Below are positions 1-64,000 of a stretch of 64,000 bases of DNA, piece by piece. The notes below the pieces were generated by a model. It was not told the DNA's origin and did no database searches. It saw only the letters and a list, made by a program, of their open reading frames with translations. Each line of letters starts with the position of its first letter. Within the stretch, counting starts at the first letter, position 1. The DNA comes from Desulfobacterales bacterium (GTDB taxonomy: Bacteria; Desulfobacterota; Desulfobacteria; Desulfobacterales; JARGFK01). The stretch covers positions 1-64,000 of the forward strand of contig JARGFK010000008.1 of NCBI GenBank assembly GCA_029211065.1. The letters run 5' to 3'. The position numbers were made by a program, and so were the translations under genes.

Positions 1-870
1 GGCAATTCACTGCCGAGGATGCCAGGATAAAACTACGCCGCCTCTATCCGACAATTGATGGTTGACGAGACACTAGTGAACAACAGCGTTAAGATTTTCC
101 ATTCCGCAAAATTAAAAGATATCACCAAAGGACCGAAGGCCTTGACCGTCACACTGGAATTTGCCGAAAACCGCACCAAAAGGCTCCAGGTGGATGCAGT
201 TCTTGTTTCAGTCGGCCGCACGCCCAATCTTGCGCCGCTCAATTTGCAGAATCTGTCGCTTTCACCCGATAGCCAGGGAGAACTGCCCACCGACCATCAT
301 TGTCGTGTCCGGCAGAACATCTATGCTGCCGGCGACGTGACGCAACACCCCGATCTGGTAAACATTGCCGAAATGGAAGGCCGCTATGCGGTCAAACACA
401 TGTTCAATATCCAGCAGCGTCCGCTGAGCTACCACAATATGTCTACCGTCATGTTTTTTTACCCGGCCGTGGCTGCCGTCGGTCTGAACGAAAGAAACTG
501 CCAGGAGCAGAAAATACCCTACCGAGTGGCCAACTACGCCAATGCCTTGCTGCCTAGAGCCATAGCCATGCGGGCACTGAACGGATTTGTTAAAATCATC
601 GTCAGCAATGATGGCGACCAACTGATTCTGGGCATGCGGGCCGCCGGACCTCAGGTTTCCCATACCATCATGTCCATTGCTTTCCTGATGGATCTGGGCC
701 AGGGCATCCAAGATGTGTTGAAAACCCTCCATCCCCACCCCACCATGTCGGAAGGAATACAGGAGTGTATCCGATTGCTCTTGGGAGAATCGATTTTCAA
801 GCCCCACACCTTTCCACAATACCTGAAAATCAAGAACTGGCACCCCGAAAGGGGTTTTGAAAAAGACTGA
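1..870 (+). CDS. Pyridine nucleotide-disulfide oxidoreductase, C-terminal part (5' truncated, apparent frameshift)
   Basis: The C-terminal half of a flavoprotein disulfide reductase of the dihydrolipoamide dehydrogenase / soluble transhydrogenase type. Visible are the second FAD-contact motif (AGDVTQHP) and the dimerisation domain ending in HPHPTMSE, which holds the active-site His-Glu pair of the family. The N-terminal FAD domain and redox-active cysteines would lie left of the window. The frame of the main body is closed by TAA at 28-30, while the frame starting at base 3 reads plausibly (FTAEDARIKLRRLYPTID) up to about base 54. A one-base frameshift near 50-57 therefore seems likely, or a sequencing error. 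NAD(P)H-dependent activity is inferred from the family; the true substrate is unknown. Confidence 0.7.
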
Positions 871-984
871 AAGGTTCTTCTATCAACACCCATAACCCCC
901 TGATAGGGGGCCGGTTAGGTTTAAAAGCCTTGACCTGTAGTAGCTATCGTGCTATTCTTATTGAGAAAAATTAAAGGTTTGGCC

Positions 985-1563
985 ATGGATTTTTTAAGAA
1001 AAATCGCCGATTCTTCCCCGCTTCCGGCCGGAGGTGCGGCGGTTGCTTATACCTTGGGACTGGCCATCGGGCTGCTCAATAAAATTATCCTGCTGGAAAT
1101 ACACCGGCAGGCCGATCAGCCGGAACTTGAAAAAAATCTCATGACCGCCAAGAAAGAACTTGAACAGTTATTGAAGGATGTCGAACTGCTGGTGAAACAG
1201 GATGCTGAAACCTTTGAAAGATTCCGCCATTCCCGGCGAACGGGCGACCGGGTTATAATCGAACAGGAGTTTAACGGTGTCATCGAAGTGAGCATGAAAG
1301 TCATGCAAAATTCAGACGCCGCCTTTGAATGGATCCGGCGGTTATACCCCATCGTTCCGAATCGGATGCTCCCCCATCTGCTGGTTGCATCTGAATTGAT
1401 TATGGGTTCCATCAACGGCAGCGCCCATGTGGTGCGCGCCAATCTTCAAGGGATCAAATCATCACAAAAGAAAAATAATTATTTGAAAATGCTGGCTAAT
1501 CTGCAGACGGACTATCAACAAAAGTATAGCGATATTTTAGATAAGCTGTTGCCAGAGTCTTGA
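985..1563 (+). CDS. Cyclodeaminase/cyclohydrolase (FTCD C-terminal) family protein
   Basis: About 192 residues. The N-terminus (FLRKIADSSPLPAGGAAVAY) matches the start of the formiminotransferase-cyclodeaminase C-terminal / FchA family, which acts on one-carbon tetrahydrofolate derivatives. The rest is predicted mostly helical, as in the family. ATG 985 is preferred over the upstream GTG at 949, because AAAGG lies upstream of it and the family motif begins directly after it. A promoter-like TTGACC (930-935), 17 bp spacer and TATTCT (953-958) lie just upstream. Cyclohydrolase activity in one-carbon metabolism is inferred from family only; the usual glycine-rich motif is less glycine-rich here. 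Confidence 0.65.
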   Translation: MDFLRKIADSSPLPAGGAAVAYTLGLAIGLLNKIILLEIHRQADQPELEKNLMTAKKELEQLLKDVELLVKQDAETFERFRHSRRTGDRVIIEQEFNGVIEVSMKVMQNSDAAFEWIRRLYPIVPNRMLPHLLVASELIMGSINGSAHVVRANLQGIKSSQKKNNYLKMLANLQTDYQQKYSDILDKLLPES

Positions 1564-1615
1564 TAATTGAACGGATCCGTCTGTCCATCAATAATTTCAA
1601 CAAAAGAAAAGGTTG

Positions 1616-1810
1616 ATGAAAGTGGCCAAAGAAAAAAAAGAAAAAAAAGGGACCGATTCCACTGCTGATTCCATTAATGCCAAAGTCAAATTCGAAATTT
1701 ACGGCGAAGAAATGATCGAAAAGATGGTTAAACTCAGCGGCAACAGCGGCAGGGTTTACCTGCCGCCCGACTGGGTCGGGCATCAGGTCAAAATAATCCG
1801 GATTGATTAA
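1616..1810 (+). CDS. DUF2080 family small protein
   Basis: A 64-residue protein with a very lysine-rich N-terminus and a C-terminal core (SGNSGRVYLPPDWVGHQVKI) that matches DUF2080. The Pfam description of that family is putative transposon-encoded protein, with an AbrB-like small beta fold. ATG 1616 follows an AAAAGG site. No transposase lies nearby, so any mobile origin is only hinted at. The function is unknown; DNA binding or antitoxin-like behaviour is possible but not shown. Confidence 0.6.
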   Translation: MKVAKEKKEKKGTDSTADSINAKVKFEIYGEEMIEKMVKLSGNSGRVYLPPDWVGHQVKIIRID

Positions 1811-1836
1811 TAATTTATTAACAAAGGAGCCTGTCC

Positions 1837-2280
1837 GTGCAAAAAGTCCTTATCAGAAGACTAAAAAAAGAGGATGTCCAGGATATTCGTAAAATTCATG
1901 CTGCTATTACAAAAACTTCCGTTAAGGCGGATTTTACGCGAACCGTTAAAGAACAGGCCATGCAGAAGGAGGGCGCCAGTTTTGCCGCCGAAATCAACGG
2001 CAAGGTGGTGGGTTATATGGTCAGCTATATCCTTTCCGGCGGATTCGGGATCGGTAAAAGCGCCTGGATTGCCATGCTGGGAGTAGACCCCCAATACATG
2101 GGCCAGGGCATCGGCGCGAGCCTGGCCGAGGAAATTATCAAATTCTATAAGAAAAAAGGAATCAAGGATATCTATACTTCCGTAAGGTGGGACTCGGCGG
2201 ACCTGTTGTCATTTTTCAAAACGCTTGGGTTCGACCGCAGCAACTTTATCAATCTCCGCCTCCGAAAAAACATAAAATAA
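1837..2280 (+). CDS. GNAT family N-acetyltransferase
   Basis: 147 residues with the GNAT fold signature: beta strands leading to the acetyl-CoA pyrophosphate loop (GVDPQYMGQGIGASLAEEII, the Q/R-x-x-G-x-G/A pattern) and a typical C-terminal strand (SADLLSFFKTLGF). The GTG start is supported by AAAGGAG seven bases upstream. The gene follows the DUF2080 protein by 26 bases and may be cotranscribed. The acetyl acceptor cannot be read from the sequence; RimI-like protein acetylation is one option. Confidence 0.8.
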   Translation: MQKVLIRRLKKEDVQDIRKIHAAITKTSVKADFTRTVKEQAMQKEGASFAAEINGKVVGYMVSYILSGGFGIGKSAWIAMLGVDPQYMGQGIGASLAEEIIKFYKKKGIKDIYTSVRWDSADLLSFFKTLGFDRSNFINLRLRKNIK

Positions 2281-2450
2281 CTTACTTATATTATATTGTA
2301 TTTTACCATATACCCGTGTGGGAAAAGGTTGAAATGGGGTGACCGGATGGTACGCTTTCCCCTCATTATCCCACGGCTTGACCCGGGGCGGAAATTTAAG
2401 GCACTGACGGTGGCAAAGCCGTTTCCAGCGCCCTCGTTATTTTTTTCATT

Positions 2451-2891
2451 CTATTTTTTTACTTCGTCAACAAAAACCCTGATGTATCTCAAGCTTGACA
2501 ATATCAGCGCCAATCCGATGCCGGTGTACAAAATGGCCAGATAGCGCTTTGGAATCGCTGAATGACGAAGCCATATCCCCGCCGTGGCCATCACCATAAT
2601 GACCAGGTAACTTTTCCAGGTAATAAAAGAGAACAGGCATTTCTTCTCAACCATCGGAAGTATGCGCTCGATATTTTTATCGACAATCTTGAGAAATCCA
2701 AGATGATGTATCAACAACGCCAACACGACTCCGAAACCGAAAAACACAAAAGCGATTGTTCCGGGGGATTCCGACAGCCATGAATAGGCGAAAACCAAAA
2801 GCATTGCGCCGACACAGAGCCAGATAAAGCCTGCCAGAAACAACAGGACCCCTTTCGTCACAGCAGGTTTAAATATGTCTCTTTTTCTCAA
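2451..2891 (-). CDS. Four-helix membrane protein of unknown function
   Basis: 146 residues with hydrophobic segments at about 12-34, 44-64, 90-107 and 117-135, so probably four membrane spans, with short basic termini. No enzymatic motif is seen. It stands alone, convergent to the GNAT gene; the 170 bases between them hold no recognisable element. The ATG start is plausible but has no strong ribosome-binding site. Confidence 0.5.
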   Translation of the reverse strand: MRKRDIFKPAVTKGVLLFLAGFIWLCVGAMLLVFAYSWLSESPGTIAFVFFGFGVVLALLIHHLGFLKIVDKNIERILPMVEKKCLFSFITWKSYLVIMVMATAGIWLRHSAIPKRYLAILYTGIGLALILSSLRYIRVFVDEVKK

Positions 2892-3056
2892 GTTGCCTTA
2901 TTTCTCTGAAACCTTGCATTATACACGATGAAGAATTCTGCCTTCTTGCTAGCGTCAAGTTTGAAATCAAATCTTCAGATCCGTGTCAGGTACCGTTTTT
3001 TTTAAATACCACACGCACATCTGACATTGCAACATGCCATGAGATCATGCAACCTT

Positions 3057-3159
3057 TATAGCGGTTGTCAAAAAAACGTTCCGTTATTCCAACGTTTTTT
3101 TCTACAACCGCTTATACCGCAATTCATTTTTTCGGAACTTTATTATGGAAAGCGGTATA
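3057..3159 (+). repeat. MITE-like palindromic repeat, copy 1
   Basis: A 103-bp element bounded by TATA at both ends. The left half folds into a hairpin with a perfect AAAAAAACGTT / AACGTTTTTTT stem flanked by GTTGT / ACAAC. The right half is bounded by TATACCGC and its inverse GCGGTATA. A copy about 95% identical lies in the opposite orientation at 63131-63231. There is no coding capacity and the flanks of the copies differ, so this is a dispersed element. Confidence 0.8.
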
Positions 3160-3304
3160 AAGTCCGGAAAGTGCAAATGAGAGCATTCAAGAGGCCAGCG
3201 CACATTATCTTAAGATGCTGCCGAGCGCCCGTGCAATCGCGTTCTCGATTAAGAGCAGAAAATTTCGATCGGTATTATCTGAAATGCCGCTGACTGTTTT
3301 TTCC

Positions 3305-3347
3305 TTGACACTCTTTGGCCTTTGGTTTAGTTATTTTATAGCTATAA
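3305..3347 (+). promoter_or_regulatory. Promoter and TAGCTA operator of the etf operon
   Basis: TTGACA (3305-3310), a 17-bp spacer and a weak -10 TAGTTA (3328-3333), then a perfect 12-bp palindrome TTATAGCTATAA (3336-3347) where transcription would start. The same order occurs upstream of bamB and bamQ. A site at this position is typical of repression; the binding protein is not identified. Confidence 0.6.
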
Positions 3348-3503
3348 TGTAGTCAATTCGGCCATCAAGCCAAGACAGTCGAATCGATCAACACTCGAAT
3401 AAAACATTTGAAAATCCGTCGCATTTAGGCTAGAGGGTGATGATAGCGCTCAGGGGCTTAAATGTGACCGAACCAAAGCTAAATAAAGGATCAGGAGGGC
3501 AAC

Positions 3504-4286
3504 TTGAAAATTCTCACAACAGTAAAAAAAGTAGTTGATGTGGAGTTGAACATCCACGTAGAGAACGGGGCCATAGTTGAAAAAGGGCTGCAGTATGTCA
3601 TGAATGCCTGGGATGAAAATGCTGTGGAATCCTCTGTCCAACTTAAGGAAAAAAACGGAGCGGAAACGACCCTGGTGAGCATCGGAGGCGGCGACAACAC
3701 CGACATCATCCGTAAAGGATACGCCATGGGTATTGAAAACGGAATTCATATCGATGATCCGTCGCTGGTCAAAGCAGATTCCTTTGCGTATGCCAGGGTA
3801 TTGCAGAAGGTGTATGAAAAGGGAAATTATGATCTTGTTATCGCCGGCAAACAAGCCCAGGATACGGATAATGGTCAGACCGGAATTATTTTGGCCGAGT
3901 ACCTGGGATTGCCTTGTGTCAGCAATGTGATTGCCATCGAAGTGATGGACGATAAGCACATTAAAGTATCCCGGTTGGGGGACACCGGAACCGAAACAGT
4001 CGAACTGGCGCTGCCGGCTGTCGTCACGGTTGATGTTACGATTAATGAACCGCGACTGCCCCAAATGCGCGGTATCATGATGGCAAAGAAAAAAGCCATC
4101 AATGTGATGGACCTGGCGGCTCTCGGTCTGTCGCCTGATGAAGTCGGAGGCGCTGCACCAAAATCGGAGATTGTTGAATTTATCGCACCGGAATCGCGCA
4201 AAGGCGGGCAAAAATTTGAAGGCGAAGCCGCCCAAATTACCGCCCAGGTCGTGGCGCTTTTGGCCAATGAAGCAAAGGTGATATAA
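3504..4286 (+). CDS. etfB: Electron transfer flavoprotein, beta subunit
   Basis: 260 residues, the normal length for EtfB. It shows the AMP/nucleotide-binding region (AGKQAQDTDNGQTG) and the conserved EPRLPQMRGIMMAKKK stretch that contacts EtfA. It starts with TTG, supported by GGAGGG six bases upstream. It should form the soluble EtfAB heterodimer with the next gene, collecting electrons from acyl-CoA dehydrogenases. It is first in the operon etfB-etfA-FeS oxidoreductase, and its promoter resembles those of the benzoyl-CoA genes, which suggests use during aromatic and acyl-CoA oxidation. Confidence 0.93.
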   Translation: MKILTTVKKVVDVELNIHVENGAIVEKGLQYVMNAWDENAVESSVQLKEKNGAETTLVSIGGGDNTDIIRKGYAMGIENGIHIDDPSLVKADSFAYARVLQKVYEKGNYDLVIAGKQAQDTDNGQTGIILAEYLGLPCVSNVIAIEVMDDKHIKVSRLGDTGTETVELALPAVVTVDVTINEPRLPQMRGIMMAKKKAINVMDLAALGLSPDEVGGAAPKSEIVEFIAPESRKGGQKFEGEAAQITAQVVALLANEAKVI

Positions 4287-4353
4287 CGAAATCAAAATAT
4301 CATTTACGATTATCTTTGGATACTAACCGAATCTATAAAAGGAAAACAATATT

Positions 4354-5319
4354 ATGGCTAAAGTACTCGTAATTGCAGACATCAAACAAGGTGAGCTAAA
4401 GGGCAGCACCGCTGAACTTTTGTCAAAGGCCAAAGCCATGGGGGCGGAAACGGCAGTGGTGGCGATTGGCAGTAATATCGAATCGTTGATTCCCGGCCTG
4501 GTAAACGCCGGCTCCGATACGCAATATGTCGCCGATGACCCCGGACTGGAGCTGTTTTCAGCCGGTCCATACGCATCCTGTGTAGTCGACGCTGCCAAAC
4601 AATTTGACGCCAATCTGATCTGGTTCGGTTTTTCCGAAAGCGGCAAAGCCGTCGCCCCGAGGGTTGCGGCTCAGATGGATGCCGCCTGTGCCACCGATAT
4701 TACCGACGTGACGCTCCAGGGAGATCAAATCGAAGTCAAAAGACCCGCCATCACAAATAAAGTGATTCAACGCGTCAAGGTCAATACCGGGCAACTGGTG
4801 GCAGTCGTCAGAGCGGGCGCATTCGAAGCCACGGAAGGAACCACCGGAACCGAAAACGTCATCAAGCTCTCCCCCCCGGCGCCTGATCTAAAGGCCGTTA
4901 TCAAGGAAATCGTATCGGAAGCAAGCGGTGAAATCGATCTTACGGATGCCAATGTCGTCATCTCAGTGGGCAGAGGCGCAAAGGACCAAACCGGTGTCGA
5001 TATCGTAAAAGATCTGGCCAACGATTTAAACGCCGGTTTTGGCTCTTCCCGTGCGATGGTGGATGCGGGGTTCATGCCCCATTATAAGCAAGTCGGACAA
5101 ACCGGTAAAATTGTAGCGCCCGCCCTATATATGGCAATCGGTATTTCTGGGTCCATCCAGCACCTCGCGGGCATGAAAGGCTCTAAAGTGATTCTGGCTG
5201 TTAATAAAGACCCAGAAGCTCCCATATTCAATGTGGCTGACTATGGTATCGTCGGAGACCTCTTCGAGGTGGTTCCGATTCTCCGCGAAGAGATTAAAAA
5301 GGTTAGAACAACCGGTTAA
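4354..5319 (+). CDS. etfA: Electron transfer flavoprotein, alpha subunit
   Basis: 321 residues. The C-terminal FAD domain is clear: [20 protein letters not shown], then [20 protein letters not shown] and [20 protein letters not shown], all standard EtfA motifs. The N-terminal domain resembles EtfB-type Rossmann folds. It lies 67 bases after etfB and partners with it. The FAD here takes part in transfer to the membrane oxidoreductase encoded downstream. No extra ferredoxin domain is present, so this is a plain EtfA and not the fused bifurcating kind. Confidence 0.93.
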
Positions 5320-5456
5320 TTTCGATATTGCAAACATGCCCCTCAGGTCCAGGGCCCCAATGAATACCCGTGTCGGAAAAAACGCCATGGGGCGTTGGAA
5401 TAGTGGAATGTTGGAACAATGGGTTGAACGGGTTAACTATAGTTGATGAGGTAACG

Positions 5457-7565
5457 ATGAATCCTCTCTTGATGTCTCTCCTGCTCATTGTGGCGCTAAC
5501 GGTTTTCGGCCGTACGATGCTTCGCAAGATTCAACTGTTGATGGCGCTCGAGCCCGCCGACAGAGCCAATCATCTGAAGGACCGACTGAAAAACATGGTC
5601 ATTATAGCCATCGGTCAAAAACGCTTGGCCGGAAGGGCAAAAGAAAGAAGTTCGGGGTTGATGCATGCGTTCATTTTCTGGGGATTCTGCGTTTTATTGA
5701 TTCGCAGCATAAATTTATACGGGCAGGGTTATCACGAAGGATTTCAGTTGCCGTTTTTAGGCGACGGCTATCTGCTCGGGTATCTCTATGCGGCCTTAAA
5801 AGATATCACGGAAGGGATCGTCTTATTGATGATCATCTGGGCGATTTTTCGTCGGGCCGTTCTAAAACCAGTGCGGATGCACAACACCATCGAGGCCTAT
5901 CTGGTCTTAGGTCTGATCGGAATTTTGATGGTATCCGATCTGCTGCACGACGGCGCGCGCTACAATCTAATTCAATTATATAATAACCCGGACAGCATTC
6001 ATTATTTTAATAATCCGCAATATGGTTCCGAATTTCTTTGGACGCCCATATCGACGGGAGCGGCCGCCCTGATATCAGGATTAAGCGCGGAAGCCAACAC
6101 CCATATTATGGTCTTCATGTTTTGGCTTCACATCTGTACGCAGCTCACATTTTTGAATATCCTTCCTTTGGGAAAACATTTTCATGTGATCACCGCACTT
6201 CCCAACGTATTTCTCAAAAGCCTGGGCTACCCCCATGAAAAACCCAGACTGCTGGAATTGGAAAATGAGGCCGCCTGGGAGGAAGAGTCCCTGGGAATCA
6301 ACCATATTCATCAACTTAACTGGAAACAGGGCCTGGACCTTTACACCTGCACCGAATGCGGACGTTGCAAAGAAGTCTGCCCGACCTATACCACCGACAA
6401 ACCGCTGAATTTGCATGAATTCAATGACAACCTGAAGCGCGAGCTATTAGAGAATGCAGACAATATCGTCAAAAGAGCCCGGTTGTCCGCCACCATCAAG
6501 CAAAACCAGGATCCCGCACAGATTGAAACCCTTAAGGAGCAGATCACCGCACTTAACAGCAAAAAGCAGTTGGTCGGCGAGGTCATCGCCGAAGACACGC
6601 TTTGGGCATGCACGACCTGTCGTGCCTGCGAAGAAGTTTGCCCGGTGACCATTGAACATGTGCCCAGAATCATCGCCATGCGGCAGGGGCAAACCTTGAT
6701 GGCGGAAGCGTATCCCAAGGAGCTGAACACGGCCCTGAAAGGACTTGAACGCAACGGCAACCCGTGGGGAATCGGGTATGACAAACGCGCTGATTGGGCC
6801 CAAGGATTGGACGTCAAAATAATGGCGGACGATTCGAACGTCGATTATCTCCTTTGGGTCGGATGTGCCGGTTCGTTCGATGATCGATCTAAAAAAGTAT
6901 CGACGAGCCTGGTCAAGATTCTGCAAAAGGCCAGGATCAGCTTCGCGATCCTGGGCGTGGAAGAAAAATGTACCGGCGATTTTGCCAGGCGTGTCGGCAA
7001 TGAAATGTTGTTCCAAATGATGGCCCAGGAAAACATTGAAACCCTGAACAACTATAACGTCAAAAAAATCATCACGGCGTGTCCCCATTGTCTCAATGCG
7101 TTGAAGCATGACTATCCCCAAATGGGGGGAATTTACGAGGTGATCCATCATGCCGAATTCATCCATGGACTCGTTAAAGCGGGAAAAATCAAATTAAAAC
7201 AATCGCTGGAAGGCGCCCTGACCTATCACGATCCCTGTTACCTGGGGCGATATCATAACGTTTTCGAACAACCCAGATCGATCCTGCGCTCCGTTTCCAA
7301 GGAGGGGCTTAAAGAACTCGACCGCCATGGCCGGGAAAGCTTTTGCTGCGGCGCCGGCGGGGGCAGGATGTGGATGGAGGAGACCATCGGCAAACGGATT
7401 AATCGGGAGCGTTCCGAAGAAATCGTCGGAAAGGGGGTCTCAACCGTTGCGGTGGGCTGCCCCTTCTGCCTGACGATGATCGAAGACGGCATGAAAGATC
7501 TGGGCAAGGAAGAAGAGATTCGAACGCTGGATCTTGCCGAGATAGTCGAAAAAAATATGGTGTAA
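5457..7565 (+). CDS. Membrane FeS oxidoreductase, EtfAB:menaquinone oxidoreductase (EMO) type
   Basis: 702 residues. The N-terminal ~290 residues hold several membrane helices with a NarI-like heme b/quinone region. Next come two 4Fe-4S motifs of the HdrC kind (CTECGRCKEVCP and CTTCRACEEVCP), then two CCG domains (CPHC...CCGAGGGRMWME, then CPFC) of the HdrB/GlpC type. ATG 5457 is chosen because GAGG precedes it and the first helix starts there; an upstream in-frame start at 5370 gives a poor leader. In Desulfobacterota and Geobacter this architecture next to etfBA is thought to pass electrons from reduced EtfAB to menaquinone. The quinone specificity is inferred. Confidence 0.85.
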   Translation: MNPLLMSLLLIVALTVFGRTMLRKIQLLMALEPADRANHLKDRLKNMVIIAIGQKRLAGRAKERSSGLMHAFIFWGFCVLLIRSINLYGQGYHEGFQLPFLGDGYLLGYLYAALKDITEGIVLLMIIWAIFRRAVLKPVRMHNTIEAYLVLGLIGILMVSDLLHDGARYNLIQLYNNPDSIHYFNNPQYGSEFLWTPISTGAAALISGLSAEANTHIMVFMFWLHICTQLTFLNILPLGKHFHVITALPNVFLKSLGYPHEKPRLLELENEAAWEEESLGINHIHQLNWKQGLDLYTCTECGRCKEVCPTYTTDKPLNLHEFNDNLKRELLENADNIVKRARLSATIKQNQDPAQIETLKEQITALNSKKQLVGEVIAEDTLWACTTCRACEEVCPVTIEHVPRIIAMRQGQTLMAEAYPKELNTALKGLERNGNPWGIGYDKRADWAQGLDVKIMADDSNVDYLLWVGCAGSFDDRSKKVSTSLVKILQKARISFAILGVEEKCTGDFARRVGNEMLFQMMAQENIETLNNYNVKKIITACPHCLNALKHDYPQMGGIYEVIHHAEFIHGLVKAGKIKLKQSLEGALTYHDPCYLGRYHNVFEQPRSILRSVSKEGLKELDRHGRESFCCGAGGGRMWMEETIGKRINRERSEEIVGKGVSTVAVGCPFCLTMIEDGMKDLGKEEEIRTLDLAEIVEKNMV

Positions 7566-7599
7566 AAGATGCCGCCCGTCTGCAGAAAATCGGAGCGCG

Positions 7600-8070
7600 A
7601 TGATGGCAACTGACCCCAAACCGGTTCGGATCATTCCCAAAGAAAAAGCCGTATTCCGGCTCGATAAGCACGGCAACTGGCTGTCCGATGATGAAAAATT
7701 CACGAATCAGCGGATCATCCGTTATTTTCACTCCTGCATCAAAAAGGACCCGGACGGATTCTATTTAGAACAGGAACATTCGCATCATATTGAAAAAGTA
7801 TATTTCCCGGTTGAAGATACCGCTTTTTTTGTCACGCACATCATCGAAAAAGACGGGCTGATCCTGGATACCAACACCGGACAGCACATCCCCCTTGACC
7901 CGCAGGACTTATTCATCCAAAACGACGATCTGTATCTCCAGCGCGGCGAGGACCGCATCAAGTTCACCGAAAAGGCCCTGTTTTCCCTGTCCGCTTACCT
8001 GGAAGAGGCGGACGACCAATTCTTCATCAAAATAGATGGAAAAAAACGCCTCATTCCCCAAACGGAATAA
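7600..8070 (+). CDS. DUF1285-like protein
   Basis: 156 residues, soluble. The N-terminal part (FRLDKHGNWLSDDEKFTNQR, then the segment DPDGFYLEQE) resembles the DUF1285 family, small beta-rich proteins of unknown role. It follows the etf operon by 34 bases with GGAGCG before the ATG, so it may be cotranscribed. No catalytic residues are recognised; a link to electron transfer would be a guess. Confidence 0.55.
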   Translation: MMATDPKPVRIIPKEKAVFRLDKHGNWLSDDEKFTNQRIIRYFHSCIKKDPDGFYLEQEHSHHIEKVYFPVEDTAFFVTHIIEKDGLILDTNTGQHIPLDPQDLFIQNDDLYLQRGEDRIKFTEKALFSLSAYLEEADDQFFIKIDGKKRLIPQTE

Positions 8071-8501
8071 AACCTGCGACAACCGTACCTGAATCTCTTG
8101 ACCCAAATTCATCGAAGCAGTTTTCCAGGGGCAGGGGTTAAAACCGATTGGGGGGATATCTCTCGCGCCTTATATTCTCTTATCGAATGTTTACAAATTG
8201 CAGTGATAGACAGCAAGTATCCCAGCAATTATTCTGACGATTTGGAACCACAATCATAACAACTGGCAGGGCATCTCGATTTCAACAGTCAAGGCAGTAA
8301 GCGTGAATCGCGCTACTTCAACGATTTCGCGACAATATCAATGATGAAATAGTTGAAAATTCTACTGTAACCTCGACCAGGGTCTCTTTATATACAAAAG
8401 GATCTGACTGCGTTTAAAGAACCAACACATAAGATTTTACAACTATTTGAAATCATAAATTACTTGACTCTGCTTGGATAACTCTTTATATTGAAATAAA
8501 G
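8071..8501. other. Intergenic region upstream of the TPP riboswitch
   Basis: 431 bases, AT-rich towards the riboswitch. No credible reading frame, repeat or RNA was recognised. It must contain the thiC promoter, but no convincing -35/-10 pair was assigned. Confidence 0.4.
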
Positions 8502-8600
8502 CTCGTTAGGGGGGCTGCTTCGTGCGGCTGAGAATCCAGCGCAATTTTCACGGGAACCCTTAACAACCTGATCAGGATAATGCCTGCGAAGGGAAACGAG
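8502..8600 (+). promoter_or_regulatory. TPP (THI-box) riboswitch
   Basis: A thiamine pyrophosphate aptamer. The P1 helix pairs CTCGTT (8502-8507) with AACGAG (8595-8600). The conserved segments GGGGGCTGC, CGGCTGAGA, ACCCTTAACAACCTGATC, AGGATAATGCCTGCGAAGGG occur in the standard order. It lies 139 bases before thiC with a terminator in between, so thiamine pyrophosphate should cause early termination. Confidence 0.95.
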
Positions 8601-8639
8601 TAGATACCTGAGCATTTCATTCTACCCGAATACTTAAAG

Positions 8640-8670
8640 CCGTTTTCCCTTCAGGGATTACGGTTTTTTT
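8640..8670 (+). terminator. Rho-independent terminator of the TPP riboswitch
   Basis: A hairpin CCGTTTTCCC / GGGATTACGG with two central mismatches and a short loop, followed by seven T. Its position between aptamer and thiC makes it the likely expression platform. Confidence 0.75.
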
Positions 8671-8739
8671 AAATCCGCCGATTCCTTCCTTTCATTATCA
8701 TCAGCACGAAGCTTATCCTTTAAAACAACAGGAGGTCAT

Positions 8740-10017
8740 ATGACTCAGTTGGATCAAGCCAAATCTGGAAAAGTCACCGAGGCCATGGTTCAAGTTTCTG
8801 AATATGAAGGGATTCCAATTGAAGATATCCGTGAAAAAGTTGCAAACGGACAGATCATTATTCCGAAAAATATCAACCATGATTTTATAGCAAGGGGAAT
8901 TGGAAAGGGCCTGAAAACCAAGGTAAATGCCAATATCGGAACCTCTCCGAGCCATTTTGACTTAAATGAGGAACTGGAAAAACTTGACATAGCGGTTAAG
9001 GCAGGAGTCGATGCAATTATGAACCTTTCAACCGGCGGCGATCTTGATTTGATTTTACACCAAATTTTGAATCATTCTCCGGTAATGGTTGGTACAGTTC
9101 CGATCTATAAATCCGTGAGTAGGTTATTCTCTGAAGGAAAATCCGGTCCGGAACTAAGTGCCGATGATATTTTTAATGAAATTGAAAATCAAGCCAAAGC
9201 CGGTGTTGATTTTATTACGGTTCACTGTGGGATTACCCGTCATACGGTCAGCGCTTTGGAAAACTGTATACGTATTATGGGAGTTGTCTCGCGTGGGGGC
9301 AGTTTAATGATTGAATGGATGAAGAAAAACGAAAAGGAAAACCCTCTTTATGAATACTATGACCGGCTTTTGGAAATTGCCCATGAATACGATGTAACTT
9401 TATCTTTGGGAGATGGTCTTCGACCTGGCAGCATATGTGATGCTGAAGATCGGGCTCAGATTTCGGAGCTGATTATACTGGGCGAATTGGCCCAAAAGGC
9501 TCGCAGAGCGGGGGTTCAAGTTATGATTGAAGGACCTGGACATGTACCCCTGAATCGAATCGCCGGTGACATGAGACTTCAGAAACAGATCTGCGAAGAA
9601 GCACCTTACTATGTGCTGGGACCGCTTCCCACGGATATTGCCCCGGGATATGATCATATTGTGGGCGCCATCGGCGGGGCTATCGCAGCCGCATCCGGAG
9701 CTGATTTTTTATGCTATGTAACCCCGGCTGAGCATTTGAAGCTTCCAGATATTTCCGATGCAAGAGAGGGGGTGATTGCCTCAAAAATTGCCGCACACAT
9801 TGGGGATATCGAAAAAGGGGTTAAAGGAGCCATAGAGCAGGATTTAAAAATGTCTGAAGCTCGAAAACGGTTTGATTGGAATGCGATGTTTGAAACAGCT
9901 ATCGACCCGGTTAAGGCCCGGCATTTTCGGCTGCAAAGTGAAGACCGTGACAGGGAGGTCTGTACGATGTGTGGGGATCTATGTGCCATGAAAACTTTTC
10001 AAAGAGCGATGGAGTAA
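8740..10017 (+). CDS. thiC: Phosphomethylpyrimidine synthase ThiC
   Basis: 425 residues, the shorter ThiC form common in anaerobes. It converts aminoimidazole ribotide to hydroxymethylpyrimidine phosphate in thiamine synthesis using a radical-SAM 4Fe-4S cluster. Family stretches seen are ANIGTSPSHFDLNEELEKL, LSLGDGLRPGSICDAEDRAQ, IEGPGHVPLN and LGPLPTDIAPGYDHIVGAIG. The C-terminal cluster motif is VCTMCGDLCAMK (CxxCxxxxC spacing). AGGAGGT lies just before the ATG. The upstream TPP riboswitch confirms its role. Confidence 0.97.
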   Translation: MTQLDQAKSGKVTEAMVQVSEYEGIPIEDIREKVANGQIIIPKNINHDFIARGIGKGLKTKVNANIGTSPSHFDLNEELEKLDIAVKAGVDAIMNLSTGGDLDLILHQILNHSPVMVGTVPIYKSVSRLFSEGKSGPELSADDIFNEIENQAKAGVDFITVHCGITRHTVSALENCIRIMGVVSRGGSLMIEWMKKNEKENPLYEYYDRLLEIAHEYDVTLSLGDGLRPGSICDAEDRAQISELIILGELAQKARRAGVQVMIEGPGHVPLNRIAGDMRLQKQICEEAPYYVLGPLPTDIAPGYDHIVGAIGGAIAAASGADFLCYVTPAEHLKLPDISDAREGVIASKIAAHIGDIEKGVKGAIEQDLKMSEARKRFDWNAMFETAIDPVKARHFRLQSEDRDREVCTMCGDLCAMKTFQRAME

Positions 10018-10044
10018 TGAAAGATCAGAAAAAGACAGAACAAC

Positions 10045-10482
10045 ATGCGAATCATCCGGGCCAATAAGGCAGCCAATGCCACGTTCAACGCGTCAACTGA
10101 GCGTTTTTACGGCCAAACATGTTATAAACTTTTTCACGATAGTGACACCCCGTGTGAAGGGTGCCCGACAATTAAAGCAGAGGAAACCGGCCAAATTGAA
10201 AGGGCCGTTATGTATAAACCAAAGATAAGGGGATCAAAAGGTGAAAGGTATTGGGATGTATACTGCGTTCCGCTTAAAAATGAATTTGGGGCGGTTGATA
10301 GCTATATTTAGAATTCTAAAGATATCACTGAAGAAAAAAAAGCTGAAGATCTTGTTCATAATCTTTCCCAACAACTTTTGCATGTCCAGGAACGTGAGCG
10401 CCAAATGATTTCCTATGAGCTTCATGATCGCATCGCCCAAGATCTTTCTGTAATAAAAATTGGCTTTGATAACAACGCATGA
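10045..10482 (+). pseudogene. Remnant of a PAS sensor histidine kinase
   Basis: A PAS-domain fragment with a cysteine pair (DTPCEGCPTIKAEETG) is read from 10045 until TAG at 10309-10311. The same frame then continues through the segment DITEEKK and a HisKA_3 start (ERQMISYELHDRIAQDL) to TGA at 10480-10482. The second part closely matches the kinase at 14184-15712 (YELHDRIAQNL). The sensor N-terminus and the ATPase domain are missing. It is a decayed relic directly after thiC. Confidence 0.75.
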
Positions 10483-10663
10483 ATGCCTTATGCTATCAAT
10501 GAAATCCTCCCATCCCTATCAGGAAAAATTCCCGCATATTAAAGTTCACCTTAGTAAAAATGAAGTCCTTCCACTATAGACATAATTAAAATTCTCAGTA
10601 ATAAGTAAACTGTCCATCAATTCAATTGGTATCCATTAATAAATGACGGCGTCGGGTTGCCGG

Positions 10664-10750
10664 ATGGTAACCCTTGCTACCGTCAAATGGTGCAATCAAA
10701 TTGAAGATGCAGACACGGTGTCATATTGAGTCGGTGCAAAATATTTTTAG
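10664..10750 (+). pseudogene. Remnant of a PilZ-domain gene
   Basis: The 29 codons read MVTLATVKWCNQIEDADTVS, then Y, a TGA, VGAKYF and TAG. This matches the C-terminal 30 residues of the intact PilZ protein at 17716-18036 (MVALATVKWCRQG...GAKYFS). An internal stop and loss of the first two thirds mark it as a relic. In both places a universal stress gene follows, so the pair is a duplicated segment. Confidence 0.65.
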
Positions 10751-10907
10751 ACTACTGGTTATGTAATCGGAAGGTGAACTGAATCACGGAATTGTTATGA
10801 ACTATCCAGGCAGGATTTGACCAGTTCCGGATTCAATAAGGTACAAGTACGGGTTCTTGTGAAGAAAGGCGATATTGAAGTTAATAGGTCTAAAAAGGGA
10901 GGTGAAT

Positions 10908-11384
10908 ATGTTTAAAAAGATTATGGTTCCATTAGACGGTTCTGAGCTGGCTGAGTGTGTCATCCCTTATGTAGAAGGTCTTATCGACCAAGGCGAGGTT
11001 GAGGTCATCGTATTTGTACGAGTCGTAAGACCCGTCATCAATCCCGCCAGTTTTGATGAGGGCATGTCATATATACCGGAAGATTGGAGCAAATTGGAAT
11101 CTGAAAAGAAAACTTCCGCCGAAAACTATCTTAAAAAGGTGGTGAGTCAACTTAAAAAGAATGGGGTGAAATTTCAAACAGAAGTTCTTGTTGGCAGAGT
11201 AGGTGATAGACTTATCGATTACATAAAAACCAATGATTACGATTTAATTTTAATTGCAACCCATGGTCGTTCCGGGTTACGGCGCTGGGTAAGAGGTAAT
11301 GTCGCCGACAAAATTCTTTCTGGTTCCCACATTCCAATATTAATGGTACGGGCACCCGGCACAATGAGCGAAGGCCAAGACTGA
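10908..11384 (+). CDS. Universal stress protein (UspA family)
   Basis: 158 residues. The N-terminal strand MFKKIMVPLDGSELAE with Asp in VPLDGS, and the C-terminal ATP-binding loop ATHGRSGLRRWVRGNVADKI (G-2x-G-9x-G-S/T type, continuing GSHIPILMVR), mark a nucleotide-binding Usp. GGGAGGT precedes ATG 10908, which is better than the upstream in-frame ATG 10875. Two intact paralogs (18071 and 19711) and one truncated copy (11478) lie within 10 kb. A stress or starvation role is the family expectation. Confidence 0.9.
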   Translation: MFKKIMVPLDGSELAECVIPYVEGLIDQGEVEVIVFVRVVRPVINPASFDEGMSYIPEDWSKLESEKKTSAENYLKKVVSQLKKNGVKFQTEVLVGRVGDRLIDYIKTNDYDLILIATHGRSGLRRWVRGNVADKILSGSHIPILMVRAPGTMSEGQD

Positions 11385-11477
11385 AGCTTTTGGAGCAAGA
11401 GAAATAGAATAATCTCAAGCTAAAAATGGTGAAGCTTTTCAATAATATTTTTCATTAGATCAAAAAAAGGAGGGAAT

Positions 11478-11621
11478 ATGTATCAAAAGATTATGGTCCC
11501 GTTGGATGGTTCAGAGCTGGCCGAATGTATACTCCCGCATGTTGAGGCCTTTATTTCAGGATGCCAATTGAACACTATCGTAAGGGAAAGGAGGTTAAAT
11601 CATGTTTATCAAACAATCTGA
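11478..11621 (+). pseudogene. Truncated universal stress protein fused to the next gene's leader
   Basis: A good ribosome-binding site (AAGGAGGG) and ATG start an open frame whose first 35 residues are a Usp N-terminus (MYQKIMVPLDGSELAECILP, then HVEAFISGCQLNTIV), nearly identical to the gene at 18071. The frame then runs into the leader of the cyclic-nucleotide gene and stops at TGA 11619-11621, overlapping that gene's start by 20 bases. A deletion removed about 120 residues. The short product, if made, may only couple translation to the next gene. Confidence 0.75.
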
Positions 11622-12090
11622 ACTTTTTTGGAGCCTGAGCCATGAATTTGTTAAAAAAGTCATGGACAGGGTTGAAAAGGAATCCTTTGATACAGGTCAT
11701 TTTATTTTTTCCGAGGGCAAACCTGCGATTTATTTTTATACGCTGATTAAGGGTCGTGTTAAGCTGAGATTCGGCGAAGCCGGAATATCGGTCTTCACCG
11801 TCAGTCATGCAGGGGAATCATTTGGATGGTCAAGCCTAGTTGCTCGGGATGTATATTCCGCATCAGCCGAATGTATGGAACCGACTACGATAATAAAAAT
11901 CGACCGAGAGATTTTCTGGGAAATACTTACAGAATACCCTAACGATGGTCTTGTTTTCATGAAACGCCTTGCCGCCTTGCTGGGACAACGTCTGCTTTGG
12001 AGTTATGAGATGGTGAACTCATCGATGAAAACCGGCGTTCAGCGTTCCTTCGGCACCGGTCAGGTTTTGGAGACCGTTGCCGAAGAATGA
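11602..12090 (+). CDS. Stand-alone cyclic-nucleotide-binding domain protein
   Basis: 162 residues that fit a single Crp/Fnr-type cNMP-binding beta-roll (GHFIFSEGKPAIYFYTLIKG, RVKLRFG, SFGWSSLVARDVYSASAECM), with a C-terminal helix (LAALLGQRLLWSYEMV) but no DNA-binding helix-turn-helix. The usual phosphate-cassette arginine is not obvious. It may bind a ligand and act through a partner. The ribosome-binding site AAGGAGG precedes the ATG. It is highly similar over its full length to the protein at 20369-20857. Confidence 0.8.
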   Translation: MFIKQSELFWSLSHEFVKKVMDRVEKESFDTGHFIFSEGKPAIYFYTLIKGRVKLRFGEAGISVFTVSHAGESFGWSSLVARDVYSASAECMEPTTIIKIDREIFWEILTEYPNDGLVFMKRLAALLGQRLLWSYEMVNSSMKTGVQRSFGTGQVLETVAEE

Positions 12091-12237
12091 TTAGATCAGC
12101 GAAGTGATTTCCAGATGATCGCCTTCTACTTGAAAATGAAAGGGCCGGTATGAATTTACCCTAACGTTGCAGGTAGCGGCCGATAAGGCTGCAACTATAA
12201 GATTAGATTTTAAATAAATCTAAAAGGAGGTGCTGCC

Positions 12238-13040
12238 ATGACAATCAAACCAACTGCTGATCAAAACAGTGAATTCTTTTCCGCGGAACAGTTTGAAAAT
12301 ATAGCCATCCTACGGTTTAAAGGGCACTTCCTATACAGCACTACCGATTTAACTTCGAGAGACAAATTGCTGGACTATTTTGACCGTATTTCAAAAAACG
12401 AAACCATCAAAGTCATTGTAATCATCTCATCGCCGGAGAAAACCGGAAATGAGGAACTGTTGGATTTTTATCGGCAGATATTAATTTCAAAATTAGGAAT
12501 TAATGCGATCCACCGGATGTTTAACGTCGTTGACCAATTCATTTTGAAGCTTGTTGATTAAATAAAATCGTTGTTCATGCCAACAGGGGTGAGAATATCC
12601 TCCTTTTTTTAAATATCAGTCTCTCCTGCGATTACAGAATTGTGTCCAACACCACCGTATTTCAAAACCCCTATCCCGAATTCAAACTGATTCCCAAGGG
12701 TGGCGGTGGTTATTTTCTGCCTAAACGTCTGGGTCGTAAAAAAGCGTTCGAACTGCTGCTGTCCGGAAAGGATATTGATGCAACTGAAGCCTTGTCACTG
12801 GGACTTGTGGACGAGATTGTACCTCCCGAAAAAATAGAAGAAGCCACAGTAAGTACCGCGCTTCGATTTGCCGAAAAACCAGCAGGTTCTCTTTTCGGAA
12901 TCAAACAGCTGCTGAAATACTCCCATAAAGATATTCGGGAATATTTGGAACTGGAAAACCAGGTTCTTTTGAGGATCGTCCAATCACCGGATTTAAAATC
13001 GGACTTTTGGAAAAAGATATCGGAATTCAGCCCTATATAG
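12238..13040 (+). pseudogene. Broken enoyl-CoA hydratase/isomerase (crotonase) family gene
   Basis: The first 107 residues (from ATG 12238, ribosome-binding site AAGGAGG) are a crotonase-like N-terminus ending LKLVD at TAA 12559-12561. The frame then meets a second TAA near 12610, and a frameshift around 12630-12640 moves the reading to another frame. That frame carries the C-terminal half (VFQNPYPEFKLIPKGGGGYF, LPKRLGRKKAFELLLSGKDI, DEIVPPEKIEEA). Together these span one ordinary crotonase, so at least two stops and one frameshift have inactivated it. The upstream ribosome-binding site is still intact. Confidence 0.75.
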
Positions 13041-13393
13041 CCCTGAGGCTTTTTGTTCGACTTTCCTCATGTTCCAGACAAAAAAATTGGAATTTCAGAT
13101 TTATTGAGAGTATCAAAAGTGGAGACTATCTGGTACCTTTCCGAGAGACAGATGTTGGGGAGGCGAGCGAGCCTTTTAGGTGAGCTCGCGGAGCCTTGCC
13201 AGTTCCGGTAATAGTGCATTCAAGCAGAAAATTTCAAGCATGATTCCGACAATCCTCAAAATATCGGTGTCTGAAATACTGTCAGATAGCCGTGAACTTC
13301 AGGTAGTCAATCGTGCAGGTATAAATTCAAACGAAATAAAGGGACATCCGATCTCATATCGAAGGGATGCCCTTTTTAATCAGAAATAAGAAG
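13041..13393. other. Intergenic region, crotonase relic to csp
   Basis: 353 bases. A GC-rich inverted repeat lies near 13161-13190 (GCGAGC / GCTCGC) and a terminator at 13338-13377. The short open frame at 13180-13389 has no start signal or recognisable domain and crosses the terminator, so it is not called. Confidence 0.4.
13338..13377. terminator. Bidirectional terminator between crotonase relic and csp
   Basis: AAAGGGACATCC (13338-13349) pairs with GGGATGCCCTTT (13364-13375) with one bulged base. T-rich tails lie on the plus side and, more weakly, on the minus side, where it would end csp transcription. Confidence 0.65.
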
Positions 13394-13594
13394 TCAAATT
13401 ACAGTGACATTTGCAGCAGAAGGGCCTTTTGGTCCTTGTTCTATGTCAAAGGTAACCTTATCACCTTCTTTTAGGGATTTAAAACCGGCCGCATTGATTG
13501 CGCTATGATGCACAAACACATCCGATCCATCTTCCTGCTCAATAAATCCAAAACCTTTTTTGTCATTAAACCACTTAACAGTTCCATTTGCCAT
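13394..13594 (-). CDS. Cold shock protein
   Basis: 66 residues, one cold-shock domain. RNP1 (KGFGFIEQ) and RNP2 (VFVHHSAI) are intact, in a typical [15 protein letters not shown] start and GPSAANVTV end. It binds single-stranded RNA or DNA and works as an RNA chaperone. GGAGGGTG precedes the ATG. A terminator follows at 13338-13377. The upstream 150 bases could carry the long leader usual for such genes, but no fold was assigned. Confidence 0.96.
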
Positions 13595-14183
13595 GATAAC
13601 ACCCTCCTTTTTAACAGTTTTAAAGTCGCGTACTGGAGGTGTCGCATTTAAAAATGGGTCGTTATTTCAGAACAAAAACCGTCTCTCCAGTTAAAAAAAA
13701 CAGGACTTTATTGATTTGGAAGATGATAAACCATAATTTTGGTTGAAAGCAAGCCAAATTTCAATAATAGGAATACTTTACTTTTATCCGATAATCTTAA
13801 ATTTTAAAAGACTAAGTTACTGTATCTTAATCGCCTTGATTCATTTTAGCTTGCCAATAGATTGCTCCCCATATGGTAGGTACAAGAAATTATTGGGCTC
13901 GCTGGAAGATCCACTTATTAAAAGGAACATATTTTGAGAATGACTGTAATAAATTTTGAAATAATTTGACAATCATCCTGCAATAACTGATAATTTTTAT
14001 CACAAATGCTTCTGTTTGTGATATTTTATAAAAATATTCTGATTTTGCATACCGTGTCGACAGTTGCTTCGGTATGGTGTATGGGTTTTTAACCTTCAAC
14101 AGCCACAAAGATATCGAATTATAAATAAGTTAGGAACATATCCAAATGCTCCAAATTAACGCTTACAAAAGCCACAACCATAA
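13595..14183. other. Intergenic region upstream of csp and the kinase
   Basis: 589 AT-rich bases. It should hold the csp promoter on the minus strand. A hairpin CATACCG / CGGTATG near 14048-14078 with a downstream T-run could be a terminator. The frame at 13743-13937 lacks a ribosome-binding site and recognisable features. Nothing else was seen. Confidence 0.4.
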
Positions 14184-15712
14184 ATGGTGATTCTCATGCC
14201 CACTAAGAAAATAACGCTCTCATCCAAACTAAAAATCACTGAAGACGCCCTGCGGGAAAGCGAAGTACGATACCGCCATCTTTTTGAAAACGGATCCGAT
14301 GCGGTGATGGTTTTCGACGCTGAAACACAGCGGTTCGAAGACGCGAATCAGGCGGTGCTGGATCTTTACGGATATTCTAAAAAAGAATTTTTAACATTAA
14401 CGGTTGCGAATATCTGTGCTAAGGAGCCAGCCTCGGAGGCTTCTATGCCAAAGGTTCAGAATGCGGAATACGCCCACGACGAAACAGCGTTACGCTATTT
14501 TAAAAAGAAAGATGGTTCTGTCTTCCCGGGTGAAATACTTGAGACAACGTACATTTCAGGAAGACAGCACAAGATCATCGCTGCGGTGCGCGACATCAGC
14601 GAACGCGAACTGGCGTCAAAAAAATTGAGAGAATCTGAAGAACGATACAGAAGTCTGGTGGATCACATCGCCATCGGTGTGGCGCTCATCAGCCCGGCCA
14701 TGGAAATTTTGACCTTAAATAATCAGATGAAAAAATGGTATCCCCAGATAGATCCTTTAGAGCAGCCGTTATGTTATCGGTCTTTTAATGATCCCCCCGG
14801 CAAGGCGTGTGTTCTTACTGCCCGACGGTTAAAACATTAGATGATGGCGAAGTGCACGAGTCGATCACCTTAACCCCTGCCGGTGGTGAAATCAGAAACT
14901 ATCGAATTGTCTCCTCTCCCATTAAGGATGATAAAGACAATGTAGTGGCCGTCATAGAGATGGTTGAAGACATCACCGAACGCCTGCGGACCGAAGAACA
15001 GGTACACACGCTTTCCCAACAGCTCTTGCAGGCTCAGGAAATTGAGCGCCAGATGATTTCATATGAACTGCATGACCGCATCGCCCAGAATCTATCCGCG
15101 CTGAAAATCAGTAGTGATATGTTTTGTAAAGACGTCCAGACCGGATTGCATGAATCAGATGAATTAAGAGAAAAAATGGCAATGTATTCCAGCCTTGTTG
15201 AAAAGTTAAGAGAAAAAATGGCAACGTATTCCAGTCTTATCGAAGACACCATTACGTCGGTCAGGGGCCTGGCCCATGAGTTGCAACCTATCGGTCTGAA
15301 AGAAATGGGTATCATCAAAGCGCTTGAAATGTATTGCGGTGAGTTTTCCGAAAACAACGGAATAAAGGTTGACTTTCAGTCGACCGGCATGCAGGCGGTA
15401 AAGCTGGATCCCGAGATCGCCATCCAGATTTACCGTCTGGTGCAGGAAGGTCTGAATAATATTAAGAAACACGCCGACGCAGGTCTTGCGACCATCAGGG
15501 TGATCGGCGCCTCCCCTTATATTATCCTTCGCATCGAAGACGACGGCAAAGGTTTTGATGTGGAGGCGCGCGAAAAGGCATTAACCAGAGAAAAACGGAT
15601 GGGCTTTCGAAGCATGCGCGAAAGAACCCATCTGCTGGACGGTCAAATGAGGCTTCGCTCCCGCCCAAAGGCAGGCACGCACGTCGTTATAAAAATCCCT
15701 GTTAAGGAGTAA
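14184..15712 (+). CDS. PAS-PAS histidine kinase, NarL/DegS type (frameshifted as read)
   Basis: The frame from 14184 encodes PAS domain 1 (YRHLFENGSDAVMVFDAETQ, residues ~30-150) and the start of PAS 2 (YRSLVDHIAIGVALI). Near 14790-14806, after a run of six C, the reading must shift by one base to reach CSYCPTVKTLDDGEVHESI. From there the second frame gives the rest of PAS 2, a HisKA_3 helix with phosphorylated His (ERQMISYELHDRIAQNLSAL) and an HATPase_c domain (QEGLNNIKKHADAG, IEDDGKGFD, GFRSMRERTHLLDG). Either the gene is split or the homopolymer was miscalled. It is followed by its likely response regulator after four bases. Confidence 0.75.
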
Positions 15713-15716
15713 ACCG

Positions 15717-16394
15717 GTGAATCAGAAGAAACGCATTATCATTATTGATGACCACCCCCTTTTCAGGGAAGGCCTGAAGTCCATCATCGGACGCAGCACC
15801 CGGTACGAGGTGGCGGGAGAGGCGGGCAACGGGCGCAATGGCCTTCAACTGGCCGGAAAACTCAAACCCGATATCGCTTTGGTGGATATTTCCCTGCCGG
15901 ACCAGAGCGGTCTTGAACTCATCCGTGATATGCTCAAATCCTCCCCCCGCACCCGTATTCTGATAGTCAGCGTGCATTCAAATATCGACTATATTGTGAA
16001 AGCATTTCAATCCGGCGCTTTTGGCTATATCGTAAAGGCGTCAGCCGCCGATAAACTTCTGGAAGGAATTGAGCATGTCTTAAAAGGCGATTATTATATG
16101 GACACGGCTGTTTCGCAGCAGGTTGTCAAAAAGCTTGCCGGATTGAAGGCTGCCGAAAAGATCGTGACCGGCAGCGGTTATGACGCCCTGACCCCCCGCG
16201 AGCAGGAGGTTATGGTCCTGTTGGCAGAAGGACTGTCCCCACAACAAGTGGCGGACAAACTGTTCATCAGCCCTAAAACGGCTGAAAACCACCGTGCCAA
16301 TATTATGCGCAAGCTCGAATTGCACAGCACGTTGGAATTGGTGCGCTACGCTGCAAAGCTCGGCATCATCGATATCGATAGCTGGAAAGTATAA
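15717..16394 (+). CDS. LuxR/NarL family response regulator
   Basis: 225 residues. The receiver domain has the acidic pocket (IIIIDDHPLFREGL), the phosphoacceptor Asp (PDIALVDISLPDQSGLELI) and Lys (AFGYIVKASA). The C-terminal LuxR helix-turn-helix is LTPREQEVMVLLAEGLSPQQ followed by the segment KTAENHRANIMRKL. It starts with GTG after AAGGAG, four bases from the kinase stop, so the two form an operon. The targets are not known. Confidence 0.93.
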   Translation: MNQKKRIIIIDDHPLFREGLKSIIGRSTRYEVAGEAGNGRNGLQLAGKLKPDIALVDISLPDQSGLELIRDMLKSSPRTRILIVSVHSNIDYIVKAFQSGAFGYIVKASAADKLLEGIEHVLKGDYYMDTAVSQQVVKKLAGLKAAEKIVTGSGYDALTPREQEVMVLLAEGLSPQQVADKLFISPKTAENHRANIMRKLELHSTLELVRYAAKLGIIDIDSWKV

Positions 16395-16676
16395 CTCCCG
16401 CAACAACACCCTCTTTTTCAGAAAACCTGTCAATTAAACGCGCTCTAATTTGTTCAGACAGTTTGCCGATTGAAACGAAATCATCCGGTGGCTGTCTGAA
16501 AAATTCCCATGGGTACGATTCAATCGAAACATATTTATAAGGCCCGCCATAATCCAGCAATAGATTCACAAAAACAACCGGAAATCTTAACAGGCGTTTA
16601 GGTTTCAATCCCGCATAGGTAATTTCCCTATGAAAATTGAAGTCTTCCCCCTATGGACAAATTCAATAAAGTCCAT
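16366..16676 (-). pseudogene. Unknown small gene with an apparent frameshift
   Basis: A minus-strand frame (REITYAGLKPKRLLRFPVVF, then LLLDYGGPYKYVSIESYPWE, then FFRQPPDDFVSIGKLSEQIR) reads like a real, non-repetitive protein. It is closed upstream by TAG in a run of five G near 16645-16650. Moving one base there joins it to ATG 16676 (MDFIEFVH), giving about 100 residues. Its end overlaps the response regulator stop by 29 bases, convergently. The family is not recognised. It could be a live gene with a miscalled G-run. Confidence 0.4.
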
Positions 16677-16713
16677 ATTAATACACCATAAAACGTTACT
16701 GAGACAGATTGAA

Positions 16714-16956
16714 ATGGTGAATATGGAAGACCCTGTTCCAAATGACACTCGGTTCGATTTAACGCACCTTATACGGAGCGTTCAGCGCATTGAGGGAAAC
16801 CCGGATTGCTTCGGTAAGACGAATGGGCGTTGTGATCAGGCAGACTGCTGTTGGAAATCATACTGCCTGCAACCCCCCGAGGTTTCAACAAAACAGATAA
16901 CCTTAACATGGACAAATAAGGAGGTGAAACATGGCAAAAGCAAAGGTAAAAACTAA
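16714..16956 (+). CDS. Small cysteine-rich protein
   Basis: About 80 residues. Six cysteines are arranged as CFGKTNGRCDQADCCWKSYC, after IRSVQRIEGNPD. Such a cluster could bind zinc or an FeS centre, or form disulfides. The start is uncertain: ATG 16714 or 16723 are both possible with weak signals, and the open frame begins at 16630. Its 3' end overlaps the next gene's start by 26 bases. The family was not identified; I recall similar cysteine-rich stretches in deltaproteobacterial proteins but cannot name one. Confidence 0.5.
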   Translation: MVNMEDPVPNDTRFDLTHLIRSVQRIEGNPDCFGKTNGRCDQADCCWKSYCLQPPEVSTKQITLTWTNKEVKHGKSKGKN

Positions 16957-17227
16957 ACATAAGCTTCGGAAAGTTAAATTTTCGTATGAATCAGCCGATG
17001 CCAGGGAGGTTTTCTTATTGGGAGATTTTAACAAGTGGGACCCCCAGGCCCATCCCATGAAAAATGATGGAAACGGCAGATGGAACCGGACGGTAGTGGT
17101 TCCCTCGGGAAAATACGAGTATAAGTTTTTAGCCGATGGGCAATGGTTGGTGGATCCCTGCAACGACCAGTGTTGCCCGAATTGTTTCGGGAGCGACAAC
17201 AGTGTGATTGACCTGGGGTTAAAATAG
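16931..17227 (+). CDS. Stand-alone glycogen-binding (CBM48/AMPK-beta) domain protein
   Basis: 98 residues, almost entirely one AMPK-type glycogen-binding domain: VKFSYESADAREVFLLGDFN, then WDPQAHPM, then VPSGKYEYKFLADGQWLVDP. The carbohydrate-contact Trp residues are present. A basic N-terminus (AKAKVKTKHKLRK) precedes it, and CCPNC sits near the end. AGGAGGTG lies before the ATG. With no catalytic domain it may target a partner to glycogen or act as a sensor. Confidence 0.85.
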   Translation: MAKAKVKTKHKLRKVKFSYESADAREVFLLGDFNKWDPQAHPMKNDGNGRWNRTVVVPSGKYEYKFLADGQWLVDPCNDQCCPNCFGSDNSVIDLGLK

Positions 17228-17314
17228 ACTGCGGGATGAAAAAATTGCAGCACACTGGCTATGCGCCTTGATGGTCTTTAACCGTATCAAAGGTGATTGA
17301 ACGGGAGCCGATCA

Positions 17315-17584
17315 ATGGCATTAAATTTCAGGATCTTTCATCATCGAAACAGTGACAACCTTAATCTCAGGCTGGTGGGTGATTTTGACGGGTCATCTGC
17401 TCTTGAACTGGTAAACACACTGAATGAACACAGCGACAAGGTTAAAAAAATTGTTATTCACACCAACCGGCTATCATCCATCCACCCCTTCGGCCTGAGT
17501 GTTTTTCAGAAAAAGTGTGCGATAAATAATCTGTCCCATACAGTGACGTTCACGGGGAAATACAGCCGTCAAATGGCACTCTAA
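17315..17584 (+). CDS. STAS-like small protein
   Basis: 89 residues. The pattern LNLRLVGDFDGSSALELVNT, then KKIVIHTNRLSSIHPFGLSV, resembles STAS/anti-sigma-antagonist folds, where a strand-turn-helix ends in a phosphorylatable Ser. ATG 17315 with GGGAG upstream is preferred to TTG 17297. It sits between the CBM48 and PilZ genes in the stress region. No partner kinase is adjacent. The assignment is by pattern only. Confidence 0.5.
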   Translation: MALNFRIFHHRNSDNLNLRLVGDFDGSSALELVNTLNEHSDKVKKIVIHTNRLSSIHPFGLSVFQKKCAINNLSHTVTFTGKYSRQMAL

Positions 17585-17715
17585 TAGAGCCATGTGTTTT
17601 GATTTCTTACAATTTTACGAAACTTGAGACAAATTCTCTATTACGGCAGGATTTATGATGGGCATATTAAGATCGGATCAAAGCGTAACCTTTTAAGCGT
17701 ACGAAAGGCGCCAGT

Positions 17716-18036
17716 ATGGCTCAAATTTATGAAAAAAGAAAAGAATCCCGGCATAGATTGAACGCTTCATTAGTCTGCCAGACAAATCTGTCGGGGGTCA
17801 ATTGTCATGCCAAAAAACTGGATCACAGCCAGACCGGCATATCTTTTATGAGCAGCCATGATTTAAGACCCGGGACCATCGTTTATATCAGGCGTGAAAG
17901 CTGCCCCCCGAATTGTCGGGCCGGAAAAACATGTAAATGCTGCCGAATGGTGGCGCTTGCAACTGTCAAATGGTGTCGGCAAGGCGAAACCGCAGGGATG
18001 GGTTCATACTGCGCCGGTGCAAAATATTTTTCATAA
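17716..18036 (+). CDS. PilZ-domain protein
   Basis: 106 residues. The c-di-GMP-binding pattern is present: RKESRHR (RxxxR) at about 8-14 and DHSQTGISF (D/NxSxxG) at about 37-45. A cysteine cluster CPPNCRAGKTCKCCR follows at about 60-78, which is unusual for PilZ and could bind a metal. A decayed copy of its C-terminus lies at 10664-10750. It lies 34 bases before a Usp gene. Confidence 0.75.
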   Translation: MAQIYEKRKESRHRLNASLVCQTNLSGVNCHAKKLDHSQTGISFMSSHDLRPGTIVYIRRESCPPNCRAGKTCKCCRMVALATVKWCRQGETAGMGSYCAGAKYFS

Positions 18037-18070
18037 ATAATACCAAAGGCAGTTTGGGAAAGGAGGGTGT

Positions 18071-18562
18071 ATGTATAAAAAAGTTATGGTCCCACTGGAT
18101 GGTTCGAAGCTGGCTGAATGTATCCTCCCGCATGTTGAAGCATTTATTTCAGGCTGCCAATTGAACACTATCGTATTTGTCCGGGTCACAGAGCCTGTTT
18201 CCATGAGTTCCCATGGAGGATATCAGATAAGCGAAATGGATGATAAGTTAATAGAAGAAAACGCAAAAAGGATTAAAGCAGAAAGAATATCTTCGGCTGA
18301 TGAATACCTTAAAGGTGTGGTGAATCGACTGGAACATACCGGAGTGAAATTCCAGACGGAGGTTCTTGTCGGTAACGTTGCGGATAGGCTTATAGATTAC
18401 GCTGAAGCCAACGAAGTCGATATGATTTTGATGGCAACACACGGGCGATCAGGGGTCAGCCGGTGGGTAAGGGGGAGTATTGCCGATCGAATCCTGCGGG
18501 CATCGCGCGTACCGGTTTTAATGGTCAGGGCGCCCGGCACAATGGGTGAAGGCAAGGACTGA
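18071..18562 (+). CDS. Universal stress protein (UspA family)
   Basis: 163 residues with the Usp N-terminus MYKKVMVPLDGSKLAECILP and the ATP loop ATHGRSGVSRWVRGSIADRI followed by the segment ASRVPVLMVR. AAAGGAGGGT precedes the ATG. It is the closest relative of the truncated copy at 11478. It is probably cotranscribed with PilZ. Confidence 0.92.
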   Translation: MYKKVMVPLDGSKLAECILPHVEAFISGCQLNTIVFVRVTEPVSMSSHGGYQISEMDDKLIEENAKRIKAERISSADEYLKGVVNRLEHTGVKFQTEVLVGNVADRLIDYAEANEVDMILMATHGRSGVSRWVRGSIADRILRASRVPVLMVRAPGTMGEGKD

Positions 18563-18662
18563 AGTTCTTGGAATAAGGAGGAAGAATATAGCCCTTTTGC
18601 TCTATAAGCCATGACAGTATATTTATCCCGAATTCTCGACAGCCAATAGAAGAGGAGGAGCT

Positions 18663-18893
18663 ATGAAAGAGCTGATTAAGCGCATTGCCCAGGCACTGGT
18701 TGACAATCCGGAACAGGTAAAGGTTGAAGAGATAACGGGAAATCATACCGCTGTTTTAGAATTAAGAGTGGCCAAAAAGGATCTGGGGAAAGTTATCGGG
18801 AAACAGGGGCGAACGGCTCACGCCATGCGAACGATCTTGGGCGCCACGTCCGCTAAGGGAAAGAAAAGAATTGTTTTAGAAATTATTGAATAA
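18663..18893 (+). CDS. khpA: KH-domain RNA-binding protein
   Basis: 76 residues, the single KH domain of the KhpA (YlqC) family, with the GxxG loop in [18 protein letters not shown]. It binds RNA. GAGGAGG precedes the ATG. In most genomes khpA lies between rpsP and rimM; here it lies among stress genes, so this may be an extra copy. Confidence 0.9.
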
Positions 18894-18901
18894 TAGGGTG
18901 C

Positions 18902-19696
18902 ATGACTAAAATGGCCAAGAGCGGAAAAAAATATGTGCCGGGAGGGTATGCGGTGAAAAAGTCAAATCCCTCTGAAATTGCCGGCAGATACATCTGGGAA
19001 TGGGAACAAAAGCGAAGTAAAACACAGAAGGAAGAACCCCCCCAGGAGATGCCGTCGGCAATTTGTTTTTCCCGCGAAATTGGTGTCGGGGCATTAGAAG
19101 TTGCGGATATCCTGGCAAAGAAGACCGGCTTTCATGTACATGACAAGTCAATTTTATCTTACATTGCCCAGGAAGCCAACATCCGTGAACAGACGGTGGC
19201 AATTTTTGACGAACTTTACCCGGGAAAAACAAATGAAATTCTGTGGTACCTTATCAGCGACAAATCTTTTACCAAGAGCGATTATGCCAGGCATCTGTTC
19301 CGGGTGGTCGTATCGCTGTCCTTTTTAGGGTCTGCCATTTTTGTTGGTAGAGGGACACATCTTATTTTGCCGCGCGATCGCATCCTGGCGGTTCGATTTA
19401 TCAGCGGCAGGGAATACCGGATCAAACGCCTGGTTAGGATTCATAATATCAACGCGCATGAGGCAAACCGCAAAATAGATCAAATTGATAAAGAACAACG
19501 GGATTTTTTCAAAAAAGTTTTCAAGAAAAAGGATATTACCCCGTACGAATTTGATCTTGTCATCAATTTTGACTACCTCACCAACCCGCAACACGCAGCT
19601 GAAATTGTGGCCACAGCCTTTTCAAAAAAGTTCGCAAAAGAACTTGCAATCAAGACGCCTGATTCAAGTTTTGATACGACTTCTAAGGATATGTAA
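18902..19696 (+). CDS. Cytidylate kinase-like family protein
   Basis: 264 residues. The segment ICFSREIGVGALEVADILAK, then GFHVHDKSIL, corresponds to the P-loop region of cytidylate kinase-like proteins (normally SREFGSGG), here as SREIGVGA. Further signatures are FVGRGTHLIL, VRFISGREYRIKRLV and the segment FDLVINFDYL. The altered P-loop lacks the usual GxGK/GSGG residues, so classical kinase activity is doubtful. It starts eight bases after khpA and is followed by a Usp gene after 14 bases, so it belongs to an operon. Confidence 0.8.
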   Translation: MTKMAKSGKKYVPGGYAVKKSNPSEIAGRYIWEWEQKRSKTQKEEPPQEMPSAICFSREIGVGALEVADILAKKTGFHVHDKSILSYIAQEANIREQTVAIFDELYPGKTNEILWYLISDKSFTKSDYARHLFRVVVSLSFLGSAIFVGRGTHLILPRDRILAVRFISGREYRIKRLVRIHNINAHEANRKIDQIDKEQRDFFKKVFKKKDITPYEFDLVINFDYLTNPQHAAEIVATAFSKKFAKELAIKTPDSSFDTTSKDM

Positions 19697-19710
19697 AAAA
19701 TGGAGGGGCT

Positions 19711-20205
19711 ATGTATCAGAAGATAATGGTTCCATTGGATGGTTCACAGCTGGCAGAATGTGTATTGCCGCATGTTGAGGCCTTTGTTCAAGGTTGCCAG
19801 GTACACACCGTAATATTTGTAAGGGTTGTTGAAGCTGTATCCACACTATTTTTGGGAGCGCCAACTGCAACCAGCAAAGTGGATTATGGCCAAGTGCTTG
19901 AATATACCAGGAGAATTGAAGATGAAAGAAAAGCCTCTGCAGCGGAATACCTTCAAGCGGTGCTGGGGCGACTGCAACGTGATGGGGTTAAATTTCAGAA
20001 AGAGGTCCTCGTCGGGAATGTAGCGGATTGTCTTGTGGATTTTGCGGAGACCAGGGATATTGACCTGATTATTATGGCAACGCACGGTCGATCCGGAGTG
20101 AGCCGGTGGGTCAGGGGAAGTGTCGCTGATAGAATCCTGCGGGCATCCAGCGTGCCGGTTTTAATGGTCAGGGCGCCCGGCCCGATGAGTGAACGCAAGG
20201 GCTGA
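19711..20205 (+). CDS. Universal stress protein (UspA family)
   Basis: 164 residues, Usp fold: MYQKIMVPLDGSQLAECVLP at the start, ATHGRSGVSRWVRGSVADRI and SVPVLMVRAP at the end. TGGAGGGG precedes the ATG. It is a paralog of the genes at 10908 and 18071, sharing the unusual GRSGxSRWVRGxxAD loop. The three probably arose by local duplication. Confidence 0.92.
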   Translation: MYQKIMVPLDGSQLAECVLPHVEAFVQGCQVHTVIFVRVVEAVSTLFLGAPTATSKVDYGQVLEYTRRIEDERKASAAEYLQAVLGRLQRDGVKFQKEVLVGNVADCLVDFAETRDIDLIIMATHGRSGVSRWVRGSVADRILRASSVPVLMVRAPGPMSERKG

Positions 20206-20368
20206 AAACTTTAGGACAAAAGGGCTATGTTCCATCAGCGGCCGGCGTCTATCTTTTGGGGCAAGAAGTACTAAATGAGAGCTGTGTCCACTTCAAGCCT
20301 TGTGAGAATTTCAGACATAACGATTCGGATTCGGTCGTGCCGTATCCGAACGGGAAGGGGATTAAACC

Positions 20369-20857
20369 ATGTTTATCAAACAAGCTGAGCTTTTTTGGAA
20401 CCTGAGCCATGAATTCGTTAAAAAAGTCATGGACAAGGTTGAAAAGGAATCCTTTGACAAAGGTCATCTTATTTTTTCCGAGGGTGACCCCGCGATTTAT
20501 TTTTATACACTGATTAAGGGTCGTGTTAAGCTGAGAGTCGGTAAGGCTGGAATATCGGTCTTTATTGTCAATCATGCTGGGGATTCATTCGGATGGTCGA
20601 GTTTAGTTGCTCGCGATGTATATTCCGCATCAGCCGAATGTATAGAACCGACCACGGTTATCAAAGTCAACCGGAAAGTTCTTGAGGAAATAATTTCAGA
20701 ATACCCGAACGATGGTCTTGTTTTCATGAAACGCCTTGCCGCATTGCTGGGACAACGTCTGCTCTGGAGTTATGAGATGGTAAGCTCTTCGATGAAAGCC
20801 GGCGATCACCGCTCGTTCGGCACCGGTCAAGTTCTGGAGACCATTGCAGAAGAATGA
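20369..20857 (+). CDS. Stand-alone cyclic-nucleotide-binding domain protein
   Basis: 162 residues, co-linear and nearly the same as the gene at 11602 (for example RVKLRVGKAGISVF against RVKLRFGEAGISVF). It is a single cNMP-binding beta-roll plus a C-terminal helix, without a helix-turn-helix. Differences cluster around residues 85-110. Both copies follow Usp genes, which marks a duplicated Usp-cNMP unit. Ligand and partner are unknown. Confidence 0.8.
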   Translation: MFIKQAELFWNLSHEFVKKVMDKVEKESFDKGHLIFSEGDPAIYFYTLIKGRVKLRVGKAGISVFIVNHAGDSFGWSSLVARDVYSASAECIEPTTVIKVNRKVLEEIISEYPNDGLVFMKRLAALLGQRLLWSYEMVSSSMKAGDHRSFGTGQVLETIAEE

Positions 20858-20927
20858 TTCGTTCTAAGCTTTTTGCAGAAAAGAATCGTTTTAAAATCTA
20901 ATGTCATGGAAAGTAACGGTAAAGTAA

Positions 20928-21767
20928 ATGATAAAAAAATGCTTATTCCCTGTGGCGGGCTATGGAACCCGCTTTTTGCCTGCGACGAAAGCCATGTGCA
21001 AGGAAATGATGCCTATCGTGAACAAACCTTTGATCCATTATGGGGTTGAAGAAGCTTCCGAGGCCGGCATCCACAGATTCGGATTTGTCACTTCCCGAGG
21101 TAAACGTGCTGTTGCGGATTATTTTGATGTATTTTACGAATTGGAACATCAGATCGAGGGATCTGGCAAAGAAAAATTACTGGCATCCACTAACGACCTG
21201 ATTGAGAATAACGAATTCGCGTATACACGCCAGAACCAGATGCGAGGGCTTGGTCACGCGATCCTTTCCGGACGTATTTTGGTTGGGGACAACAACCCGT
21301 TTGCCGTCATATTGGCAGATGATCTTTGTATGGCGGACGAAGGTGATGTGGGGGTATTATCTCAGATGGTAGCAATTTATGACACGTACGGATGCAATGT
21401 TGTTGCCATTGAGGAGGTCCCCAAAGATAAAACCCACAAATACGGTGTCATTGCAGGCGAACCAATTGAAGACAGTCTATTTAGGGTGTCCAGAATGGTT
21501 GAAAAACCGAAACCGGAAGAGGCGCCCAGCAACATGGCGGTGATTGGTCGATACATCTTGACTCCCAATATATTTGACATCATCAGCCGGACAAAGCCGG
21601 GGATCGGCGGCGAAGTACAGATCACGGATGCACTGGACAAACAGGCCCAAAAAGGGTGTGTGCTGGCCTATAAATTCAGAGGACGTCGTTTTGACTGCGG
21701 CAGTATTGATGGTTTTGTGGAAGCGACCAATTATGTTTATGAACATATGTATAAGAATAAAACTTGA
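20928..21767 (+). CDS. galU: UTP--glucose-1-phosphate uridylyltransferase
   Basis: 279 residues, the usual GalU length. The nucleotide-binding motif VAGYGTRFLPATKAMCKEMM and the later segments AILSGRILVGDNNPFAVILA and CGSIDGFVEATNYV are characteristic. It makes UDP-glucose from UTP and glucose-1-phosphate for envelope polysaccharides. There is only a weak ribosome-binding site. It is separated by 70 bases from the cNMP gene. Confidence 0.94.
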   Translation: MIKKCLFPVAGYGTRFLPATKAMCKEMMPIVNKPLIHYGVEEASEAGIHRFGFVTSRGKRAVADYFDVFYELEHQIEGSGKEKLLASTNDLIENNEFAYTRQNQMRGLGHAILSGRILVGDNNPFAVILADDLCMADEGDVGVLSQMVAIYDTYGCNVVAIEEVPKDKTHKYGVIAGEPIEDSLFRVSRMVEKPKPEEAPSNMAVIGRYILTPNIFDIISRTKPGIGGEVQITDALDKQAQKGCVLAYKFRGRRFDCGSIDGFVEATNYVYEHMYKNKT

Positions 21768-21849
21768 AGTTCTGACTACTCTTTATTAATCAAATCCAAG
21801 CACAAAATACTATTTGCTCTTTTTCTAATCGGATAAACAGGACAATTCT

Positions 21850-23016
21850 ATGAAAAAGTCAAATGAAAAACAAGTTGTACAGGAAACTTTTGATCTTGCA
21901 GATGTTCAGATTAATGGAAACAGATCCTGGGACATCCAGGTACACAATCCCGATTTTTATGAACGAGTTTTAGCCGGCGGCTCTCTTGCTCTGGGGGAAA
22001 GCTATATGGATGGCTGGTGGGACTGTGAAGCTCTTGATCAATTTTTTGACAGAATCCTGAGCGCCGGACTGGAAAAGAAAGTGAAAAAAGCAAAGCGGAT
22101 CCTGTGGCCTGTTCTCAAAGCGAAGATAATAAATGCTCAAAGTAGATCAAAAGCCTATGTGATTGGAAAGCGGCATTATGACATCGGCAATAGCTTCTTC
22201 TCAATTATACTGGACAAAAGGATGAACTATTCGTGCGGCTATTGGGATAAAGCGGAAACACTCGATGATGCTCAGGAAGCCAAGCTGGATTTAATTTGCC
22301 GAAAGATGTTGTTAAAACCAGGTATGACTGTTTTAGACATTGGGTGCGGCTGGGGCGGCTTTGCCAAATGGGCAGCCAAAAAATACGATGTTAAGGTATT
22401 TGGCATAACCGTGTCCCGGGAGCAGATGAAATTTGCTATGGAATACTGCCAAGAGCTTGACGTTAAAATCGAACTTCGGGATTACCGAGAGCTAAAGGAA
22501 AAATTCGACCGCATTGTTTCGATAGGAATGTTTGAACACGTGGGTTCCAGATACTACAGGACTTATATGGAGGTAGTCCACCGCTGTTTGAAAGCAGATG
22601 GTCTGTTTTTGTTGCATACGATTGCGGGAAACACCTCTGTGAATTCAACAGATCCGTGGATTAGTAAATATATTTTCCCGAATTCGATGCTGCCATCGGC
22701 AAAACAGATTTTCTCAGCTGCCGAAAGATTATTGATGCTTGAAGACTGGCATAGCTTTGGGCAATATTATGACCAAACCTTGATGGCTTGGCACCAAAAC
22801 TTCATAAAGGGCTGGAATAAAATCAAAGGTATGTATGATGATAGGTTTTATCGCATGTGGATCTATTATCTCCTTTCATGTGCGGGCGGTTTTAGGTCAA
22901 GAAGGAATCAGTTGTGGCAGATTGTATTTTCGAGAACTGGAATAAAAGGCGGTTATCAATACAAGGGGCATTTTCGATTGACCTGCCGGGCCGAACCGAC
23001 AATTGCCCGTGCTTAA
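21850..23016 (+). CDS. cfa: Cyclopropane-fatty-acyl-phospholipid synthase
   Basis: 388 residues. The SAM-binding motif VLDIGCGWGGFAKWAAKKYD is at about 165-185. Upstream are family segments such as GESYMDGWWDCEALDQFFDR and YDIGNSFFSIILDKRMNYSC. Downstream are IVSIGMFEHVG and the segment KYIFPNSMLPS. It methylenates membrane lipid double bonds, usually as a stress or stationary-phase response, which fits the neighbouring stress genes. AGGA lies before the ATG. Confidence 0.94.
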   Translation: MKKSNEKQVVQETFDLADVQINGNRSWDIQVHNPDFYERVLAGGSLALGESYMDGWWDCEALDQFFDRILSAGLEKKVKKAKRILWPVLKAKIINAQSRSKAYVIGKRHYDIGNSFFSIILDKRMNYSCGYWDKAETLDDAQEAKLDLICRKMLLKPGMTVLDIGCGWGGFAKWAAKKYDVKVFGITVSREQMKFAMEYCQELDVKIELRDYRELKEKFDRIVSIGMFEHVGSRYYRTYMEVVHRCLKADGLFLLHTIAGNTSVNSTDPWISKYIFPNSMLPSAKQIFSAAERLLMLEDWHSFGQYYDQTLMAWHQNFIKGWNKIKGMYDDRFYRMWIYYLLSCAGGFRSRRNQLWQIVFSRTGIKGGYQYKGHFRLTCRAEPTIARA

Positions 23017-23470
23017 CTTTCATCCGCAGGTATCTTGCGACTTCGTGGCGCACACATATTTTATGGTCTAACAGTTTCCCTACCTCAATCTTTTATATTA
23101 TTCGATCGGAAGATAGATATGTTAAACCCATCTTCACTTATAGACGGTCCATAAAATTTATGATGGCTTGCCTGAATCAATTCCCGCTTGTGATAGAATT
23201 TTACAAACGATTTGTTTCCGAAATTGAAATTATTTTCACGCAAAAAATATGAGGATATCAAGGAAGTCCTGGATTCCAGATATCATTCCAACCCCTAAAG
23301 ATATCGGTCTGCTGAAAATCCATCGATATGTCTGACTTGTGGGTACTTTGGCAATAGCCTGTATAAAATCCGGAAGATTTAAAAGTTGAACGCTGAGGAC
23401 TGTTGTCTAACCGGCAATTCAGTCGTCACAAATGATTTTGGACTGAATCGCAATGATTGTGAATCGCTGT
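23017..23470. other. Intergenic region between cfa and bamI (convergent)
   Basis: 454 bases between convergent genes. Small open frames exist on both strands but lack start signals and recognisable domains. No clear terminator hairpin was found for either gene. Confidence 0.4.
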
Positions 23471-24085
23471 CTATGTTCCCGAACCGGTTTCGGGTGAAGG
23501 TGGGGGAGAACTCAGGGCCTTGGATAAAACGTAAGCGGCTTGCAGGGCCGATGTCGGACAAAGCGGAAAACATTCCTTGCAGTCCCAGCACTCCTTGGAT
23601 GCTATTTCCGGAATGAAACTGATCTCTTTTCTTGTTCCTCTGTCAACAAATCCGACCGCGTTCTTCATCTTGACTTCGGCACAGTATCTGACACACAGGC
23701 CGCAATGAATGCAAAACGAGGCGTCTTTTTCAAAACGGTCTCTGTCTGCACCGTATTCTTTAGCCAAAGCCTGCAATTCAAAGCTATCCGGAGCATGCGC
23801 CAGCAATAGCTCCAAAATGGTTTTGCGAATTCGATCTATCTTCTCAGAGCGGGTCTTTACGACCAAATCTTGTGCGGCCGGGTAAACGCAGGAAACAACG
23901 AGATTGGTCCGGCCGCGAACGTCTACCTCTACGATGCAAAGCCGGCACCCGCCATAAGGTTCCAGTTTTTCATGGTGACAGAGGGTGGGAATCGATATCC
24001 CCGCACCTTGGGCGGCCTCCAGGACGGTCATTCCTTCCCTAGCTTTGACTTCTTTGCCATCGATCTGTAAAAGTATATCGCTCAT
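23471..24085 (-). CDS. bamI: Benzoyl-CoA reductase complex subunit BamI (NuoG-like FeS protein)
   Basis: 204 residues. An N-terminal 2Fe-2S domain of complex I NuoG type (CHHEKLEPYGGCRLCIVE, with a final Cys in VVSCVYP), then two 4Fe-4S motifs: CIHCGLCVRYC and CWDCKECFPLCP. The molybdopterin-like body of NuoG is absent, as in HoxU/BamI proteins. It overlaps bamH by four bases (ATGA). It would wire NADH- or ferredoxin-linked electrons into the Bam complex with BamG and BamH. Confidence 0.88.
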   Translation of the reverse strand: MSDILLQIDGKEVKAREGMTVLEAAQGAGISIPTLCHHEKLEPYGGCRLCIVEVDVRGRTNLVVSCVYPAAQDLVVKTRSEKIDRIRKTILELLLAHAPDSFELQALAKEYGADRDRFEKDASFCIHCGLCVRYCAEVKMKNAVGFVDRGTRKEISFIPEIASKECWDCKECFPLCPTSALQAAYVLSKALSSPPPSPETGSGT

Positions 24086-26010
24086 TTTTCTTTGTTCTTT
24101 CTGCTTATAGTTCTTTCTTCTTCAGGAATTGGAGACGGAACCGGCTCGCCGGAAATCTTCTTTACGGCAGCAAACCGAGCAGGGCAAACTTCAAAGCAGG
24201 TTCCGCAATTTGTGCATTTCTCCTGGTCAATCACATGGATCTTGTTCTTGCCTCCGTCAATCGCCTCGGCAGGACATTTTCTCGCGCAAATCAAACAGGC
24301 CTGACACTTGGCCGGATCAATATGGTACGCGATCAGCTCCTTGCAGGACAACGCCGGGCAGCGCTTCTCCTTGATGTGGGCCTCATACTCATCCCTGAAG
24401 TAGCGCAGCGTGCTTAAAAACGGGTTGGGGGCGCTTTTGCCTAAAGCACACAGTGAAGCCTCCTTGGCTACCTCGGACAGCCCCTCTAAAAGTTCAAGGT
24501 CACCCGCTTTTCCCTTTCCCTCGGTGATATTCGTAAGAATCTTATGCATCTGCCTTAAGCCTTCCCGGCAGGGAACACATTTGCCGCAGGATTCGTCCGT
24601 GAGAAAGTGAATAAAGTACCGGGCGACATCGACCATACAGGTATCTTCATCCATGACGATCATCCCGCCGGACCCCATCATGGAGCCGGCCTGGGTGAGT
24701 TCATCAAAACCGACTTTTAAACCCAGCTGTTCCTCGGGGATACATCCGCCGGACGGACCCCCGGTCTGCACGGCTTTGAACTTCTTTCCGCCGGGGATGC
24801 CGCCGCCTATCTTGAAGATAATATCTTTCAGGGTAATGCCCATGGGTACTTCCACAAGACCGGTATTGGTAATTTTACCGACCAGCGAGAATATTTTCGT
24901 GCCTTTGCTGCTTTCAGTTCCAATTTGCGTAAACCAGTCAGCGCCTTTATTGATGATCAGCGGCACATTCGCCCATGTCTCAACATTATTGAGCACGCTG
25001 GGTCTTTCCCAAAGGCCCTTGATGTTGGAGCGAACATACTTGGGTCTGGGCTCTCCCACCCTGCCTTCCAGTGCCGTCATCAGGGCCGTTGACTCACCAC
25101 AGACAAAAGCACCGGCCCCCTGGTGCACGACAACTTTAAAATCAAAGCCTGAGTCAAGGATATTTTTCCCGAGCAACCCATACGCTTCCGCCTGCCTAAT
25201 CGCGAGGTTTATATTCACTACCGCCAGGGGGTATTCCTGTCGAACGTAAATATAGCCCTCGTGTGCGCCGATGGCATAGCCGCCGATAATCAAGCCCTCT
25301 AAGATTGAATGCGGATTTCCTTCAAGCAGTGCTCTGTCCATAAATGCGCCGGGGTCACCCTCGTCGGCATTCACAATCACATATTTTATCGGTTCAGGGG
25401 CATTGCGGGATCCTTCCCACTTTTTTCCCGCAGGAAAACCGGCGCCGCCCCTTCCTCTCAGGTTCGATTTTTTGACTTCCTCCACGACCTGCTCGGCGGT
25501 CATCTTGAAAAGCGCTTTGATTAAGGCGGAATAACCGCCGATTGCCAGATAATCTTCGATGCTTTTCGGATCAATTTTAATGTTGCTGCCGATGATGTTT
25601 CGTTCCTGATTCTTATAAAAGGATATATCGGATTCATGGATTGCTTTTTCGCCTGTGGTCGGGTCTTCAAAGAGCAGGCGATCAACGACCTTTTTCTCTT
25701 TTATGGTCCGGGAGACTATCTCGGGAACATCTTGTGGCGTCACCTGGAGATAGCATATCTCCTCGGGATAAATTACCACAACGGGTCCTCTCTCGCAAAA
25801 ACCGGGACACCCGGTACCCTTGGTATCCACATCAGCCGTTAAGCCCTGTTTTTCAAGCTCTGCCTTAAAAGCGGCAATGACTTCATCTGCACCGGATGCA
25901 ATGCAACCGGCCCCGGCACAGATTGAGATGCAGGGTGTGTTCGGGTCTCTTTTGGACACTATCTCTTGTCTGAAGTTCTCTAAAGCTTCAGGCGAATTCA
26001 ACCGCGCCAT
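24082..26010 (-). CDS. bamH: Benzoyl-CoA reductase complex subunit BamH (NuoF-like)
   Basis: 642 residues. An N-terminal thioredoxin-like 2Fe-2S domain (GAGCIASGA, GTGCPGFCERGP), then NuoF: the NADH/FMN motif GRGGAGFPAGKKWE, the loop ADEGDPGAFMDRALLEGNPH, and the N3 cluster motif ESCGKCVPCREGLRQM. A C-terminal ferredoxin domain has CQACLICARKCP and CTNCGTCFEVCP. It is a flavin-containing NAD(H) diaphorase module. In BamBCDEFGHI it is thought to take part in flavin-based electron bifurcation or confurcation that powers ring reduction. Confidence 0.92.
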   Translation of the reverse strand: MARLNSPEALENFRQEIVSKRDPNTPCISICAGAGCIASGADEVIAAFKAELEKQGLTADVDTKGTGCPGFCERGPVVVIYPEEICYLQVTPQDVPEIVSRTIKEKKVVDRLLFEDPTTGEKAIHESDISFYKNQERNIIGSNIKIDPKSIEDYLAIGGYSALIKALFKMTAEQVVEEVKKSNLRGRGGAGFPAGKKWEGSRNAPEPIKYVIVNADEGDPGAFMDRALLEGNPHSILEGLIIGGYAIGAHEGYIYVRQEYPLAVVNINLAIRQAEAYGLLGKNILDSGFDFKVVVHQGAGAFVCGESTALMTALEGRVGEPRPKYVRSNIKGLWERPSVLNNVETWANVPLIINKGADWFTQIGTESSKGTKIFSLVGKITNTGLVEVPMGITLKDIIFKIGGGIPGGKKFKAVQTGGPSGGCIPEEQLGLKVGFDELTQAGSMMGSGGMIVMDEDTCMVDVARYFIHFLTDESCGKCVPCREGLRQMHKILTNITEGKGKAGDLELLEGLSEVAKEASLCALGKSAPNPFLSTLRYFRDEYEAHIKEKRCPALSCKELIAYHIDPAKCQACLICARKCPAEAIDGGKNKIHVIDQEKCTNCGTCFEVCPARFAAVKKISGEPVPSPIPEEERTISRKNKEK

Positions 26011-26019
26011 ATTTTTCCC

Positions 26020-26472
26020 CTACTCGTAGTTTTTTAATACGTCTGCCGTCTTGGTCGGCGCCATCTTCCCGTGAGTCTTCCCATCGATTTCCACCACCGG
26101 TCCCAAGGCGCAGCAGCCGAGGCAGTTAACGGTCTCCAGGCTGAACTTCAACTCTAGGTCCGTTTCGCCGGGTTTAATCCCCGTCAGGTCCTGCACCGTA
26201 TCGAGGACGCGCCCGGCGCCACGGACATGACAGGCCGTCCCCATGCAAACGTGAATGCCATGACGCCCCTTGGGGACTAAGCTAAAGGCTTTATAAAAGG
26301 TGGCAATGTGCTGTATCCGGGTCAACGGGACGTGCAACTTCTCGCTGACCCTCTCTAACGCTTCCTTGGGAAGCCAATTGTTTTCACTCTGAATCTCCAG
26401 TAGTACTTGAATGAGTGAACTGGCTTCGCCCTGATGTTTATCAATGATCTGATCGATTCTTTCATTATCCAT
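26020..26472 (-). CDS. bamG: Benzoyl-CoA reductase complex subunit BamG (NuoE-like)
   Basis: 150 residues from ATG 26472 (AGGA upstream); the frame is open to 26535. A NuoE/HoxE fold with the thioredoxin-like 2Fe-2S motif: HVCMGTACHVRGA, then NCLGCCALGPVVEID. The four cysteines are all present. It lies nine bases before bamH and pairs with it. Confidence 0.9.
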   Translation of the reverse strand: MDNERIDQIIDKHQGEASSLIQVLLEIQSENNWLPKEALERVSEKLHVPLTRIQHIATFYKAFSLVPKGRHGIHVCMGTACHVRGAGRVLDTVQDLTGIKPGETDLELKFSLETVNCLGCCALGPVVEIDGKTHGKMAPTKTADVLKNYE

Positions 26473-26565
26473 AGCCACTGTCCTAATATTATTCTTACGC
26501 TGGTCTGTTTCCCGCACTATCACCGATAAAGTCATATTAATAACCCCGAAGATTTAAAACTGACC

Positions 26566-27333
26566 CTACGCGAGCGTATAGCAGTTCCGGCTTGCATCGT
26601 ACCGGACGAATCCATGCCTTGATGAACTGTTCATGTGCCTGGACACTTCAGACGGATTCAGGCCTAAACGCTCGGCGATTTCTCCGGTGGAAAGGGGTCT
26701 TTCCCCCAGGAGCGACGTGATCTGGCTGACGGCCAATTGATCGCCGATTAATTCATCAAAGAGCCTGTTAAATTCGTCGCTGTTGAAAAATTGATGATAC
26801 ATTTCTTCCGATTTAACAGGGATTCTCAGCCGCTCTCTTTCAACCAGTCGAATGTAAGGGACTAATTTTCTAGCGGCTTCAAGCTTGAATTTTAATCCCT
26901 TTTCATCGATGCCTTCGCCCTTGCCGAGAGGGCCCAATTCCTTCACCTTGCGGGTAAAATCATTAATAACTTCAGCCAAAAGGATCCCGTCGGCACCGGA
27001 CATGAATGCGATCCGCAACCTTTCCGGGTCCAGGCCGATGTGTTCCATTATTTTTTTACATAGATGCGTATTGCTTAATGCATCGTAATTTCCATGGGTA
27101 ATATAATTACATTCATTTAAGCGGCAGCCGCCGATTAAGACGCCATCCTGTCCATTTGAGAAGGCCCTGAGTATGAATTCCAGGTCGACTCTGCCGGAAC
27201 ACATGACGCGAATAAGCCTGATCTCATTGGTATATTGTAGTCTGGAAACTCCAGCCAGGTCCGCAGCGCCGTACGCTCACCAATGGCAGACAAAACCTAA
27301 TATTCTTGGTTTAAATTTAAGACCCGTACTCAT
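26566..27333 (-). CDS. bamF: Selenoprotein BamF (MvhD-like) with C-terminal winged-helix domain
   Basis: 255 residues when UGA at 27279-27277 is read as selenocysteine (U19). The frame starts at ATG 27333 (AAGGTGGTG upstream). It reads KPRILGFVCHWUAYGAADLA, then the segment GVSRLQY and RVMCSGRVDLEFIL, the standard MvhD order where CxxC becomes CHWU. Other cluster cysteines are in GGCRLNECNY. A SECIS-like hairpin follows (27242-27254). The last 60 residues (LSTGEIAERLGLNPSEVSRH) form a likely winged helix. It transfers electrons between the HdrA-like BamE and the rest of the complex. Without readthrough the protein would lack its first 43 residues. Confidence 0.9.
27242..27254 (-). promoter_or_regulatory. 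SECIS-like hairpin after the bamF UGA
   Basis: On the minus strand CTGGA and TCCAG pair perfectly around a GTT loop, 23-35 bases after the UGA. A G at the start of the apical loop at this distance fits bacterial SECIS rules. It would recruit SelB. Confidence 0.6.
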
Positions 27334-27384
27334 TTGATTTCACCACCTTTGTCAGTCATTCCGGCCTAATTCATTCGTAGACGT

Positions 27385-30300
27385 CTACACCGCTCCAATT
27401 GCCGCATCAATTTGTTTTATGATCTCTTCCGCTGAAACCGCTGCATCAATCTGGCTACAGAGCGCTTCATCTGTAAAGTGCTTGAGGGCAATCGCTCCGG
27501 TTGGACACTTTGCGTTACAGACCCCGTCCCCTTTACAGATAACAGGATTCACCCAGGCCTTTTTGCCCCGGGGCGTATCACGAAACGCGATGGCGTCATA
27601 GGTACAAGCTGTAATACAAGCCCCGCACGATACGCAATCGTCGTCTGTTACCACGGCAACCGAGGCTGAGGCTGTGACGGTATCTTTTGAAAGAAGCGTT
27701 AAGACCCGGCCGGCAGCGCCATAAGCCTGGTTGATCGTTTCCGGTATATGCTTGGGATAGTGAGCGGTTCCACAAAGAAAAACGCCGTCTGCAGCAAACT
27801 CAACCGGTTTTAATTTGACATGAGCCTCTTTGAAAAAATTATCCGGGCTCAAGGTTACCTTGAATAATCCGGCCACTTTATTGGTTTCTGCAGAGGGAAT
27901 GACAGCGGCGGCCAAAGAAAGAACATCGGCATCTATTGCAAGCCTGTCACCCAAAATAGGATCAGGAACGGTTACCCTTAAAATGGACTTGCCCCCCCCT
28001 TCCACCGCTTCCACCCGGGGCGGGTCCTCCGGCTCATAACGGATGAACTTTACATCTTTGTCCGACGCCTCCCGGTAAAAGTCCTCTCTGAACCCATACG
28101 TTCGCATGTCCCTGAAAAGGATATAGATCAGCATCCCAGGGTTTATCTCTTTCAGTTTCAAGGCGTTCTTTACGGCATGGCTGCAACAGACCCTGCTGCA
28201 GTAATTTCTGTCCTCATTCCTGCAGCCGACGCATTGGATCATTACCAGACTCTCGGCCTGGGTGACCTTTTCATTTCCTTTGGCGATCTGCTCCCCCAGC
28301 TCAAGGTGGGTGAACACCTTGTCGTTTTCGCCATACAGGTATTCGGTTGGTTTATATACATCCGCACCGATGGCAATGACGGAGGCGCCATGTTTTATCT
28401 CCTTGACGCTGCCTTCGGTTTCCACCGTGGTTATAAAATTTCCCACATACCCGGAAACGTCCGTGATGGTGGCGTTATGAGATACATGTATCAAGGGGTT
28501 CTTATAAACCGCGCGTATCATGTCATCTAAATATGCCTGAACATCCATTCCTTCCAGGATGGTGTGAATCCTTCGCGCCATTCCCCCCAGGGCTGCCACC
28601 TTTTCCACCAGGTGAACCGGATGTCCCTGCCTGGCGATGGAGAGGGCGCACGTCATGCCGGCAACACCGCCGCCGACCACTAAGGCCGTCTTGTTAACCG
28701 GCAGATCAAATTCCTGCAACGGCTCCAGATAGCGCGCCCGCGCCACCGACATCCGGACGATATCCTTGGCCTTCCGGGTGGCCGCTTCCTTTTCCTTGGT
28801 GTGAACCCAGGAGTTATGCTCCCTGATATTCGCCATCTCACAGTAATATTGATTCAGTCCCGCCTCTCGAAGGGTGTCCCGGAATAACGGTTCAAGGGTC
28901 CTGGGAGAGCAGGCGCCGATAACCACCCGATTGAGCCCTTTTTCCTTTGCCAGGTCGGTTATTTCCCTGGCGGAATTGGTCGCACATGAAAACAGCTGTT
29001 CCGTGGCATAAACGACATCGGGTAAGGTCAAGACATATTCAACGATGGAAGGAACGTTTACCACGCTTCCGATATTCGCTCCGCAATGGCACACAAAAAC
29101 GCCTATCTTCGGCGCTTCCCTGGAGACATCCTTCTCGGGGGGATATATTCTTTCCGTGGACAGCTTCCCCCGCCGGTAGTCAAGGAATTCACCGCATTGA
29201 TCGCCGGCCCCGCTAGCGCTAAAAACCGATTCGGGGATATCCGTAGGACCCTGGAAGGCCCCGCTTACAAAAATCCCCGGCCTGTTGGTTAACATGGGAT
29301 TGGAAGGGCTTGTTTTACAGAATCCGTGTGAATCAAGCTCGATGCCGAACGTGTTTGCCAGGCCCTTCACATCAGCGGGCGGGTTCAATCCAACGGACAA
29401 TACCACCAGCTCGAATTCTTCCTCTTTTACGCCCTCGTCGTTGGTCGCATATCTTACGACGACATTCTTGCTTTCCGGTATCTCTCTATCGATGGCGACG
29501 TAGCTTCTGATAAATCGAACCCCGGGGAGTTTCTCCGCTCTTTGATAGTATCGTTCAAAATCCTTGCCATGGGAACGAATATCGTTATGGAATATCGTAC
29601 ATGCTGCGTCTGCGTAATGGTCTTTTGTCAGAATGACCTGTTTCTGGGTATAGGTGCAGCACACGCCTGAACAATAGCTGTTCTCACCCGGGGTTACCCG
29701 TCTGGAACCGACGCATTGAACCCAGGCGATTTTGCGGGGATGCGCTTTGTCGGAGGTACGCAGCACTTCGCCGCCGTATGGACCGGTGGAGGACAGCAGC
29801 CGTTCATAGTCCATACTGGTTACCACGTTCTGCATCTTTCCGTAGCCATATTCATCCCTCACCTTGGGATCAAACGGCTCAACGCCGGAAGACAGTATGA
29901 TCGCCCCTACGTTTACCTCGACCTCCTCCGCCGTTTGATTGAAATCTATGGCGTCATTCTGGCATACGCCCCGGCAGATATCACATTTCTTTTCCTTCAG
30001 GAAGAGACAGTTTTCATCAATATACGTGACAAGGGGAATGGCCTGGGAAAAGTATACATGGACGGCTTTATTCTTGGATATTTCCTGATTAAATGGATCA
30101 GGGTATTCCACCGGGCAGTATTTTACACAGGTTGTACAACCCGTGCATTTATCCTCTAAAATATACCGGGGCTTCTTCGTCAGGGTTACCTTGAAGTCAC
30201 CTGCTTCTCCTTTTACCCTGTCGACTTCAGTAAGGGTCAGGATTTCTATGTTGGGATGCCGGCCGACCTCGACCAGTTTGGGCGAGAGTATTCACATGGA

Positions 30301-30522
30301 GCAGTCATTGGTGGGAAAGGTCTTGTCCAGCTGGGCCATATGGCCGCCGATGCTCGGCCCTTTCTCGACCAGATAAACCTTAAAGCCCGCGGTGGCAAGG
30401 TCAAGGGAGGCTTGAATACCGCTGACCCCGCCACCCACAACCAAAACGTCCCCAAAATTACTGTCGCCAAGGCTTCCGGAAAATTGTTGAATGATTTCTG
30501 TCGGCAATACTTCATTTTCCAC
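27385..30522 (-). CDS. bamE: Selenoprotein BamE (double HdrA-like flavoprotein)
   Basis: 1045 residues if UGA at 30294-30292 is selenocysteine (U77), from GTG 30522 (GAGGAG seven bases upstream). The first FAD domain is [20 protein letters not shown] and leads to [20 protein letters not shown], where Sec replaces the first Cys of the HdrA cluster-binding motif. A ferredoxin segment ([12 protein letters not shown]) follows. The HdrA core [11 protein letters not shown] is central, a second FAD motif is [20 protein letters not shown], and a C-terminal two-cluster ferredoxin ([18 protein letters not shown]) closes the protein. It is the likely bifurcating flavin subunit. Confidence 0.93.
30259..30276 (-). 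promoter_or_regulatory. SECIS-like hairpin after the bamE UGA
   Basis: On the minus strand CTGGTC pairs with GGCCGG (with G-U pairs) around a GAGGTC loop, starting 16 bases after the UGA. The loop resembles the AGGUCU loop of E. coli fdhF. It sits at the distance expected for SelB-dependent recoding. Confidence 0.65.
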
Positions 30523-30649
30523 GTTCTATCTCCTCATCAGGGGTCTGAGATTCCTCAATATGGTTATCCAAAAAGTTCAGTCAGCCGCTTGGCCGCCATC
30601 TTGACTTGAAATAAACTTGTGTTTTGCAGATAATTAAGTTTTCCAATTC

Positions 30650-30797
30650 GTGTCCGTCTGTAAACGGTAAATTTTGGTATAGGGCAAGGCCCGAACCTGT
30701 ATGCAACCGCAAGCATAGCATAGCATGCCTATTCCGAGGATTGCAAAAAGGTGAGAACGCCGCCCTGGGCCAAAAGGTGCCGTTTACGGACGGACAC
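30650..30797. repeat. 148-bp element with 19-bp terminal inverted repeats between bamD and bamE
   Basis: The left end GTGTCCGTCTGTAAACGGT (30650-30668) and right end (30779-30797) are inverted copies matching at 17 of 19 positions. The inside holds smaller palindromes (GCAAGC, TAGCATGC) and no reading frame. The right end runs into the bamD stop codon (TAG, 30799-30797). No clear target duplication is seen. It looks like a MITE or structured intercistronic RNA. Confidence 0.65.
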
Positions 30798-31948
30798 TAA
30801 ATTACTTCCTGGATAATTTCTGTTATATCCTTAACCTCCAGGACATCCTCAACCTCCAAGTTTAACCTGCTTTCCTCGAAATTGGTGATGCAGTAAGGAC
30901 AGGCCGTCACCAGCACCTCAGCCCCGACCGCATTGGCTTGTTGTAATCTGAGGTCCGAAAATCTTTCACTCTTGGGTGTATCCATCCAGATCCGGCCGCC
31001 GCCGCCGCCGCAGCAGAGGCTGTTTTTGCGTGAATCAGGCATCTCAATCAGTCTAAGTCCCGGTATCTTCTGGAGAACCTCCCGGGGCGCGTCGTACATG
31101 TCATTATGACGCCCCAGGTAACAGGGGTCATGATACGTGACTTTTTTCCCATACTCACCGGCGAGTTGAAGTCTGCCCGTATTGATAAGGTCCAAAATAT
31201 ATTGAGAGGCATGAACCACCTCAAAGTTCACCATAAATTCGGGATATTCGTTTTTGAAGGTGTGGTAGCAGTGGGGGGACGAGACCAATATTTTCTTTAC
31301 GCCATTTTCGATGAACGTTTTGATGTTTTCCCTGGCCAGGGTTTTAAATACCTCTTCGCTGCCGGTCTTGCGGATGCTTTCGCCGCAGCAATTCTCCTTG
31401 TCGCCTAATATCCCAAAATCGATCCCGGCTTTTTTAAGGATATCGGCTGTGGCAGCAGCGACTTTTTTCATTCTGGGATCATAGCTGAGGTAACAGCCGA
31501 CGAAATATAACACCTCCATACCTTCCGTGAACGGTTTCACAGAAAGATCTTTTGCCCAATCCCCTCGCTTTTTTCGTTCAAACTGCAGGGGGTTGCCTTC
31601 AGAAATAAGACTGGCTCTGGCCGTGCGGGCGGGACGGACAGAAGCGGGGAAAACCTCATAAGCCGAAGCGATCCGGCGCAAGGACACCCCCATTTCTATC
31701 TGTTTTACGCCCCTGGGGCAATGCCGGGGGCAATTTCCGCAGGTCGTACATCGCCATATATCTTCGCCGTCTATCTCCGTCAAACCGAACGTGGCTTGAC
31801 GGATGATCTTGCGAATGCTGAATTGTCTGACCCGATTCCAAGGACAAACCGTATCGCACAGTCCGCACTGAAAGCACAGCTTGAAAACCTCTCCACCGGC
31901 CTCTTTTATCTCGTCGATAACTTCTATGAAGGGGGCTACAGTCTCCAC
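30797..31948 (-). CDS. bamD: Benzoyl-CoA reductase complex subunit BamD (HdrBC-like)
   Basis: 383 residues. N-terminal HdrC-like part with two 4Fe-4S motifs (CFQCGLCDTVCP and CTTCGNCPRHCP), then an HdrB-like part with two CCG domains (FVGCYLS...CCGES...SPHC, and HDPCYLG...LCCGGGGGRIWMD...CPYC). GTG start with AGAGGA upstream, seven bases after bamC. It passes electrons between BamE and the BamBC active site. The HdrB-type noncubane clusters suggest a bifurcating HdrABC-like core. Confidence 0.92.
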   Translation of the reverse strand: METVAPFIEVIDEIKEAGGEVFKLCFQCGLCDTVCPWNRVRQFSIRKIIRQATFGLTEIDGEDIWRCTTCGNCPRHCPRGVKQIEMGVSLRRIASAYEVFPASVRPARTARASLISEGNPLQFERKKRGDWAKDLSVKPFTEGMEVLYFVGCYLSYDPRMKKVAAATADILKKAGIDFGILGDKENCCGESIRKTGSEEVFKTLARENIKTFIENGVKKILVSSPHCYHTFKNEYPEFMVNFEVVHASQYILDLINTGRLQLAGEYGKKVTYHDPCYLGRHNDMYDAPREVLQKIPGLRLIEMPDSRKNSLCCGGGGGRIWMDTPKSERFSDLRLQQANAVGAEVLVTACPYCITNFEESRLNLEVEDVLEVKDITEIIQEVI

Positions 31949-31955
31949 TGAATTT

Positions 31956-32519
31956 TCAATCCTCTTTTTTTACCCTGGGGTTTTCGCCCTTCTTTGACAG
32001 CCGGGCAATGGTGTCCCTTACCTTCTGTACACCAAATTTGCTTGCAAGGGATTCCAGTCCGACCTCCAACTCCTCCTGCTCCACCTGTTCTTCGGCCTCT
32101 TCTTCCCTTTCCTCATATGTCAGGGCATCAACAAGGCACCACTTCACACACAAAGGCTCATCTTCGCCCTCGCACATATCACATTTTAGCGGCAGACCGG
32201 AATCAGGTTCTTTGAACTCCTTTCTGGATGGGCAGGAAGCCCTGCAGAAGGAACACTCATCGTATTCCTTTCCGTCAATCGTATATTTGTCTCTGCCGGC
32301 ACATTCGGCAACGGCATAATCTCCTGCCTTTACAGGGACATATACGTCTCTGAGGGGGTCTCGGATCACCCGGATACGAGACCTCGCCGGATTGTTGCTG
32401 CTATATTTCGGCGCGGCGTGAAAGGCGGAGCAGATTACCTCACAGGCCCGGCACCCATTACATTTATCCACATCAATTTTTATGGTTTTGACTAGTTTCT
32501 TTTTTTTCTCGGCCGTCAC
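31956..32519 (-). CDS. bamC: Benzoyl-CoA reductase complex subunit BamC (ferredoxin-like)
   Basis: 187 residues. Cys motifs are CNGCRACEVICS, CSFCRASCPS and CDMCEGEDEPLCVKWC, giving three 4Fe-4S clusters. A charged glutamate-rich tail follows (EEREEEAEEQ). GTG 32519 is chosen over GTG 32528 because AGGGGG then lies at proper distance. It is the small electron-transfer partner that binds BamB in the catalytic BamBC unit. It starts 25 bases after bamB. Confidence 0.9.
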   Translation of the reverse strand: MTAEKKKKLVKTIKIDVDKCNGCRACEVICSAFHAAPKYSSNNPARSRIRVIRDPLRDVYVPVKAGDYAVAECAGRDKYTIDGKEYDECSFCRASCPSRKEFKEPDSGLPLKCDMCEGEDEPLCVKWCLVDALTYEEREEEAEEQVEQEELEVGLESLASKFGVQKVRDTIARLSKKGENPRVKKED

Positions 32520-32544
32520 GGCAATCACCCCCTAAGCGTTATTA

Positions 32545-34545
32545 CTACTCTTTTTTCGCCGAATCCTCTTCGGAAGGAGCGTCTTCACTGTCCGTCAAGA
32601 TACCCCGCTTCAAAAAATCTTTTGCAACGTAATCCAGCCCCATCTCATGTAAATACGATTTGGTAGGAATACCGTCATTGTTCCACCCTTTGAATTTGTA
32701 ATAGGTATCCAGAAGCTCCTTTTCAAGTTCGGGAAATCTTTTCTTCCAGTGGTTCTCCGGAGGCTTTTCATCTTTTCTGCGCATCCCCCTTCTGATATTA
32801 ATGGCTCTGACTAAAGTCCGGTATCTTTTGGCTGCCTGGGTCAGTTTTTCTTCATCCATATCGAAGCCGGCCCCTGCTGAGATAAATTTCGGGTAATTGT
32901 GTATATGATAGGGAGGCTTCAGGGGAAATGAAGACAGACCGGAGCACATCCCCAAGGCGTCATCAATGTAGTGCATCCGCTCCTGCCAGTCGACAATATC
33001 GCAGCACATTTGGACCGTCGGGTAATAAGGAATTGAGTTTTCTCCCCGCAGCTCCCAGTCCAGAAGGTATTGCTTGAATTTTTCGTCGGGAACCTGGAAC
33101 CAATCCTTTACAAACGCTTCGCGCTCCTCTCTTGTGGGCCAAGGCGCCTGGGGGAACTGCCCTTCGATCTGTGTGATGTTTATTTTCTCTCCTGTGCTGT
33201 ACATCAGGAAATAAATGGGATTCAGCATGGATAGCTTAAGGGGCAGCTGCTCGTGCTTCTTGATGTTGTTATGGGCATATGCTTCGGCGCCGTTACCGAT
33301 CTCTTTAGCCGCCCAATACGTCCCGTTGGCCAGAACATCGCCTATCCCTTCCCGCCGGACAATTCTATCAAGCAGCCAATAAAATCTCCCCTCGTTATCG
33401 GACGGCATCCCCTGGAAGTGTTCGTCCGTCAAAATGCCGTTTTCGTAGAGCTCAAGGGCGAAAGCCATGACTTGCGGGGCTGAGAATCCGTCCACACCAT
33501 ACTCTGTAGCGCTTTGGGCGATTCGCAAACCAAAATCCAGATCCGACATGGCCGCCATGGTGTACGTAAGCTTCGAGAAGCATTTCATCATATATGTCGG
33601 AAGTCCCGGCATGGAAATGGTTGCCCCGCATGTCATCGGACAGTTATAGCAACTGATCAGCCGCGTCCGGGCATTGTTCATGGTCTCGGTCCACGCCTGT
33701 GCAACTTCATCATTCCAAAAATCCTTTCTGCGGGTGCGGGAATTCCCCCACATGAAATTCTCGGTATGCCACTTCTCGTCATGGATGGCCATCTCCTGGG
33801 GCGACCCAAGCCCGGCTAAAATGGGCATTACCCCCGGCACCGGATTTTCGTTTCTGAATTTGATATATTCCAGCACTTCATTGCAAAGCCCCAGGTATTC
33901 AGCCGGTTGGGAAATATTGATGTCCTTTGTTCCGCGAACAGCGATGGCCTTCACCCCTTTGTCGCCCATAACGGCCCCTATCCCGCCGCGGCTGGCGCTG
34001 GACCGGCCCTGCTCGATGGACGCAAAATAGACCCTGTTTTCACCGGCCAGGCCGATGGCAGCCACCTGGGCTTTGGGTTCCGCCAGCTCCTTGCGAATGA
34101 GTTCTGCGGTTTCAACAGTCCCTTTACCCTTCAAATGGGCGGCATCCCGTATTTCGACTTTGTCATCGTTTATCCACAAATAAACCAGGTCAGGGGACTT
34201 GCCGCGCAGGATCACTTTGTCATAACCGGCATACTTCAATTCCGGCGCCCAAAATCCCCCCATCATTGAAAATGCCATTAACTGAGTCTGGGGAGAAATG
34301 GTGGAAACAATGGTACGGTTACAACCGGTAGCCGGTGTGCCGCATAAAAGACCGGCGCTGAATATGAGCAGATTATCAGGAGAAAAAGGTTCTACTTCAG
34401 GAGGAACCCTATCCCACAATATCTTGGCATTCGTACCTAAACCTCCCAGGTAAAGTTCGGTGTCTCTGGGGTCGGTTTCTACCCTTTCGATATTTCCCCG
34501 GGTTAAATCGATTTCCAAATTAAACCCTGTTTCTGCGTACCTCAT
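32545..34545 (-). CDS. bamB: Class II benzoyl-CoA reductase catalytic subunit BamB
   Basis: 666 residues, of the aldehyde ferredoxin oxidoreductase family with tungsten-bis-pterin. It shows the AOR start (MRYAETGFNLEIDLTRGNIE), a pterin-binding stretch (SASRGGIGAVMGDKGVKAIA) and cluster cysteines in CYNCPMTCG with a later MCSG. It reduces benzoyl-CoA to cyclohexa-1,5-diene-1-carbonyl-CoA without ATP hydrolysis. It is first in the eight-gene minus-strand operon bamBCDEFGHI. Two TTGACA-type promoters with TAGCTA/AAGCTA boxes lie upstream. Confidence 0.95.
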   Translation of the reverse strand: MRYAETGFNLEIDLTRGNIERVETDPRDTELYLGGLGTNAKILWDRVPPEVEPFSPDNLLIFSAGLLCGTPATGCNRTIVSTISPQTQLMAFSMMGGFWAPELKYAGYDKVILRGKSPDLVYLWINDDKVEIRDAAHLKGKGTVETAELIRKELAEPKAQVAAIGLAGENRVYFASIEQGRSSASRGGIGAVMGDKGVKAIAVRGTKDINISQPAEYLGLCNEVLEYIKFRNENPVPGVMPILAGLGSPQEMAIHDEKWHTENFMWGNSRTRRKDFWNDEVAQAWTETMNNARTRLISCYNCPMTCGATISMPGLPTYMMKCFSKLTYTMAAMSDLDFGLRIAQSATEYGVDGFSAPQVMAFALELYENGILTDEHFQGMPSDNEGRFYWLLDRIVRREGIGDVLANGTYWAAKEIGNGAEAYAHNNIKKHEQLPLKLSMLNPIYFLMYSTGEKINITQIEGQFPQAPWPTREEREAFVKDWFQVPDEKFKQYLLDWELRGENSIPYYPTVQMCCDIVDWQERMHYIDDALGMCSGLSSFPLKPPYHIHNYPKFISAGAGFDMDEEKLTQAAKRYRTLVRAINIRRGMRRKDEKPPENHWKKRFPELEKELLDTYYKFKGWNNDGIPTKSYLHEMGLDYVAKDFLKRGILTDSEDAPSEEDSAKKE

Positions 34546-35025
34546 TTTTTTCCCCTTTTAATTGCCTATATCCGTGACATATTTTAGCAAACAGCTAAGG
34601 TTGTTGTTCTATCAATCTGTATGCCATGAGTCCAAAAAATAGACGCTTTTAAATTGATTTTTTTCTTTAAAAGCTACAATGCAACTATACCCCCGGCTTG
34701 CACCTGTCAAGGAATATTTGTATTTTCAAATTAGTTATATTATAGCTATATATTAGCTTTATTGAAAAGGGCTGTCAAGAAAATAATTAACAAAGGAATT
34801 CCAATGATTTCACCACGCGAAAGCGTGGTTGGATGACGGCCGAAGTTTATCCCGCACGCGATGCGGGGCAGGCATGACGGGATTTAGAACTTTTTACGAA
34901 TATGTCAAATTCATGTTAAGGATTTTTCGGGCTATCCTTATGAAAAATACTGAACATTTTTATAAAAGAACCGGGTTAGTGCTATCCCCCTTGATTATTC
35001 ATTTCCTTTTTGTAATATTACCGAC
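34546..35025. other. Divergent intergenic region between bamB and the M24 peptidase
   Basis: 480 bases. The bamB promoters and operators are at 34671-34778. A GC-rich repeat-like stretch with hairpins (CCACGCGAAAGCGTGG at 34812-34827; CCCGCACGCGATGCGGGG near 34850) lies between them and the peptidase gene. The frame at 34829-35029 covers that repeat and is not a gene. Confidence 0.65.
34671..34778 (-). promoter_or_regulatory. bamB: Tandem promoters and TAGCTA-type operators of bamB
   Basis: On the minus strand P1 is TTGACA (34778-34773), 17 bp, TAATAT (34755-34750), then the palindrome TATAGCTATA (34750-34741). P2 is TTGACA (34710-34705), 17 bp, TAGTTG (34687-34682), then ATTGTAGCTT (34680-34671). 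Both have the box over the expected start, as upstream of etfB and bamQ. Confidence 0.6.
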
Positions 35026-36264
35026 ATGATGAAGCCCGACGAGCCTGAGCATCAATCAAACCGTGAATCCCCGCAGCCCTTCACCGTCCCTGCCGGGGAA
35101 ATAGCCCAGCGGCTGCTGAACATCCAGACGATATTACAACAAAAGGAAATCGGCGGCCTTTTTATTGTTCAACGGGTGGATCTGTTTTACTTTTCAGGCA
35201 CCGCCCAGAATGGTTTTCTCTTTATCCCGGCCGAAGGAGAGCCCCTTCTATTCATCAAACGCTACCTGCCGCGGGCCCGGGCGGAATCTCCCTTGAAACA
35301 GATTGTGGGAATCGAATCCATCAAGGAAGTACCGGGCCTTATATCCGATTATTATGGACAGCTTCCGGAAGTCAACGGGTTTGAGTTTGACGTACTGCCG
35401 GTCAAAACATTCTATTTTTACCGGCGCCTGTTCCCCGCTAAAGATTTTGTCGACGGCTCTCGCTTCATTCTCCAGGTCCGCATGATCAAGTCGGATTGGG
35501 AAATCGAACAACTGGAGCGGACCGCCGACATGTCCTGCCGGACATTTGAATACATGCAAACCATCATCCGGCCTGGACTCAGCGAAATGGAATTTGCCGG
35601 CATGTTCGAAACCTTTGCCCGCAAGCTGGGACACGGCGCCAAGCTGCGGGTGCGGGATTTTCTGACCGAGGGGTATCCCTGGCACGTCCTCAGCGGAAAG
35701 AGCGGCGGGCTGGTGGGGCTGCTGGATTCGCCGGCCAGTGGCGCAGGCACGTCGGCGGCGTTTCCCTGCGGCGGCAGCGCAAAACCGCTTGCGCCGAACG
35801 AACCCATCATGGTGGATCTGGGGTTTGTCTTAAACGGCTATCACATGGACGAAACCCGCATGTTCGCCATCGGGTCCATTCCCGCCCATGCCCTGAGAGC
35901 CTGCCGGGCGGCAATCGAAATCCACAACGCCGTATTGGCATCTGTAAAGCCTGGAATGACTGTGGCAGCGCTTTTCCAGTGTTCTCTGAAAACGGCTGAA
36001 TCGCTGGGCTATGCCGACCCCTATCTGGGACCGCCGGGACTCAAGGTCACCTTTGTGGGCCACGGCATCGGTCTGGAACTGATCGAACCCCCTTTTATCG
36101 CCCGGGACAAGGAAGATTGTTTAAAACCGGGAATGGTTTTTGCCCTGGAACCCAAAATGGTCTTTCAGAACGAATTTGCCGCCGGAGTCGAAAGCGTTTT
36201 CGTGGTGACCGAAACCGGCGCCCGCCTGATCAGCAAAGTACCGGTAGACATCTTTATCTGCTGA
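35026..36264 (+). CDS. M24 family (Xaa-Pro) aminopeptidase-like protein
   Basis: 412 residues: an N-terminal creatinase/prolidase-like domain and a C-terminal pita-bread domain. The metal ligands can be seen: MVDLGFVLNGYHMDETRMFA (two Asp), FVGHGIGLELIEPP (His) and ALEPKMVF (Glu). It may hydrolyse Xaa-Pro or act on a related amide. The start ATG 35026 has no good ribosome-binding site; a later in-frame start is possible. It diverges from bamB and probably belongs functionally to the following dehydrogenase/TRAP region. Confidence 0.85.
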   Translation: MMKPDEPEHQSNRESPQPFTVPAGEIAQRLLNIQTILQQKEIGGLFIVQRVDLFYFSGTAQNGFLFIPAEGEPLLFIKRYLPRARAESPLKQIVGIESIKEVPGLISDYYGQLPEVNGFEFDVLPVKTFYFYRRLFPAKDFVDGSRFILQVRMIKSDWEIEQLERTADMSCRTFEYMQTIIRPGLSEMEFAGMFETFARKLGHGAKLRVRDFLTEGYPWHVLSGKSGGLVGLLDSPASGAGTSAAFPCGGSAKPLAPNEPIMVDLGFVLNGYHMDETRMFAIGSIPAHALRACRAAIEIHNAVLASVKPGMTVAALFQCSLKTAESLGYADPYLGPPGLKVTFVGHGIGLELIEPPFIARDKEDCLKPGMVFALEPKMVFQNEFAAGVESVFVVTETGARLISKVPVDIFIC

Positions 36265-36708
36265 GGCACTGGTATTTTTCCAAAACCCATTTCGGTAAAG
36301 GAAAGATCCGGAGCCAGAAAGCCCGGCTTTGGTCTAAGCCCATAGGGCATGGTTTACACAAATGCCACTGGCAAATCCGAAATCCCTGGCCCAGACCGTT
36401 ACATCCAACGTCAGGATCAAATAAACTTTTAGGAGCAGAAAAATCCGTTCCGGTAAATAAGCCTGATATGTCGCACCAAGGCAGGCCGAATATCGAAATT
36501 CGAAACAAATTCTAATATCGAATGCACGAATGACAAAAACAGGATACATTCGTACCGATATTGTCATGTTTGGATTATTAGAAATTTGGTCATTAAGTAT
36601 TGTTTCGGTTTTCGGATTTAGTGCTTCGGATTTATTGCCTTTCATTGCTTAAGGCAGAACCACTAAACGATAGCTTGTCCTAAGGAACAGACTTTTCTTA
36701 AAATAAAA
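36265..36708. other. Repeat-rich intergenic region
   Basis: 444 bases. AT-rich stretches such as AATATCGAAATTCGAAACAA (36490-36509) and inverted counterparts (TTGTTTCGGTTTTCGGATTT at 36599-36618) form an imperfect palindrome across about 36490-36630. No credible gene was found. Confidence 0.5.
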
Positions 36709-37677
36709 TCAGGCGGGCGGATTCAAAAGATTCGGCGGTGTTTCCCCGGTTAGGGCCGCCACCAGATTTTGGGCGGCCAGCATTGCCATTTTATGCCGCG
36801 TGACCCTCGATGAACTGGCGATGTGGGGGGTTAAGACGACATTTTTAAGCCCGAGAAATTCCGGATTTAATTTCGGTTCATTTTCAAACACATCGAGACC
36901 GGCAGCGGCAATCGTTCCGTCCCGGAGCGCCGCGACCAGCGCCGTATCGTCCACCACGCCGCCCCGGGCGGTGTTGATCAGAATCGCCGTGGATTTCATC
37001 TGCGCCAGTTCCGTCCGGCCGATGAGATGGTGGGTTTCCGCTGAATAAGGGACATGCAGCGTCACGATATCCGCCTGGGACAGCAGTTCCTCCTTGCTCA
37101 CAAACTTCGCCCGGCAGGTCTTCTCGACATCTTTAGGCGCCCGCCGGGTATTGTGATAGACCACCGTCATATCGAACCCAAGCGCCCGCCGGGCCACCAC
37201 CCGGCCGATGCCGCCCATCCCCAAAATCCCCAATGTGGCATGGTGGACATCCGTGCCCAGCAATTGCTTTAGCTTCCAGCGGTCCCAGGCGCCATTGCGC
37301 AGATAGGCCTCTGCTTCGGTTACCCTGCGGGCAGCAGCAAGGATTAAAGCCCAGGTAAAATCCGCAGTGCTGTCTTCCAGAACCCCGGGGGTATTGGTGG
37401 CCATGACGCCGGCGTTGCGACAGGCCTCCAGGTCAATGTTGTTGGTTCCCACAGCCACATTGCAAACGACCTTTAAATTCGGACAGCGCTTCAGCAGCGC
37501 CTCGTCAATCCGGTCCGCAATGGTAATGACGGCCCCCTGCTTATCGGAAAGCGCGGCGGCCAGCGCCTGCGGGTTCATCGGCCTGTCCGACTGATTGGAT
37601 TGTACTTCAACGTACTGAGATAGGTATTCCAGTACATCATCGAACACCTCGCGCGTAACCAGCACTTTCGGCTTCAT
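36709..37677 (-). CDS. D-isomer-specific 2-hydroxyacid dehydrogenase
   Basis: 322 residues from ATG 37677 (GGAGG upstream). The NAD(P) motif LGILGMGGIGRVVARRA and catalytic residues Arg (NTARGGVVDD), Glu (FENEPKLNPE) and His (LTPHIASSSR) are all present. It is close to glyoxylate/hydroxypyruvate reductases and D-glycerate dehydrogenases. It reduces a 2-oxo acid or oxidises the D-2-hydroxy acid. It diverges from a paralog at 38001, with 323 bases between them. Confidence 0.9.
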   Translation of the reverse strand: MKPKVLVTREVFDDVLEYLSQYVEVQSNQSDRPMNPQALAAALSDKQGAVITIADRIDEALLKRCPNLKVVCNVAVGTNNIDLEACRNAGVMATNTPGVLEDSTADFTWALILAAARRVTEAEAYLRNGAWDRWKLKQLLGTDVHHATLGILGMGGIGRVVARRALGFDMTVVYHNTRRAPKDVEKTCRAKFVSKEELLSQADIVTLHVPYSAETHHLIGRTELAQMKSTAILINTARGGVVDDTALVAALRDGTIAAAGLDVFENEPKLNPEFLGLKNVVLTPHIASSSRVTRHKMAMLAAQNLVAALTGETPPNLLNPPA

Positions 37678-38000
37678 GTTCTTAACCTCCATATTTTTTT
37701 GCGTCCGCCACACCATGGCCTGACAGGCGACAACAGTTAATAAGACAGTTCGTTTTTTTTCGATACGTTGTTTTAGGTATGGCTGTCAACACCAAATATC
37801 TACACCGTATGGCAGCATTGCTTTGTTATAAACGCCCGGTCCAAGTGTCCGTGAAAAACATGATGGCGGTCTCATCCCCATGGTTTTAGGCGTTGACAAT
37901 CATAGGCACTTTTATGATACTGGGGGCGGTCGCAAGCAAATTACGTCTATAGGATAATTCAGCATAATAAACAGGTCGAAAAATCAAGGAGGATTCAACC
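37678..38000. other. Divergent promoter region of the two hydroxyacid dehydrogenases
   Basis: 323 bases carrying both promoters. No operator palindrome or clear -35/-10 pair was assigned; TTGACA at 37894-37899 is a candidate -35 for the plus gene. No gene was seen. Confidence 0.4.
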
Positions 38001-38960
38001 ATGAAGCCCGTCGTACTTGTTACCCGCAAACTTCCGAATAGCGTCGAGGAACGTCTTTGCAGAGACTACACCCCCATCCTGAATCCCGATGATGCCCTCT
38101 ACTCAAGCAATGAGATCATCGAACGCGCCAAGGGAGCCGATGCCATTATGCCCTGCCACACTGAAAGCTTTAACGCCGATGTTATCGCCCGTCTGCCTGA
38201 AAGCGTGCGCATCATCGCCAATTTTTCCGTGGGCTACGATCATGTGGATACCGAAGCCGCCAAGAAACGGAAAATGGTGGTAACCAATACGCCCGAGGTC
38301 TTGTCCGATGCCACGGCGGAACTGACTATGATGCTGATGCTGGGCGCAGCGCGCCGGGCCAGCGAGGGCGAACGCCTGGTGCGCAGTAGGGAGTGGAAAG
38401 ACTGGAGCCCCAGTTTCATGGTGGGTACCCAGGTGACGGGCAAGCGCCTGGGAATTCTCGGATTCGGACGGGTCGGACAGGTGGTCGCCCGGCGTGCCCG
38501 CGGATTCGACATGGAAGTCCACTATAACGATATCAAAAGACTGCCCCCGGAGCTTGAAGAAGGCGCCGTCTTTCATCAAACGCCCGCGGAACTGATGCCG
38601 CACTGCGACTTTCTGACGCTCCACACAGTGGCGTCCCCGCAAACCGTAAAGCTCTTGAACGCAGAGATGATTGCGCTTCTGCCGGACGGGGCGATCGTGG
38701 TCAATGCCAGCCGCGGCGTGGTCATCGACGACGAGGCCCTGATCGCGGCGCTCAAATCCGGCAAGCTTACCGCCGCCGGACTGGACGTGTACAATAACGA
38801 ACCCGACATCCATCCGGAATACAGGAAGTTGACCAACGTGTTTTTGATGCCGCACATCGGCAGCGCCACCAGGGAAACCCGGGACGCCATGGGTTTCAGG
38901 GCCCTTGACAATCTGGATGCTTTTTTCGCCGGTCGCGAACCCAAAGACCGGGTGGCCTGA
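38001..38960 (+). CDS. D-glycerate / 2-hydroxyacid dehydrogenase
   Basis: 319 residues with NAD motif LGILGFGRVGQVVARRARGF, catalytic Arg (NASRGVVIDDEA), Glu (NNEPDIHPEY) and His (LMPHIGSATRETR). Same family as the gene at 36709 but clearly diverged. AGGAGG lies before the ATG. It ends at a strong terminator (39099-39143). Use on a TRAP-imported hydroxy acid is possible but unproven. Confidence 0.9.
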   Translation: MKPVVLVTRKLPNSVEERLCRDYTPILNPDDALYSSNEIIERAKGADAIMPCHTESFNADVIARLPESVRIIANFSVGYDHVDTEAAKKRKMVVTNTPEVLSDATAELTMMLMLGAARRASEGERLVRSREWKDWSPSFMVGTQVTGKRLGILGFGRVGQVVARRARGFDMEVHYNDIKRLPPELEEGAVFHQTPAELMPHCDFLTLHTVASPQTVKLLNAEMIALLPDGAIVVNASRGVVIDDEALIAALKSGKLTAAGLDVYNNEPDIHPEYRKLTNVFLMPHIGSATRETRDAMGFRALDNLDAFFAGREPKDRVA

Positions 38961-39258
38961 GCAACCCTTTAGCGTTCATGGAGGGGGTGTCAAAACTATA
39001 TTCCAGGTGAAATAAAATTGTCCGGCGGCTGAGCCGGAACGGGATTTTGACAACGGCTATAACATGTTGTTGCTGTAAGAGGGGTACCGGCCATAAGAAA
39101 CGGCCCGGCAGACAGCGATTGCTGTCTGCCGGGCCGTTATTTTAATCTCCGCGCCTGCGCCTAACGCTGCATTATTTCAGGATCAATATCTCGAGCCAAC
39201 GCAAATCCGAACACCGGTATGATCGTATTCCCATACCGGTGGTGACCAGATCGCTTTG
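38961..39258. other. Convergent intergenic region
   Basis: 298 bases between the plus-strand dehydrogenase and the minus-strand TRAP/amidase operon. It contains the strong terminator at 39099-39143. Nothing else was recognised. Confidence 0.6.
39099..39143. terminator. Strong bidirectional terminator
   Basis: AACGGCCCGGCAGACAGC (39099-39116) pairs perfectly over 18 bp with 39121-39138 around a GATT loop, with a T-rich tail on the plus side. It separates the convergent dehydrogenase and TRAP operons. Confidence 0.9.
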
Positions 39259-39438
39259 CTAAATATGCTCCTCGCCTTCCTTGATCGATTTATAGAAGTC
39301 GTATACGAGTAAGACAAGATTGGCCACAATGATGATCCAAAGCGGAATGGAATGCAGCCGGATGGCATAGTAAAGCAAAAATACCAAGGCCAATGACACT
39401 GCGATTCCTCCGCTGATTATATTGCTTATATTGCTCAT
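39259..39438 (-). CDS. Small membrane protein (59 residues)
   Basis: It reads MSNISNIISGGIAVSLALVF, then two hydrophobic stretches (about 10-27 and 32-46), a tyrosine-aspartate turn and a charged tail (KSIKEGEEHI). AAAGGAG lies upstream of ATG 39438. It follows the amidase by about 62 bases at the end of the dctPQM-amidase operon. Length and two-helix layout suggest an accessory membrane peptide; no family was recognised. Confidence 0.6.
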   Translation of the reverse strand: MSNISNIISGGIAVSLALVFLLYYAIRLHSIPLWIIIVANLVLLVYDFYKSIKEGEEHI

Positions 39439-39500
39439 GAGTTACGATGCTCCTTTCAAAAACTTTCTTCTGAAACCACTGTTTTTTTCTGCCTGTTGCG

Positions 39501-40829
39501 TTAGTCGCCGGCAACATACGCCGTCAGCCAGCGGGCCGTTCTGAGCAGCCGGGCATCATCCCCTTTCACACCGACCAGCTGCACCCCCAGCGGCATGCCG
39601 GCTGCGCCCTGCAGGATGGGCAGCGTAATGGCCGGCATTCCGCACAGCGTCCAAATGGTGCAAAAAACCGGGCTGCCCGTCGATTCCAGACCGACAGGCG
39701 CCACCCCGGTCGTGGCAGGCGTCAATATGGCGTCATGCCAGTCAAATATATTATCGAACGCACGGTTGAGAACCGGTATCCGGCCCAGCGCATGGTTGTA
39801 ATCTTTTGCCAACACCTTCTGCCCGCGCTCGATCATCTCCCGCAGGATGGCACTCAGCTTGTCCTTGCCGCGGTCATATTCCGGCGCAAAGCTCCGGGCC
39901 AGGTCCGCTTCCATGATCGTACGATGCAGCAAAACCGCATCGTTGAAAATTTCCGGAAGTGCGACTTCATCTGCAATTTCACCCAGATGCGTGACCAGTT
40001 CCGTAAAGGCTTCCCGGGTGTCAGACTCAGCCTGATCCCACATGGGCGTTTTGACGAATGCCAGCCGCGGCTGAAAAGGCGGGTCCTCGGCTGCGGTCTT
40101 AACCAGCGGCGGACGGGCCCGCAGCCGCGTATCGGGGTCGTGTTCGTCAAACCCCATGAGCTGTTCCGTGATCAGCGCCGTATCTTCCACAGTTCGGGCA
40201 AACACCCCGATCTGGTCCAGGGGACGGGACTGCTGAAGCACCCGGTGCCGGGAAATACGGCCGTAACTGGGTTTGAAGCCGAATATCCCGCAGTAAGATG
40301 CCGGCCGGATGACCGATCCGTTGGTCTGCGTGCCGACAGCCAACGTCACCATGCCCGCCGCCACCGCTGCGGCCGAACCGCTCGAAGAACCGCCGGGCGA
40401 CCGCTCCAGATCATGCGGGTTGCGGGTCTTGCCCGGTGCGTATACCGCCAGCTCGGTGGTAACGGTCTTTCCCAGAATAACCGCACCGGCTGCCCGCAAC
40501 CGGGCGACGGCCGCGGCATCCTGTTGGGGCTGCCGTCCGGCATGCAGCACCGTACCGTCCTCGGTGGGCATGTCATGGGTATCGAAAATATCCTTGACGC
40601 CCACCGGAACGCCATGGAGCGCACCCAGGGGCTTGCCTTCCCGCTGCAGGCGATCCACAGCCCGGGCCTGTTCCAAGGCATGCGCCGGGTCCAGATGGGC
40701 CCAGGCGCAGACCTTATCTTCAGTCGTCGCGATGTGATCGAGGCAGGCCTGCACCAGCTCTTCAGAGGTGATCCGACCGTCACGGATGGCTGCTGCCGCT
40801 TCAACGGCACTGATCAGAGGCAAATCCAT
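39501..40829 (-). CDS. Amidase (amidase-signature family)
   Basis: 442 residues. The signature GGSSSGSAAAVAAGMVTLAV, containing the Ser-cis-Ser nucleophile region, and the catalytic Lys region (GVPVGVKDIFDTHD) are intact, with a family C-terminus (GMPLGVQLVGVKGDDARLL). It hydrolyses an amide bond of unknown substrate. It lies 42 bases after dctM. An amide or N-acylated compound imported by this TRAP system is one possible substrate. GatA is unlikely because gatB and gatC are absent. Confidence 0.9.
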   Translation of the reverse strand: MDLPLISAVEAAAAIRDGRITSEELVQACLDHIATTEDKVCAWAHLDPAHALEQARAVDRLQREGKPLGALHGVPVGVKDIFDTHDMPTEDGTVLHAGRQPQQDAAAVARLRAAGAVILGKTVTTELAVYAPGKTRNPHDLERSPGGSSSGSAAAVAAGMVTLAVGTQTNGSVIRPASYCGIFGFKPSYGRISRHRVLQQSRPLDQIGVFARTVEDTALITEQLMGFDEHDPDTRLRARPPLVKTAAEDPPFQPRLAFVKTPMWDQAESDTREAFTELVTHLGEIADEVALPEIFNDAVLLHRTIMEADLARSFAPEYDRGKDKLSAILREMIERGQKVLAKDYNHALGRIPVLNRAFDNIFDWHDAILTPATTGVAPVGLESTGSPVFCTIWTLCGMPAITLPILQGAAGMPLGVQLVGVKGDDARLLRTARWLTAYVAGD

Positions 40830-40871
40830 TTTTGTATTTATCCATAAACCCCAAAAGGGGCTTTTCTTTCG

Positions 40872-42230
40872 CTACTTGGGCACGCCGTAGACCATGTCCG
40901 GCAGCCAGGTTGTTATGATCGGGAATTGATACAAAACAACCATGGCAATGATCACCATGAACAGAAACGGCAACGCCCCTTTAAAAATCGTGGTCAGCTG
41001 GATATGGGGCGGCGCGATTCCTTTCAGATAATAGCACGACATTGCCATGGGCGGCGTCAGGAACGAAGTCTGCAGGTTGAGTGCCACCAGAATCCCGAAA
41101 AACAAGGGGTCGATCTTGAAGGCATCCAGCAGCGGCAGAAAAATCGGAACAAAAATGATGATGATTTCGCTCCACTCCAGGGGCCAGCCCAAAAGAAAGA
41201 TGATGACCTGGGCCAGCAGCAGAAACAAGACCGGCGGAAGGTTCAGGCCGATCACAAATTCTTCGATGACATGATGGCCGCCGAGGTAGGAAAAGACCGA
41301 TGAAAAAGTCCAGGAGCCCACGAACAGCCAGCAGACCATGGCCGAGGTGCGCGTCGTCAGATAGACCGACTGTTTCAGGCGGTCCCAGGTAAGTTCGCGA
41401 TAGCTCGCCGCCAGGACGATGCTGCCGAAGGCCCCCACGGATGCGGCCTCGGAGGGGGTCGCCAGCCCGAACAGAATGGCCCCCAGAACCGACAGGATCA
41501 GAACGGCCAGCGGCACAAACGACGTCAGCAGCATCACGAAAAGCTCTTTGGTCGGAATATCCCACTGTTCCTTGGGCGGTTTGGGCGCCAGCTTGGGGTT
41601 CAGAACGGCCCGACCGATCACGTACATAATATAGAGACTGGCCAGCATAAACCCGGGAATCAACGCACCGGCATACAGCCTTACCACGGAGACGCCGGAC
41701 ACCGCACCATAAACGATCAGCATGATGCTCGGCGGGATCAGGATGCCGAGGCAGCCGCCGGCGCAAACGACACCGGCCGCCAGCTTCTCATCATAGCCGG
41801 CTTTCAAGAGGGCCGGAAACGCCAAGAGGCCCATCAGGGTCACCACGGCGCCGACAATGCCGACGGCGGTGGCAAAGACGGCACAGGTCACCAGGGCTGC
41901 AACCGCCATGGCGCCGGGTACGACGCGGGCGGCAATATTCAGAGAATAGAACAGCCGCTCCACGATGTTGGCGCGTTCAACGATATACCCCATGAAAAGG
42001 AACAGCGGGACCGCCACCAAAACGTCGTTGATCATAACCGAATAGGTCTGGTTGACCAGCAGATCGAAAATCTGGTTCTGGAAGATATGCGACATCTGGT
42101 CCGGTGAGGCATAGGCGTAATAGCCGAAGCCCACGCCCATGGCGACCAGCGTAAAACAAATGGGAAAGCCCAGGAGGATGCACAGGATAAAGGACCCCAT
42201 CATCAACATGGCGACTTGCGGATCAGTCAT
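40872..42230 (-). CDS. dctM: TRAP transporter large permease (DctM)
   Basis: 452 residues with around 12 hydrophobic segments and the DctM family pattern (GFPICFTLVAMGVGFGYYAY; GILIPPSIMLIVYGAVSGVS; LLGWPLEWSEIIIIFVPIFL). It is the sodium-driven permease, overlapping the end of dctQ by four bases. It works with DctQ and DctP in the same operon. Related members carry mannitol/chloroaromatic or other organic acids, so the substrate stays open. Confidence 0.92.
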   Translation of the reverse strand: MTDPQVAMLMMGSFILCILLGFPICFTLVAMGVGFGYYAYASPDQMSHIFQNQIFDLLVNQTYSVMINDVLVAVPLFLFMGYIVERANIVERLFYSLNIAARVVPGAMAVAALVTCAVFATAVGIVGAVVTLMGLLAFPALLKAGYDEKLAAGVVCAGGCLGILIPPSIMLIVYGAVSGVSVVRLYAGALIPGFMLASLYIMYVIGRAVLNPKLAPKPPKEQWDIPTKELFVMLLTSFVPLAVLILSVLGAILFGLATPSEAASVGAFGSIVLAASYRELTWDRLKQSVYLTTRTSAMVCWLFVGSWTFSSVFSYLGGHHVIEEFVIGLNLPPVLFLLLAQVIIFLLGWPLEWSEIIIIFVPIFLPLLDAFKIDPLFFGILVALNLQTSFLTPPMAMSCYYLKGIAPPHIQLTTIFKGALPFLFMVIIAMVVLYQFPIITTWLPDMVYGVPK

Positions 42231-42886
42231 ATGGCCTCCTCCTTTCCTTCTGCGCTCTGGCCGGCAGCCTGCTCAGCCGCCAGCCGGGCCTCTTCTTCCT
42301 TGCGATGCTTTTCGATCAGTTCTTTTTCCATTTCTTCTACGTCCGCCAACCGCGTCGGCCACGCGCCGGTTTTAATGCACTGCACGCAGCGTATGGCTTC
42401 CGCGATTCCCTGCAGCAGTAGAAAGAACGCGGCCACGGGTATGACGGTCTTCAGGGGAAACACCGGCACCCCGGCGGGGCTGTTGATGCTGATTTCCCCG
42501 ATCGGCCCGGTGAATCCATAGGGCCTGTACCCCCAGGATTCGGCGGCATAATCATATCCGGCATAGATTAAAGCCAGGACGCCGGGAAAGAAAAATATAA
42601 AGTACAGCACGATTTCGATGGAGGCCTGTATCCGGGGCGGCCACAGCCGGTAGACAAAATCGCCGCGCACATGCGCATTTCGTGAAAGCGCGTAGGCGCC
42701 CGCCATCATGAACAGGGTGCCGTACATGATGTAACTGACATCAAACGCCCAGGCAGTGGGATTTCGCAAGACGTAGCGGACAAACACCTCGTAAGTGGTC
42801 GCCAGGCACAGCACCAGGATGGTCCAGGCAAAGGCTTTACCCACCCACTGGCTCATGCGGTCGATAAAAAATAGAAAACGATTCAT
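42227..42886 (-). CDS. dctQ: TRAP transporter small permease (DctQ)
   Basis: 219 residues with four membrane helices, an N-terminal FLFFIDRMSQWVGKAFAWTI typical of DctQ, and a long charged, Glu-rich C-terminal tail (EEMEKELIEKHRKEEEARLA) that is longer than usual. The overlap with dctM implies translational coupling. It lies 126 bases after dctP. Confidence 0.88.
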   Translation of the reverse strand: MNRFLFFIDRMSQWVGKAFAWTILVLCLATTYEVFVRYVLRNPTAWAFDVSYIMYGTLFMMAGAYALSRNAHVRGDFVYRLWPPRIQASIEIVLYFIFFFPGVLALIYAGYDYAAESWGYRPYGFTGPIGEISINSPAGVPVFPLKTVIPVAAFFLLLQGIAEAIRCVQCIKTGAWPTRLADVEEMEKELIEKHRKEEEARLAAEQAAGQSAEGKEEAI

Positions 42887-43011
42887 GTTGTGATCCTTAT
42901 AGTCCTGACTATAAATGTATTGCGGTTTATACGTACAAGTTCGGCGCGGCGCCCGTCAGCGCCGCGCCGTCCCTGTATTCAACAATTTTGTTCAGGTACA
43001 AAACCGGCGCA

Positions 43012-44151
43012 TTAGAATCCCAGCTCGCCGGGGAAGTAATGATCGAAGGCCAGCTTGTAATCGCATGAGTTGAGAATATCGTAGTATGCCGTACGATAAG
43101 CGAATTCCTTCTGTGACGCCACAACCTTCTTGAAGAACGGATCTTTCTCCAGATCCGGCAGGAGTTTGTCCCAAGCTTCCAACTGCTTTTTCATAACCGA
43201 TGTCGGCGTGCGGTAAATGCCGACGCCCGCTGATTTCTTCAGCCACTGCAGATCCTTGGAGTACTGATCCTGTCCGCGCCAGTAATTGGCCGAAGAGGCC
43301 GCTTCGGCTGCATATCTCAGAATGGCCTGGTGCTCCTTCGGCAGGGCATCGTACTTGGTCTTGTTGAAGAGAATCTCGAAGAATTCCGCGGCCTGATGGA
43401 AGCTTCCCAGCATGTAGACCTTGCTCACGTCCTGGGCGCCGAAGCTTCTGTCCGAGGTCGGGTTGTTGAACTCGAAAGCCTCGATAACGCCGCGTTCCAG
43501 GGCCGGCACGATTTCGCCGCCGGGAAGCTGGGTAACCTTCAACCCCATGGCCTGCATCAGGTCGGCTGCCAGACCCACGGTGCGGTACTTGAGGCCGACC
43601 ATGTCGTCGGCGCTCTTGATCGGTTTCTTGAACCAGCCCAGCGGCTGGGTCGGCATCGGCATGGCAAAGAAGCCGACGATGTTGAGCCCCAGCGCCTTGA
43701 GGAGTTCCTGATAGAGTTCCAAGCCGCCGCCGTAATAAATCCATGCCAGTCCCTGGTGAGCATTCTGGCCGAAGACGGGGCCGGTGCCGAACAGCGATGC
43801 CACCTTGCTCTTGCCGTACCAGTAAACCGACACCTGATGTCCGGCATCAAGCACGCCCTTATCAACGGCATCCTGAACGCGGAAGGCGGCAACCACGGCG
43901 CCTGAAATCAGATACTGAATCTTCAGCCGGCCGCCGGCCATCGCGTTGACGCGATCTACATAGTCCATGGCCATGTCGTTGAAGATGTCCTTTGCGCCCC
44001 AGGCGCCTTGCATCTTCAAGGTGACTGTCTGTGCCCGGGATACCATCGGAAAACCCAGTGTTGACGCGGCTGCAACCCCTCCGACTACCGCTGCATTCTT
44101 GATAAACTTACGACGTCCGATCTTCTCGCTCTTCACTTCTTTCATAACCAT
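43012..44151 (-). CDS. dctP: TRAP transporter solute-binding protein (DctP), Tat-like signal
   Basis: 379 residues. The N-terminus GRRKFIKNAAVVGGVAAAST is a twin-arginine export signal ending near VSRA. The mature part fits the DctP/TakP group (LKMQGAWGAKDIFNDMAMDY, FEFNNPTSDRSFG, WDKLLPDLEKDPFFKKV), whose members often bind 2-oxo acids, lactate or similar compounds. It is the first gene of the TRAP operon, downstream of gntR. A GntR-type palindrome lies upstream at 44321-44336. Ligand unknown. Confidence 0.9.
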   Translation of the reverse strand: MVMKEVKSEKIGRRKFIKNAAVVGGVAAASTLGFPMVSRAQTVTLKMQGAWGAKDIFNDMAMDYVDRVNAMAGGRLKIQYLISGAVVAAFRVQDAVDKGVLDAGHQVSVYWYGKSKVASLFGTGPVFGQNAHQGLAWIYYGGGLELYQELLKALGLNIVGFFAMPMPTQPLGWFKKPIKSADDMVGLKYRTVGLAADLMQAMGLKVTQLPGGEIVPALERGVIEAFEFNNPTSDRSFGAQDVSKVYMLGSFHQAAEFFEILFNKTKYDALPKEHQAILRYAAEAASSANYWRGQDQYSKDLQWLKKSAGVGIYRTPTSVMKKQLEAWDKLLPDLEKDPFFKKVVASQKEFAYRTAYYDILNSCDYKLAFDHYFPGELGF

Positions 44152-44320
44152 ACCCCCTTCTCAAAAGTTAATGGTTTGTTTTCCCGATTGGCAATGAAGG
44201 TCAGGAAAACGTCCGACGCTTGCCCGCATTAATGGGCAAGCAGCATCTTTCCGACAACGAAAATCATCATACGCCTTCCACAGCAAACCGGATATTCAAC
44301 AACCCGGTCATGGCTTACTC

Positions 44321-44336
44321 AAATATCCTAATATTT
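44321..44336. promoter_or_regulatory. GntR-type palindrome upstream of dctP
   Basis: AAATATCCTAATATTT matches the palindrome at 45260-45275 in 15 of 16 positions, and both are followed by CACAATTT. It is a likely operator for the neighbouring GntR regulator. Confidence 0.65.
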
Positions 44337-44453
44337 CACAATTTATGCAATTTGATCTTTTCTTAAAGTCATAGATTGTCTTATACACAGTGTCAAGTGC
44401 TTTTTTACAACGATCCTTTACCATCGCTTTTGTCGTAGCACAAACCCAATCTG

Positions 44454-45185
44454 TTATATTTTTTCAAGCTGTCTGATGAAAGTTTCCTGCATCGGAGCCA
44501 GAAACGCTTCAACCCTTGAGACATCTTTATACATTTCGCTGAAAGCTTTTTCAGCGTCCCCTTCGGCAAGGGCGTCATAAATGCGTATGTGGGCCGCCAA
44601 CACCGACTGAAAAAAATCATTGTCGGGTCTCAACTGCTTTTTGATGTCTTCCAGCAGATCTTCAACGAAGGCTAAAATGAATACGAGAATGGGATTTTCC
44701 GAGCAATTGGCGATGACGCGATGGAACCGGATAATATCCTTTTCGACCTTTTCCGTATCCCCCTGCTCCAGGGCCTGGGTACACCTGTCGTTGATATCTT
44801 TCAACGCCATAAGTTTTTCCGGTCGAATGGCATCGGCGGCTATCTTAGCGACATATGGCTCCAGGACTTTTCTAATTTCCGACAGATGATATACTGAGAC
44901 ATTTTTAAAATAAAGAAAGTTGACCAGACTCTGCTGGGTTGTCTTCATATCCACTTCGGAAACAAAGACTCCCCCCTTGGCCCCTTTTTTGATTTCGATC
45001 AACCCCATGACTTCCAGGGTTCTCAATGCTTCCCTGAGGGTGGACTTGCTGACGGCGAACTCTTCCATCAGTTTTTTTTCAGAATAAAGTTTTTGCCCCG
45101 GGCCGATCTCTCCTTTTAAAATCGCATTTCGTATCTGGTTGATGATTTTCTGGGGCGCCTTGCTGCTGGTGATGGATTTGAACAT
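44454..45185 (-). CDS. GntR (FadR-type) transcriptional regulator
   Basis: 243 residues. N-terminal GntR winged helix (EFAVSKSTLREALRTLEVMG, LIEIKKGAKGGVFVSEV) and C-terminal all-helical FCD ligand domain (RKVLEPYVAKIAADAI, then DIIRFHRVIANCSENP with metal-binding Asp/His). It probably represses the dctPQM-amidase operon and the divergent aldehyde dehydrogenase through the shared palindromes at 44321 and 45260, and itself. The ligand should be related to the transported substrate. Confidence 0.92.
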   Translation of the reverse strand: MFKSITSSKAPQKIINQIRNAILKGEIGPGQKLYSEKKLMEEFAVSKSTLREALRTLEVMGLIEIKKGAKGGVFVSEVDMKTTQQSLVNFLYFKNVSVYHLSEIRKVLEPYVAKIAADAIRPEKLMALKDINDRCTQALEQGDTEKVEKDIIRFHRVIANCSENPILVFILAFVEDLLEDIKKQLRPDNDFFQSVLAAHIRIYDALAEGDAEKAFSEMYKDVSRVEAFLAPMQETFIRQLEKI

Positions 45186-45259
45186 AATTCCTCAGAGAGT
45201 CTGGGGCGAATTGTTGTTTGGATACCGATTATTTATTAGGGCAAACTTCAATTGTCAAC

Positions 45260-45275
45260 AAATATTCTAATATTT
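45260..45275. promoter_or_regulatory. GntR-type palindrome between gntR and the aldehyde dehydrogenase
   Basis: AAATATTCTAATATTT is a perfect inverted repeat (AAATATT, CT, AATATTT) in the 250-bp divergent region. It shares the CACAATTT flank with the site at 44321. Confidence 0.7.
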
Positions 45276-45435
45276 CACAATTTTAATATTTGTATTGCAA
45301 TAAGCCTTGTCGTTTTGTATGAACAGAAAGCTGATTTATCCGCGCGCACCCTTGAAGATCCTGCGCCGATACTATTTTGCAGATCGAACCGAAAAAAATA
45401 CTGTTGCCTTTAAGTAAGCGAAAGGAGTGAATATA

Positions 45436-46977
45436 ATGCCTGCGAATCCCAAAAAGTTAAAATATTGCTCGGATGGAAAGTGGCTGGAATCCAAGACTTC
45501 CAGTTATATGGATTGTTACAACCCGTCTACGGGTGAAGTGATTGCCCGGGCGCCCCAGTGTACGGCGGACGAAGTGGAATCCGCCATTCTGGCAGCCCAG
45601 AGGGCCTATCCGGCCTGGGCGGACACGCCGGTCAACAACCGGGTGCAGGTGCTTTTCAGAATGAAGGCCCTGGTGGAAAAACATCTGGATGAACTGACCC
45701 GTCTGCTGGCGATGGAGCAGGGCAAAAAATGGGATGAAGCCATGGGCGACGTCCTCAAGGTCAACGAAGTGATCGAGTTTGCCTGCGGCGCGCCCCATAT
45801 CATGAAAGGCGAATCCCTGATGAACGTTTCCCGGGGCTATGATACCACGCTTTACCATCACCCCGTCGGCGTTTTCGCCGGGATTGCCCCCTGGAACTTT
45901 CCGGCCATGATTCCCCACGGCTGGATGACCCCCATTTGCCTGGGCGCCGGAAATACCATGGTGTTAAAGGCCGCCAGTTTCGTGCCCCAGAGTTCCCTGC
46001 GTCTGATGGAATTGTGGCAGGAAGCCGGACTCCCGGATGGCGTACTAAACGTCCTTACCACAGGACGCGAACAGGCTGAGATTCTGCTCAGGCATCCGGC
46101 GGTCAAGGGCGTATCCTTTGTGGGTTCAACCAAGGTTGGGCAGCATATTTACGCCACAGCAGCGGCAAACGGCAAACGGGTGCAGGCCCTGTGTGAAGCC
46201 AAGAATCATGCCCTGGTCCTGCGAGACTGCAAGCTGGAGCGCACCGCCCGCGGTATTATCAATGCGTTTTGCGGCTGCGCCGGGGAACGCTGCATGGCGC
46301 TTCCGGCCGTCGTGGTGGAAAACGCCATTGCCGATGAACTGGCTCAGCTGCTGGTCAAGTTTGCTTCCGAGATGAAGCTGGGGCCTGCCTACGAAAAAAT
46401 CACCGACCTGGGTCCGGTGGTAAATGCCGGGCATCTCAAATTCGTAACCGACTGGATTCAAACCGGCGTGGATGAGGGCGCCCGGCTGTTGCTGGACGGG
46501 CGCAATCCCAAGGTCCCCGGCTATGAAGGCGGCTTCTACATCGCCCCCACGATTTTTGACCATGTAACCGAGGAAATGTCCATCGGCCGGGAAGAGGTTT
46601 TCGGGCCGGTGCTCTGCATCAAACGGGTGGACAATTTTGAGGAAGGGCTTGCGATCATGAACAGCAGCCGCTTTGCCAACGGTTCGGCCATTTATACCCA
46701 GAACGGTCATTACGCCCGGGAATTCGCCAAACGGACCGACGGCGGCATGGTGGGGATCAATGTGGGCATCCCGGTGCCGGTGGGGATCTTCGGATTCACC
46801 GGTCACAAGGATTCCTTTTTCGGAGATCTGCACGTTATGGGAAAGGACGGTTTTTCGTTTTACACCGAAACCAAATGCGTTACCAGCACCTGGTTCCCGG
46901 AGGATGACTCTGGATGTAAAAAAGTCGACACCTGGGATGGCACCATGGCCTGCCTGCCGGAAGCGGGTAAAAAATGA
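45436..46977 (+). CDS. CoA-acylating aldehyde dehydrogenase (methylmalonate-semialdehyde dehydrogenase-like)
   Basis: 513 residues from ATG 45436 (AAAGGAG upstream). The family resembles MmsA: catalytic Cys in AFCGCAGERCMALPAV, oxyanion Asn in GIAPWNFPAMIPHGWM, NAD-binding GSTKVGQHIYATAA. MmsA-type enzymes make acyl-CoA from a semialdehyde, NAD+ and CoA. The acidic Glu typical of hydrolytic dehydrogenases is replaced as in MmsA. Control by the adjacent GntR and divergence from the TRAP operon link it to the imported compound. Confidence 0.85.
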   Translation: MPANPKKLKYCSDGKWLESKTSSYMDCYNPSTGEVIARAPQCTADEVESAILAAQRAYPAWADTPVNNRVQVLFRMKALVEKHLDELTRLLAMEQGKKWDEAMGDVLKVNEVIEFACGAPHIMKGESLMNVSRGYDTTLYHHPVGVFAGIAPWNFPAMIPHGWMTPICLGAGNTMVLKAASFVPQSSLRLMELWQEAGLPDGVLNVLTTGREQAEILLRHPAVKGVSFVGSTKVGQHIYATAAANGKRVQALCEAKNHALVLRDCKLERTARGIINAFCGCAGERCMALPAVVVENAIADELAQLLVKFASEMKLGPAYEKITDLGPVVNAGHLKFVTDWIQTGVDEGARLLLDGRNPKVPGYEGGFYIAPTIFDHVTEEMSIGREEVFGPVLCIKRVDNFEEGLAIMNSSRFANGSAIYTQNGHYAREFAKRTDGGMVGINVGIPVPVGIFGFTGHKDSFFGDLHVMGKDGFSFYTETKCVTSTWFPEDDSGCKKVDTWDGTMACLPEAGKK

Positions 46978-47169
46978 AGCTCCCCGCAGCCCCGATAAAC
47001 CGGGATCTTCGACAAGCTGCGGGGTATCAAAGCGGAATTGCGCCGTAGCTTTAACCCGCCTTCGCTCAGTTGAGCTTCGGTCGCGGTTCACCTCGCCTTT
47101 CATCCCTGCTGCAAGCAGCAGGGTACTCAGGCGAAGGCGAATAAACAATCCTTCCAAAAATCAAAAAAG

Positions 47170-47200
47170 CAGGCGGGCTTTTGTGTCACAAGCCCGCCTG
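47170..47200. terminator. Bidirectional terminator between aldehyde dehydrogenase and bamA
   Basis: CAGGCGGGCTT (47170-47180) pairs perfectly with AAGCCCGCCTG (47190-47200), with an A-run on the left and T-rich sequence further right. It ends the convergent transcripts. Confidence 0.85.
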
Positions 47201-47227
47201 TCGTATCATCAGAACTTTTTATCGATC

Positions 47228-48364
47228 CTATTCTTTCGGTTTTCCCAGCACTTCGGCGAACATATCCATATCCCAAGCTTTCATGTCGGCCACATTCTGT
47301 CGGAACTTGATAAAATCGATGGTATCCTGGCCGGTGATTTTCTTGGTATTGAATGCGCCGAAACCCAAAAAGGCTTCGCCGCTCATATTTGCGGCCAGCC
47401 AATGTCTGTGGTCATTTTTCATTGTATCCCAGAAGAATTTCTTTTTCTGACGGATACCGTCAATGGATTTAATCAGGCAACCCGGGAACAGGTTGGCAAA
47501 CTTCCAGATGACATTGTTGACCTCTTTGTCAAGAAGTTCAAAGTCGGCTTTTTCCTGATGCTGTTTGAGAATCTCCCGGCCGTCTTTGAAGGCCTGTCCG
47601 GATTTATATTCGCCGTAAACGATCTCTCCGTCTTCAACATATTTGTCAGTGACAATCGTGGGGTTTCTGACCCATTGACCGTCGATTTTAAGAACCGGAA
47701 CCACCTTGGAAAGCATTCCTTTTGCTTTCATTTTATAGGCCGACCACATCTCGCAGGATACGCAGTTCCACATGGCATCTTCTGCACTCAGGAACCAGGG
47801 AAGGAAATCCGAGGAACCGCCGGCCGGGGCTGAACCGTGCCTGGGACCGGCCTGGCCGAAAATGGCAAGGTCGGAAGCTACGGCGATGTCACATGCCAGT
47901 CCGATCTCCTGACCACCGGCAACCCGCATGCCGTTAACCCGGCAAATCACCGGTTTTTTACACGCCAGGATGGAATCGACCATGTGGTTGAACAGCTCCA
48001 TGTACTGACCATATTCATCACATCTTCTGGAATAGAATTCAGAATATTCTTTTGTATTGCCGCCGGTGCAGAATGCATAGGGGCCTGTACCGGTAAAAAC
48101 AACCGCCACCACGCTTCTGTCCAGAGAAGCATTTTCAAAACCGGCGATAACACCTTTAACCATTTCCGTGGTGTACGAATTGTACTGCCGAGGATTGTTC
48201 AGGCGAATCCAGGATACGAACAGTTTGTCCACAACCTTGCCGCCCGGGTCCGTCAGGGGGCGCTTCTCGTAGACCACGCAGGGGGCTTCCGTCCCCCAGT
48301 GACCGTCGGTATGCAGGGCATGGTCTTTTGCGTGATTGTCTCGCGGCATCCATTCTAAAGCCAT
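47228..48364 (-). CDS. bamA: 6-oxocyclohex-1-ene-1-carbonyl-CoA hydrolase (ring opening)
   Basis: 378 residues, of the crotonase superfamily but longer, matching BamA/Oah: an N-terminus with HWGTEAPCVVYEKRPLTDPG, the oxyanion segments GTGPYAFCTGGNTKEYSEFY and RVAGGQEIGLACDIAVASDL, then the BamA-specific GQAGPRHGSAPAGGSSDFLP. It adds water twice and cleaves the ring to give 3-hydroxypimelyl-CoA. AAAGGAG lies before the ATG. It follows bamQ by 62 bases. This gene is the usual marker of anaerobic aromatic degraders. Confidence 0.96.
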   Translation of the reverse strand: MALEWMPRDNHAKDHALHTDGHWGTEAPCVVYEKRPLTDPGGKVVDKLFVSWIRLNNPRQYNSYTTEMVKGVIAGFENASLDRSVVAVVFTGTGPYAFCTGGNTKEYSEFYSRRCDEYGQYMELFNHMVDSILACKKPVICRVNGMRVAGGQEIGLACDIAVASDLAIFGQAGPRHGSAPAGGSSDFLPWFLSAEDAMWNCVSCEMWSAYKMKAKGMLSKVVPVLKIDGQWVRNPTIVTDKYVEDGEIVYGEYKSGQAFKDGREILKQHQEKADFELLDKEVNNVIWKFANLFPGCLIKSIDGIRQKKKFFWDTMKNDHRHWLAANMSGEAFLGFGAFNTKKITGQDTIDFIKFRQNVADMKAWDMDMFAEVLGKPKE

Positions 48365-48426
48365 AGTTTTTCTCCTTTATTAATTGTTTTCGGTTTTTAA
48401 TTGCGTTGCCAAATAAACTTCATCTG

Positions 48427-49533
48427 TTAAAAATCAGGCGTCAAAACGATCCGCTGATCAGGAGACACCTTGTGGGCCTCTTCGAACGTTGCGTCGATGG
48501 TGCTCATGGGACGGGTTTGAACAAATGCTTCAATGTTGATCTGCTTCTTCAAGATCATCTCCAATACAATGGGGTAGTATTCGGGCAGACATCCCCAGGT
48601 CCCCAAAATATCCGCGTCAAATGCCATTAAGCGACCGACGGCATATTCAACCTTGGCCATGCCGAAGCCGACGACGACCAGCTTGCCGACGAAGCTGAGC
48701 AGGGTCAGGGCGATCTCCTGTCCGGCTTTGGCGCCGGTAATTTCAAATATTTTCCAGCCGAAGCTCGGCAGGCCGTTCTTCTTGCAGTATCCTCTGAACT
48801 CATCCGAAACCGCCCGGGAGTCTTTGCCGGTTGAATTGATACAAAAATCAGCGCCGTACTGAAGCGCCCGATCCAGCTTTTCCTGATTCCGGGCAATTCC
48901 GACAACGGTTTTGGCCCCCAGCGCCTTGGCTGTCTGGCCCATGTACTGCCCCACCCCGCCGGTAATCCCGATAACGATCACATTGTCGCCCGGCTGCAGA
49001 TCGGCCCGTTTGGCGGCCTGATAAGGGGTCGTGGCCGCATCGGCCACCACCGCCAGATGCGCCAGCGGTATATCGCCGCGGTTTTTGACTTCGCACAGAT
49101 CAACGCTGGGGACCGGAATGTGGCTGGCAAAACCGCCGTAAATTCCCAGGCTGTTTCCCGGCATCTTCTGATTCAGGCAGCGGTTTCCCCGGCGGGTCTT
49201 GCATAAAATGCACTGGCGGCAGGGCATGACGGCGGGAATAATCACCTCTTTGCCCATCCAGGCGGCATCGCCGGCCACAACCGTGCCGGAAATTTCATGA
49301 CCCAATGTAAGCGGTGGTTTAGATACCGTGGGAACGCCGTCGTAAAAATACCCCAGATCCGTATGGCAAACGCCGCACCCGGCAACTTCCACAAGGACCT
49401 CTCCGGGCTTTAATTCCGGAACCGGTATCTCCGATTTTTGGATTTTACCGGGCGTCACCTCGCCGGTTTCCTTGTTGCGGGAGGCCGGTTGAATCATTTG
49501 CCAGGTCATAATTTTGTCCGGTGTTGCTGTCAT
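48427..49533 (-). CDS. bamQ: 6-hydroxycyclohex-1-ene-1-carbonyl-CoA dehydrogenase
   Basis: 368 residues, zinc-dependent medium-chain alcohol dehydrogenase. The catalytic zinc site is in CGVCHTDLGYF and GHEISGTV, the structural zinc cysteines are CRQCILCKTRRGNRC, and the NAD motif is GITGGVGQYMGQTAKALG. In the Had/BamQ family the enzyme oxidises the hydroxy product of dienoyl-CoA hydration to the oxo compound used by BamA. AAGGAGGG precedes the ATG. Its position directly before bamA supports the call, and a TAGCTA-type promoter is upstream. Confidence 0.94.
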   Translation of the reverse strand: MTATPDKIMTWQMIQPASRNKETGEVTPGKIQKSEIPVPELKPGEVLVEVAGCGVCHTDLGYFYDGVPTVSKPPLTLGHEISGTVVAGDAAWMGKEVIIPAVMPCRQCILCKTRRGNRCLNQKMPGNSLGIYGGFASHIPVPSVDLCEVKNRGDIPLAHLAVVADAATTPYQAAKRADLQPGDNVIVIGITGGVGQYMGQTAKALGAKTVVGIARNQEKLDRALQYGADFCINSTGKDSRAVSDEFRGYCKKNGLPSFGWKIFEITGAKAGQEIALTLLSFVGKLVVVGFGMAKVEYAVGRLMAFDADILGTWGCLPEYYPIVLEMILKKQINIEAFVQTRPMSTIDATFEEAHKVSPDQRIVLTPDF

Positions 49534-49691
49534 CTTATCCCTCCTTTATATGTTTTTGTTTTGTTAGCTATCGTCTTATCCTGTATTAAAAATTAATTAT
49601 TTCAGATGATTGGCAATTGGGCTGCAATGCCCATCCCCATTACTGATACGAACGGCCGGCAACACCGACTGTTGATTGGAAAATTACAATT

Positions 49692-49737
49692 TAGCTACAA
49701 TAGCTACAATGTAATTATAAGCATCCGTGATTGTCAA
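49692..49737 (-). promoter_or_regulatory. Promoter and double TAGCTA operator of bamQ-bamA
   Basis: On the minus strand TTGACA (49737-49732), an 18-bp spacer, TACATT (49713-49708), then two direct TAGCTA boxes (49706-49701 and 49697-49692). The layout matches the etfB and bamB promoters. Confidence 0.6.
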
Positions 49738-49778
49738 TATTTTTTTGTAAGCGCCTTAATTTTTAAAACACTCAAATA

Positions 49779-51554
49779 TTACTGATATATTATCTCAAGC
49801 CGCTTGACGTCCAGCAGCCCGCCGGGTGTCAGCCGTATCCAGGGCAGGGCTGAAAAAGTTAAAAATCCGACAGTAAAAACCGGATCTTCCAAGGGGCATC
49901 CCATGGCGGTGAGGATGTCTTTTAAGGAACGCATCTGGTCTGCAAGAACCGGCAAAGACTCCGTCGACATCAGCCCTCCGATGGGGAGGGGTATTTGCGC
50001 CCGCACCTTTTTTTCTTCTACCAGGACGATTCCGCCGCCGATTCTTTTCAGATGCCGCAGTGCTGCGGCCATATCGTCTTCGCGGCAGCCCATGACGATG
50101 GGCTGATGCATCTCATGGGCGACACTGGCGGCAAGGCCCCCGATTTTTGCACCGAAACCGGTCAGAAAAGCGGTAACAAAGCCGGATCTGTCCCGTCTTC
50201 GCAGGCTGATCTTTAATATGTCCCTGTCCTCGGGCAGCAATACCCGGCCCGCACTGACCTGAAGGGTGACATCTATCCGCCGGGTGATGGTTTTGTCGAC
50301 GATGGCGATGGCCGGCAGGGTAACATGGTCCTTTTGCGAACCCGACCTGACCGTAAAATCTTCAGGATTGATTCCGGCCGGAATCGCCCGGTGGGGCAGC
50401 CAGGTAATCCGGGTTGCCGACGGCGGCAACGGCGGAGAGGTAAAAAGCATCTCTCCGTCTCTACTAACCATCCTCCCATCGGCAATCACAACCCGCGGCG
50501 TCGGTTCAGCCAGATCATCAACCAGCAGAATATCCGCCCGCCGCCCCGGCGCCAGGCCGCCGACCTTGCGATCCAGCCCCAGATAAACAGCCGGGTTCAA
50601 GGTGGCCATCTGAATCGCCCGGATGGGGGCAACCCCCTTTTCGATCGCCAGGCGGATTAAGTGGTCCAGGTAGCCTTGGGAAAGTATGTCCCCAGGACTT
50701 TTCCAGTCCGGAGTAAACATGATGCGATGGGAAGCGGATCCGCCGCCGTCTGTGAGCAAACCGATCAATGCCGCCATGTCGCTGCGGATCGACCCATGCC
50801 GCAACATAACGGATAGTCCCAACCGCAGACGTTCCCGTGCTTCTTCAGCAGTAATGGCCTCGTGGCAGGAGGTCAGACCGGCTGCCACCAGTGCATTCAG
50901 TTTACTGAATGAAGCGCCGGCGGTGTGCCCTTCAATCCGCCGGCCGTTTGTTTCGCCCAGTCTGAACTTCTGAAGCAGCTCTGTTTCTCCCTCAATCAGT
51001 CGAACCCACGGCGTCACTTCACCCAGAGCCAGAATTTCTTCCCGTTGCAAATAGCCGGCCATACTGGCCAGAGGTACCACGTCTTCCCCTTCGATTTTTG
51101 GAAACGGCGGCGAGGAAACCGGCAGGCTGAAATAGAACTTGAGTGGAAGGTTCCGGGTCATTGCCAGGAGCAGTTCCAGGCCCGGCAGACCGGTTGCGCC
51201 GACGATATCGTGGGGGTCGGCCATGACCGTGGTCGTACCGCCGGCCAGCAGGTACGGTGTCAGGGCCAGGGGATTCGCCCAAAAATCGATGTGGGCATGG
51301 GGGTCGATATACCCCGGCACCAGGTAAGCCCCTTCGGCATCCAAAACGGTTGTGGCCGGGCCCATCATCTCTCTGGCCGGACCCACATAGGCGATCGAGC
51401 GGCCTTTTACGGCAATATTCCAATTATCCAGAATTTCACCGGAATAGACGTTCAGCAAACGTCCATTTTGAATATAAAGGTCCACCGGCTGCTGCCCCAG
51501 GGCAGACTGAATCAGGTCCCTTCGGCCCGAAATGTTGGGTCGCTTAAGGTTCAA
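49779..51554 (-). CDS. ade: Adenine deaminase
   Basis: About 591 residues from TTG 51554 with AGGAAAGG upstream; the open frame reaches 51635 but its extra N-terminus is unlike the family. The amidohydrolase metal motif is GYIDPHAHIDFW, and further family segments are GHTAGASFSKLNALVAAGLT with SCHEAITAEEA, and SVMLRHGSIRSDM. It deaminates adenine to hypoxanthine. It sits alone between the bamQ promoter and the GNAT genes, so its link to aromatic metabolism is probably only positional. Confidence 0.9.
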   Translation of the reverse strand: MNLKRPNISGRRDLIQSALGQQPVDLYIQNGRLLNVYSGEILDNWNIAVKGRSIAYVGPAREMMGPATTVLDAEGAYLVPGYIDPHAHIDFWANPLALTPYLLAGGTTTVMADPHDIVGATGLPGLELLLAMTRNLPLKFYFSLPVSSPPFPKIEGEDVVPLASMAGYLQREEILALGEVTPWVRLIEGETELLQKFRLGETNGRRIEGHTAGASFSKLNALVAAGLTSCHEAITAEEARERLRLGLSVMLRHGSIRSDMAALIGLLTDGGGSASHRIMFTPDWKSPGDILSQGYLDHLIRLAIEKGVAPIRAIQMATLNPAVYLGLDRKVGGLAPGRRADILLVDDLAEPTPRVVIADGRMVSRDGEMLFTSPPLPPSATRITWLPHRAIPAGINPEDFTVRSGSQKDHVTLPAIAIVDKTITRRIDVTLQVSAGRVLLPEDRDILKISLRRRDRSGFVTAFLTGFGAKIGGLAASVAHEMHQPIVMGCREDDMAAALRHLKRIGGGIVLVEEKKVRAQIPLPIGGLMSTESLPVLADQMRSLKDILTAMGCPLEDPVFTVGFLTFSALPWIRLTPGGLLDVKRLEIIYQ

Positions 51555-51765
51555 GAAACTACCTTTCCTAAATGTATCGTTAAGTATAACTGATTGAAAT
51601 CCTGTTAATCTTAATGCAGTCTCTGGCAACGCCACACACTTGGAATAATGGAATGTTGGAATATTGGATAATAAAACTGACAGTTCCTGTTAAGCCCCTT
51701 TCCATCATTCCATAAATCCAATATGCCATTGCTCCACTCAGAAACGAACTAAGTTCATGCCGAAA

Positions 51766-52401
51766 TCACGTATTCAACAAATTAAACCGCAGCCACTTGA
51801 AACTATCCCTCTGTTCTTTGGTTACATTGCGGCCGATTCGCCCCAGCATGATATTTTCCGGTTTCAGGCAAATATTCGGTTCGTTGGTTTGATACTCCTG
51901 GAATCCACAGGGCTCAAAAAGCCTGATGAGCATCCGGCGATAGGCCTGTGCCGATTGGCCGGCGCCGTCCAGATCCCAGGTCCATGAGTAGCCCACCATA
52001 TAAATTATTTTATCTTCGATCATGGGCTGGCTCATCATGATCTGGATGATACCCCTGGCCACCCCGGCCGACCGCCAGCTCCGGCTGACCTCGATGGCTT
52101 TAACTTCCATCATCAGCCGCGGCCCCAGCCTGTTCCAGCGTTCACCCGGTTCGGGATATGCCAGGACGCCAAAACCGATGATGTGGTTGTGATCCGTCAA
52201 GGCAAGGGTGACGTCGGCATCCGGCAAAGCGGCGTTTTTTTCCAGGCTGTCACGCCGGGTGTAAAGGGATTTGTAATGGGCGTGGGTGCCGAACTGCTTG
52301 TCGAAAATTAACGTACGAATTTCCTGGGTTGTACACCGGGAGCGGATCGCCACACTCCCCTGGGGTGTTTGCCATCTGATGAAGCGAGGGATATCGTTCA
52401 T
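51766..52401 (-). CDS. GNAT-like protein 1 of a tandem pair
   Basis: 211 residues. The central region (LALTDHNHIIGFGVLAYPEP, then MMEVKAIEVSRSWRSAGVAR followed by the segment GIIQIMM) fits the GNAT acetyl-CoA fold with the R-x-x-G-V/I-A-R-G loop. The C-terminal part differs from standard GNAT. It follows the neighbouring GNAT gene at 52424 after 22 bases, so the pair is an operon. The acceptor is unknown. Confidence 0.65.
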   Translation of the reverse strand: MNDIPRFIRWQTPQGSVAIRSRCTTQEIRTLIFDKQFGTHAHYKSLYTRRDSLEKNAALPDADVTLALTDHNHIIGFGVLAYPEPGERWNRLGPRLMMEVKAIEVSRSWRSAGVARGIIQIMMSQPMIEDKIIYMVGYSWTWDLDGAGQSAQAYRRMLIRLFEPCGFQEYQTNEPNICLKPENIMLGRIGRNVTKEQRDSFKWLRFNLLNT

Positions 52402-52423
52402 AAAGGCACCCGGTCCGGAATGA

Positions 52424-52978
52424 TCAATAGTCTCCCCAGCGTTTATGCAGCCGTTTGATCATGATTAACAGGTCGTGATGATTCCCCTGCTGATCCTTGA
52501 CATAGTCTTTCAAAACCGCTTTTTCAAAAAAATCAAACTTGTGGGCGGCCTCAATGGCGGCTTCTTCGATACCCACGACAAAATCGGAGCGGACCTCGCT
52601 CAGCCCTTTGTCCATGGCCAGTTGAATGAGATCCAGCAGCAGCCAGGTCCCCAGTCGTATGTATCGGAATTCCGGCAGTACCATCAGGCGAAAGCGGCCG
52701 ATATGCCGGGTGGAGCCGAACTTCCGCATATGCAGGGTGGCATGGCCGACGATGCGCTCTTCCGAAAGTGCAATGATCGAAAAAACTTTGTCTTTATCGA
52801 TTTCATCCATCCACTTGGCGATCACCCCGGGGTCCATGACATCATGGCGCATGAACCACCGGTCTCCCTCCGGAATGCCGGCATAAAACCGGCGCAGAGA
52901 TGCCTCATCATCCTTTTGCAAAGGACGAATAACGGCCTCACGGCCCTCTTTCAACACGACTTCTTTGGGATACCTCAC
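52424..52978 (-). CDS. GNAT family acetyltransferase 2 of a tandem pair
   Basis: 184 residues. The acetyl-CoA region is FRLMVLPEFRYIRLGTWLLL, with an earlier RPLQKDDEASLRRFYAGIPE typical of Pat-like or RimI-like GNATs. Strand segments (IVGHATLHMRKFGST) lead into it. The Q/R-x-x-G-x-G/A loop is altered (FRYIRLGTW). It is the first gene of the two-gene minus-strand operon. Confidence 0.7.
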   Translation of the reverse strand: MRYPKEVVLKEGREAVIRPLQKDDEASLRRFYAGIPEGDRWFMRHDVMDPGVIAKWMDEIDKDKVFSIIALSEERIVGHATLHMRKFGSTRHIGRFRLMVLPEFRYIRLGTWLLLDLIQLAMDKGLSEVRSDFVVGIEEAAIEAAHKFDFFEKAVLKDYVKDQQGNHHDLLIMIKRLHKRWGDY

Positions 52979-53367
52979 CGCCGATCCTCCTTAATTTATG
53001 GCACGATTGGTATTTGCTCCAGTGATTTCTTCTAACAACCCTGCGCCGGTTCTGTCAACTGAATTAGCCGTGATAGTCACGCCACCGGACAAATAGCTGA
53101 TTTCTGTCGTTAATACCGCATTATTTAACTTTAATGGGAAATTCTTTGCAAAAAGCTTTATCAGCTGATATTCAGACTTTTCTCTTGACTAACTCAGAAT
53201 TGTACGAATATATTTTTACTTTAAATTTATGGGTATTGTTCTTTTTATATAATTTTCCGGCAAGCAAGTTCCGGCGGTCATCAATAGTAACGTGCTGAAT
53301 ATCTGATCGATTTCAACTTCAGAATAATTTCGACATCATACTTAGACTCGTATCAGTGGAGGATGCA
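52979..53367. other. Divergent intergenic region with the SDR operon promoter
   Basis: 389 bases. A promoter candidate for the plus-strand operon is TTGACT (53185-53190), 18 bp, TATATT (53209-53214). No TAGCTA box was seen, unlike the other aromatic operons. No gene was recognised. Confidence 0.5.
53185..53214 (+). promoter_or_regulatory. Candidate promoter of the SDR-thiolase-ior operon
   Basis: TTGACT and TATATT with an 18-bp spacer, about 150 bases before the SDR start. It is a weak single-site call; no operator sequence is evident. Confidence 0.4.
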
Positions 53368-54117
53368 ATGCTTTTAGAAGGAAAAAACGCAATCGTCACC
53401 GGCGGTTCCCAGGGGATCGGAACCGCAGCTTCTGTTGAACTTGCCCGGGAAGGCGCCAATGTATGCCTGACGTACCGCAAACATGAGACTGAAGCACAAC
53501 AAGTCGCCGATGAAATCCGCCAACTGGGGCGCAACGCCCTGGCCCTGCAATGTGATATTTCCTCTTTTGCCGATGCCGAGCGGGTTGTTCAGGCCGCCCT
53601 GGCTGAATTCGGCCGTATTGACATCCTCGTGAACAACGCCGGCATGAACTGGGACGGTGTCTCCTGGAAAATGACCGAGGAGCAGTGGGACCGGGTCATT
53701 GAGGTCAATCTCAAAGGCTACTTCAACTTTACCCGTCAGGTTGCGCCGCTCTTCAAAGACCAAAAATCCGGCAAAATCATCAACATAACCTCCATCAACG
53801 GCCTGCGCGGCAAATTCGGCCAGACCAACTACTCGGCTTCCAAGGCCGGGATTATCGGTTTTACCAAGGCCCTGGCGCGGGAACTGGGCGCCTTTAACGT
53901 CAACGTCAACGCCGTGGCCCCGGGCCTGATCGAAACCGCAATGCTCAGGGACTCCGATTCGCGCGACAAGATCGTTGAAATGGCCTTGAACGAAATCGTC
54001 TTAAAGCGCGTGGGGCAGCCGGAAGACCTGGCCCATGTGGTCTCTTTTCTGGCATCCGACAAAGCCCGGCACATTACCGGCGAGGTCATAAAGGTCGATG
54101 GCGGACAGTACATATAG
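53368..54117 (+). CDS. Short-chain dehydrogenase/reductase (FabG-like)
   Basis: 249 residues from ATG 53368 (GGAGG five bases upstream). The NAD(P) motif is NAIVTGGSQGIGTAASVELA, and the active-site Asn-Ser-Tyr-Lys set includes NNAGMNW, ITSINGL and YSASKAG. It oxidises or reduces a hydroxyacyl-CoA or similar substrate. In this operon a 3-hydroxypimelyl-CoA or 3-hydroxyacyl-CoA role is reasonable but unproven. It stands 235 bases before the thiolase with a palindromic repeat between. Confidence 0.88.
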   Translation: MLLEGKNAIVTGGSQGIGTAASVELAREGANVCLTYRKHETEAQQVADEIRQLGRNALALQCDISSFADAERVVQAALAEFGRIDILVNNAGMNWDGVSWKMTEEQWDRVIEVNLKGYFNFTRQVAPLFKDQKSGKIINITSINGLRGKFGQTNYSASKAGIIGFTKALARELGAFNVNVNAVAPGLIETAMLRDSDSRDKIVEMALNEIVLKRVGQPEDLAHVVSFLASDKARHITGEVIKVDGGQYI

Positions 54118-54197
54118 CGGATAACAGATTCATCGTTACCGCTGATTTTTTGTCTTTTTTTTTAATACGGCAATTAAACAAACTTTTCATTACCTTT

Positions 54198-54227
54198 TGT
54201 CATTCCCGCGCAGGCGGGAATCCAGTA
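54198..54227. repeat. Intergenic REP-like palindrome
   Basis: TTCCCGCGCAGGCGGGAA with flanks TGTCA and TCCAG is the REP-like hairpin common in intergenic DNA of this group. A second GC-rich hairpin part (CCTCCCGCAGGGCGGGA) follows near 54257. No promoter was identified in the gap. Confidence 0.6.
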
Positions 54228-54352
54228 TTCTCAAAACGTTTCTGGCTTCCGGCTCTCCTCCCGCAGGGCGGGATGCGGCCGGAAAGACATATTTAATTGT
54301 CGGGTTGTTAACTCAGCTTCATCGCTGTTTTTAGCTGAACAGGAGAATGCCT

Positions 54353-55519
54353 ATGGGAAAGGTTGCAATTATCGGTGTGGGTCAGAGTACCTTTTATCGA
54401 AGCTATCCGGGTTCCGTCCGCGAACTCGTATTCGAAGGCTTTAAAGAGGCGCTGCAGGACGCCGCCATCACAAGCAGGGACATCGGTGCGTCGGTGGTCT
54501 GTTCCGCCCCCGAATATGATAAGCAGCGGTCACCGGCCGGGGTTCTGGCTGAATATCTGGGTCTTAATCCGCAACCGACATTTTATGTCGAAACCCTCTG
54601 TTCCTCCAGCAGCATGGGCCTGCGGCTGGCTTATTCGCTTGTCAAATCCGGACTTCATGACGTGGTGGCGGTTCTCGGATTCCAGAAAATGTCCGAAATT
54701 TCTTCCTCGGAGTCCCAGGAGCGGATGGGGCGCGGTGCAGACATTCAGTGGGAAAGCCCGTTCGGCACCATGATGCCGGCCTACTACGCAATGTACGCCC
54801 GGTCCCACATGGCAACTTACGGGACAACGCCCGATGATCTGGCACGAATCCGGGTAAAAGCCGCCACCTACGGCCAGATAAATCCTAAGGCAATCTACCG
54901 CAAACCGGTCACATTTGACATGTTCCATAATCCCGAGGACAGAATGGCCGGTCCGGTGGCCAGCCCCCTGCGCGTCGGCGATTGCTGCGCCAACGCCGAC
55001 GGCAGTTCCTGCATCATTGTCGCCGGTGAAGAAAAAGCCAGGGCATTTTCAAAGAAACCGGTCTGGATCATGGGCCTGGGCGCCGCCACTACCAGCGTGA
55101 ATCTGGCCGGACGCAATCTTTTTAACGGATTGACCGTGGCTCGGGAAGCATCGGGGCAGGCATACAAAATGGCCGGCATCGGGCCCAAAGATATCGATGT
55201 CGCTGAAGTACACGACTGTTTTACCATCGCTGAAATGATGGCGTATGAAGACCTCGGTTTTACCAAACCGGGCGAGGGAAAAGAGTTGATACAATCTAAA
55301 GAGACCTACAAGGAAGGATCCATACCGGTCAATATTGACGGCGGCCTGTTGTCCAAGGGACATCCCATCGGCGCCACCGGCGGCTCACAGGTCAGGACCA
55401 TCGTCCTGCAACTCCGGGATGAAGCCGGTGACATGCAGGTCAAAGACCCCCAGATCGGTCTGGTCCATAACATCGGCGGCGTGGGACTATACGGAAACGT
55501 TACGATTTTAGGAAGGTAA
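54353..55519 (+). CDS. Thiolase (SCP2/acyl-CoA acyltransferase type)
   Basis: 388 residues from ATG 54353 (AGGAGA seven bases upstream). Thiolase signatures: the active-site cysteine in ETLCSSSSMGLRLA, HDCFTIAEMM (His) and KGHPIGATGGSQVRT. The fold is the nondecarboxylating SCP2-type thiolase, normally paired with a DUF35 protein, which is next. In the pathway it could cleave 3-oxopimelyl-CoA or another 3-oxoacyl-CoA to acetyl-CoA and a shorter acyl-CoA. Confidence 0.88.
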   Translation: MGKVAIIGVGQSTFYRSYPGSVRELVFEGFKEALQDAAITSRDIGASVVCSAPEYDKQRSPAGVLAEYLGLNPQPTFYVETLCSSSSMGLRLAYSLVKSGLHDVVAVLGFQKMSEISSSESQERMGRGADIQWESPFGTMMPAYYAMYARSHMATYGTTPDDLARIRVKAATYGQINPKAIYRKPVTFDMFHNPEDRMAGPVASPLRVGDCCANADGSSCIIVAGEEKARAFSKKPVWIMGLGAATTSVNLAGRNLFNGLTVAREASGQAYKMAGIGPKDIDVAEVHDCFTIAEMMAYEDLGFTKPGEGKELIQSKETYKEGSIPVNIDGGLLSKGHPIGATGGSQVRTIVLQLRDEAGDMQVKDPQIGLVHNIGGVGLYGNVTILGR

Positions 55520-55521
55520 AC

Positions 55522-55956
55522 ATGAATGCTAAAAAAGAAACAGACGACCGATTCAAAAAGTTCGGAACGGTAACTTTTACCGCCATTACCAAGATAAATG
55601 ATTTTGTTGATTTTCTGGAAGACGGAAAAGTCATGGGCACCCGCTGCAAGTCCTGCGGGCTGGTATTCTTTCCGCCGCGCTGCGACTGTTATCAGTGTCT
55701 TTCCAGTGACATGGAGTGGTTCGAAGTTGCCGGCAAAGGCAAGCTGGTGACTTACAGCAAACTGCAATATGCGCCGGTGGGGTTCGAAGGGGATCTGCCC
55801 TACGCGATCGCCCTGCTGGATTACGATGATTTCAAAGTTTTCGGCAGGATTTCAGGCGATCTTCCTGAAAATGAAATCAAAGTCGGCATGGAAATGAAAA
55901 CAGCGGCCAACCACTTGCCCGGCGGCCAATTAAACTATGTTTTTCAAAAAGCATGA
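55522..55956 (+). CDS. DUF35 / OB-fold zinc-ribbon partner of the thiolase
   Basis: 144 residues. A rubredoxin-like zinc ribbon (CKSCGLVFFPPRCDCYQC) is followed by an OB-fold (GKGKLVTYSKLQYAPVGFEG, LPYAIALLDYDDFKVFGRIS), the DUF35 pattern. Such proteins bind the partner thiolase and shape its acyl-CoA site or form a channel. The gene is tightly linked, two bases after the thiolase stop, and its 3' end meets the next gene. Confidence 0.88.
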   Translation: MNAKKETDDRFKKFGTVTFTAITKINDFVDFLEDGKVMGTRCKSCGLVFFPPRCDCYQCLSSDMEWFEVAGKGKLVTYSKLQYAPVGFEGDLPYAIALLDYDDFKVFGRISGDLPENEIKVGMEMKTAANHLPGGQLNYVFQKA

Positions 55957-55967
55957 AGAGAGGGAAA

Positions 55968-56738
55968 ATGACCGAATATCGACATATAAAAGCAGTCAAG
56001 GATAACGGTGTTGCCCGTATCACCCTGGCCCGGCCGAAGCACAATGTTTTCAATATTGAGATGCTGAACGAGATCAACACCGAACTTGCATCGCTGGCAG
56101 CCGACGACAGCCTGAAATGTGTCGTCCTATTGGGCGAAGGCAAAAGCTGGTGCGCCGGCGTCGAGGTCGGCGATCACAAACCCGAAGCCGTCCATGAGAT
56201 GATTGCCACATTCGATCGCGTCTTCGAGCTGATTGAAACGCTCGAAGTGCCTGTCATTGCCGCGGTCCACGGCGCCTGCCTCGGCGGGGGAATGGAAGTG
56301 GCCATCGCCTGTGACATTATCATCGCATCCAAACAGGCCGTCTTCGGACAGCCCGAAATCAAGCTGGGTTTCCTGCCGCCGTATGCCGCCATTCGCCTGC
56401 CCCAGCTCGTGGGCCCGTCCAAGGCGATTGAAATCTGTACCACCGGTCGGCGCTATACGGCCAAAGAAGGACTTTGCTTGGGATTTGTCTCCCAGGCCGT
56501 TGATGACGAACAGCTTCCCGGGGCGGTTGAAAAAATGATTAAAGAGATTACGGACAACAGCCCGCTGATCATCCGCCTGAACAAGCGGGCCGTCAAAGCG
56601 CATATCGGCATGAGTTTTTCAAAAGCCCTGCAGGGTGTCAGCGACCTGTTTCTGAATACCCTCATGAAAACCGAAGATACCCTTGAAGGTATCAAAAGTT
56701 TCGAAGAAAAACGAAAACCGGAGTGGAAAAATCGGTAG
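55968..56738 (+). CDS. bamR: Crotonase family, probably cyclohexa-1,5-dienecarbonyl-CoA hydratase
   Basis: 256 residues from ATG 55968 (GAGAGGGAAA upstream; the open frame begins at 55953). Crotonase oxyanion segments are AGVEVGDHKP and GACLGGGMEVAIACDIIIAS with FGQPEIKLGFLPP. The stretch GVEVGDH (instead of the usual GADI) fits the Dch/BamR type more than standard enoyl-CoA hydratases, and it hydrates the dienoyl-CoA formed by BamB. Generic enoyl-CoA hydratase is the alternative. Confidence 0.7.
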   Translation: MTEYRHIKAVKDNGVARITLARPKHNVFNIEMLNEINTELASLAADDSLKCVVLLGEGKSWCAGVEVGDHKPEAVHEMIATFDRVFELIETLEVPVIAAVHGACLGGGMEVAIACDIIIASKQAVFGQPEIKLGFLPPYAAIRLPQLVGPSKAIEICTTGRRYTAKEGLCLGFVSQAVDDEQLPGAVEKMIKEITDNSPLIIRLNKRAVKAHIGMSFSKALQGVSDLFLNTLMKTEDTLEGIKSFEEKRKPEWKNR

Positions 56739-56753
56739 AGGGAGGAAATCGAT

Positions 56754-58793
56754 ATGACCCAAATAAATAAAATCGGCGTCATCGGCGCCGGCAACATGGG
56801 CAGCGGCATTGCTCAGAAATTGGCCCAGGAAGGACTCCCGGTTGTGATGATCGACACGCAATCGGAGTTCGTCGAGCGCGGACTTGCCAATATCACAAAG
56901 ACCCTTCAAGATGGCGTCCAGCGCAAAATCATCAAACCGGCTCAGGTGGATGAAATTCTCGGCCGCATCCAGGCCACCACCAATTTAGAGTCTGTCGCGG
57001 ACGCAGACCTGGTCATTGAGGCGATATTTGAAGATAAAGCCGTAAAATCCGAACTCTTCAAAAAACTGGACCGGATCTGTTCGGACAGGACGATCCTATC
57101 CACCAACACATCCAGTTTTTACGTCAGAGAATTTGCCGATCAGACGTCGCGTCCGGACCGGTTTATCGGCCTGCATTATTTTTATCATCCGGCCAAAAAC
57201 CGCCTGCTGGAGGTCATTCCCCATGACGGAACCAGCCCTGAAACCATTGAAACTTCCCTGCTGGTTGCCAAACTCCACGGCAAAACCGCCATTGTCGTCA
57301 AAGACGAACCGGGTTTTGCGGTCAACCGCTTTTTTGTTCCCTTCTTAAATGAAGCGGTCCGCATGCTGGAAGAAGGACTGGCCGGCATCGCCACCATTGA
57401 GGAAGGCGCCAAGCGTGCCTTCAGAATCGGCATGGGACCCTTTGAACTGATGAATGTGACCGGTATCCCCATTGCCGTGCATGCTTCCACGACCCTTGGA
57501 AACGAACTGGGGGATTTTTATGCTCCGGCCAAGGCCCTGCAGGCCCAGCTGCAAAAGAAAAAAAACTGGGATTTAACAGGGGAAGTCGACGAATCCCGGA
57601 TCCAGACTGTGATCGACCGGTTTTACGGCGTTTGTCTGGGGGTGGCCGCCGCCCTGGTGGATGAAGGCGTCGCCACGATTGAAGACACGGATCGCGGCGC
57701 TAAAATCGGCCTGCGCTGGTCTCTGGGGCCGTTTGAAATCATGAACAAAATCGGGATCGACCCAACCTATCAGGCGGTAAAGGCCATTGCCGCAAAATAT
57801 CCCGACTTCAAGATGCCGCAAATTCTGGCCGACCAGAAAGCCCTTGCGAAACCCTTTTATTTTCACTTTGTCGACCTGGCGGTCAAGGACGGGGTTGCCT
57901 TTATCACGCTGAACCGGCCGGAGGCAATGAATGCGTTGAATGAAACCGTTGTCACGCAGCTGGAATCCTGCTTTACAAAGGCCGAAGAGGACCCCAGGGT
58001 AAAGAGCATCGTTTTCCAGGGGGCCGGCAAAGCGTTTGTTGCCGGCGCCGACATCCGTTATTTTGTCGAAAAGATAAAAGCAGATAAAATTGCGGATATT
58101 GTCGACTTTACCCGCAAAGGCCACGGGCTGTTCCTAAAAATCGAAACCGCCGCCAAACCGACCATTGCCCTGCTGGATGGCCTGTCTATGGGCGGCGGCA
58201 GCGAACTCGCCCTGGCCTGCCAGGCCATCGTGGCAACCCCGGCCGGCTCCATGGCGTTTCCTGAAACCGGCATCGGCATTTTTCCCGGATTGGGCGGCAT
58301 GCTGCGACTGGCACGCCAGGTCGGATCTGAACTCGCCAAATACTACGTCTTTACCGGCGCCTCCCTCAATGCCGCCGATATGCTGGCCCTGGGAGTCGCA
58401 GCCCGGCTGTGCGCCCCGAACGAAGTTTCGGAAACCATCCGCGCCCTGCTCCAGGAGGGGCTCCCGGACAAATACCGGCAGCGTGAGATTCCCCAGCCGT
58501 TTGAATCCTATCGCCGGCTCGGCAGCCCTGATAATATCGCAAACCTCCTCACCGGAAAAATGCCGGCGGGTGTGGCTGAAGACATCGCAGCCAGAACTGT
58601 AAAATCAGTCGGCTTTAAAGCGCCCCTGGCACTTAAAATTTCAAGCGAAATCATTGATGACCAGGCGGGGCGGTCCATGGCTGCGGCCGTCGAAATTGAG
58701 CTGAATCGTCTGGCTGAAATTTTCGCCAGCGCCGACGCCCTCGAGGGGCTTTCCGCCCTCGGACGAAAACGGCCTGAATTTAAAGGGAAGTGA
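56754..58793 (+). CDS. 3-hydroxyacyl-CoA dehydrogenase / enoyl-CoA hydratase fusion
   Basis: 679 residues with the dehydrogenase first and the hydratase last, opposite to FadB. N-terminal NAD motif GVIGAGNMGSGIAQKLAQEG, HAD C-domains (FAVNRFFVPFLNEAV, RFYGVCLGVAAALVDEGVAT). The crotonase domain starts near residue 385 (VAFITLNRPEAMNALNETV) with FVAGADIRYF and GGGSELALACQAI. It converts a 2-enoyl-CoA to a 3-oxoacyl-CoA via the hydroxy form. GGAGG precedes the ATG. It serves beta-oxidation steps of pimelyl-type or fatty acyl-CoA. Confidence 0.9.
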   Translation: MTQINKIGVIGAGNMGSGIAQKLAQEGLPVVMIDTQSEFVERGLANITKTLQDGVQRKIIKPAQVDEILGRIQATTNLESVADADLVIEAIFEDKAVKSELFKKLDRICSDRTILSTNTSSFYVREFADQTSRPDRFIGLHYFYHPAKNRLLEVIPHDGTSPETIETSLLVAKLHGKTAIVVKDEPGFAVNRFFVPFLNEAVRMLEEGLAGIATIEEGAKRAFRIGMGPFELMNVTGIPIAVHASTTLGNELGDFYAPAKALQAQLQKKKNWDLTGEVDESRIQTVIDRFYGVCLGVAAALVDEGVATIEDTDRGAKIGLRWSLGPFEIMNKIGIDPTYQAVKAIAAKYPDFKMPQILADQKALAKPFYFHFVDLAVKDGVAFITLNRPEAMNALNETVVTQLESCFTKAEEDPRVKSIVFQGAGKAFVAGADIRYFVEKIKADKIADIVDFTRKGHGLFLKIETAAKPTIALLDGLSMGGGSELALACQAIVATPAGSMAFPETGIGIFPGLGGMLRLARQVGSELAKYYVFTGASLNAADMLALGVAARLCAPNEVSETIRALLQEGLPDKYRQREIPQPFESYRRLGSPDNIANLLTGKMPAGVAEDIAARTVKSVGFKAPLALKISSEIIDDQAGRSMAAAVEIELNRLAEIFASADALEGLSALGRKRPEFKGK

Positions 58794-58804
58794 AAGGAAA
58801 CAAC

Positions 58805-60664
58805 ATGCACAAATTACTCACCGAACATCCGGGCCAGAAGATGATGCTTCTGGGCAATGAAGCCATCGCCCGGGGCGCCATGGAGGCGGGCGTGGCGCTG
58901 GCCGCCACTTACCCGGGCACCCCGTCTTCCGAGATATCCCTGAATCTGTTTCAAATCGCCCAGGAAAGCGACCTTTATTTTGAATACAGCATTAACGAAA
59001 AAGTGGCGCTGGAAGTGACGGCCGCATCCGCCAATGCCGGTGTTCGCAGCCTGTGCATCATGAAGCATGTCGGCATGAATGTAGCGGCAGACGCCCTCAT
59101 GACACTGGCCTATGTGGGCGTCAATGGCGGACTGGTCATCATCTCGGCCGACGACCCCTTTATGTTTTCCAGCCAGAATGAACAGGACAACCGTTACTAC
59201 GGCAAGCTTTCCGGTCTTCCCATTGTTGAACCGTCCTCGGTTGAAGAAGCCAAGGACATGGTTCCCTATGCGTTTGACCTTTCCGAAAAATTAAAGGAAC
59301 CGGTCATTCTCAGAACCACCACCCGGATCAATCACTCTTCCGGAATTGTGACCCTGGGCAAGATCGCTCAGCGAATCACCACCGGTGATTTTAAAAAGGA
59401 TCCCTTCAACTATGTCACCGTCCCGGCGGTCTCCAGAAAACTTCACGTCAAGCTGCTCCAAAACATCGAAAAGGCCGCTGCGATTTCCGACCAATCCCCC
59501 TATAACTTTACCCGGGGCAAGGGCAGATGGGGCATCATCTGCAACGGTGTCAGCTTTAACTACGCCAGCGACGCCGTCATGGATTTAAATATCGCCGACA
59601 AAACCAAAATACTGCGGATCGGTTTTTCACATCCCATGCCGTCCGCCATGATCAAAGCGTTTCTAAAGGATTGCGAGAAAGTTCTCATCATTGAAGAGGG
59701 CGAACCTTACATGGAAGAGGCCGTCAAGGCCATGGCCCAGGAAGAAAAACTGACCCTTTCCATCAGGGGCAAGGGCAAAGACCTCTTTTCGCGCCTGTTT
59801 GAATTCAACCCGGCCGATGTCCGCAAATGCATTGCCGATTATTTTGGCGTCAACTTTTCCGCCAAAGCCAAACCGGATCTTTCGGATGTTCCTGAAATCC
59901 CGGCGCGTCCGCCGAATCTCTGCGCCGGATGCTCCCACCGGGCGACATTTTATGCCGTCCGAAAGGCGGCTGAAGGACAGGACACCATTTACCCCACCGA
60001 TATCGGCTGTTATACTCTCGGGTTTTTACCGCCGCTTTCCATGGGAGATTTTCTGATATGCATGGGCTCATCCATCGGCACCTCCTGCGGTTTTTCAAAA
60101 GCCACTAAGCAGAAGGTGATTTCCTATATCGGCGACTCCACTTTTTTTCACTCCGGCATCCCCGGCCTGGTGAACGCCGTTTTCAACAATCATAACTTTA
60201 CCCTTGTGATTCTCGACAATGGGACCACCGCCATGACCGGCCACCAGCCCCATCCGGGGGTGGACATGTCCCAGATGAACATGGACGGATTTCAGCAGGT
60301 ATCCATCGAAAACATTGTCCGGGCCGTCGGTGTAAAACACGTTACGGTCATTCGCCCCTATCAGGTAAAAAAGAGCATCGGCGCCATTAAGGCGGCCCTC
60401 GACTATCAGGGCGTGTCGGTGGTCATTTCAAAGGAAGGCTGCGTCCTGCATCTCAAAAGCCTGAAAAAGGCCGTGGGAAAACCGTTTTATGTCAGCGACA
60501 AGTGTAAAAACCACCGCAACTGCATCAATGATCTGGCCTGTCCGGCCTTTTATATTGATGAAGACCGGGTAAAAATAAATCCCGACCAGTGCGTGGGCTG
60601 TGCAGTGTGCGCACAGATTTGTCCTGAAAATGCCATTTTGCCGTTAAAACGCAGCAAGGCATAG
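58805..60664 (+). CDS. iorA: Indolepyruvate:ferredoxin oxidoreductase, alpha subunit
   Basis: 619 residues from ATG 58805 (AAAGGA upstream). The N-terminal pyruvate-binding-like part (GARGAMEAGVALAATYPGTP-type stretch, then SSEISLNLFQI) and the TPP-binding segments CAGCSHRATFYAV and IGDSTFFHSGIPGLVNAVFN are typical, and the motif GTTAMTGHQPHPG is the IorA signature. The C-terminus holds a 4Fe-4S ferredoxin domain (CVGCAVCAQICPENAI, plus CKNHRNCINDLAC). With IorB it oxidises aryl pyruvates and CoA to aryl-acetyl-CoA, CO2 and reduced ferredoxin. Confidence 0.93.
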   Translation: MHKLLTEHPGQKMMLLGNEAIARGAMEAGVALAATYPGTPSSEISLNLFQIAQESDLYFEYSINEKVALEVTAASANAGVRSLCIMKHVGMNVAADALMTLAYVGVNGGLVIISADDPFMFSSQNEQDNRYYGKLSGLPIVEPSSVEEAKDMVPYAFDLSEKLKEPVILRTTTRINHSSGIVTLGKIAQRITTGDFKKDPFNYVTVPAVSRKLHVKLLQNIEKAAAISDQSPYNFTRGKGRWGIICNGVSFNYASDAVMDLNIADKTKILRIGFSHPMPSAMIKAFLKDCEKVLIIEEGEPYMEEAVKAMAQEEKLTLSIRGKGKDLFSRLFEFNPADVRKCIADYFGVNFSAKAKPDLSDVPEIPARPPNLCAGCSHRATFYAVRKAAEGQDTIYPTDIGCYTLGFLPPLSMGDFLICMGSSIGTSCGFSKATKQKVISYIGDSTFFHSGIPGLVNAVFNNHNFTLVILDNGTTAMTGHQPHPGVDMSQMNMDGFQQVSIENIVRAVGVKHVTVIRPYQVKKSIGAIKAALDYQGVSVVISKEGCVLHLKSLKKAVGKPFYVSDKCKNHRNCINDLACPAFYIDEDRVKINPDQCVGCAVCAQICPENAILPLKRSKA

Positions 60665-60712
60665 AACAATGCAATTGAACTAAACTCTCTTACTTTCACA
60701 AGGAACGATCTT

Positions 60713-61306
60713 ATGGATATAATACGACTCATTATTGTCGCGGTGGGCGGACAGGGCAATCTGCTGGCCTCAAAAGTGCTGGCGGAAGCAGCCCTTATTT
60801 CAGACATCCCGGTCCGTATGAGCGAAATACATGGCATGGCCCAACGGGGCGGCGTGGTGGAATCCGCCGTCGTGTTCGGTGATGCCAAGAGCAATATCAT
60901 CTCCGACGGCGATGCCGATGTGCTGGTGGGCTTTGAACCATCCGAAACACTGCGGGCCATTAACAAATGCAACCAAAACACCGTCGTGGTGACGAATATT
61001 TCTCCTCTGCCGCCGTTTACCGTGATGATCGGCAAAGGCGTCTATCCCGACCTGGCCCAACTCCAAAAGCTGATTCAGGCGAAAACCGCAAAGCTGATTG
61101 CATTTGATGCCCTTGCCCTTGCCAAAAAAGCCGGCAACGTCATGTCCCTGAATATGGTCCTGCTGGGCGCCCTGCTCCAGACCGGAACGCTGCCGCTTTC
61201 GGGAGCGTGTGTTAAAGAGGCCATTCGAGAAACCACGAAAGCATCGTTTCAGGAAATCAACTTAGCGGCATTTGATCTGGGTTTTGCCGCCGCCCAAAAT
61301 GCCTGA
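60713..61306 (+). CDS. iorB: Indolepyruvate:ferredoxin oxidoreductase, beta subunit
   Basis: 197 residues, the gamma-type domain of 2-oxoacid:ferredoxin oxidoreductases: IIVAVGGQGNLLASKVLAEA, the segment MSEIHGMAQRGGVVESAVVF and the C-terminal ALAKKAGNVMSLNMVLLGAL. AAGGAAC is near the ATG. It is 48 bases after iorA. It completes the IorAB heterodimer. Confidence 0.93.
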   Translation: MDIIRLIIVAVGGQGNLLASKVLAEAALISDIPVRMSEIHGMAQRGGVVESAVVFGDAKSNIISDGDADVLVGFEPSETLRAINKCNQNTVVVTNISPLPPFTVMIGKGVYPDLAQLQKLIQAKTAKLIAFDALALAKKAGNVMSLNMVLLGALLQTGTLPLSGACVKEAIRETTKASFQEINLAAFDLGFAAAQNA

Positions 61307-61617
61307 CGTCTTGACGGGATGACGCAGTAGGGTGAGTAAATATCCGACTCCAGAGGGACCGGCTTTGGGTATCCATAGAGAGGATTTTCTTTTTGAAATT
61401 ACAAATCTCAAATTCCAACTATCAAACGGTTCGGCTGGCTCACCGCCCTGAGCCGGGTCGAAGGGCAAATTCCAATGACCAAAATTCAAAAATTTAAACA
61501 ATATTTCGTCTTGGAAAGTTTTGGTTGTTGAACATTGGAATTTAAGATTTGTTTGTAATTTGGTGCTTGCTATTTGTGTTTTTATTCACGGGATTTTATC
61601 ACATAAGGAGGTAACCG
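61307..61617. repeat. Imperfect palindromic intergenic region between iorB and the ligase
   Basis: 311 bases. The stretch TTTGAAATTACAAATCTCAA (61392-61411) has imperfect inverted counterparts in 61537-61562 (AACATTGGAATTTAAGATTT and following bases), giving a long weak hairpin. It contains no gene. It separates the ligase from the ior genes, so the ligase may have its own transcript. Confidence 0.4.
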
Positions 61618-62925
61618 ATGCCCTGGAACGACAAATTCGAATGCATGCCCTTAAAGGATCTGCAAAAGTTTCAATTAAAAAAGCTCAAGGAAACCGTCTC
61701 TCTGGTTTCCAGCAAAGTCCCTTTTTACAAGAAGAAACTCAAGGAGATGGGCGTCAAGCCCGCTGACATTAAAAACCTCGAATATGTCGCCAGGCTTCCC
61801 GTAACCGTCAAAAATGACCTGAGAGACAATTATCCCTTTGGCCTGTGCGCCGTCCCCATGAAGGATGTACGCCGCGTGCACGCATCTTCAGGCACCACCG
61901 GAAAACCCATCACCGGGCCTTACACCGCCGAAGATCTGGCGCAGTGGTCTGAGTGCATGGCCAGAAACCTATGGGCGGCCGGCATTAGGCCGGGTGATAT
62001 CGTCCAAAATGCCTATGGTCACGGCCTGTTTACCGGCGGGCTTGGATTTCATCAAGGCCTCTCCCTGCTGGGTTGCGCAGTCGTTCCCACCAGCTCAGGG
62101 CTGACGGAACGCCAGATTACCCTCTTAAAGGATTTCGGTGCAACAGCCCTGTGCAGCACACCCTCATATGCCCTTACGATTGCCGAGCGGGCCGCGGAAA
62201 TGAAGGTGGATATCAGCGCCCTGCCCCTGAAGGTGGGCGTCTTCGGTGCGGAACCCTGGTCCATCTCCATGCGCCGTGAAATTGAAGAGCGCATGCACAT
62301 CAAGGCGATGGAAGCCTACGGATTGACGGAACTCGGCGGACCCGGGGTTTCCTTTGACTGTGAAGCCCAGGACGGTCTGCACATCAATGAAGATCACTTT
62401 CTGGCCGAAATCGTCGACCCGGCCACGCTGGAGCCGCTCCCCCTGGGGGAAAAAGGCGAGCTCCTGTTCACGTCGCTACAGCGCCGCGCAATGCCCATGC
62501 TCCGCTACCGAACCAAAGACATTACCCGGCTGCGCCGTGAAAAGTGTGCCTGCGGACGAACCCTGCTCAAGATGGACAAGGTCTTCGGCCGCACGGATGA
62601 TATGCTCATTATCAGCGGCGTCAACGTCTTCCCCTCCCAGATTGAGTCCCTGTTGCTGGAAGTCGATGAGGTGGAGCCGCAGTACCGCCTGGTGGTCCGC
62701 AAGAAGGGATATCTGGACCAGTTGATCGTGCAGGTCGAAGGCAAAAATGAGGTCTATCAGGCCGGGGCTCAAAAACGCCTTGAAGTCGCCGCCAAAGTTG
62801 CCGGTCATATCAAGGGCATGATGGGTATCGGCGTTGAAGTCGAACTGGTGGAACCCAAGTTTATTGCCCGCAGTGAAGGAAAAGCCCTGCGGGTTGTGGA
62901 TGAAAGACCCAAGCAGTTGCGATAG
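61618..62925 (+). CDS. Phenylacetate-CoA ligase family aryl-CoA ligase
   Basis: 435 residues, PaaK-like adenylate-forming enzyme. The AMP motif VHASSGTTGKPITGPYTAED, then EAYGLTELGGPGVSFDCEAQ and the C-terminal hinge TDDMLIISGVNVFPSQIESL are all clear. It activates an aromatic acid with CoA and ATP. The family includes phenylacetate-CoA and other aryl-CoA ligases; benzoate-CoA ligases usually belong to another group, so phenylacetate or an aryl-acetate released by IorAB is a better guess. AAGGAGG precedes the ATG. Confidence 0.9.
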   Translation: MPWNDKFECMPLKDLQKFQLKKLKETVSLVSSKVPFYKKKLKEMGVKPADIKNLEYVARLPVTVKNDLRDNYPFGLCAVPMKDVRRVHASSGTTGKPITGPYTAEDLAQWSECMARNLWAAGIRPGDIVQNAYGHGLFTGGLGFHQGLSLLGCAVVPTSSGLTERQITLLKDFGATALCSTPSYALTIAERAAEMKVDISALPLKVGVFGAEPWSISMRREIEERMHIKAMEAYGLTELGGPGVSFDCEAQDGLHINEDHFLAEIVDPATLEPLPLGEKGELLFTSLQRRAMPMLRYRTKDITRLRREKCACGRTLLKMDKVFGRTDDMLIISGVNVFPSQIESLLLEVDEVEPQYRLVVRKKGYLDQLIVQVEGKNEVYQAGAQKRLEVAAKVAGHIKGMMGIGVEVELVEPKFIARSEGKALRVVDERPKQLR

Positions 62926-62965
62926 TCCTTTGTTGCGGTAAATTATTTTTAGATGACAACCGTTC

Positions 62966-63006
62966 AGGAGGAAGGAGTCGCCCTTTAGCTTCTTCCTCCT
63001 TTTGTT
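62966..63006 (+). terminator. Terminator of the ligase operon
   Basis: AGGAGGAAG (62966-62974) pairs with CTTCCTCCT (62992-63000), followed by TTTGTTT. An outer stem CCGTTCAG / CTGAACGG extends it. Confidence 0.8.
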
Positions 63007-63130
63007 TCTGAACGGTTTCTAAATTAACGCCGCATTTCAGCCGTCGGGCACTTCTGCTCTAAATGGTAGTGTCCGACAAATCTCTTGCACTCTGGCCCCC
63101 TTTTTCGTATAAATCGACAGGTAAACCCTT

Positions 63131-63231
63131 TATACCGCTTTCCATAATAAAGTTCCGAAACAATGAATTGCGGTATAAGCGGTTGAAAAAAAACGTTGGG
63201 ATAACGGAACGTTTTTTTGACGACCGCTATA
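63131..63231 (-). repeat. MITE-like palindromic repeat, copy 2
   Basis: 101 bp, about 95% identical (inverted) to 3057-3159, with two short indels or substitutions near the central A-run. It carries the same TATACCGC/TATAGCGG ends and the AACGTT hairpin. The copies sit 60 kb apart, one before the etf promoter region and one after the ligase operon. Confidence 0.8.
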
Positions 63232-63276
63232 GCGGTCGCTCCAGATTCTGTCACAAAAAATAAACCGGCACGGCTC

Positions 63277-64000
63277 ATGAAATCAAAAAAAACCAGACAA
63301 AAGCCACACCCGCCCGCCCCGACTCATGTGCAAAACGCGTCCCTCGCCCCGATGGCGGCGGACAGCTGCGGAATTGACCGGGAACGGTATCGCGTATTTA
63401 TTGAAGATGTGGCCGATGGTTTTTACGAAACCAACCTGACCGGCGACTTTGTCTTTTTCAACGAGGCATTCTGCCGGATCTTCGGATTCGGTTGTGATGA
63501 AATGCAGAATCGCAATTATCGCGAATTCATGGACGCTAAAAACGCCGAAATCGCTTTTGAGCATTTCAATAAAATTTTTCGCACCGGCCAAGGATTTACG
63601 GACATCATATGGGATATCACCCGCAAGGACGGTGAACGGCGCATACTGAAAATTTCAGCCAAGTTGATCTTTGACGATCACAGGCAAAAAATCGGATTTC
63701 GCGGCATTGCCCGCGACATCACCTATGAAAGAAGAGCGGCCCGCAGCAATCAGGCCCTTTTCCGCATCGCCAAAGCCCTGCCGCTGTTTCGGCAGCTGGA
63801 TCAACTGCTGAATTTCATCATTAAAGAAGTCCAGGACCTCATCGCGGTCGAAGGTGCTTCGGTAATCCTGCTGGACGAGGAAAAAAAAGAATTCTATTTT
63901 CCGGCCGTTAACTATGACGATAAAGAAACCGGAAAGCGAATGAAAGAAATCCGCTTCCCGGCCGACAAAGGGGTTGCCGGCCATGTGTATCGAACCGGTC
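63277..64000 (+). CDS. PAS-GAF sensor protein (3' end beyond the window)
   Basis: An open frame from ATG 63277 to the window edge, 241 codons so far. Residues ~40-155 form a PAS domain with PAC (YRVFIEDVADGFYETNLTGD, FRGIARDITYERRA). From about 165 a GAF domain begins (LPLFRQLDQLLNFIIKEVQD, DKGVAGHVYRTG). Probably a sensor kinase or sigma-54 activator, whose output domain is not in view. The start lacks a ribosome-binding site and a basic, proline-rich leader precedes the PAS domain, so a later start is possible. Confidence 0.75.
   Translation, partial: MKSKKTRQKPHPPAPTHVQNASLAPMAADSCGIDRERYRVFIEDVADGFYETNLTGDFVFFNEAFCRIFGFGCDEMQNRNYREFMDAKNAEIAFEHFNKIFRTGQGFTDIIWDITRKDGERRILKISAKLIFDDHRQKIGFRGIARDITYERRAARSNQALFRIAKALPLFRQLDQLLNFIIKEVQDLIAVEGASVILLDEEKKEFYFPAVNYDDKETGKRMKEIRFPADKGVAGHVYRTG

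Follow-up and report, generated by a model that had tools for sequence, protein, structure and literature searches.

The window, i.e., the whole stretch of 64,000 nucleotides analyzed here, carries a regulator gene (gntR) that is divergent from aldH, a gene of the methylmalonate-semialdehyde-dehydrogenase family, and that is followed on its own strand by genes for a TRAP transporter (dctP, dctQ, and dctM) and for an amidase-signature hydrolase (Table 1). The 24-mer AAATATYCTAATATTTCACAATTT, where Y is position 7, occurs at 44321–44344 and at 45260–45283, 939 bp apart, and the two copies are identical in 23 of 24 bases, or in 24 of 25 when the preceding C is included. The original prediction described twin palindromes flanking the regulator gene; both palindromes were confirmed, as was the gntR gene lying between them, but both copies are on the + strand and are thus direct repeats. 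It also had the sites facing dctP on one side and the aldehyde dehydrogenase on the other, which holds for 44321, situated in the gntR–dctP gap, while 45260, in the intergenic space of gntR and aldH, could act on the two of them. At 45260 all seven arm pairs of the palindrome are inverted around a 2-base centre; one arm pair is mismatched at 44321.

Table 1. Coordinates of the genes and candidate regulatory features at the gntR locus (positions in the window).
Feature	Position	Strand	Remarks
Operator site 1, AAATATTAGAATATTT on gntR strand (putative)	45260..45275	-	1 bp upstream of candidate gntR -35 TTGACA; palindrome in 16/16 clade A loci
Degraded tandem second palindrome, CACAATTTTAATATTT on + (putative)	45276..45291	-	12/16 to consensus; equivalent 16 bp in G055 = AAATATTATAATATTT
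Candidate gntR promoter, TTGACA (45258-45253), 17 bp, TAAATA (45235-45230)	45230..45258	-	TTGACA kept in G143, G055
Candidate aldH promoter, TTGCAA, 17 bp, TATGAA	45295..45323	+	Bases near -35 partly kept in G143, G055
Possible operator site 2, AAATATTAGGATATTT on dctP strand	44321..44336	-	~+26 to +41 of candidate dctP promoter; not conserved in G055 or G143
Candidate dctP promoter, TTGACA, 17 bp, TATGAC	44368..44396	-	10/12 consensus bases
gntR, FadR-subfamily regulator, 243 aa	44454..45185	-	GntR HTH + FCD domain
aldH, methylmalonate-semialdehyde-dehydrogenase family	45436..46977	+	TIGR01722, 552.9 bits, cut-off 448.5
dctP, TRAP solute-binding protein	43012..44151	-	PF03480
dctQ, TRAP small permease	42227..42886	-	PF04290
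dctM, TRAP large permease	40872..42230	-	TIGR00786 over cut-off
Amidase-signature hydrolase	39501..40829	-	After dctM in window, G055, G143

The promoters of gntR, aldH, and dctP are candidates with weak matches to the consensus, and a stricter promoter scan, which gave no excess (3 vs. 2.4), listed none of the three. For aldH, the ATG at 45436, behind AAAGGAG, looks a likelier start than the GTG at 45427. Beyond aldH, the window harbors at 47228–49533 genes for 6-oxocyclohex-1-ene-1-carbonyl-CoA hydratase and 6-hydroxycyclohex-1-ene-1-carbonyl-CoA dehydrogenase, over their cut-offs and belonging to the benzoyl-CoA pathway of anaerobic aromatic breakdown.

Rarity of the repeated sequence

A 24-base match at two sites had been judged unlikely by chance, and the counts bear this out: within 3 mismatches, the 24-mer had no match in 100 shuffles of the window and occurred in the 4.94-Mb genome at 44321 and 45260 only, with zero matches for the reversed control. 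Weaker evidence comes from the 16-bp core at 3 mismatches, with seven matches vs. 1.6 expected, a count that was reached in one of 100 shuffles. Nor did the 24-mer prove to be widespread elsewhere, and loose 16-bp matches stayed at background level, AAATATTNTAATATTT giving 61 matches genome-wide at 2 mismatches vs. 66 for the reversed pattern. These weak matches carry no signal, and a genome-wide regulon based on them was rejected. The genes flanking the match at C25:18426 (L003) have no visible link.

The regulator and its family

The GntR protein combines an N-terminal winged helix-turn-helix (HTH; PF00392, 60.8 bits, cut-off 27) with a C-terminal all-helical FCD domain (PF07729, 73 bits, cut-off 24.3), the layout of the FadR subfamily (FadR, LldR, PdhR, NanR, UxuR, and others). 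Its AlphaFold2 model, based on 19 sequences (mean pLDDT 90, pTM 0.76), has seven helices past the HTH and matched known structures including NanR and NanR-DNA, CGL2915 (2di3), DhdR-DNA, and FadR-DNA entries, with moderate TM-scores by query length (0.42–0.60 among the 50 matches listed). Among the 25 NCBIfam models listed for the protein all remained under cut-off, the best being NanR (117.3/260 bits), and the same was true of named equivalogs or subfamilies such as PdhR (98.3/330), LldR (79.4/311), GlcC (76/301), and UxuR (65.9/442 bits) against their curated cut-offs.

Palindromic sites in a divergon holding the regulator gene are common in the FadR subfamily according to PMC4494728, and the site at 45260 is so placed. 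The label "GntR-type" first given to the palindrome is nonetheless inexact: the TKGT/ACMA boxes (GT and AC 2–3 nt apart), which the same source gives as typical of FadR-subfamily operators, are missing here, and the central hexamer of the clade consensus is TTATAA, not GTMKAC. As BioR and NanR are listed among the exceptions (PMC4494728), the missing boxes concern the type of operator and not membership of the protein family. BioR, in particular, belongs to the FadR subfamily and has a palindrome, TTATMKATAA, that is unusual in being dominated by A/T (PMC4494728); its operator sequence differs from the present one, and the likeness is one of operator type. PMC4494728 was the one pertinent publication found in a literature search that covered few subscription papers and did not extend to RegPrecise, and we make no claim of absence in print.

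Conservation of the palindrome upstream of gntR

Homologues were searched in 96 relatives and in 389 genomes drawn from the class, a sample that the order draw largely repeats, with up to seven candidates scored per genome in the class and order draws. At an E-value of 1e-35 or better, 42 rows in 41 genomes were obtained, window included, and a Syntrophaceae contig (L040) brought the set to 43; L098 and L101 were dropped because the gene was at a contig edge and the upstream stretch was not a true 300 bp, and L041, a 25%-identical relative on a Lachnospiraceae contig, was not used. The resulting tree of 41 rows, rooted at the midpoint and with a long-branch warning that includes L040 and L103, separates clade A (16 rows including the window, support 100/100) from clade B (25 rows).

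Within 300 bp upstream of gntR, all 16 clade A loci possess a 16-bp A/T-only palindrome with consensus AAATATTATAATATTT and 0–2 mismatches, the shuffle fractions per locus being 0.000–0.020. Palindromes made from shuffled half-sites were found in a mean of 0.64 and at most three of the 16 loci (up to 2,000 trials), and the other tiles of the clade A loci yielded a single match out of 842, namely the window's own 44321 site. The clade A site matrix has an information content of 27.6 bits, a value inflated by the choice of sites by best consensus match and by the close kinship of several rows; the shuffled-half and tile controls are therefore the better measure. At genome scale and with at most one mismatch, the palindrome was confined to the gntR place in four of the six relatives tested (G055, G050, G247, and G143, with two overlapping matches there). 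G107 showed two further matches, and in G358 the sole match was elsewhere, the gntR site having 2 mismatches; the neighbours of these additional places (L006, L086, L087) have no visible link, one cluster-protein match at L006 being unrelated.

A near-identical A/T-only palindrome before the regulator gene in related bacteria indicates that the repeated sequence is very probably a docking site of the adjacent regulator. The proposal that the neighbouring GntR uses the palindromes as operators is accordingly upheld for 45260 by strong phylogenetic footprinting, and we hold this site to be its operator with high confidence. UP elements help RNA polymerase, and the block could in principle be one of these and no repressor site, as it is pure A/T bar one base and, in the window, directly precedes a -35-like box. 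We regard this as improbable, since both the two-fold symmetry and the sequence are kept, the distance to TTGAC or TTGAT varies from -2 to 47 bp (none was found in two of the 16 clade A loci), the palindrome is nearly unique in most genomes tested, and the sister clade has a different site.

An alignment of the window with G143 and G055 showed a conserved island that starts close to the aldH -35 region, takes in the palindromes, and ends at the TTGACA of gntR. Two 16-bp palindromes abut in G055, one of which is imperfect, and two overlap by 8 bp in G143; the window has one good palindrome followed by CACAATTTTAATATTT. Considering these pairs, the element CACAATTT, common to both sites of the window, reads best as the decayed, weak left half of a tandem second palindrome, which G055 has in intact form. 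At 44321 the palindrome copy and CACAATTT are repeated, the remainder of the second palindrome is not. Such a tandem copy recalls the weaker extra boxes that PMC4494728 notes beside GntR sites.

A different operator-like palindrome in the sister clade

Clade B regulators, which come from the same order, resemble those of clade A in HTH layout, in Lys at HTH position 38, and in having an operator-like palindrome at the same place, but they differ in its sequence. Instead of the 16-bp A/T-only site, a scan of 400 bp upstream, run without shuffle control, found the 31-bp palindrome AAATATTAAAACATCNGATGTTTTAATATTT with at most 6 mismatches in 21 of the 25 clade B rows and with at most 8 in all 25, with none of the 16 clade A rows at that level. 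The rows sharing it are the clade B rows among L078–L085 and L093–L108; at the loci examined (L078, L083, and L084), genes for an FAD-linked oxidase, for a CCG iron-sulphur protein, and for an aldehyde ferredoxin oxidoreductase are among those nearby. The operator split between the clades is not absolute, as L084, L106, L058, and L103 match the short palindrome with 1–2 mismatches and are the worst for AAATATTAAAACATCNGATGTTTTAATATTT (7–8 mismatches).

HTH position 38 corresponds to FadR Arg-45, which contacts G (Table 1 of PMC4494728), and is Lys in 16/16 clade A and 25/25 clade B rows, i.e., in all 41. Position 40 is Thr in all 16 clade A rows vs. Ser in all 25 of clade B. According to PMC4494728, Ser at this position favours a G/C pair, and the clade B core, which has G/C, points the same way; however, the clades differ by descent, so that the fixed Thr/Ser difference amounts to a single correlated event, and Ser is also present in the four clade B rows with a short A/T match. 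Position 28 (FadR Arg-35) was rejected as the sole cause of the A/T operator because L075 and L077 of clade A keep Arg and have an operator without G. Position 58, read by eye, is not a clean marker of operator type either, with Gln in L075, L077, and 25/25 clade B rows and Lys in the remaining 14 of the 16 rows of clade A. It is conceivable, although we lean against it, that this FCD-type group, with Lys in place of FadR Arg-45, has lost the arginine–guanine contact of the family and recognizes A/T-only palindromes through their shape and through contacts to A/T, and that the nearby Thr/Ser difference in the recognition helix goes along with a natural exchange of operators, short and A/T-only in clade A, long and GAT/ATC-centred in clade B.

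In the FCD domain, the third histidine, which we take to be a metal ligand, falls at gntR residue 221 (window 44523–44525); it is Asp in the window, G143, G055, and probably L040, whereas the 12 remaining clade A rows have His. Asp at this residue may point to another ligand or metal site.

The second copy upstream of dctP

For 44321, the operator proposal draws on its identity with 45260, its rarity, and its place just after the weak candidate dctP promoter, but the site is absent upstream of dctP in the two closest relatives. G055 and G143 have the same dctPQM-amidase operon and no such palindrome upstream of dctP (326 bases were available in G143), which makes the site look like a lineage-specific gain. 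Among 10 dctP relatives (one from G055 and two from G143 included), the best upstream match had 3 mismatches and belonged to one 48%-identical dctP (L113), and a conserved second site upstream of dctP was consequently rejected. Lying some 26–41 bp after the start expected from TTGACA-N17-TATGAC, site 44321 would be fit for a transcription block, and we consider it reasonably likely to be a working operator.

A reading in which only 45260 works, 44321 having arisen by chance or remaining as a relic, with no effect, and the dctPQM-amidase genes being transcribed by read-through from gntR or from an unregulated promoter of its own, agrees with the missing site in G055 and G143 and with the additional arm mismatch of 44321. 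We deem it rather unlikely: the site stands directly after a candidate promoter, and its being the sole further match among 842 tiles, with 24 of 25 bases of site 1 kept, makes a chance origin unlikely. The direct orientation of the repeats on either side of gntR could also suggest the scar of an inserted gntR cassette, i.e., a target-site duplication or recombination sites. This is very improbable and was already disfavoured, because in G055 gntR occupies the same place among the same neighbours with no site in the gntR–dctP gap, and because the upstream site accompanies the gene in 16 genomes.

Neighbouring genes and candidate pathway

G055 has the gene order of the window (aldH, gntR, dctP, dctQ, dctM, amidase, and a 2-hydroxyacid dehydrogenase, the last being on the other strand in the window), with identities of 85% for aldH, 59% for gntR, and 92% for dctM. 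In G143, two contigs start with these genes, one with dctPQM, amidase, and dehydrogenase and the other with gntR and aldH. A malonate-semialdehyde-type aldehyde dehydrogenase (ALDH) similar to that of the window adjoins gntR in 13 of the 16 clade A loci; in L075 and L077 a TRAP transporter adjoins it instead.

Six clade A loci (L068, L070, L071, L072, L076, and L079) also lie in reductive pyrimidine-breakdown clusters, holding at least three of PreT, PreA, dihydropyrimidinase, nitrilase-family amidase, omega-aminotransferase, and nucleobase permease. L068 and L079 have all six genes and L076 all except the permease, while L070 and L071 are truncated at contig ends. The nitrilase and the aminotransferase were named from context, as neither protein reached the curated cut-off of its best model, and the nitrilase-family amidase is likely a beta-ureidopropionase. 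The cluster of L071 contains an ALDH of the window type (67%), which suggests that the two ALDH types share one function. By established pathway biochemistry, the ALDH would convert malonate semialdehyde to acetyl-CoA, so that a related C3 compound can tentatively be put forward as effector.

PreA was over the cut-off in three of the eight genomes searched (G050, G358, G245) and was not found in G000, G143, or G055. Pyrimidine breakdown itself was therefore rejected as the regulon of the window, and the window-type operon probably serves another substrate. A malate synthase gene is located near aldH in G055 and a homologue near aldH in G143 (L067:5141-6739, L066:3578-5176). Malate synthase and the glyoxylate-reductase-like 2-hydroxyacid dehydrogenase hint at a glyoxylate-yielding substrate.

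Proposed regulation and significance

We consider it likely, from the sequence comparisons, that GntR acts as a switch on gntR and aldH and, through the second copy, on dctPQM-amidase. A GntR dimer would bind the 16-bp A/T-only inverted repeat at 45260, which abuts the candidate -35 box of gntR and, together with the decayed tandem copy, fills the space up to that of aldH; this placement suggests that the regulator may repress its own gene and the divergent malonate-semialdehyde-type dehydrogenase jointly. GntR would be released by a ligand of its FCD domain, for which a small acid from the pathway of beta-alanine or malonate semialdehyde is a candidate. In this lineage, the dctPQM-amidase importer operon may have come under the same switch through the second copy, at 44321, which lies a short way past the candidate promoter of that operon.

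Overall, the case is sound and the regulator a mostly ordinary local one, lifted slightly by the A/T-only operator, by Lys in place of Arg, and by a sister clade whose apparent operator differs. A guess made by eye has become an operator that can be tested, with a conserved sequence and a hypothesis on its regulon. The analysis also connects a regulator group of this order with the malonate semialdehyde step in the reductive breakdown of pyrimidines and in related degradation. The pair of clades A and B offers a natural case for how GntR proteins change DNA specificity.
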